Origin: a virus
Virus record (IMG/VR): IMGVR_UViG_3300037247_000720
Location: 1-25,870 of that record
DNA: 25,870 nucleotides
Reading direction: 5' to 3' (one strand)
Positions within the stretch are counted from its first letter, which is position 1, and each line of letters begins with the position of its first letter. A program made the translations under genes and the position numbers. Under the pieces are notes generated by a model. It searched no databases, had not been told where the DNA came from, and was given only the letters and a program-made list of their open reading frames with translations. Positions 1 to 25,870 of the stretch are shown here, piece by piece.

Positions 1-35
1 CCCTGTAGCGTCTCCCGTTCCGTGTCGGTCTCCAT
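1..35 (-). CDS. Partial small gene running off the left edge (N-terminus only)
   Basis: An ATG at 35-33 on the minus strand opens a frame METDTERETLQ that continues out of the window. Upstream, read on the minus strand, lies AGAGGAGA about 8 bases before the ATG, a good ribosome binding site. The gene follows the stop of the 53-292 gene by 17 bases, so it is the next member of the same leftward operon. Only 11 acidic, polar residues are visible, so no function can be proposed. Confidence 0.5.
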   Translation of the reverse strand, partial: METDTERETLQ

Positions 36-52
36 CTTCGGCTGTCTCCTCT

Positions 53-292
53 CTAGGCGTATTCGTCCGATAGCGCCAAGACCCTGCCGGTGTGATCTCG
101 TACCTGTCCGGGGCTTAGCCCGCAGTCGCACACTCCGGCAATCTCCCGTATGCTGTCGCCGGGCTTGCGCCATCGCTCGAACCCTTCCAGGCTGTGAACG
201 TGGTGCTGTCCGAGGGCGCCCATCACGGCGTTCTGGACGTGGATATTACCGTCCTTATCCTTGGAGACGTAGAAGGTCATCGAGATCATCAT
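53..292 (-). CDS. Small hypothetical phage protein (79 aa)
   Basis: I do not recognise this protein. A longer reading frame exists, but I place the start at the ATG at 292-290. That ATG overlaps the TGA stop of the upstream gene (291-289) as ATGA, the classic translational-coupling arrangement, and the residues before it are low-complexity Arg/Gly/Asp typical of read-through of antisense GC-rich DNA. The product starts MMISMTFYVSKDKDG, has a central His pair (QHHVHSLEGF) and a closely spaced Cys pair (VCDCGLSPGQV). The segment from IREIAGVCDCGLSPGQVRDH resembles a short helix-turn-helix-like stretch, but that is only an impression. It is the fourth gene of the leftward operon that starts near 1256 and is followed closely by the gene cut at the window edge. 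Confidence 0.65.
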   Translation of the reverse strand: MMISMTFYVSKDKDGNIHVQNAVMGALGQHHVHSLEGFERWRKPGDSIREIAGVCDCGLSPGQVRDHTGRVLALSDEYA

Positions 293-792
293 GCTAGCGC
301 CGTCTCGATCATGCCTTCGATGGCCGTCTGGTCCACCGCCCACTCGTTGGCCGAGATCATCCCTTCGACCCACTCCCACGAGCACATGTAGTCAACCTCC
401 GCCCGGACCGCCCGCTCGAAGCAAGCCCAACGGTTGAGCATCGAGCCATCCCAATCCTCGACCGCCGGCAGGAGGGGACGGCCAGTGACGAGCCCGTCCC
501 GGAGCTTAGGCGCGAGCACCAGCCAACCACCCGACCGGCCCTCAGAGTAGACACAGCACTCGCCGAAGTAGCGCTCGGCAAGCTCAGGCGCCGTCTCTTG
601 CCAGAACGTCTCGGCTGCTGACGCGAAGGCGTACTGTAGAGCCTTCTCCGCCGTCCCTTCCGAGCAACCGAACCGCCCGGTTACTTGATCGACGCCGGGG
701 TAGGCGCCGACTTTGACTTTGACCGCAGGCTGCCTCCACTGGCCGAAGCCGTCCGAGTGCATGTCAACGTCCGCTTTCGTGTACCCTCTCAT
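289..792 (-). CDS. Conserved-looking phage hypothetical protein with a GRSGGWL motif (167 aa)
   Basis: The 167-residue product has no catalytic motif I can name. Its most distinctive part is SEGRSGGWLVLAP near the middle, preceded by a Trp/Glu-rich helix (AAETFWQETAPELAERYFGE) and followed by a helix with RWACFERAVRAEVDYMCSWEW. From memory, accessory regions of other phages hold proteins of this type (a GR-x-GGWL core followed by a Trp-rich helix), with no assigned function. The ATG at 792 has a weak purine-rich site (AGAGAGGG) upstream on the minus strand, and the gene lies 12 bases after the stop of the 805-1068 gene. It ends by overlapping the next start (ATGA). It is the longest gene of the leftward operon. 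Confidence 0.8.
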   Translation of the reverse strand: MRGYTKADVDMHSDGFGQWRQPAVKVKVGAYPGVDQVTGRFGCSEGTAEKALQYAFASAAETFWQETAPELAERYFGECCVYSEGRSGGWLVLAPKLRDGLVTGRPLLPAVEDWDGSMLNRWACFERAVRAEVDYMCSWEWVEGMISANEWAVDQTAIEGMIETALA

Positions 793-804
793 GCTTCGCC
801 CTCT

Positions 805-1068
805 CTATCTACCGAACACGGTCCGCAAGGATCGGGCTTCTGGTGCGCTACAGGTACCGAAGGCGTAGAAGGAGGCCCGTGGATCCGCTTCGTTTGCCAG
901 CTCCCGGCCCTGCGCGACGTTGTCAAGCGCCTCTCGATGGGTCTCGTACGGTCCGAGAAGGACACCCTTACGCCGGCCGTCCATGACTGAGACGTAGAAC
1001 ACCCGACCGGCCCGGCTTGACCAGTACGGGCTACGCTCGCCCGTGTGGACGGGATAGCTGCGTCTCAT
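805..1068 (-). CDS. Conserved phage/prophage hypothetical protein (87 aa)
   Basis: The 87-residue protein carries the patterns FYVSVMDGRRKGVLLGPY, THREALDNVAQGRELANEAD and ASFYAFGTCSAP. As I recall, this is a family found widely in phages and prophages: a short beta-strand pair, a helix with an ADPRA turn, then the FYAFGT strand. No biochemical function is known to me. Length is usual for the family and the protein looks complete. Its ATG (1068-1066) overlaps the TGA (1067-1065) of the upstream zinc-ribbon-like gene as ATGA, so translation is probably coupled. The compact layout suggests both come from the promoter at 1277-1306. Confidence 0.85.
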   Translation of the reverse strand: MRRSYPVHTGERSPYWSSRAGRVFYVSVMDGRRKGVLLGPYETHREALDNVAQGRELANEADPRASFYAFGTCSAPEARSLRTVFGR

Positions 1069-1256
1069 GTGTCCGTCCCTTCCCTCTCGTCCATCAAGTC
1101 GAGAGGCGATGGCTCAGGCGCGCAGTTGATGCATCGTTGGGTGATCGTGCGCCCATCCTGCTCCCGCGTCCAGAAGCTATCACCTACCTGGATTGTCCAT
1201 CCGCAACCCCGGCACCATGTCCGCTGAGAAGCGATGAGCCAACGTGTCGTCGCCAT
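1065..1256 (-). CDS. Small zinc-ribbon-like protein (63 aa), first gene of the leftward operon
   Basis: The 63-residue product has two Cys pairs: C15-x2-C18 within TWCRGCGWTI and C42-x2-C45 within QRCINCAPEP. They are separated by about 23 residues containing likely beta-strands (IQVGDSFWTRE, RTITQ). This is the layout of a four-Cys zinc ribbon. The C-terminal tail is acidic. Such small ribbons in phages can bind nucleic acid or protein, but which applies here cannot be read from the sequence. The ATG at 1256 has a clear GGTGGAGG site about 8 bases upstream and lies only some 13-15 bases below the predicted transcription start of the promoter at 1277-1306. The gene therefore leads the operon. 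The zinc-ribbon call rests on Cys spacing alone. Confidence 0.8.
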   Translation of the reverse strand: MATTRWLIASQRTWCRGCGWTIQVGDSFWTREQDGRTITQRCINCAPEPSPLDLMDEREGTDT

Positions 1257-1276
1257 GCGCTTCTGCCTCCACCTCT

Positions 1277-1306
1277 ATGCTACCATACGGCTAGGCGTAA
1301 TGTCAA
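1277..1306 (-). promoter_or_regulatory. Sigma70-type promoter of the leftward operon
   Basis: On the minus strand, TTGACA (1306-1301) is followed after 18 bases by TAGCAT (1282-1277). The bases directly before the -10 box read TGG, giving an extended -10 (TGn). The -35 is a perfect consensus. The predicted start of transcription is near 1270, about 14 bases above the ATG at 1256, so the leader is just long enough for the ribosome site. No promoter of similar quality points rightward here. Confidence 0.75.
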
Positions 1307-1389
1307 GCCTCTATGTATGACAACGCCTTGGAGCTCGGCGTGTTACAGTCCGTCTGAACCCGAGAGGGGAGCTGAGGAAGAGGCTGGTT

Positions 1390-1457
1390 GAATCTGAGTG
1401 CGCTGTACTTGCTCTGGTGCTGTGAATCTGAGTGCGCTGTGAATCTGAGGGACAATC
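1390..1457. repeat. 17-bp tandem repeat array (four units, two perfect)
   Basis: Unit 1 (1390-1406) and unit 3 (1424-1440) are both GAATCTGAGTGCGCTGT, identical over 17 bases. Unit 2 (1407-1423) is diverged but keeps the final GCTGT. Unit 4 (1441-1457) keeps only the first half, GAATCTGAG. All four lie in exact 17-bp register with no spacer. They are in non-coding DNA about 80 bases above the -35 box of the leftward promoter and about 150 bases before the small rightward genes. Iterons at phage or plasmid origins and multi-site repressor operators share this form. Confidence 0.8.
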
Positions 1458-1608
1458 AACACGCGCCCATTTTCCGGCCCAGATCAACAATGTTTTAGAT
1501 CACAGAACGTACTTGCGAGTCTGTTTCAGGCATAAGGGCTAGACATAGGGCCTAGTAGGGGTTCAGGTTTCGGCTGGTGTGCCGATACTAGGGGTGGAGG
1601 TGATGAAG

Positions 1609-1743
1609 ATGAAGAGAATGGATAGTCGTAAACTGTACAAACGGTGGCAACGCCTGGGAACGCCTGCAAAGGGTCTAACGGCAAGGGCCGTGGTTACTAT
1701 GGCACGGGAGCGGGACTATCGACCCCGCCCGGATAGGAGGTAA
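1609..1743 (+). CDS. Very small basic protein (44 aa)
   Basis: A short frame reads MKRMDSRKLYKRWQRLGTP and so on to a TAA at 1741-1743, 44 residues in all. Two ATGs are possible, at 1603 and 1609. I prefer 1609 because GGAGG at 1596-1600 is then 8 bases away rather than 2. The protein is strongly basic (about one residue in three is Lys or Arg), with a probable helix (SRKLYKRWQRL) and a second (GLTARAVVTMARERDY). I do not recognise it. A small nucleic-acid-binding protein is a reasonable guess and no more. The last codons (AGG AGG TAA) double as the Shine-Dalgarno site of the next gene, so the two are almost certainly co-translated. Confidence 0.6.
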   Translation: MKRMDSRKLYKRWQRLGTPAKGLTARAVVTMARERDYRPRPDRR

Positions 1744-1747
1744 CGAC

Positions 1748-1915
1748 ATGAGGGTCACAGAACAGGAGCGTCGACCGCTGGACACAGCGGGCCTGGAGCG
1801 GCTAGTAGCCGAGCTCCGGGGTAGCATGGCCCGGCGCCGGCCGGGTCCGGTAGTCTGCATCGACTGCTATCGGGATGGTGGGTGCTGGGAGCACTCGAAG
1901 GAGGAGGTACCCTAG
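1748..1915 (+). CDS. Very small Cys/His-motif protein (55 aa)
   Basis: The ATG at 1748 follows TAGGAGGTAACGAC, one of the best Shine-Dalgarno sites in the window. The frame runs 55 residues to TAG at 1913-1915. The N-terminal half is a probable amphipathic helix (TAGLERLVAELRGSMARRR). The C-terminal half carries C37-x2-C40-x5-C46-x2-H49 (VCIDCYRDGGCWEH), a spacing that could bind one zinc ion. Length and composition resemble the tiny helix-plus-zinc-knuckle proteins of many phage early regions. No function is known to me. The gene starts 4 bases after the stop of the 44-residue gene. After the stop come an inverted repeat CTGAC/GTCAG (1921-1936) and the larger hairpin at 1950-1981. Confidence 0.7.
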   Translation: MRVTEQERRPLDTAGLERLVAELRGSMARRRPGPVVCIDCYRDGGCWEHSKEEVP

Positions 1916-1949
1916 CCCGCCTGACAGCCACGTCAGCCACCGCGAACCG

Positions 1950-1981
1950 GAGAGCTCCCTACTACGTAGGGGGCATCTCTC
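1950..1981. terminator. Two-tier perfect hairpin, possible terminator of the small-gene pair
   Basis: The inner stem CCCTAC (1957-1962) pairs with GTAGGG (1966-1971) around the loop TAC. The outer stem GAGAG (1950-1954) pairs with CTCTC (1977-1981). It lies 35 bases after the stop of the 55-residue gene. There is no clean T-run afterwards, only CTTCCCTTGC, so intrinsic termination would be inefficient. An RNA-processing or stability element is an alternative. Confidence 0.35.
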
Positions 1982-2168
1982 TTCCCTTGCTCACCCTCAC
2001 GTGCGCGCGTGTACACATGGAGGATTATCTTTCACCCGACTACGATAGAGCGCGGAGCGTAGCGGAGCGCTACCTTACCCGTACCCTTCTAGGGCATAAG
2101 CTTTACACAACGGCGACGTTCCCCACGACACACCACAGACCCAGGCTTTGATCCCTCTCTTAGAAAGC

Positions 2169-2210
2169 AGAAAAATAGAAGAGCACTCTCAGTACGAGAG
2201 AAAAATAGAA
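2169..2210. repeat. Two identical 12-bp A-tract repeats 30 bp apart around a small hairpin
   Basis: AGAAAAATAGAA occurs at 2169-2180 and again at 2199-2210, an offset of 30 bp or roughly three helical turns. Between them lies CTCTC (2186-2190), loop AGTAC, GAGAG (2196-2200). A-tracts repeated in phase with the helix are known to curve DNA. The second copy lies just upstream of the extended -10 candidate at 2219-2227. Confidence 0.7.
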
Positions 2211-2218
2211 AATAGGGG

Positions 2219-2227
2219 TGGTATAGT
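2219..2227 (+). promoter_or_regulatory. Candidate extended -10 promoter pointing rightward
   Basis: TGG followed by TATAGT (2222-2227) fits the extended -10 form. A good -35 is absent, but A-tracts directly upstream could assist. A transcript starting near 2234 would have no obvious gene in its first 500 bases and would run antisense to the leftward gene at 2331-2663. If real, it could make a non-coding or antisense RNA. Confidence 0.3.
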
Positions 2228-2330
2228 GCGATCCACGGTGTCCTGAGAGCCGGTGTACAAGCTTAGGACGGCCGAAAAACTCTCTTATTGTCAAGTAGAG
2301 CGGGAGATAGGGCCTGGAGCCGGTAAAGCC

Positions 2331-2663
2331 CTACTGCTCTGAGAACGTGTTGCTTTCGATTACCTGCTCTTCTGTTGGAGGTGTACTGAGCGCCAGCACG
2401 ATGATGCGGAGCATGTCGCGGGCTCGGGGAGCCCTCCGTGTGGGGGCGTGGTAGCGGAGCGACCTCCAGTGGACGTCATCGGGGAGGTTCGTGGCCCGTA
2501 CTTCGACTCCTTCGAAGTCTCCCGTGTCGGGTCCGGCGCGGACGCTTTCGACTTCCAGGTAGCAATCGATGAGGATACCTGCGGCTGGGACGTGGATGTC
2601 GTTGCCGGTGCTGTCCCTGAGGATGAGGCGGGTCCTGTGAGGGTCCTGTTCCTGTTCGGCCAT
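2331..2663 (-). CDS. Hypothetical protein, beta-rich (110 aa)
   Basis: I choose the ATG at 2663 because AAAGGAG lies 7 bases upstream on the minus strand. The longer frame that extends further upstream is Pro/Arg/Ser-rich read-through. The 110-residue product starts MAEQEQDPHRTRLILRD. It alternates short hydrophobic strands (RLILRDSTGNDIHV, GILIDCYLEVESV, EGVEVRATNL) and ends with a helix or strand (MLRIIVLAL) and a polar tail. This suggests a small beta-barrel or sandwich, but I recognise no family. It stands alone on the minus strand between rightward genes, with its own probable promoter (2712-2740), so it may be a regulatory or accessory gene. A stem TAGGGC/GCCCTA overlaps its stop codon but lacks a T-run. 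Confidence 0.7.
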   Translation of the reverse strand: MAEQEQDPHRTRLILRDSTGNDIHVPAAGILIDCYLEVESVRAGPDTGDFEGVEVRATNLPDDVHWRSLRYHAPTRRAPRARDMLRIIVLALSTPPTEEQVIESNTFSEQ

Positions 2664-2711
2664 ATTGGCTCCTTTCGTGGCTCCGGGCTCGGTGGCTCCA
2701 GGCCCGCGAAG

Positions 2712-2740
2712 AGTGTAGCACGCCAGCGGAGGTTTGTGGT
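2712..2740 (-). promoter_or_regulatory. Extended -10 promoter for the 110-aa leftward gene
   Basis: On the minus strand TGC TACACT (2720-2712) matches an extended -10 element. The -35 position, 17 bases upstream, reads ACCACA (2740-2735), matching consensus at its last three bases. Transcription would begin near 2705, about 40 bases above the ATG at 2663. A weak rightward candidate (TTGTGG at 2734-2739, 17 bases, TAAGTC at 2757-2762) overlaps it and may serve the 2789 gene, making a compact divergent control region. Confidence 0.45.
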
Positions 2741-2788
2741 AGGGTGGTGGGGAAGATAAGTCTGACGGATTCGCAGAGGAGTAGCTTG

Positions 2789-3013
2789 ATGAGCGAAGAG
2801 GAGACGAATATCGAGAAAGCGCGGGAGTTGCTGCACATCGCCGCAACGGCGGTGCAGATCCACAAGCTGGCCTCGGAGGCCCAGCCTCTCCCAGCGTCGA
2901 ACGTAGCGGAACTGGCCCGTGGCGTTGCGTGGGGGGCGTTGAAGAGGGCGCGCGAGCTGCTGGACGAGGAGGAGCCGGATGGCGCACGGGCCGACGCAGT
3001 TCCAGGGGAGTGA
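2789..3013 (+). CDS. Small helical hypothetical protein (74 aa)
   Basis: The ATG at 2789 is preceded by AGAGGAG with a spacing of 7. An upstream in-frame ATG at 2744 lacks a ribosome site, so I reject it. The product, beginning MSEEETNIEKARELLHIA, is acidic and reads as two helices: residues about 7-30 and about 38-62 (AELARGVAWGALKRARELLD). I do not recognise it. It is the first gene of the rightward operon running to 4465. Its last 35 bases overlap the start of the next gene, whose ribosome site (GAGGAGGAG) lies inside its Glu-rich codons, so translation of the two is likely coupled. Confidence 0.7.
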   Translation: MSEEETNIEKARELLHIAATAVQIHKLASEAQPLPASNVAELARGVAWGALKRARELLDEEEPDGARADAVPGE

Positions 3014-3335
3014 GCGCTTCCATGAGATCCTCCGCGAACTGGGCGAATTACACGATCTGAAGAGCCGCGACTACGGGACGGAGGAGGAGCCGTTCGCCAA
3101 TATCCAGGGCAGCCGGGAGTGGGGAGTGCTGCCTTGGGTCGGCGCCATGGTGCGGGCGACCGATAAGCTGCGGCGTTTGCAGAAGTTCGCCCGTGAGGGC
3201 AAGCTGGCCAATGAGGCGGTGGAGGACAGCTTTCGGGACCTGGCGGTGTACGCCGTTATCGCCCTCGTCCTCTATGAAGAGACCCTGTTGAAAAGGCCCG
3301 CTGATGCTGGTATGCTGGGGGCGGAGAAGGACTGA
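2979..3335 (+). CDS. DUF1599/MazG-like all-alpha protein, possible nucleotide-related (118 aa)
   Basis: The 118-residue protein has FHEILRELGELHDLKSRDYG, then EEPFANIQGSREWGVLPWVGAMVRATDKLRRLQKF, and ends with NEAVEDSFRDLAVYAVIALVLYEE. The combination of a K-S-x-DYG motif, an F-x-N-I motif, a GA-x-VR-x-x-DK-x-x-RL helix and a final ED-x-x-x-D-x-AVY-x-x-IAL helix recalls the phage DUF1599 (nucleotide modification-associated) group and MazG-type all-alpha NTP pyrophosphohydrolases, where Glu/Asp residues on helices bind magnesium. The assignment is from memory of those patterns. A role in nucleotide pool handling or modified-base synthesis would be inference. The ATG at 2979 has GAGGAG at a spacing of about 6. 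Confidence 0.75.
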   Translation: MAHGPTQFQGSERFHEILRELGELHDLKSRDYGTEEEPFANIQGSREWGVLPWVGAMVRATDKLRRLQKFAREGKLANEAVEDSFRDLAVYAVIALVLYEETLLKRPADAGMLGAEKD

Positions 3336-3337
3336 AG

Positions 3338-3895
3338 ATGCCGATAGGTGGGTTGCGGCCACGGACGATGCGGGAGGCGCTGAGGAAGCGCCAGCGCGAG
3401 GTGACGGCGCTCCAGCGGCGGATCGTCACCCGCGAGCTCACCCCCATGCAGAAGAAGGTCGCGGGGAAGATTCCGCAGGCTGAGGTGGTCACCCGTATTG
3501 GGTTCGGGAAGACGAAGGCGGGGGAGGTGAAGCGGGTGGCGGGCCGCGCGACCTTCGGCGAGGCGAACCTGCCTGTGCCCGTCCGCCTGGCCCAGTTCGC
3601 GCTGAGGGCGGAGCCGAAGCGGACGATCAAGCTCACGCTGCGGGCCAAGGGAGGCGAGGCCCCGTTGCGCCACGAGCTGGCCCATCAGGTGCTGAACCTT
3701 CAGGACATCTCCTCGAAAGAACACCATCCCATCATCAAGAAGGCGGTCGCCTCGAAGAAGAAGGGCGTGAGCTTCCGGCTGCTGGAGCCGGCCCGCACCG
3801 CCATCCGTCGCGGTGCCACCACGCAGGCGGCCGAGCCCAGGTTCCGCCAGGCGCAGTTTCGCGAGTTGAGACGGCGAGCGAGGCGAAGGAGATAG
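3338..3895 (+). CDS. Basic protein with HExxH zinc-metalloprotease motif, copy 1 (185 aa)
   Basis: This 185-residue, strongly basic protein contains RHELAHQ, with H112-E113-x-x-H116 forming an HExxH zinc-binding signature. A run KEHH about 12-14 residues later could give a third ligand. The N-terminal 100 residues are Arg/Lys-rich with helix-like (MREALRKRQREVTALQRRI) and strand-like (RTIKLTLRAKGG) parts. The C-terminus is a pure basic tail (RELRRRARRRR). I recognise no named peptidase family. HExxH alone can occur by chance, but the surrounding residues (hydrophobic after HExxH, likely helical) and the repeat of the motif in the next gene argue for a real zincin-like site. The start lies 2 bases after the previous stop. 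Substrate and role are unknown; head-protein processing or injected cargo are speculation. Confidence 0.75.
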   Translation: MPIGGLRPRTMREALRKRQREVTALQRRIVTRELTPMQKKVAGKIPQAEVVTRIGFGKTKAGEVKRVAGRATFGEANLPVPVRLAQFALRAEPKRTIKLTLRAKGGEAPLRHELAHQVLNLQDISSKEHHPIIKKAVASKKKGVSFRLLEPARTAIRRGATTQAAEPRFRQAQFRELRRRARRRR

Positions 3896-4465
3896 ATGGC
3901 GGACGGTGAGAGACGCCGCCAACTTGCCCGCCGCCAGTCCGCGCGCCTGGCGACGGCGGCTACGAGGAAGGCGCTGAGCGAGCTGACCCCACCGTCGCGG
4001 GAGCGGGCGCGGCAGCGTGGGCTGACCACCGCCCGGCCTGTCCTGAAAACGGTGGCCGACGTACTGGCTCAGGCTACCCAACCCGCCATCACCTGGTCCG
4101 TGTCCCCGGAGGGGAAGCTCGAAACTCCCGACATTAGAGGTACCGCTCGCCATGAGGTGGCTCACTTTTCGCTGCCGGGGACGAAGCGCGGTCGTTTTTT
4201 CGGACAACACTTTGCGATGCGAGCTGCTGGCGCCCAAGGGGAACTCCTTTCGGTTCCCAGTGGGGTAGCATTGCGGCAGGCCGAGGCGGCGGCGCGGCTG
4301 CCGTCCGGCCGGCGGATCGCCCGCGCCGTGAAGTTCCGGCTGGCTCGAACCCGCCGTCCGCAGAGCGAGGTCTCCTCGACCGCCAGGACACCCACCCAAC
4401 AGAAACGTGCCAGGGAGCGGGTGGGGAGGCTGCGCCGGCGTCTCCGTGGCCGCACAGGCTTCTAG
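3896..4465 (+). CDS. Basic protein with HExxH zinc-metalloprotease motif, copy 2 (189 aa)
   Basis: The 189-residue product begins directly after the stop of its neighbour, with AAGGAGAT as ribosome site. It carries TARHEVAHFSL, giving H86-E87-x-x-H90, and a further His at about +15 (FGQHFAM). Like copy 1 it has a basic N-terminal half, a segment with a hydrophobic strand (PAITWSVSPEGKLE) before the motif and an Arg-rich C-terminal tail (RERVGRLRRRLRGRTGF). The two proteins align plausibly around RHE-x-AH and in overall layout, so they are probably diverged paralogs. I know no family with two adjacent minimal HExxH proteins before a terminase gene. The stop codon TAG is shared, as CTAG, with the stop of the convergent gene at 4462-4728. 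Confidence 0.75.
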   Translation: MADGERRRQLARRQSARLATAATRKALSELTPPSRERARQRGLTTARPVLKTVADVLAQATQPAITWSVSPEGKLETPDIRGTARHEVAHFSLPGTKRGRFFGQHFAMRAAGAQGELLSVPSGVALRQAEAAARLPSGRRIARAVKFRLARTRRPQSEVSSTARTPTQQKRARERVGRLRRRLRGRTGF

Positions 4466-4728
4466 GCGGGGGGCTTCTTCCTTTTTCGTTTTACCGGTGC
4501 CCGTAGCAAGGTGGGCTCCAAGATGGGTGCTGCCGCCAGTAGTTCCTTGACTAGTTCGTACTGCGCCCGCGCGTCCAGGCGGGCTTTCTTGTCTGCCAGT
4601 TCTTCACGGCTCCTGCGGAGAGTCTTCTCCCTACGCATCAGCAGCCGGTAGAGCGGCCGCCAGCGCTTCCGCTCCCCTTCGACGGCCTTGGTCTGGAACT
4701 CTTCGAGTAGGTCGTGGATGTCGGTCAC
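4462..4728 (-). CDS. Small basic coiled-coil protein (88 aa), convergent
   Basis: I take the GTG at 4728 as start because GGAGGGGG lies just upstream on the minus strand. The frame extends further back to an ATG at 4758, but that start has no ribosome site and the region would overlap the rightward promoter at 4752-4780. The 88-residue product (VTDIHDLLEEFQTKAVEGER) is almost entirely helical and charged, with a heptad-like stretch RREKTLRRSREELADKKARLDARAQYELVKEL and a Lys/Arg tail ending KRKRKKPPA. It is probably a coiled-coil, perhaps DNA-binding. It is the only leftward gene within the structural arm and ends in a four-base CTAG overlap with the second HExxH gene. No good promoter of its own is obvious. 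Confidence 0.6.
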   Translation of the reverse strand: MTDIHDLLEEFQTKAVEGERKRWRPLYRLLMRREKTLRRSREELADKKARLDARAQYELVKELLAAAPILEPTLLRAPVKRKRKKPPA

Positions 4729-4751
4729 TGTTCCCCCTCCCCACGCTGCGC

Positions 4752-4780
4752 TTGACACGCCTTCCCGGCAAGCGTAAGAT
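4752..4780 (+). promoter_or_regulatory. Strong sigma70-type promoter for the pre-terminase and head genes
   Basis: TTGACA (4752-4757), a 17-base spacer and TAAGAT (4775-4780) make a near-consensus promoter. Transcription should start near 4787, just before the Shine-Dalgarno GGAAAGGAGG (4791-4800) and the ATG at 4808. No strong terminator is visible between here and the capsid genes, so this may drive a transcript of more than 14 kb. Confidence 0.85.
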
Positions 4781-4807
4781 TACCAGATCAGGAAAGGAGG
4801 CGTCGTC

Positions 4808-5125
4808 ATGCCGCACCACTACGGCGGCGGCTCTGCCGTTACGCCGACTACCGCCCTCCCGCCAGAGCCGCAGGTGCTCGATCCGCAGGCCCAAGCCAAC
4901 GACAACACCGACGTCCTTGATGGTCTCATCCGCGACCTGAATGGGGTGCGCGACCGCCTGAGCGCGATGATGGCCGACGACTTCAAGGCCATGCAGTGCC
5001 CGACGCCGATCGGCGATCGCCGGACATCGGTGGAGGAGATGGATCGGGCGGCCGAGAGCCGGAAGCTCCATGAGCGCGAGCGCCAACTCTCAGCGGCGAT
5101 CACGGAGCAGCGCGGGGGCATCTGA
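4808..5125 (+). CDS. Hypothetical protein, first gene after the strong promoter (105 aa)
   Basis: The ATG at 4808 is 7 bases after AAAGGAGG, directly below the predicted transcription start. The 105-residue product begins MPHHYGGGSAVTPTTALPPE, a flexible Pro/Gly/Thr-rich head of about 35 residues. Two helices follow: NTDVLDGLIRDLNGVRDRLSAMM and a heptad-like EEMDRAAESRKLHERERQLSAAI. It is acidic, unlike the basic proteins that follow. I recognise no family. Its position before the basic cluster and the terminase large subunit is where a small terminase subunit might lie, but it lacks a recognisable DNA-binding helix-turn-helix, so I do not assign that role. Confidence 0.8.
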   Translation: MPHHYGGGSAVTPTTALPPEPQVLDPQAQANDNTDVLDGLIRDLNGVRDRLSAMMADDFKAMQCPTPIGDRRTSVEEMDRAAESRKLHERERQLSAAITEQRGGI

Positions 5126-5139
5126 CGGTTGGGAGGTAG

Positions 5140-5307
5140 ATGTTCACCCGACTACGCCGCCTGTGGCACCTAGTTTTCGGCCGAGGCTCCCTGATTACTA
5201 TGGAGAGTGTTGTGTGTCAGGGCTGTGGCTGTCGAGAGTCGTACTTGGCGAAGGTGGACGAGCGGGGTAGGTGGCGTGCGCCGTGTGGGGACTGGAATGT
5301 TTGGTGA
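5140..5307 (+). CDS. Very small Cys-rich protein (55 aa), possible zinc ribbon
   Basis: A frame from ATG at 5140 to TGA at 5305-5307 encodes 55 residues starting MFTRLRRLWHLVFGRGSLIT. GGGAGGT lies just upstream with a short spacing of 3-4 bases. The second half has C26-x2-C29-x-C31 (VCQGCGCRESY) and, after a beta-hairpin-like stretch (LAKVDERGRWRAP), C49 (PCGDWNVW). Four Cys in this layout suggest a small zinc ribbon. The N-terminal helix is basic and hydrophobic. An internal ATG at 5200 would give a shorter protein keeping all Cys, but it has no ribosome site. The gene fills the 185-base gap between its neighbours almost exactly, with 14 and 3 bases to spare, which supports it being real. 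Confidence 0.65.
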   Translation: MFTRLRRLWHLVFGRGSLITMESVVCQGCGCRESYLAKVDERGRWRAPCGDWNVW

Positions 5308-5310
5308 CTG

Positions 5311-5547
5311 ATGGCCGGCGACGTCCTCACCGCCGGTGAGGTGCCGGAGAAGAACAAGCGGCGTAGCGTGGCCGCCAGGGGCGCAGCGAAGAGAGCCCGC
5401 CGGAGCCGGAAGAAAGTGATCTCCCAAGCGAAAGCCTGCACCATCATGCGAGAAGGTGCGGTTCACGGAAAGGCGCTGACAGACAAGCAGAGGGGATTCA
5501 TGGCCGCACGGTGCGAAGGACGGCCCGCGAAGAGGAGGGCCGCATAA
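5311..5547 (+). CDS. Small basic protein with a KxLTxKQ-type motif (78 aa)
   Basis: The 78-residue product is highly basic (EKNKRRSVAARGAAKRARRS and a RPAKRRAA tail). The C-terminal third reads VHGKALTDKQRGFMAARCEG. The G-K-x-LT-x-KQ-x-x-F-x-A pattern recurs, as I recall, in short phage proteins of unknown role, and its LT-x-KQ-x-x-F core also resembles the first helix of small terminase subunits. The protein is too short to be a full small terminase subunit of the usual type, though a minimal DNA-recognition protein beside TerL is possible. It starts 3 bases after the 55-residue gene and its stop overlaps the next start as TAATG. Confidence 0.75.
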   Translation: MAGDVLTAGEVPEKNKRRSVAARGAAKRARRSRKKVISQAKACTIMREGAVHGKALTDKQRGFMAARCEGRPAKRRAA

Positions 5548-5759
5548 TGGCTCGGAAATTCATAGCGGAGGCGATCCGGCGACCGGGTGCTCTCCGCAAG
5601 AAGGCGGGACTCAAACCGGGTGGTGATGGCAAGATCCCCGAGGAGAAGCTCGCCAGCTTGGAGCGCGCTGCGAAGAGACGGGGCGACACCCGCACCCTGA
5701 GGCAGATCGCTCTGGCCCGCACGCTGAGGAAGATGCGGGGGAAGAAGAAGGCGGCGTAA
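5547..5759 (+). CDS. Small basic phage protein of the RPGAL type (70 aa)
   Basis: The ATG at 5547 overlaps the previous TAA (TAATG) and has GAGGAGGG upstream, so I prefer it to a longer frame. The product reads MARKFIAEAIRRPGALRKKA, then GGDGKIPEEKLASLERAAKR, and ends with a helix RTLRQIALARTLRKMRGKKK. I recall short phage proteins with this exact order: FI-x-x-AI-x-x-PGAL-x-K, then K-IP-x-x-KL, then R-x-x-LA-x-TLRK. They are often near structural genes and have no assigned function. The length is typical. It may bind DNA or be packaged in the virion. It continues the tightly coupled basic cluster, and its own stop overlaps the next ATG (TAATG). Confidence 0.8.
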   Translation: MARKFIAEAIRRPGALRKKAGLKPGGDGKIPEEKLASLERAAKRRGDTRTLRQIALARTLRKMRGKKKAA

Positions 5760-6013
5760 TGTCCCTCTTTCCCAACGACGCCGGGCAGGCTGTCCGCCGC
5801 ACCCGCCGGCCGAGAGGTCGGGAGAGCGTCCCCGCCGGGTTCTTTGGTTCGGCCAGGCAGCAACCCGTCCGTAGGGTCAGGCGACGCCGTTCGCAGCAAC
5901 CAATACCTCCGATCGCCGCCCCGTCCATCACCGGCCAACTGCGGGGGGTGCCGACAGACGACATGCGCCGACGGCTGGCCGACATGCGCCGGCGATTGAC
6001 GCAGGGACTCTAG
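5759..6013 (+). CDS. Small Arg-rich protein (84 aa)
   Basis: The ATG at 5759 overlaps the preceding TAA. The 84 residues include about 20 Arg, with patches RRTRRPRGR and RRVRRRRSQQ, a Pro/Ile-rich linker (PIPPIAAPSITG) and a final amphipathic helix DDMRRRLADMRRRLTQGL, in which DMRRRL is directly repeated as ADMRRRL. It is probably largely disordered apart from that helix. I know no family. Arg-rich unstructured proteins upstream of a terminase could bind packaged DNA or condense it, but this is inference. The C-terminal RRRL motif resembles tails of neighbouring proteins. Confidence 0.7.
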   Translation: MSLFPNDAGQAVRRTRRPRGRESVPAGFFGSARQQPVRRVRRRRSQQPIPPIAAPSITGQLRGVPTDDMRRRLADMRRRLTQGL

Positions 6014-6025
6014 GAGGAGATCGCC

Positions 6026-6571
6026 ATGTCGAATGGGGGTTTGACAGCCGCGAACGTCATTGATCTGGGTGAGTTTGGTGGTCCTCTGGGTGCCCCGAGG
6101 GGTACGGCTGGTGGCCGTGGGATTATCCGGCTTGGTGGTGCCCGTCCGCCAGGAGGCCGTGTTCCTCCCGGCGGACGGGGGGCTGTGCGGGGTAGGTTGG
6201 CGGGGCGAGTACGCGCTGCTCTGGGGAAGGCCCCACGCCCGACGAAGAGAGGGGTGGCTGTTGGCGCTGGTGCGGTTGGCGCAGTGTCTCTGGGTGCGCT
6301 GACGTTGGGCCGTGCTGGGCCGGGCATTGCCCGACCGCCGACCTTGAAGGCGTTGGTCCGTGCGTTTAAGCCCCGTAGTGTTTCTGTGACCCAACGGGCC
6401 GCATTTCGGGGGGAGACTCCCGGGCAGTTGGCTGGACGTAGGATCCGGGAGACCGCTGCTGCCGTGAGCGTGGTTCAACAGAAGCAAGGTGTTGGTCGAG
6501 AAGAGGCGGGGCGCATCCTTCAAAGGATCGCGCGTGTCAAGGAAGCCCGCAAGCGTCTGCGATTGGGGTAG
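6026..6571 (+). CDS. Gly/Arg-rich protein with a possible membrane segment (181 aa)
   Basis: TAGGAGGAGATCGCC precedes the ATG, an excellent ribosome site. Residues about 18-75 are Gly/Arg/Pro-rich (GGPLGAPRGTAGGRG, RPPGGRVPPGGRG). A 20-residue hydrophobic stretch follows at about 76-97 (GVAVGAGAVGAVSLGALTL), a plausible transmembrane or glycine-zipper helix. The C-terminal third is helical and basic (GREEAGRILQRIARVKEAR, ending RKRLRLG). A glycine-zipper helix in a phage structural-region protein can mean a role in membrane passage of DNA during infection, but nothing here proves it. The wobble positions are more GT-rich than in the neighbours. Its last 38 bases overlap the terminase frame. 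Confidence 0.7.
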   Translation: MSNGGLTAANVIDLGEFGGPLGAPRGTAGGRGIIRLGGARPPGGRVPPGGRGAVRGRLAGRVRAALGKAPRPTKRGVAVGAGAVGAVSLGALTLGRAGPGIARPPTLKALVRAFKPRSVSVTQRAAFRGETPGQLAGRRIRETAAAVSVVQQKQGVGREEAGRILQRIARVKEARKRLRLG

Positions 6572-8348
6572 TCTTTTGGTACAGCCCCCTGCCAAGCTGC
6601 CGGCGGAGCGCGCCGATCGGGAACTGGATCCCGAGTCGCCCGAGCACGCCCTTCTCTTCGATCCCGCCAAGACCGGTGAGTGGATCGAATCGCTGCTGAC
6701 GATCCCCAATGAGCGTGGGGTAGTCGTCGACTTCAACCTCTACCCCCAGCAGCGCCTCATGCTCGCCGAGCACGCAGGACGTGACGTCACCATCAAGGGA
6801 CGGCAGACGAGGGCCTCCTCTCTCATCATCGCCCGCAACCTTCGCCGCCTGACGACCAGTTTCGGGCTCAAGGCGTTGATCATTACGCAGGACGACGCCA
6901 TGACTGCGCTCTTCCGTGACCGGATCAGCCATCATCTTCAGGATCTCCGCAATCACGGTCTTGACTACACGGTTCACCCCGACAACATGAATGAGATGGT
7001 GATTGGGAAGGAAATGCAGAACCACATCATCTTTGCTAGCGCGGAGGAGAGGGTCACGGGGCGTTCCTACAGCGCACAGATTGTACATGCCTCTGAGACC
7101 AGTCACTGGAAACCGGAGAACGCTGGCGCTTTGCTCGGCGCGATCATCCCCGCCGTTCCCGGGCCACCGCATGGTTGGTTCGACATGGAGTCGACACCGA
7201 ACGGCGCGGCGGGAGAGTTCTACGACTACTGCATCGACGCCCGTGACGAGACCGATCTGCTCAACCGCTGGCGCCTCCATTTCTACCCGTGGTGGATCGA
7301 GCCCCGCTATCGCACCGGGTTGCTTGGGGAGAAGGACTGCGACCTGCAACTGTCTCCCGGCGAGCTGGAGAACCTCCGTCTGAGTTTCAAGCCCGACCAT
7401 CACGAGCAGACCCTACGGGAGCAGCACGGCCTCACCGTTGACCAGGTTCTCTGGCGCCGCTTCCGCGAGCGCGAGTTGATGAAGACAGGCGTGCCCTTCG
7501 TCCAGGAGTACGTTGAGGACTTCGATAGCGCCTTCACCACTGGACAGGGCAACTTCTTCTCCTCGCCTGATGGCCTCGACCACCTCGCTTACTACAAGAG
7601 CCAGGTCGCCGATCCCGGTTTCCGTCTTGACGGCCTCCCCTACAGAGAGGCCCACATCTCGTTCTACGGCCCCAACCTCAGCATCTGGGAGCGCCCCGAC
7701 CCGGCCCAGCTCTACGTCGGCTACATGGACTGTGCCGAGGGCGGCGTCGGCCGGGAGAACGACTACACGGCGTTGGTCATCCTCAACGCCTTCACCCGCC
7801 ACCACGCTGCGACGCTGAGGCTCAGGGCCGCCCCCTCGGAGTGCGGCGCGATGGCGTGTGCCGTCGCCCAGTATTACAACAACGCCCTGCTCGGTGGAGA
7901 GCGGGGGAACTACGGTTCGGCGGCGTTGGAGCGTTGCCGCGACCTGCGCTACCCGAACATCTACTACCACATGGACTACGACAGGCCACGCCAGCAGCCG
8001 GAGCCCTGGATCTTCCCAACCCAGGCGCGCCGCGATGAGATACTGCGTGTCTACCGTGAGGCGATCTTCGAGCGCACCTTCATGACCCGCGACGACAACC
8101 TCGTCAAGGAGATGGGGAGCTTCTCGTGGGAGAAGGTGCGGGGAGGGCAGATCAAGGCGAGGGCCGCGAAGAGGAAGCACGACGACCTCGTCATCGCCGC
8201 TGCCGGCGCGACCTTCCTCTCGCAGCGCTTCGCCCGTTACCGGATGGAGCATGAGCAGCGCCAGCCGGAGATGATCGTGACGGGGCAGCACGGCGTCGTC
8301 CTCAGCCGTGGCCCTGTTGAAGACATGCCGCATGGGTGGTTGCGATGA
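6534..8348 (+). CDS. terL: Terminase large subunit (ATPase-nuclease), 604 aa
   Basis: This is the DNA-packaging motor: its ATPase drives DNA into the prohead through the portal and its nuclease cuts concatemers. I take GTG 6534 as start (AAAGGA 6 bases upstream); a GTG at 6489 is in frame but poorly supported. Visible motifs with this numbering: a variant Walker A (KGRQTRASS, from K88), the Walker-B-like IVHASETSHW with E188, the coupling motif ESTPNGAAGEF from E219, the nuclease Asp D399 in YVGYMDCAEGG followed by RENDYTALV, and the terminal nuclease motif KHDDLVIAAA (H549-D550-D551). Order and length fit a full TerL. The Walker A lacks the central GK and has Arg where many relatives have Gly. 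The gene overlaps its downstream neighbour by ATGA. Confidence 0.93.
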   Translation: MSRKPASVCDWGSLLVQPPAKLPAERADRELDPESPEHALLFDPAKTGEWIESLLTIPNERGVVVDFNLYPQQRLMLAEHAGRDVTIKGRQTRASSLIIARNLRRLTTSFGLKALIITQDDAMTALFRDRISHHLQDLRNHGLDYTVHPDNMNEMVIGKEMQNHIIFASAEERVTGRSYSAQIVHASETSHWKPENAGALLGAIIPAVPGPPHGWFDMESTPNGAAGEFYDYCIDARDETDLLNRWRLHFYPWWIEPRYRTGLLGEKDCDLQLSPGELENLRLSFKPDHHEQTLREQHGLTVDQVLWRRFRERELMKTGVPFVQEYVEDFDSAFTTGQGNFFSSPDGLDHLAYYKSQVADPGFRLDGLPYREAHISFYGPNLSIWERPDPAQLYVGYMDCAEGGVGRENDYTALVILNAFTRHHAATLRLRAAPSECGAMACAVAQYYNNALLGGERGNYGSAALERCRDLRYPNIYYHMDYDRPRQQPEPWIFPTQARRDEILRVYREAIFERTFMTRDDNLVKEMGSFSWEKVRGGQIKARAAKRKHDDLVIAAAGATFLSQRFARYRMEHEQRQPEMIVTGQHGVVLSRGPVEDMPHGWLR

Positions 8349-9148
8349 GTGAGATGGATCCCGATCCAAGGCTCTACGGATTAGAAGATCTGGTTAAGTG
8401 CCACCTGGTAGACGGGCACATCGGCGGCTATCGGACGGTGAACAAGTTCGGGCGGGCCAATAAGGTCGATGGTGCGCCGACGGACATCTGGGACATGGCG
8501 AATGTAGTGCAGGATGAGCCCCTCTGGGTTGCCCCCACGCAGGCGCGTGTCCACGATATTGTCTCTACTGACGCCGGTGATGACGGTAGCCCTGCTGGGG
8601 TGGGGGCGAGGACGCTACGAGTCTTCGGCCTGACGGATTGGGATACGGCGGAGGTGTCCGAGGACATCGTGTTGAACGGCACGACGGACGTGCCTACGGT
8701 CAACGCCTACGTCATCATCCACCGGATGATAGTGCTTACCAAAGGAGCTACCAGCGTCAATGTCGGTAACATCACGGCGACGGCTCAGACGGATAATACG
8801 GTCACCGCTGAAATCTACGCGGGGCAGGGACAGACCCAGATGGCGATCTACGGTATTCCTTCGACGCAAGCTGCCTACATGACGAGTTTCTGGGCGGGGT
8901 TGAACAAGGGGACGGAGGGGGCAGCCGACATCTACCTCCTGGAGAACCCCGAGCCCGACGCCGAACTGACGAACTTCCTCACCAAGCACACGTTCGGGCT
9001 GAAGAGTCTCGGCAAGGGCTACGTCCGCCACCCCTTCGACCCCTGCCACAAAATACCCGGCCCAGCGATTATCAAGGTGATGGGGCGGGGAACCCCCGAG
9101 AACATGGACGTGAGTGCGGGTTTCGATCTGATCGTGAGGGACGTGTAG
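8345..9148 (+). CDS. Conserved beta-rich phage virion-type protein between TerL and portal (267 aa)
   Basis: The ATG at 8345 overlaps the TerL stop as ATGA, so translation is coupled. The protein starts MSEMDPDPRLYGLEDLVK and is dominated by beta-strand and turn sequence: NKFGRANKVDGAPTDIWDM, then an ARTLRVFGLTDWD segment, VNAYVIIHRMIVL, NVGNITATAQTDNTVTAEI and GQGQTQMAIYGIPSTQAAYM. I recall this block order from uncultured marine and podovirus-like phages, where it is listed as a structural or hypothetical protein. I am unsure whether it is a capsid, fibre or portal-associated component. No enzyme motif is visible. Its coupling to terL and position before the portal suggest a virion part made in step with the packaging genes. 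Confidence 0.75.
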   Translation: MSEMDPDPRLYGLEDLVKCHLVDGHIGGYRTVNKFGRANKVDGAPTDIWDMANVVQDEPLWVAPTQARVHDIVSTDAGDDGSPAGVGARTLRVFGLTDWDTAEVSEDIVLNGTTDVPTVNAYVIIHRMIVLTKGATSVNVGNITATAQTDNTVTAEIYAGQGQTQMAIYGIPSTQAAYMTSFWAGLNKGTEGAADIYLLENPEPDAELTNFLTKHTFGLKSLGKGYVRHPFDPCHKIPGPAIIKVMGRGTPENMDVSAGFDLIVRDV

Positions 9149-9151
9149 GCC

Positions 9152-9400
9152 GTGGCTGAGCGCATCGTGGAGGTGGAGTGGGAAGATTCGGCGCTTTCGC
9201 ATGGCTGGAAGGATGTAGAGGACTTGAGTCTTCAGGCCGCTCACTGCAGGACGGTGGGGTACGTGAAGGAAGATAACGACGACGGTATGCTGCTCCTCTT
9301 TCAGAGGGCCTCGTATGAAGACGATGATAGCGGCTACTGCTGTTCCTCTTTCATCCCCCGTTCCGCCATCCGCAAGGTAACGGAGCTTGGCCGTGGCTGA
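9152..9400 (+). CDS. Small conserved phage protein with W-D-S-x-GW motif (82 aa)
   Basis: GTG at 9152 opens 82 residues. The pattern VEVEWEDSALSHGWKDVED followed by CRTVGYVKEDNDDGMLLLFQ recalls a short phage family with V-x-W-x-D-S near the N-terminus, a GW turn and a C-x-x-VGYV strand; function unknown. The protein is acidic with a beta-rich core (MLLLFQRA, CCSSFIPRSAIRKV). The ribosome site is weak, so it probably relies on coupling with the upstream gene, which ends 3 bases before. It overlaps the portal gene start by about 8 bases. Its place inside the packaging block suggests a packaging or assembly accessory. Confidence 0.75.
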   Translation: MAERIVEVEWEDSALSHGWKDVEDLSLQAAHCRTVGYVKEDNDDGMLLLFQRASYEDDDSGYCCSSFIPRSAIRKVTELGRG

Positions 9401-11399
9401 CCTACAGATCCGCGAAGAGGCCCTCCTGACGCCGGAGCAGGCCGCGCTGATGAAGGAGCGCATCTCTACGCTCATTGTCTTCGGCAACAACTACTGGCGC
9501 CCGCTCCACGCCCGTATGGACTACTGGGAGAAGATGTACTTCCTCCTCGATCAGATCCAGCAGATGAAGCCGCTGGGCTACCGGCGCTTCATCTCTAACG
9601 AGCCCCGCACCGCCATCGACACCGCCGTCTCGATCATGACCCGCAACGACGCCTTCTGGCGCATCGACCTCAACCAGATGGAGGCGGAGAACAAGGAGGA
9701 GCGCGACAGGATCGGCAAGATCGAGCGCACTCTTCAAGGTGTCATCATTGACATCGACGAGATGTTCTCGATGCGGGGCGAACTGCCCCTCTGGAAGCAG
9801 GCATCCTACCAGGGCCTCCTGCGGGGTTGGATCTGGGGCAAGGTTCACGTCACCACCGCCGCGCTGGACTACCGCGAGTCCCCGCTCATCGCCGACATCT
9901 ACGACTCCCGCCTGGTTCTTCCGCACTTCGACAACTTCGGCCTGGAGTCCGTCATCATCCGCCAGCTCACAACGCTGGGCGATCTCGCCTCGATCTACCC
10001 CGAGGTCTACGTGGACATGACCCGCGACATGCGGAACTTCGACCCGAACAAGCCGGCGGAAAAGATCGAGTTCTGGTCCAACCAGCGTGCCGATCGTCCG
10101 GGCATCACTGGTGTCCTGGCGGTGGTTTCACAGGATCCGGCGGGGTCAACCTACTACATCCCACCCAGCATGGGGGCGGGACTCTCCGGTGCGCGCTGGC
10201 TGATCCCGGCCCACAGGCATGGTTACGATCCACAGTCCCTGCCGATCGTCGGTGTGCCGGTCAACGGCGTGGCGATCAAGCACAAGTCCGCCATCCCCGA
10301 CCCGATCTCCTATCAGTTCCAGCAGCGTGCCGATCTGCTCGGTGTTCAAACCAGATTTTGGCAGGGGCCGAGCACCTGGGTCGCCGAGAGCGGTCGCTCC
10401 ATCCTGTCCGCCGTCGAGGAGCAGATCCCCCAGTACAACGAGTTGGTGGCGACGATCTTCCAGCACTTCTCTCTCGGCACCTATGGCACTTGGGTCTTCA
10501 AGACGCCGACCGGTGAATTGCCGAAGTTCACGCCGAACATCGAGGGCCGCATCCCGCTCAGGCCAGAGGAGAGCATCGAGCGCCTGGAGCCGTCGCCGAT
10601 CACCGCCGACGCCTACCGGCTGATGGAGATCCTTCGCCAGGAACAGCAGCAGGGCACGTTGTCGGCGATCCTTCGCGCCTCCATGCCGATGGGGGGCGGC
10701 GACCTGGCGTCGGGCATCCTCTTCCAACAGATGACGAGCGCTGCCCTGAACGCCCTGGAGCCCTACATGAGCGGTCTCAAGCAGTTCGGTCAGCGCATGG
10801 GGACGTCGTTGCTCAACCAGATGCAGCTCGCCGCCCGCGAACTCCGGCCCTTCAGTGTCTCGGTGCCGTTCAAGCAGAACACCTTCTTCAACATCGAGTT
10901 CGATCCCGTCGCCGACATGGAGAGCGGCCGCAAGTACCGTGCCCGCCCCGTCTTTCGGCCGGCGCTGCCCGACGACCTGCACATCCGCATTCAGATGGCC
11001 CGCCTGGCGCTCGACCCGCGCCGGCCGATCCTCTCCCTCACGACCGTCCTGGAGACGATCCTCCAGAAGGAGGACCCACAGGGTGAGATGGACCTTATCT
11101 GGGAGGACCTCGCCAACCAAGACCCCGTCCTGGTGCTGGAGCAGATCGCCCTGGCGCTGGAGCGCTTCGGTGAGGAGGAGATGGCCGCTCGGATGCGTGA
11201 GAGCGGGATGCGTGCCCGCCTGATGGAGGACATCCAGTTCCGTCAGGCCACTGGCACCATGCCTGGCCGTCCGGGGCTGATGGGGCCGGAGGCAGGGCAG
11301 CCTGAGAGCACCCAACGACGCGGCGAGGTCGAGCAGGCTGGTCAGGAGCAGCGGGGTATGGAACTGGTCGGCCAGGCTGGTGAGAGAGCAGGAGTGTAG
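9393..11399 (+). CDS. Portal protein (668 aa)
   Basis: The portal forms the dodecameric ring at one capsid vertex through which DNA enters and leaves. I call it from size, position one small gene after the terminase block and before scaffold and capsid genes, and sequence character: NNYWRPLHARMDYWEKMYFL with FISNEPRTAIDTAVSIMTRN early on, then long helices around LRGWIWGKVHVTTAALDYRE, a DPISYQFQQRADLLGVQTRFWQGP stem-like part, and a helical C-terminal half ending in a Gly/Gln/Glu-rich flexible tail (GQPESTQRRGEVEQAGQEQR). I prefer GTG 9393, which has GGAG at a spacing of 8, to TTG 9387. No single motif proves a portal, so the evidence is mainly context plus length; I cannot assign it to a named portal family. 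Confidence 0.75.
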   Translation: MADLQIREEALLTPEQAALMKERISTLIVFGNNYWRPLHARMDYWEKMYFLLDQIQQMKPLGYRRFISNEPRTAIDTAVSIMTRNDAFWRIDLNQMEAENKEERDRIGKIERTLQGVIIDIDEMFSMRGELPLWKQASYQGLLRGWIWGKVHVTTAALDYRESPLIADIYDSRLVLPHFDNFGLESVIIRQLTTLGDLASIYPEVYVDMTRDMRNFDPNKPAEKIEFWSNQRADRPGITGVLAVVSQDPAGSTYYIPPSMGAGLSGARWLIPAHRHGYDPQSLPIVGVPVNGVAIKHKSAIPDPISYQFQQRADLLGVQTRFWQGPSTWVAESGRSILSAVEEQIPQYNELVATIFQHFSLGTYGTWVFKTPTGELPKFTPNIEGRIPLRPEESIERLEPSPITADAYRLMEILRQEQQQGTLSAILRASMPMGGGDLASGILFQQMTSAALNALEPYMSGLKQFGQRMGTSLLNQMQLAARELRPFSVSVPFKQNTFFNIEFDPVADMESGRKYRARPVFRPALPDDLHIRIQMARLALDPRRPILSLTTVLETILQKEDPQGEMDLIWEDLANQDPVLVLEQIALALERFGEEEMAARMRESGMRARLMEDIQFRQATGTMPGRPGLMGPEAGQPESTQRRGEVEQAGQEQRGMELVGQAGERAGV

Positions 11400-11401
11400 A
11401 G

Positions 11402-12481
11402 ATGCCGAACGGCGGCCGTCCGGAACCCGGCACCGAGGAGTGGAACCGTACGATCGAGGCGCTGCTCCGCCTCTTCTGGGATCCCGGCCCCAACGTCGAC
11501 GTTGAGGAGATACAGCAGCGCCTAGAGGTGGAAATGGCTGCCGATCCTGAAGGCTTCCTGGCGATCCAAGAGCGGGTGGCTCAGGAGTTCGGGTTTGAGG
11601 TGCCGGGCGGTGCAGCGGGAGATGCCATTACGGAGTTGATGAACGGGCTGGTCGATGCCCTCACGGGGGCAGCTAGCGGCCGTGCCCGCAACATCCTCGA
11701 CAACATTACGGAGACCACCCGAACCACTACAGAGCGGGAGGCTACGACAACCGAGACGATCACCGGCGAAGAGACGACGACTACTGGTCGCCGCGAGACG
11801 GAGTTCGTCGAGTGGGACACGCCGGAGGCGATCCTGGACGACTTTATGACCGCCGTGTCGACCTGGGTCGATACCGCTCTCCGGGAGGGTGAGATCAGCG
11901 TGACCGACTACAGCTTCGTGCTGGCGAACCCTGAGCGCTTCCTCACCCCCTATCTTGCTGAGATCGGCCGTCTCTCCGAACTGGCGATCGCCGGAGAGGG
12001 CGAGGTGCCGTCCAGGGTGGTCGGCCTGGAGGGTGCGGCTGAGCGGCTCGGTGAACGCTTTGGGGGCACTGTGACAGAGGAGACGACGCGGGTGAGCGAG
12101 CAGGAGCGGATCAGCGACACCGAGTTGAACGAGCTGATCGAGTCGACTATCGAGCGCCTGTCGGTCTCGGTGGCCGATGGGGATCCGCAAGACATTACGG
12201 AGAACATCCGCGAGACGATCGAGGGCGTCTTCCGCGAGCACAGGGAGACGACGACACGGGAGCAGTTCAGGGGGCTCTCCACTGTGATCACAATCGAGGA
12301 GATCTTCGGCCGTCCCCGGCTTGGCGTCGTGCGTGACCCCTCCCCGTTGGCGTTCCTGCGCGAGGCGTTCCCCTCGTCGACGCTGGCCAACATCGTCGCT
12401 GGGGAGGGCGGGCCACCGTCTCCACGGGCCGGAGGAGCCCGCGCCGTCCTACCTTCCGCACCAAGAAGGTTGGGTGGGTGA
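11402..12481 (+). CDS. Thr-rich putative virion structural protein (359 aa)
   Basis: The gene starts 2 bases after the portal stop (AGGAG upstream) and encodes 359 acidic, largely helical residues. The N-terminal 100 residues include DVEEIQQRLEVEMAADPEGF and a helix with ITELMNGLVDALTGAASG. A low-complexity stretch at about residues 100-135 is almost all Thr, Glu and Arg (TETTRTTTEREATTTETITG). Related ETT-x-R patches recur near 225 (EETTRVSEQE) and 282 (ETTTREQF), suggesting tethered domains. The C-terminus is Pro/Gly/Ala-rich and ends APRRLGG. I recognise no family. Its place between portal and giant protein suggests a portal-adjacent or internal head protein. Confidence 0.75.
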   Translation: MPNGGRPEPGTEEWNRTIEALLRLFWDPGPNVDVEEIQQRLEVEMAADPEGFLAIQERVAQEFGFEVPGGAAGDAITELMNGLVDALTGAASGRARNILDNITETTRTTTEREATTTETITGEETTTTGRRETEFVEWDTPEAILDDFMTAVSTWVDTALREGEISVTDYSFVLANPERFLTPYLAEIGRLSELAIAGEGEVPSRVVGLEGAAERLGERFGGTVTEETTRVSEQERISDTELNELIESTIERLSVSVADGDPQDITENIRETIEGVFREHRETTTREQFRGLSTVITIEEIFGRPRLGVVRDPSPLAFLREAFPSSTLANIVAGEGGPPSPRAGGARAVLPSAPRRLGG

Positions 12482-12485
12482 TACA

Positions 12486-12653
12486 ATGAGCCCGATGTTG
12501 TCAGACCGCGCTGACCGGCTCGTCCAACGCATCTTTGCCCGGCCGAAGCCCACGCCTCCGCCGGAGCAGGAGCCGCAGACCGATCCGACCAAGCTGCTCC
12601 ATACCCTGCGTAAGCGGCGGTCGGATCTGGATCAATCAAGGAGACGGATATAA
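12486..12653 (+). CDS. Very small hypothetical protein (55 aa)
   Basis: ATG at 12486 begins MSPMLSDRADRLVQRIFARP, continues through a Pro/Glu-rich linker (KPTPPPEQEPQTDPT) and ends in a basic helix LLHTLRKRRSDLDQSRRRI. It starts 4 bases after the stop of the Thr-rich protein, and its stop overlaps the next ATG as TAATG. The ribosome site is modest (GGTGGGTG). The two short helices joined by a proline linker and the Arg-rich tail suggest an adaptor or internal peptide. I know no family. The tight fit at both ends supports it being translated. Confidence 0.65.
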   Translation: MSPMLSDRADRLVQRIFARPKPTPPPEQEPQTDPTKLLHTLRKRRSDLDQSRRRI

Positions 12654-13243
12654 TGACGATCAGAGGGGGCGCGGGGGGCTCGACGCTGGCCAACATGGGT
12701 GCGCGACGTCGGCAACTCCAGGCGGCGCGGAAGAACCTCAGCATGGACGCGGAGCGTGGAGCGCCACAGGCCCCGACGCGGACGCAGCCCCAGCCAGCCC
12801 CGCCGCCCCAACAGCCCGCTCAGCCCAGCCGTGGTGGGAACCGTGCTGCAATGGTGCAACAGATCCAGGAGTTCGTCACGCAGCAGCGGGCGCGGGGCCA
12901 GGGGGCCGCCCCCCGGCCGCAGGAGCGTCCGGTGCAGCGCGTCTCAACCCGTCCTGGTCCTGCGGATCGTCTTGGCGAGCGTGTTGAGCAACTAGGCGCC
13001 GCTGGACGCCCGATCGAGACCCAGTTCTTCCGACTCGCTGGGCGGGAGGGTACCCCCCGGGAGATCTCCCTCTTCCGTTCCCGGCTCGAACTGGAGCGCC
13101 AGCTCAACCGTCCTCCGACGGAGCGAGAGTTGAGGATGTGGATGGCCCGTCCCGCCTCGTTGGGGACGCTTGTCCAGTCTGCGATTGAACCCCCTGTCCA
13201 GGGAACGGCGCTGGGTGCCCCGGCTACGCCTGGGGGAGCGTAA
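12653..13243 (+). CDS. Gln/Pro-rich basic protein (196 aa), probable structural component
   Basis: AAGGAG lies 9-10 bases before the ATG at 12653. The 196-residue product has a Gly-rich head (MTIRGGAGGSTLANMGARRR), a basic helix, a Pro/Gln linker at about 40-65 (TQPQPAPPPQQPAQPSRG), a helix around MVQQIQEFVTQQRARG, a second disordered stretch, and a more ordered C-terminal part from about 105 with FFRLAGREGTPREISLFRSR and LERQLNRPPTERELRMWMAR. It ends with a flexible Ala/Pro/Gly tail. I recognise no family. Strong basic charge and extended linkers suit a protein that lies against packaged DNA or bridges other head proteins. It ends immediately before the giant gene, TAA directly followed by ATG. 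Confidence 0.7.
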   Translation: MTIRGGAGGSTLANMGARRRQLQAARKNLSMDAERGAPQAPTRTQPQPAPPPQQPAQPSRGGNRAAMVQQIQEFVTQQRARGQGAAPRPQERPVQRVSTRPGPADRLGERVEQLGAAGRPIETQFFRLAGREGTPREISLFRSRLELERQLNRPPTERELRMWMARPASLGTLVQSAIEPPVQGTALGAPATPGGA

Positions 13244-16200
13244 ATGAGTTTTTTCCGCCGGGCCTTCGAGAAGGCCACCGATGTCGGCGGGACGGCGGTT
13301 GGGCAGATCTCCTCGCTGCGCCTCGATCCCACACGTCTGCGGGGCGCGGGCCGGGGTCTCCGCAACCTTGTCACCAACATCCCCTATATCTTCAACCTCA
13401 CCGACCGTGACCCCTTCGCGCCGGAGGGCCTCGACCTTTCTGAGATCCGCACTGACGCGCAGGCACGCGACGCCATTGACTCAATCATCGGCATCGACGA
13501 CGTGGCGCGGAAGAAGGCGGAGGCGATCTCTTACTACCGGGATCAGGGAGGCTTTACACGTAGGATTGAATTGCTGCTTCCTCCTGGGGCTGCTCCCGTC
13601 GAGCCGTCTCTCCAAGGGTTGCCCTTCTCGCTGGACAGCGATGCTCGGCTGGCGGTTGGGGACTTCCAATTCGATCCGACCTTCGTGCTCGATCAGCAAC
13701 TGGCCAAGCAGCTTGAGGATCCGGCCGTCTTCATGCAGTACATGCGGATGACCGAGCCTCAGACACTGGTAGCTAATCTCGTCGAGCGCGACCTGAACAA
13801 GATGGGTCAGGACGAGAGCGTCCTCCGCAACATCACGGGCAACCCGTTTGGCACTGCCTGGGATGCGTTTAGCGGCCTCTTCACTGGTGAGACCGTTGAG
13901 CGCATCGAGGAGGTGATCGGCCAGGGTTACTACCAGAACGCCATCCCCGACCCCTACCTCCGGCAGGTCTTCGCTACGCGGCTGTGGGACTTCAGCCTCT
14001 TCAACTTTTGGGACTGGGAGCGTCAGAACGAGCGCGGCGCGATGCAGGAGGTCGAGCGCATCATGGCGGACGGCCTCACTGGAGAGGCGGCTGCCGACGA
14101 ACTGGAGCGCTACTTCCAGGAGAACCCTCTAGGTGCCGCTGGTTTCACAGCCAACATGCTGGGCTGGGTCGCTATGGATCCGCTCAACTTCGTCCCTGTC
14201 GGCTGGGTGGCCAAGCCGGTGACGATTCCCCTGAAGGCGGTTACGAAGGGGGCGCCGATCAGCCGCTTCCTCCGCCTCTTCACGCCCACCGGCCGGCGCG
14301 TTGCCTTCTCGAAGAGCGGCATCACGGGGCTCTTCAAGCTGGAGAGCTACAAGGCGCTGACGCGAATGCCGGAGGCGTCCTACGCGGCTCAGAGGATAAC
14401 GGAGCCTGTGAAGGGCATCTCCCGCCTTCTCTTCGAGAAGCCCGCCAACCTATTCGCTGACTCGGTGGCGGTGACGCTGGAGCGCCGCCTGAAGCCTATC
14501 AAAGCGGCTCTCGCGCGCGAGCCTGCGCGCATCTCCGAGATCGGCGAGACCTTCAAAACCGGTAAGCCGACTCGCTGGGTTGCTGACAACCTGCCGGGCC
14601 TGCGAGAGACCAACGACGACATGCTCGACTTTGGTGCTCGCATTGCCGAGAAGCAGTCGGACGTCTTCGACGACGCCCTGAAGGAGATGACCTCGACGAT
14701 CGACGACTGGACGGAGGCTGGTTTCTACCGAGCCGAGGCTACGGTCGACGATGTCCAGCAGGCGATGGTGCGGGGGGAGACGCTGATCGCCCGTGCCGAC
14801 CTGGAGCAGGCGATCCCGGAGTATGTCGTCGCCAAGGCCCGCTCCTTTGCTGAGACGACGCAGCGGGACCTCTGGAACGCGACCAAGTTCGGCCGCTTCC
14901 TCTCGCGGTGGTACTTCCCGATGACTGGTATGATCAAAGGGGTGACGGCGGCTGTTACCATCAACAACCCGGGTTTCGTCTGGCTCAACGTGGTGAGCAA
15001 CGCGATCCGCCTGTCGTGGCACTCCGCCTTCCATCCGGCTGAGGGCTTCAAGGCGATGGCCTATGCATTCTCGATGGAGTCTAGCGTGGTGCTCAAGGGC
15101 GGGGGGCGCGCCCCCCGGATCTGGAACCGCATGGCTAGGGTGGTGGGCATTGATCCGATCGACATCGAGCGCTTTGCCACCCGAATCACCGGCTCCCACG
15201 ATCTCCTCAGCCGGTCGCTCTTCGAGGCGGGGCAGGAGGGCTTCGAGGACAGCCTGAAGCTCATTCAGAAGGCCCGCCTGCAACCGGCGAAGGAGATCGG
15301 TCAGCGCAGGCGCTTCTGGGACCCTGTCATGGCACCGGTACACATCGCCGGGCGGGTGGACAAGATTTTCCGCCGTGCTACCTTCTACTCCCAGCTCCAG
15401 CGGCAGTACCACATGGCCCTCGCCCCCGGTGGCAAGATCCGGGGCCTGTTCGCCCCCGTGGGGGAGGCGATGGAAACGGCCGGTCGGGGCGCCGACGAGA
15501 TCCGCCGTGCTGAGAACGCCTTCGCCGACGAGATCGGCCTGTATCTCTTTGGGAATAGGGAGCTGCCCGAGGGGGTCTCCGACCTGGGCGAGGTCATAGT
15601 TCCGGCCCTCCAGGGGCGGCTCGACCGCATGGAGGCGGGCGTGGCATCCGGTGTCCTCTCGCCGCACGACTACGGGCGCCGGTTCGCCAGGGAGGTGCTC
15701 AAGCACGAGGGGCAGGAGGCCGAGCTTTTTGCCACCCACGACCTGGCGCCGATCATGGACTTCATCAGTTCCGACGTGATGCCTGTCCTGGACGACGCGC
15801 AGAAAGTCGGAACGGGGGAGGCGATGACCAAGGCGATGAAGCGGATCGACCGGATGTTGGAGACCTACGCCCTGGACTACGACGTCCCCTCCGACATCGT
15901 CCGCCAGATGGCCCGTCAGCCGTCGGTGATGCGTGGCCCGACGACCTATGCCGGAGCGCTCCGCGTCACCGACCAGGCTATCCGCAGGGAACTTGCCGAC
16001 AACGTCCAGCTCCTCGACCGCTTCATCAGCATCGTCAAGCCCGGCTGGTCGCCGAAGGAGCAGACCTCCTGGTACGCTTCGCGGCAGTGGGCACGCGTCG
16101 CCGAGAGCGCCACCACCGAGAACATCAAGCGGCTGGACGCGATCCGTGCCATTTACAACGACCTGGCAAGGGAGGGCGTCGAGCGGGTCAGCCGAGACAC

Positions 16201-19200
16201 AATCATTCCGCCTCGGCTGCTGGAGGCCCTACCGGAGGATATACGGCCGGTGACCAAGCCGGTCACCCTACCGCCCGCTCGTGCTGCTCCTGTGGAAGTA
16301 CCCGCAGAAGTGGCCCGATTAGAAGCGGATGTGGCTGCGCGCCAGGCAGATGTAAAGCGGTTGCGGTTACTTGCTGCGGGTGAAGAGTCGGGTACTGGGC
16401 CGATACATCAAGCTCTCCAGGATGCCCAGGCGCGGGCCAAGGGTGTCGGAATGCGCCTCAGTGCGGCTCGCAAGGCAGCCGGCATCTCTCCGGCTGAAGC
16501 TGCTCTCGCCCCCGCCCCCGTCGTTCCTGGTAAGAAGGTGAAGGCGGCAAACGTCGGCGATCTCTGGGACGGCTACCTCACCCGCCGCGACGCATCGTTC
16601 GACGAGATGTTCTCCTTTGTCGACGACACCGTCCGTAAGTCCTCTGAGGCCCACGCCGACATCGTCGCTAGGATCGGCGAGCACGTGAAGAAGACCTTTG
16701 CCGAACACCGGCGGATCATCAGCGAGGCCCTGGAGGTTGGAGATGACGACGCCTGGCGTGTGGCCGGCGAGAAGGTGCGCCAGCTCTACGAGCAGAGCGC
16801 GCCGCGCAAGGCGAAGATCGCCGGCCTGGGCGTGAACGACGTCCCTGCGGCCCAACAGTTCATGGATCCCAGCGGCGTCCTCGCCAGCGAGATCCACGAG
16901 TTCAAGGGCTTCTTCATGCGGAGCCTTCGGGACGACATCCCGAAGCTCCTGCGGGGCGACCTAGCCGTGGAGAGCGAGGCCGTGCGCGCCATGCGCGCTA
17001 CTATCGGCGACGTGCAGCGCGGCTGGGCGGAGGTGCGCGACATCATGATCGGCAACTCCCGCGCCGCGACCGACTTCGTCATGCTCAACTACCTCGACCA
17101 GCGGGGCATCGACCGCATCGCCCAATCAGTCTTCCCCTTCGAGTTCTGGCCGACGCGGGACGCGATGCACTGGGCGATCCGTGGCGCCCGTGCCCCAGGC
17201 GCGTTCGGGGCGATCACGATCGCCATGTTCGAGTCCCAGAAGTTCTCCGAGCAGTACGGCTACCCACAGCGTCTCCAGTACCGCATCCCGATCCCTCTCC
17301 CCGGCCTGAGCGAGTTCCTGAACAAGATGCCGGGGGTGGGCTCGCTCCTTGAGGGTGGGGACTTCGCGCCGGTCTACTTCATCGACCCCCTACGTTTTGT
17401 GTTTCCCTACACGTTCCTACGCGATCAGTTCGATGACGAGGCCCGGCGCAACACACTCCCAGGCCGCGTGCTTGACTTCTTCCAGAACAGCACTCCACTC
17501 AATGTCGGGCCGTTCCAGAAGTTCGCCTTCCGACATTCGGGGATGCTCGACAAGGATGCTTGGAGGAGCACGGTCTTGTCCGGTGGTCCCTTTGGTCTCC
17601 CGATGACGCCGTTGGCCCGCGCCACCGCCCGCTTCGTCTTCACCGGCGACACCGACGCCATCCCCGCTGATGAGCAACGGCTCTACGTGGAGAAGGGCCA
17701 TTTCTCTCCTGGTTGGCTGCGCGACCTCCTGGGCATGGAGGATGACCAATGGGCTGTCTGGCGCGCCGACCGTGCGATGGCCTCCCTGGTGACGACGGGC
17801 GAGTTGATCCCCGGCGCTTCCAAGGAGGAGCAGTTGGAGAAAGCCTGGATTGCCCTTGACACCCGCGCCGGCCCGGAGTGGAAGAAGGCGGTCAAGGCAT
17901 CGCAGGCGGAGACCAACCTCCGGCGCCTCACCTACTGGATCGGCTTCCCCTTCGGTGACGTTGTCGGTGTCAACGAGGGGGAGAGGATCTGGTTCGGCCT
18001 CAAGGCCATCTACGGCGAGTATTCCCGTCGGGGCAAGCTCGACGAGTTCTTCGAGAAGTACCCCGAGTTCGAGCTGCGTACCGCCACCGTGCGCGGCCTC
18101 TCCGACCCCGAGGAGCGCGAGAAGGCCGTTGACACCGAACTCTACTGGCAGTCGATTGACCAGTACGTCGAGAAGCCGTTCGAGAAGGCCGTCATGGACC
18201 TGGAGAACGAGCGCAGCCGGTTGCAGGAACTCACCCAGAGCCAGCCCGTGCGCGACCAGCTCGCCGTCCTCCGGGACGAGTTGCGGGCGATCCGCGACGA
18301 GCAGGAGAAGCGGCGGGAGGAACTAGATCGCGCCTTCCCCTTCCGGGCGAAAGAGCTGTCGATCAACCGCAATCCGCGTGGCCGCGCGCTTGCCGGGATC
18401 CGCAACGAGTGGTTCGACATCGAGCGCGGTGAGGGGGAGGACTTCGACGCCTTCCTCTTCCGCCGCGAGGAGTTCCTTTCCCAGTTCCCGACGGTCACCG
18501 ACACCATCGCCTACGAGGATATGTGGCAGCAGATCGAGACGCAGTTCATGCAGACCCGCATCGTCGCATCCCGTCAGCGCGACCTCGCCTTCCAGAAGGA
18601 CGACTTCGACGAGGCTCAGCGGATCGCCGATGCGCGCGACACCGCCCTGGAGGAGTTGCATGAGCAGGCCCGCCAGGTGATCGCCCGCAGGGACGTTGAA
18701 CGCTTCCTCGCTACCTTTGCCTGGCCGAAGACGGAGGCGCAGCAGGAGTTCGAGACCGCCGATTCGCTCAAGGACCTCTGGTTCTCCTTGACCAGTTCGG
18801 GCTCGCCCTTCACCCGCAGCGAGCGCGGCGCGATCAGCGCCTACTTCCGCAGTATGCCGGTCATCCAGAAATACTTCCCCGTCGAAGCGCTCGACCTCGC
18901 CGACCTCTCGCTGGAGCAGCGCTTCGCCCTCATGCGCCGCAAGGACTTCTGGAGCACCTACTTCTCCATCCGGGACAACAGGACGCAGGTCGACTACGCC
19001 CGCATGATGAAGCCGGAGCTGGACGAAGCCAACCGTCTGCTTGGCCTGCCCCCGCTGGAGATCATCGACATCGAGCCCTACCCAGTCGAGTCCAGCGGCG
19101 ACCCGCTCTTCAGCCACATCCAGATGATGGCCGCCATCAACCGGCGGGAGGACATCGACGAGGACGAGCAGCTTACCGAGGAGGAGCGCGAGGAGTTGGA

Positions 19201-19309
19201 GAGGCTCATGGCAGAGGTCGGTCTGGCCGAGGCCGATACCGCTCTGACCGACGCCGACGTCTCCCGTTTCCTGCGCCCTTATTCGGTCGAAGATACCGAG
19301 AGCCCTTGA
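13244..19309 (+). CDS. Giant virion-associated protein in the MuF position (2,021 aa)
   Basis: One uninterrupted frame of 2,022 codons, nearly a quarter of the window. I can see: an N-terminal region with IPYIFNLTDRDPFAPEGLDL; AGFTANMLGWVAMDPLNFVP near 300; hydrophobic GVTAAVTINNPGFVWLNVVS near 565-585; RRRFWDPVMAPVHIAGRVD and FRRATFYSQLQRQYHMAL near 690-725; an Ala/Pro linker at about 1003-1105; VFPFEFWPTRDAMHWAIRG near 1296-1315; and charged coiled-coil-like stretches near 1640-1700 and 1750-1820. The FRRATFY, NPGF-x-x-x-N and FPFEFWPTR patterns resemble parts of other very large phage virion proteins, probably internal or ejected, but I see no catalytic motif. It lies between portal and scaffold, where MuF proteins normally are. 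A compositional shift marks the linker. Confidence 0.8.
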   Translation: MSFFRRAFEKATDVGGTAVGQISSLRLDPTRLRGAGRGLRNLVTNIPYIFNLTDRDPFAPEGLDLSEIRTDAQARDAIDSIIGIDDVARKKAEAISYYRDQGGFTRRIELLLPPGAAPVEPSLQGLPFSLDSDARLAVGDFQFDPTFVLDQQLAKQLEDPAVFMQYMRMTEPQTLVANLVERDLNKMGQDESVLRNITGNPFGTAWDAFSGLFTGETVERIEEVIGQGYYQNAIPDPYLRQVFATRLWDFSLFNFWDWERQNERGAMQEVERIMADGLTGEAAADELERYFQENPLGAAGFTANMLGWVAMDPLNFVPVGWVAKPVTIPLKAVTKGAPISRFLRLFTPTGRRVAFSKSGITGLFKLESYKALTRMPEASYAAQRITEPVKGISRLLFEKPANLFADSVAVTLERRLKPIKAALAREPARISEIGETFKTGKPTRWVADNLPGLRETNDDMLDFGARIAEKQSDVFDDALKEMTSTIDDWTEAGFYRAEATVDDVQQAMVRGETLIARADLEQAIPEYVVAKARSFAETTQRDLWNATKFGRFLSRWYFPMTGMIKGVTAAVTINNPGFVWLNVVSNAIRLSWHSAFHPAEGFKAMAYAFSMESSVVLKGGGRAPRIWNRMARVVGIDPIDIERFATRITGSHDLLSRSLFEAGQEGFEDSLKLIQKARLQPAKEIGQRRRFWDPVMAPVHIAGRVDKIFRRATFYSQLQRQYHMALAPGGKIRGLFAPVGEAMETAGRGADEIRRAENAFADEIGLYLFGNRELPEGVSDLGEVIVPALQGRLDRMEAGVASGVLSPHDYGRRFAREVLKHEGQEAELFATHDLAPIMDFISSDVMPVLDDAQKVGTGEAMTKAMKRIDRMLETYALDYDVPSDIVRQMARQPSVMRGPTTYAGALRVTDQAIRRELADNVQLLDRFISIVKPGWSPKEQTSWYASRQWARVAESATTENIKRLDAIRAIYNDLAREGVERVSRDTIIPPRLLEALPEDIRPVTKPVTLPPARAAPVEVPAEVARLEADVAARQADVKRLRLLAAGEESGTGPIHQALQDAQARAKGVGMRLSAARKAAGISPAEAALAPAPVVPGKKVKAANVGDLWDGYLTRRDASFDEMFSFVDDTVRKSSEAHADIVARIGEHVKKTFAEHRRIISEALEVGDDDAWRVAGEKVRQLYEQSAPRKAKIAGLGVNDVPAAQQFMDPSGVLASEIHEFKGFFMRSLRDDIPKLLRGDLAVESEAVRAMRATIGDVQRGWAEVRDIMIGNSRAATDFVMLNYLDQRGIDRIAQSVFPFEFWPTRDAMHWAIRGARAPGAFGAITIAMFESQKFSEQYGYPQRLQYRIPIPLPGLSEFLNKMPGVGSLLEGGDFAPVYFIDPLRFVFPYTFLRDQFDDEARRNTLPGRVLDFFQNSTPLNVGPFQKFAFRHSGMLDKDAWRSTVLSGGPFGLPMTPLARATARFVFTGDTDAIPADEQRLYVEKGHFSPGWLRDLLGMEDDQWAVWRADRAMASLVTTGELIPGASKEEQLEKAWIALDTRAGPEWKKAVKASQAETNLRRLTYWIGFPFGDVVGVNEGERIWFGLKAIYGEYSRRGKLDEFFEKYPEFELRTATVRGLSDPEEREKAVDTELYWQSIDQYVEKPFEKAVMDLENERSRLQELTQSQPVRDQLAVLRDELRAIRDEQEKRREELDRAFPFRAKELSINRNPRGRALAGIRNEWFDIERGEGEDFDAFLFRREEFLSQFPTVTDTIAYEDMWQQIETQFMQTRIVASRQRDLAFQKDDFDEAQRIADARDTALEELHEQARQVIARRDVERFLATFAWPKTEAQQEFETADSLKDLWFSLTSSGSPFTRSERGAISAYFRSMPVIQKYFPVEALDLADLSLEQRFALMRRKDFWSTYFSIRDNRTQVDYARMMKPELDEANRLLGLPPLEIIDIEPYPVESSGDPLFSHIQMMAAINRREDIDEDEQLTEEEREELERLMAEVGLAEADTALTDADVSRFLRPYSVEDTESP

Positions 19310-19334
19310 CAGGGGACAGATCGAAGCGTAGTAT
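19306..19334 (+). promoter_or_regulatory. Strong sigma70-type promoter for scaffold and capsid genes
   Basis: TTGACA (19306-19311), 17 bases and TAGTAT (19329-19334) form a near-consensus promoter. Its -35 box contains the TGA stop (19307-19309) of the giant gene. Transcription should begin near 19341, close to the AAAGGAGGAA ribosome site and the ATG at 19359. A separate promoter here would raise capsid and scaffold output relative to the upstream genes, as needed for the hundreds of capsid copies per virion. Confidence 0.85.
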
Positions 19335-19358
19335 CATTCGGATAAAGGAGGAACAGGA

Positions 19359-20345
19359 ATGGCAGGACAACGTCTTCCTGACTTTGGCGAGCCGGGCGCG
19401 CCAGCCCCGGTAGTTGATCCTTCGGTCGGCACAGACCTGGCTTCCACCGGTCAATCCGCCGCCTCGCAGCAGGCCGCATCAGCGCCAGACGCTGGTGCTC
19501 CGGCTGCCCCGGCTGGTTCACCGACGGGAGAGGGCACACAGCCGCCCCCAGCGTCACCACCGGCAGAGCCGCCCGCAACCCCGGCCCCTCAGCAATCCGC
19601 TGAGGGCCAGCAGCCCCCTCCAGAGACACCCCTGGAGGGGCAACAGCCGCCTGGGGTAGAGGCCCAACCTCCTCCAGAAGGGGCGGAACCCGACCTCACC
19701 GAGGAGGAGTACAAGCAGTTCCGATCTCAACTCCGCGAGGAGCTGGGGGAGGAATACGAGGAGAAACTCCGCACGCAGCAGTCCGGTCAAGACAAGGCGA
19801 TGTCCACCGTCCAACAGCAGTTGGAGGCGTCCAACACCCGCCTTGACCAGATCACCCAAGAGGTGCGTGAGGGGAAGCTCCAGGGCCTATCGCCGGAGGA
19901 TCAGGCGAGTCTCCGTAAGACGTGGGAACTAGACGATCGGGAGAAGTCGCTCAACGAGCGCCAAACGACCATCGAGACCTTCCACAGCGATACGGACATC
20001 CTCGCCCTCCTAAACGAGTACGAGCAGTTTGGGGTCACCGAGGAGAACCTGATGACCGTCCCGATGGACGAGCGCGAAGCGTTCTGTGAGCGGAAGCGCG
20101 CGGATCATTGGGAGGCCAAGGCCGCTGGGGGGCAGCCCGGAACTAACGGGCAGCCCGCACAGCCTCCCCCGCCCCAGAAGCCCGTGCCTGCGGGAGCGCA
20201 CGCACCGTCCGATACGGGCGGTGGGGGTGCCGCAGAACCGCCCCCGCAACCAAACGTAGAACAGGGTCCCGGTGCGATGGCCGACAATATCGGCCGGCGC
20301 GATAGTTGGCATGCACCAACTTTCGACATCACGCGTCGGGGCTAA
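19359..20345 (+). CDS. Scaffold-like protein (328 aa)
   Basis: Immediately upstream of the major capsid gene, this protein has the usual make-up of a capsid scaffold. It has a disordered Pro/Ala/Gln-rich N-terminus of about 110 residues (PASPPAEPPATPAPQQSAEG), a charged helical middle (LTEEEYKQFRSQLREELGEE and STVQQQLEASNTRLDQITQE), helices around ELDDREKSLNERQTTIETF, and a flexible Pro/Gly tail with PQKPVPAGAHAPSD ending ITRRG. Scaffolds copolymerise with the capsid protein into the prohead and then leave or are cleaved. No protease motif is evident here. The ATG has AAAGGAGG upstream and follows its own strong promoter. The assignment rests on position and composition. Confidence 0.75.
   Translation: MAGQRLPDFGEPGAPAPVVDPSVGTDLASTGQSAASQQAASAPDAGAPAAPAGSPTGEGTQPPPASPPAEPPATPAPQQSAEGQQPPPETPLEGQQPPGVEAQPPPEGAEPDLTEEEYKQFRSQLREELGEEYEEKLRTQQSGQDKAMSTVQQQLEASNTRLDQITQEVREGKLQGLSPEDQASLRKTWELDDREKSLNERQTTIETFHSDTDILALLNEYEQFGVTEENLMTVPMDEREAFCERKRADHWEAKAAGGQPGTNGQPAQPPPPQKPVPAGAHAPSDTGGGGAAEPPPQPNVEQGPGAMADNIGRRDSWHAPTFDITRRG
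20279..20321. promoter_or_regulatory. Two adjacent hairpins at the end of the scaffold gene
   Basis: GGCCGA (20279-20284), loop CAATA, TCGGCC (20290-20295) is followed by AGTTGG (20304-20309), loop CATGCA, CCAACT (20316-20321). Both stems are perfect 6-bp pairs and lie within the last 22 codons of the scaffold gene, some 50 bases before the capsid ribosome site. They are inside a coding region and lack a T-run, so termination is unlikely. RNA processing or stabilisation of the capsid message is possible. Confidence 0.35.
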
Positions 20346-20368
20346 GCACAACTAGGAGGTAAACACGC

Positions 20369-21586
20369 ATGGCTGGTACTACTACCACGCCGCGTGTCGC
20401 TGGAATACCGGACGCAGGCTTTCCATCGGAGATCGACGCGAGCGTCAAGATCCGCTGGGTGGACGACCTGTTGGTGAACATGAGCGAGCGCTCCGCCGAC
20501 CTGCTGAAGTATCTCGGCGGCCCGTCTCAGTTCGCGTTCAACAACACCAAGGTCGAGTGGGTAGAGGACGACCCGTGGAACCGTCGGCCGTCGCTGGGGG
20601 CAACCCCGCTGTCCAACGCCGCCGACACGTCCCTCTCCCTCGCCGCTGACACGAACCACCGGTACCCGGTCGGCACCATCCTCAAGAACCTCAATGGGGC
20701 GGACTCCGCTGGCGAGTACGTCCGCGTGATCGGTCACGGTTCGGACACCCTCATCGTCGAGCGCGACCTCATTGGCGACATCAGTGAGGGAGCCTGGGCG
20801 ACGGCCGACGAGGTCATCGTCTCAGGCTTTGCGATGAACGAGAACGACAACTGGACCGCCCGGCCCACGCCGATCTTCAACCTGCCGTACAACTACGCGC
20901 AGGTGCAGCACGTCGCGGTCGACGTTACCTATCGGCGCCAGGAGACTGCGCTCTACGGGCTCCGTGGCACAGACCTCGACAAGCTCGCGGCCGATGCCAC
21001 CGCAGAGCAGTTTGTGGCGATGGAGGACGCCGCCCTTCACGGTGCCCGCTATGCGGGTGCGTCCGCCACCAAACCCGCCATGTACGGTGGGCTCGTCTAC
21101 TACATCACTGCCGCCAACGGCGCGCAGGTTACGGACTTGAGCGGTGCCGCCTTGACTCGCAAGGACATCGACGACAAGCTCCAGGATCTGTTCTACGAGG
21201 TTGGCGCGGAGAAGATGGCGTTGACGGTCCTCGCCAGTGCGTGGGGCAAGCGGAAGATCACCTCATTCTTCAGCGCCGCCGAGCGGCTCGGTTCCGGTGC
21301 CCGTGAGGCCGGGGTGGCCATCGACCGGGTCCTGACCGACTTCGGCACCCTGGACATCCTGCTCCACACGGCGCTCGGAAAGGATGAGCTGTACTTCATC
21401 CGCCGGGAGCAGAACACCATCGGGAACTACGGCCAGCGCGGGAAGCCGCACCTGGAGGAGGCGGTCGCCGTCGTCTCCAGCAACACTGGCCCCTTCACCC
21501 GCCGGATCTTCTACGCCGACCTGAGCATGATGTGCAAGGGTGTCCAGGGCGAAGGTAGGCTCCATAACTTCAGTATCACCGCATAA
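20369..21586 (+). CDS. Major capsid protein, HK97-fold, SU10-like (405 aa)
   Basis: This is the shell-forming protein of the head. It follows the scaffold, has a near-perfect AGGAGGT ribosome site and is the expected size (about 400 aa). The N-terminal arm is followed by VDDLLVNMSERSADLLKYLG and FAFNNTKVEWVEDDPWNRRP, then a beta-rich insertion (YVRVIGHGSDTLIVERDLIG), a helix with QETALYGLRGTDLDKLAADATA (spine-helix-like), AEKMALTVLASAWGKRKITS, and a C-terminal axial part with DELYFIRREQNTIGNYGQRG and IFYADLSMMCKGVQGEGRLH. The order and the W-x-x-D, L-G/R-x-E and C-terminal GEGRLHNF features match my memory of the SU10-type capsid family (DUF5309). No N-terminal delta domain is obvious, consistent with a separate scaffold. 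Confidence 0.88.
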   Translation: MAGTTTTPRVAGIPDAGFPSEIDASVKIRWVDDLLVNMSERSADLLKYLGGPSQFAFNNTKVEWVEDDPWNRRPSLGATPLSNAADTSLSLAADTNHRYPVGTILKNLNGADSAGEYVRVIGHGSDTLIVERDLIGDISEGAWATADEVIVSGFAMNENDNWTARPTPIFNLPYNYAQVQHVAVDVTYRRQETALYGLRGTDLDKLAADATAEQFVAMEDAALHGARYAGASATKPAMYGGLVYYITAANGAQVTDLSGAALTRKDIDDKLQDLFYEVGAEKMALTVLASAWGKRKITSFFSAAERLGSGAREAGVAIDRVLTDFGTLDILLHTALGKDELYFIRREQNTIGNYGQRGKPHLEEAVAVVSSNTGPFTRRIFYADLSMMCKGVQGEGRLHNFSITA

Positions 21587-21610
21587 AGGTGGCGACTGAG
21601 GGGTGAAGCC

Positions 21611-22078
21611 ATGACTCAGAACCCGATAACGGGCAGGGAAGAAAGCGTCATCACCGAGCACTCCACCGGGTCTCGGCCCGGTGGGGATGCTCGGCAGCGG
21701 CAGGCCGTCTACGATTACGTCTTCTCGCGCGATGGGGGTGCGGTCGGCACCGTCCTCCTGCGGGGGCCTGTCCTCCCTGACAACGCGGTCATCGTGGACG
21801 CCTACATCGACGTCGTGGTCGTGCCGGAATCCGGCGGGGCCGCCACGATCGGTCTGGGCTTTGCTACGACGACCGACATCAACGCCGAGGACGCGATCAG
21901 TGGGGCTCCCTGGAGCACTACGGGTCTGAAGGACGCCGACGCTGGCCCCGACCCTGGCGATGAAAGCACCTTCCAGAAACTTTCAGCCGCCGTGGGCTTG
22001 CAGATGACCATTGGGACTGCTGCCCTCACAACGGCGGGGCAATTCTTCGTCATCGTGAACTACGACATCACTGAGTAA
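21611..22078 (+). CDS. Capsid decoration-type protein (155 aa)
   Basis: The 155-residue protein is beta-rich: AVYDYVFSRDGGAVGTVLLRGPVLPDNAVIVDAYIDVVVVPE, then GGAATIGLGFATTTDINAED, LQMTIGTAALTTAGQFFVIV. I recall phage proteins with a YDYSVSRDGG-like start and an LP-x-NAVI-x-D segment next to capsid genes, usually regarded as decoration or head-fibre components that stabilise the shell. Location directly after the major capsid gene (25-base gap) supports this. The ribosome site (GAGGGG) is modest. The fold would be a compact beta-sandwich. Assignment is by position plus general similarity, not a catalytic motif. Confidence 0.75.
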   Translation: MTQNPITGREESVITEHSTGSRPGGDARQRQAVYDYVFSRDGGAVGTVLLRGPVLPDNAVIVDAYIDVVVVPESGGAATIGLGFATTTDINAEDAISGAPWSTTGLKDADAGPDPGDESTFQKLSAAVGLQMTIGTAALTTAGQFFVIVNYDITE

Positions 22079-22089
22079 GGAGAGGCACT

Positions 22090-23019
22090 ATGGGAGACCT
22101 GCAACTACTCTCCGGCCAAGTGGATCGCCAGTTGCAGACCGCTAGTCTGCTGGGGCCTGTTTCGGGCGTAGGCTCGGATGGGGCGGGGTCGCAGGGGCCT
22201 AATCGCCCCCATATCTTCTTTGTGGATCCCACTACCGGGGCCACGTCTGGAGATGGTCAGGATCCCCGGCGCCCGCTGTCGACGATTCAGGCCGCGATCG
22301 ACAACTGCGAGGCCAACCGGGGGGACATCATCGTCGTTGCCCGTGGTGGGCACGTCGTCACAGAGTCCATCAACTGCAACAAGCGTGGGATCACCATCAT
22401 CGCCGACAGCTATGGTGTGAACCGCCGGATCACCGATGAGCACTGGATCATTGCGAACGCCTCCTATACCTCCGGTCCGGTGGTGGAGATCACCGCTGGA
22501 TGCCGGTGGATCGGCTTCACATTCGCCTCACGGTTCACTACTGGCCCTTCCGTCAGGACCACAGTGGATGGCGGGACGGGTGCGAGCGGGAACTACGTCG
22601 AGATGGTCGAGTGCAACTTCCCCGGCTGGGGGCTTGGATTCGATGGCTTCGAGATCCGGGGCGCAAACTTCTGTGCCCTTCGGCGCTGCCACTTCTTCGA
22701 CATCGCCAACAGCGGTGCGGGGATCTCCTTCCGTGGCTCAGGTACCAACAACCCCGTCAAGAACGAGATCGAAGACTGTGTCTTCCATAACGTCACGGCC
22801 GGGATCAAGGTCACCAACGGAACGCCGCAGGACAACTTCATCCACAAGTGCCGCTTCAAGGATTGCACGGACGACATCAACACCAACGGTGGTGCCGGGG
22901 ACATGTTCGTGACCGAGAACTGGCATGAGGGCTCGGCAGCGAACGCTCACGATGATTCGGTGACCAACCTGGTCGGGTTGGGCTGGACGTTCGCGGGCAA
23001 CCACTACGGCGAGTCGTAA
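22090..23019 (+). CDS. Parallel beta-helix protein with a Cys-Phe ladder (309 aa)
   Basis: From about residue 40 the protein reads as a right-handed parallel beta-helix (pectin-lyase-like): GDGQDPRRPLSTIQAAIDNC, GDIIVVARGGHVVTESINCN, then repeated rungs. Four rungs carry C-x-F at the same corner: C175 (VECNF), C200 (RRCHF), C230 (EDCVF) and C254 (HKCRF), spaced 24-30 residues apart, one turn each. Beta-helices in phages are usually tailspike or capsid-fibre trunks, sometimes with glycan-depolymerase sites; no Asp/Glu active-site pattern is clear to me here. The gene starts 12 bases after the decoration gene, unlike the usual late position of tailspikes, so a capsid-surface fibre or decoration is more likely. 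The N-terminal 35 residues could be its anchor. Confidence 0.8.
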   Translation: MGDLQLLSGQVDRQLQTASLLGPVSGVGSDGAGSQGPNRPHIFFVDPTTGATSGDGQDPRRPLSTIQAAIDNCEANRGDIIVVARGGHVVTESINCNKRGITIIADSYGVNRRITDEHWIIANASYTSGPVVEITAGCRWIGFTFASRFTTGPSVRTTVDGGTGASGNYVEMVECNFPGWGLGFDGFEIRGANFCALRRCHFFDIANSGAGISFRGSGTNNPVKNEIEDCVFHNVTAGIKVTNGTPQDNFIHKCRFKDCTDDINTNGGAGDMFVTENWHEGSAANAHDDSVTNLVGLGWTFAGNHYGES

Positions 23020-23043
23020 GCGTAGGGGTCAAAGGAGTGAGGA

Positions 23044-23352
23044 GTGGTCTGGTTTAGCGGGCCTATCGATCCCGCCGTAACGGAGGGGCTGATAGAGTTC
23101 TGGCTTGGTGAGGCGGGGGTGGGGGAACTCCTCCTTACCATCCAAGCCGATCACTTCCCAGTCCTCCCTTCTCAGGGGATGTACGTCCGGTACAAGCCCC
23201 TTGAGGGCGTGGAAGAGGCGTACCAGATCGGTGATGTCAAGATCGTCCTGGAGGAGGATCAGACGGCTGGCTATCCCGAGAATCCTCCCGATCCGGCGAT
23301 TCCGGGATCCATCTACCTCCGGCCCGTCATCAAGATAGAGTTACAGCCGTAG
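23044..23352 (+). CDS. Small beta-rich structural protein (102 aa)
   Basis: GTG at 23044 is preceded by AAAGGAG with a spacing of 7, which decides the start. The 102-residue product opens VVWFSGPIDPAVTEGLIEFW, has LLLTIQADHFPVLPSQGMYV with KPLEGVEEAYQIGDVKIVLEED, and ends with IYLRPVIKIELQP. It is acidic, strand-rich and probably a small beta-barrel. I recognise no family. The head-module position between a beta-helix protein and small accessory proteins suggests a minor capsid or connector component, but this is inference from position only. Confidence 0.7.
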   Translation: MVWFSGPIDPAVTEGLIEFWLGEAGVGELLLTIQADHFPVLPSQGMYVRYKPLEGVEEAYQIGDVKIVLEEDQTAGYPENPPDPAIPGSIYLRPVIKIELQP

Positions 23353-23362
23353 GAGGCGCGAT

Positions 23363-23584
23363 ATGCCAGACGAACGAGAGAACCTAGCCCGGTACAAGCC
23401 GGATCCGGAGAAGACGGGTGGGGCAGCCCCCCAAGCGGACGCCCCCGCAACAGCCAGCGGATCCGTAGGCGCTCCGGCTGATCCGAACGCGCCGGAGCCA
23501 CCCCCGCCGAATGAGCCGGCGCCCGAGCCGGCCGAGAACGAAGGGGAGGCCCCAGCCGAGGAGCCAGACGCAGACGGCGAATAG
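23363..23584 (+). CDS. Acidic, disordered Pro/Ala/Glu-rich protein (73 aa)
   Basis: TAGGAGGCGAT lies before the ATG at 23363, a good ribosome site. The 73 residues begin MPDERENLARYKPDPEKTGG and are otherwise almost only Pro, Ala, Glu, Gly, Asp and Asn (PEPPPPNEPAPEPAENEGEA), ending EEPDADGE. The product is very acidic and almost certainly disordered. Low-complexity acidic proteins in structural operons could act as flexible linkers or charge mimics, but no function can be assigned. Its composition alone could be a random frame in GC-rich DNA, but the ribosome site and placement in the gap support translation. Confidence 0.55.
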   Translation: MPDERENLARYKPDPEKTGGAAPQADAPATASGSVGAPADPNAPEPPPPNEPAPEPAENEGEAPAEEPDADGE

Positions 23585-23635
23585 CGGGTACGTCGATCTC
23601 GCCGTAGATTCAACGCACTACCGGGAGGTGGAGAA

Positions 23636-23905
23636 GTGACAAATCGGGCAGACCGCAGACGAGAGGAGAGGAAACCCACCCCTCTTCCCATTCCGCCTGT
23701 GCCGCCGGCGGGACAGCCGTCGGCGGGCTTTATGGTCTCGCCCGATGATCTGATCTACAAGATCGGCTTGCTGACCATCGAACGGGATCACCTTATCCAG
23801 GCGGTGAGGCGGCTGGAGGAGCAGCTTCAAAGGTTGGCGGGAGAGACCGCTGAAAAGGCTGAGAAAGCGGCCAAAGCCGCCGAACCGCCCGCAGGCAAGG
23901 AATAG
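23636..23905 (+). CDS. Small coiled-coil protein (89 aa)
   Basis: GTG at 23636 has GGGAGGTGGAGA upstream. The N-terminal 30 residues are basic and then Pro-rich (ADRRREERKPTPLPIPPVPP). A helix follows from about residue 36 (SPDDLIYKIGLLTIERDHLI) and runs into a coiled-coil (AVRRLEEQLQRLAGETAEK) and an Ala/Lys-rich repeat (AEKAEKAAKAAEPPAGKE). It resembles short helical phage proteins with an IG-x-LT-x-E-x-D-x-L helix, which I recall as accessory proteins. It could be a chaperone or oligomerisation partner of nearby structural proteins. The 51 bases before it hold no other feature I can see. Confidence 0.65.
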   Translation: MTNRADRRREERKPTPLPIPPVPPAGQPSAGFMVSPDDLIYKIGLLTIERDHLIQAVRRLEEQLQRLAGETAEKAEKAAKAAEPPAGKE

Positions 23906-23919
23906 ACGGGAGGCCGACG

Positions 23920-24291
23920 ATGGGCTACCTGAACAGGTTTGTCACACGAGTTGCCCTGCTGGACATCACGGTGGATGACGACACCTCCCTAGTCGTCGAC
24001 ATCCTGGGCTTTGAGGTGCTGGGGATCATTACCCCCGATACACTCGATGGGGCCTCCAACAACGCCACTCCACAGATCGACCCTGGTAACGGCACGTTCT
24101 ACACCCCACTGACAAACGCCGGCGCCGCCATTACCTGGTGGGAGAACATCGGCACGGACGAGTGGCTCCAGGTGCCTCAGAGCATCTCCCCACTCGTTGG
24201 TGCCCGTTTGCGGCTGGAGTTTTCTGAGACCGAGACCGCCGACCGTAAATTCCTGGTGGTGCTCAAGGCGCTGCCAGAGAGCAGCGACTAG
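23920..24291 (+). CDS. Beta-rich structural protein (123 aa)
   Basis: The 123-residue product starts MGYLNRFVTRVALLDITVDD. Strands follow (SLVVDILGFEVLGIITPDTL), then FYTPLTNAGAAITWWENIGT, a PLVGARLRLEFSETETADRK strand and a FLVVLKALPES end. It is acidic with alternating hydrophobic strands, typical of a small beta-sandwich virion protein such as a decoration or head-tail component. The sequence suggests no enzymatic role. It follows the coiled-coil gene by 14 bases with a GGGAGG ribosome site. The family is unknown to me. Confidence 0.7.
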   Translation: MGYLNRFVTRVALLDITVDDDTSLVVDILGFEVLGIITPDTLDGASNNATPQIDPGNGTFYTPLTNAGAAITWWENIGTDEWLQVPQSISPLVGARLRLEFSETETADRKFLVVLKALPESSD

Positions 24292-24304
24292 AGGAGGAAC
24301 ATCC

Positions 24305-24997
24305 ATGCCAGCAAAGGGATCATCCGCAACAGAGGCCCCCCCAGAGCCCGCTGAGAGCCCTCCAGAGGAGGGGGGTGCTGTCCAAGCTGTCCAAGCAGCC
24401 GAAGCGCGTACTGAGGCCGCTGAGGAGCGTGCCAGGACGGCTGAGGGCGCTCTGGGGAAGTTGGAGGAGCGCCTTTCGAGGATTGAGGGGCGTCTTCAGG
24501 AGGCCCCTACGCCTGCTCCCACCGATGGTGAGGAGCCCGTGCTCATCCCCAAGGAGCAGCGCCGGCGCGCGTTCGCCTGCCCGCAGAAGCCCAACTCCGA
24601 ATGGCTGGTCCAGGTGGGTAAGGTCGCGCAGATCCGCGACCCGAACTCGCCGACCGGCTACCGTGACCACCGCCGCGACGGCGACGTCAAGATCAAGTTC
24701 AGGGGGGGCCTCTGGTACAGCGCCGACCCCAAGGTTGCCGACGAGCAGACTCTCATCGACGACAAGGTGCGGATCGCTTGGTGCGAGCAGCACCCTGAGA
24801 CCGCCCGCGACGTTGAGGATCCGATGACCCCGATCTGGTTCGACATCAAGAAGGGGCAGATGGCCACCTCGCGCTCGGAGCCCGCGTTCTCGCAGGGCAT
24901 CGACGTGGACGCGGCGCTGGCCGGGGACATGGACAAGCTTGTCGGTGTGGGCGGCGATGTTGTGCAGCAGGCGCGGGAGCAAGTCAGAGGAGCATAG
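24305..24997 (+). CDS. Two-part structural protein: coiled-coil head plus globular domain (230 aa)
   Basis: The ATG at 24305 has GAGGAGGA upstream; a longer in-frame extension overlaps the previous gene and is rejected. Residues 1-25 are Pro/Glu-rich (SSATEAPPEPAESPPEEGG), and about 26-65 form a coiled-coil (AAEARTEAAEERARTAEGAL then LEERLSRIEGRLQE). After a Pro linker, the globular part has SEWLVQVGKVAQIRDPNSPT, DVKIKFRGGLWYSADPKVAD and DDKVRIAWCEQHPETARDV, ending with a basic and acidic helix. The layout (charged helix then a strand-rich domain with GLWYSADP) suits a minor head or connector protein. I cannot name the family. Confidence 0.7.
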   Translation: MPAKGSSATEAPPEPAESPPEEGGAVQAVQAAEARTEAAEERARTAEGALGKLEERLSRIEGRLQEAPTPAPTDGEEPVLIPKEQRRRAFACPQKPNSEWLVQVGKVAQIRDPNSPTGYRDHRRDGDVKIKFRGGLWYSADPKVADEQTLIDDKVRIAWCEQHPETARDVEDPMTPIWFDIKKGQMATSRSEPAFSQGIDVDAALAGDMDKLVGVGGDVVQQAREQVRGA

Positions 24998-25000
24998 CGT

Positions 25001-25615
25001 GTGGCTACGGTGCAGGCCATTGTGGATTCCCTCGAAATCCACATCCGGGATACCGGAAATGCTGAGGTCACAGAGGCCCGCCTCGTAACCCTGATCGCCG
25101 ACGCCTCTCAGGACGCCGATCTTGCCGGTGGGCTGGTCTACCTGGAGGACGACGAGTCGCTGACTCTCGCCAGCCCGGCTCTCTCCTACACCGTCCCTGC
25201 GAACTTCGTTGCCATCCGTGAGCTACGCATCGAAGGGGCGACGGCCGACACCTACGACCGGATCGTCCCCCGGCACCTCTGGCAACTGCGCTACGACAGC
25301 GCTAATCCGAAGATCGTCTTCCACGAGGATCACGGCCTCACGGACACGAAGAAGATCAAGATCGTAGGTTGGCGGCGCCCGACCGTCTACAGCGCCGTAG
25401 GGAACACGGTCGATCCTGGGCTGGATGCGTTCCTCCGCGACCGTGCCGCCGCCTACGCGCTGAGCTACATGTCCGCCGGGGGTTCGGAGCTAGATCGCAA
25501 CCGGCTCCAGCAGAGGGAGTTGAAGATGCGGGACTCCGAGGTGCTCCTTCAGCGCTACCTGGCTCTTCAGGCGGAGCAGCTCGTTCCGGGAACCAGGCGT
25601 GTGCCTAGTAGGTGA
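25001..25615 (+). CDS. Head-tail adaptor/connector-type protein (204 aa), copy 1 of a tandem pair
   Basis: GTG at 25001 has AGAGGAG about 9 bases upstream. The 204-residue product begins with a helix (MATVQAIVDSLEIHIRDTGN, GTG read as Met) and a RLVTLIADASQDADL helix, then strands (YLEDDESLTLASPALSYTVP, ANFVAIRELRIEGAT) and YDRIVPRHLWQLRY with KIKIVGWRRPTVYSAVG. It ends in a long helix DRAAAYALSYMSAGGSELDR to a basic tail. This helix-strand-helix plan with a final DR-x-AAAYAL helix resembles phage head-tail adaptor proteins, which sit below the portal. The next gene repeats its first part, so they are probable paralogs. Placement after the capsid block fits. Assignment is by layout, not by a diagnostic motif. 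Confidence 0.7.
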   Translation: MATVQAIVDSLEIHIRDTGNAEVTEARLVTLIADASQDADLAGGLVYLEDDESLTLASPALSYTVPANFVAIRELRIEGATADTYDRIVPRHLWQLRYDSANPKIVFHEDHGLTDTKKIKIVGWRRPTVYSAVGNTVDPGLDAFLRDRAAAYALSYMSAGGSELDRNRLQQRELKMRDSEVLLQRYLALQAEQLVPGTRRVPSR

Positions 25616-25617
25616 CC

Positions 25618-25870
25618 ATGACGACACTTCTGACCCTCGTCAACCAGATCAAAGCCGAGTTGCGCGATCCGGACGAGTACGAGGTCGACATCGAGCAGCT
25701 TATCGACATGGTCAACGCGGCAGCGACGGACGCGGGGGACTCGGGCCGTGTGCTCCAGATTGAGGATGCCACCATTACGGTAGCGGCGGGAGCGGTCACC
25801 GTGCCCGCCGACTTTGTCTTTATCAAGGACATCCGCATCACCGCCACCGCTATCGAGGTCGCACGGCACT
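25618..25870 (+). CDS. Head-tail adaptor-type protein, copy 2, cut by the window end
   Basis: ATG at 25618 opens a frame with no stop before the window ends (84 complete codons). It reads MTTLLTLVNQIKAELRDPDE, then QLIDMVNAAATDAGDSGRVL, ITVAAGAVTVPADFVFIKDI and RITATAIE. The block I-x-x-A-x-x-DAG followed by TVP-x-DFV-x-IK-x-IRI matches ADASQDADLAGG, then YTVPANFVAIRELRI of the 25001 gene, in the same order and at similar spacing, so a tandem duplication is likely. It begins 2 bases after the upstream stop; the ribosome site is weak (TAGGTG), consistent with coupling. The C-terminal part is not visible. Confidence 0.7.
   Translation, partial: MTTLLTLVNQIKAELRDPDEYEVDIEQLIDMVNAAATDAGDSGRVLQIEDATITVAAGAVTVPADFVFIKDIRITATAIEVARH

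Follow-up and report, generated by a model that had tools for sequence, protein, structure and literature searches.

The window analysed here is the whole 25,870 nt of the viral record IMGVR_UViG_3300037247_000720 (IMG/VR). An inspection of the letters alone (the sequence-only reading) had pointed to two adjoining genes upstream of the terminase gene, each coding for a basic protein with an HExxH motif and an Arg-rich tail. This description held. HELAH was found at residues 112-116 of the first protein (A), immediately after R111, and HEVAH at residues 86-90 of the second (B), after R85. The TAG stop codon of A (3893-3895) directly abuts the ATG of B (3896), which is preceded by a good ribosome binding site (AAGGAG). 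Both proteins have an Arg-rich C-terminal tail and a calculated pI of 12.0, and the pair lies about 2 kb upstream of the terminase gene, with several small ORFs in between. The features of the locus are as follows (L003 and L051 refer to the two related phages described below):

3338..3895, + strand: gene A, 185 aa, pI 12; homologue L003:6745-7293 (58% identity), distant homologue L051:431-1051
3671..3685, + strand: HELAH of A, residues 112-116, identical in L003 and HEIGH in L051; H112 and H116 are the predicted zinc ligands and E113 the predicted catalytic residue
3722..3724, + strand: H129 of A, at +17 from H112 and predicted to be the third zinc ligand; conserved in the A homologues of both related phages (A' and A'')
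3896..4465, + strand: gene B, 189 aa, pI 12; second HExxH protein, positional counterpart of L003:7293-7820
4151..4165, + strand: HEVAH of B, residues 86-90
4208..4210, + strand: H105 of B, at +19 and predicted to be the third zinc ligand; B has no other His outside HEVAH
4397..4462, + strand: basic C-terminal tail of B (about QKRARERVGRLRRRLRGRTGF), resembling the tails of L051:69-431 and L051:431-1051
6489..8348, + strand: terminase large subunit, late-operon context
20369..21586, + strand: SU10-type major capsid protein (PF17236, E 1.4e-26)

Protein A begins with a basic-helix region, followed by a middle region, the HExxH domain and the Arg-rich C-terminal tail. The net charge is +33 for A and +29 for B. 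The G+C content at the three codon positions of A (0.66/0.50/0.89) is like that of the terminase and portal genes, and A is therefore coding on the + strand; the pattern is weaker in B (0.72/0.63/0.75). A 375-aa antisense ORF (3272-4399) was ruled out as a real gene because its codon-position composition does not fit and it is less conserved. The opposite strand also contains a 98-aa ORF (4462-4758) between B and the gene that follows; it is 72% identical over 86 aa in a relative and may represent a genuine small convergent gene. The gene just upstream of A (2979-3335) had a match to phrog_1485 (E 3e-15) and a weak one to DUF1599, a domain associated with nucleotide modification; no counterpart was found in the corresponding region of a relative. 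Several more small basic ORFs (pI 11.7-12) lie at 5311-6571, between B and the terminase gene; the protein encoded at 6026-6571 shows low conservation (27%), against 70-86% for its neighbours.

The window also encodes an SU10-type adaptor (PF24175, E 6e-7) which, together with the SU10-type capsid protein, indicates a phage with an SU10-type head and adaptor. A Pfam scan recognised no other protease among the late proteins that it covered, and none was recognised in the interval between the portal and major capsid genes. A 2021-aa late protein encoded between the portal and scaffold genes (13244-19309) is ~89% identical in a relative; it matched no Pfam or PHROG family and is possibly an ejection protein.

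Single-protein scans with A or B gave no match in 2.9 million viral contigs, and direct homology searches using either protein alone found nothing. Relatives were reached by using the terminase and portal as bait and, later, a combined motif alignment. Relative 1 (IMGVR_UViG_3300037247_001358; 69 kb), whose terminase and portal are 84% and 90% identical to those of the window, carries the same pair in the same place: A' (L003:6745-7293) and B' (L003:7293-7820) both contain HExxH, and the stop codon of the former and the start codon of the latter overlap by one base. Relative 2 (IMGVR_UViG_3300037247_001561), obtained from the combined alignment (terminase 42% and portal 52% identical), contains A'' (L051:431-1051) and B'' (L051:4483-4947). 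These lie ~3.4 kb apart, and B'' stops 2 bp short of the terminase gene. B' and B'' share 50% identity across nearly their full length. All six proteins are stand-alone products of 154-206 aa with a pI of 11.6-12.0. The family was found in these three uncultured phages only, being absent from ~20 terminase relatives searched, many of them fragments. A collection of bacterial and archaeal genomes held no relatives of A and none of the portal, and plasmids yielded no match. Weak tblastn matches in phage records were dropped, two of them (H21 and H22) at E-values of 2-8 and a third (H47) as antisense to an annotated gene.

Among the open frames of at least 60 aa in the window, only A and B contain HExxH; given the composition of each protein, the probability of finding the motif by chance is 0.0054 for A and 0.0016 for B. 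Since two such genes are also present in each of the two related IMG/VR phages, the motif goes beyond chance. The sequence-only reading had stated that homologues freely losing the His or Glu residues would speak against a protease site; instead, RHExxH was kept in all six proteins, each of which has an extra His after the first motif His, at +17 in the A type, +18 in B' and B'', and +19 in B. Between +6 and +29 there is no other His besides this third one and its immediate neighbour, and A' and B have exactly three His each, all at the motif or third-ligand positions. This placement is suggestive of a candidate third zinc ligand, whose coordination is a prediction. An alternative residue, E128, lies beside H129 in A and A' and is missing in A'' (NVHH) and B (GQH). 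In a six-way alignment, in which the third His is shifted by one or two columns between the types, the only residues strictly kept beyond the start were V51, L101, R111, H112, E113 and H116.

This retention occurs in a protein that changes rapidly. Between the window and relative 1, A showed a dN of 0.32 and a dN/dS of 0.49, with RHELAHQV unchanged; the values were 0.09 and 0.17 for the terminase, and 0.06 and 0.15 for the portal. Given the fast evolution of A, retention of the site is selective. This is the pattern expected when a metal site is conserved while the protein around it evolves fast, and it favours a zincin-like site. Two AlphaFold runs produced unreliable models (mean pLDDT 44-45); these place HExxH within a helix and H129 close to where the following helix begins, which is not evidence for the fold.

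A profile built from A, A' and A'' matched B' (E 1.5e-5) and B'' (E 4.7e-5), in both cases along the greater part of the protein; conversely, a B'/B'' profile matched A (E 5e-5) and A'' (E 1.6e-3). Identity between A-type and B-type proteins is only about 26-28%. Judged by these profiles, the A-type and B'-type proteins are paralogues. Window B gave no significant score against the family profile (188 of 1000 shuffles of B scored as high). Because the profile misses it, its membership of the family rests on its position directly after A, on RHExxH with the third His, and on the shared C-terminal tail. The score of the B tail against that of the L051:69-431 protein was reached by none of 2000 shuffles. 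The latter protein lacks HExxH; its C-terminal 70 residues are common to the adjacent HExxH protein (L051:431-1051), and this common tail ends in REQMRRLGxRLKxxGVDF, to which the tail of window B is similar. The basic tail may be modular, perhaps a sorting or DNA-binding tag.

Neither A nor B matched any family in Pfam, NCBIfam, PHROG or the PDB sequences, which agrees with the earlier remark that the pair fits no known phage module. A weak match to phrog_28322 was seen (E about 0.2); another, to phrog_4257 (E about 0.2), was unconfirmed and found nothing in either phage. No profile connects the A/B family with any known peptidase. The zincin-like MPTase domain of polyvalent phage and plasmid proteins, in which the third ligand is a Glu in a second helix (PMC5512222), resembles the arrangement predicted here in having an HExxH helix followed by a second, ligand-bearing helix, and in its occurrence in late or invasion proteins of phages. 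It differs in that a conserved His takes the place of that Glu in the A/B family, whose members are stand-alone proteins, and neither Pfam nor NCBIfam gave an MPTase match for them. The zincin fold class is known; the A/B family appears to be undescribed in the libraries searched.

The best explanation, to which we give about half of our confidence, is that A/B, A'/B' and A''/B'' form a new family of minimal zincin-type metallopeptidases, with two paralogues per phage. They would be narrowly distributed, nucleic-acid-binding mini-zincins encoded alongside other late genes in phages whose capsids are of SU10 type, and are probably active peptidases. Each protein would consist of a basic N-terminal helix, a small strand region and the RHExxH helix, in which both His would bind zinc and the Glu would activate water; a second helix would provide the His at +17 to +19 as third ligand, and the basic tail would tether the enzyme to nucleic acid. 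The substrates would be proteins lying on phage DNA, candidates being either virion proteins or ejection proteins that are packaged together with the DNA, or host proteins that it meets. We infer here zinc binding, proteolysis, nucleic-acid tethering, packaging, expression time and substrate alike; the late-gene location, high charge, paralogy and fast evolution fit nucleic-acid-tethered peptidases acting on proteins that lie on the phage DNA. If active, A and B would represent stand-alone zincins of very small size within the late module of SU10-type-capsid phages, where the late proteins scanned show no recognised protease. Existing as a pair of paralogues, with a site that stays fixed amid fast evolution, they would offer a tractable test of phage protein processing, and also of protease-based attack on host proteins.

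Two versions of this explanation can be considered. In the first, which we regard as possible though not likely, A and B would be packaged, DNA-borne proteases that are ejected with the genome and, at an early stage of infection, cleave host proteins of defence or of the nucleoid. Pointing in this direction are the very high charge, the fast evolution of A, the rapid divergence of B and the presence of two paralogues, as well as the several ejection proteins contained in SU10 heads (PMC9509320) and the polyvalent proteins that phages and plasmids deploy at invasion, whose most frequent domain is zincin-like (PMC5512222). However, the basic tails would equally suit a cytoplasmic nucleic-acid binder. 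An accessory or host-facing role is also argued for by the fast evolution and by the absence of the family from the ~20 terminase relatives (many fragmentary). It is a more speculative proposal that a packaged, DNA-tethered mini-zincin pair, ejected with the genome, cuts DNA-bound host proteins under the direction of an exchangeable basic tail; that this C-terminal tail would also be borne by other proteins of the same module, as part of the same joint reading, is put forward just as tentatively.

In the second version, which seems rather unlikely, A and/or B would be head-maturation proteases cleaving scaffold, ejection or capsid precursors. It is likewise rather doubtful that they stand in for the usual serine-type prohead protease. 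Phage enzymes of that type are usually encoded between the portal and capsid genes; A and B share with them the late-gene location and a possible role in head maturation, but present a candidate zinc site rather than serine-type catalytic chemistry. The position of the pair upstream of the terminase and portal genes, and a portal-to-major-capsid interval with no recognised protease, are consistent with head maturation, and the failure to recognise another protease in the late proteins scanned leaves room for such a role. In addition, zincin domains have been proposed to process packaged phage proteins, P1 DdrB being an example (PMC5512222). Nevertheless, A and B evolve several times faster than the terminase, the portal and the 2021-aa protein, unlike core assembly genes, and are absent from many terminase relatives. 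Further, the structural paper on SU10 (PMC9509320) contains no word starting with 'protease' or 'cleav'.

An alternative to the mini-zincin explanation, and one we also doubt, is a zinc-stabilised nucleic-acid-binding protein with no peptidase activity, in which HExxH would be structural. The basic tails, the lack of Cys, the failure to match peptidase families and the low-confidence AlphaFold fold are all compatible with this. The Glu of HExxH, however, is dispensable for zinc binding, and it was kept in six of six proteins even though the A-type and B-type sequences have diverged to the low identity given above.

The likeness to the SprT/SPRTN proteases (PF10263), which would make A and B DNA-protein crosslink or DNA-dependent proteases, lies in their small size and in HExxH being followed by one more His, whose offset is +16 to +18 in eight SprT proteins measured and +17 to +19 here; in A, HELAH with a His at +17 is as in E. 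coli SprT. SPRTN associates with DNA, which the basic character of A and B would suit, and phages can carry SprT genes (PMC12363180). Against this, the AGxA strand motif and HxxxW (with W four residues past the third His), both invariant in SprT, are absent here, and the A/B family has no Cys. The Pfam SprT profile gave no match to the family, and hhalign reached only 15-42% probability, confined to the HExxH region. Membership of the SprT family, tried because of the matching ligand spacing, was ruled out on these grounds, and a SprT-type activity is improbable. Least credible of all is that HExxH arose by chance in two Arg-rich proteins whose functions are unrelated: known families are unmatched by either protein and the profile score of window B is not significant, but the composition-based probabilities are low for each protein and the motif is present in all four counterparts in the two other phages, so that for A this reading is already contradicted.

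Two further observations concern the relatives. Another terminase relative encodes an unrelated 137-aa HEYAH protein (L009:1163-1576, − strand), apparently a zincin of another type. In a relative, a 1156-aa ORF (L015:11054-14524) combines matches to uracil DNA glycosylase, 3'-5' exonuclease and family A DNA polymerase; inside its polymerase part, inteins and LAGLIDADG were also matched, though weakly.
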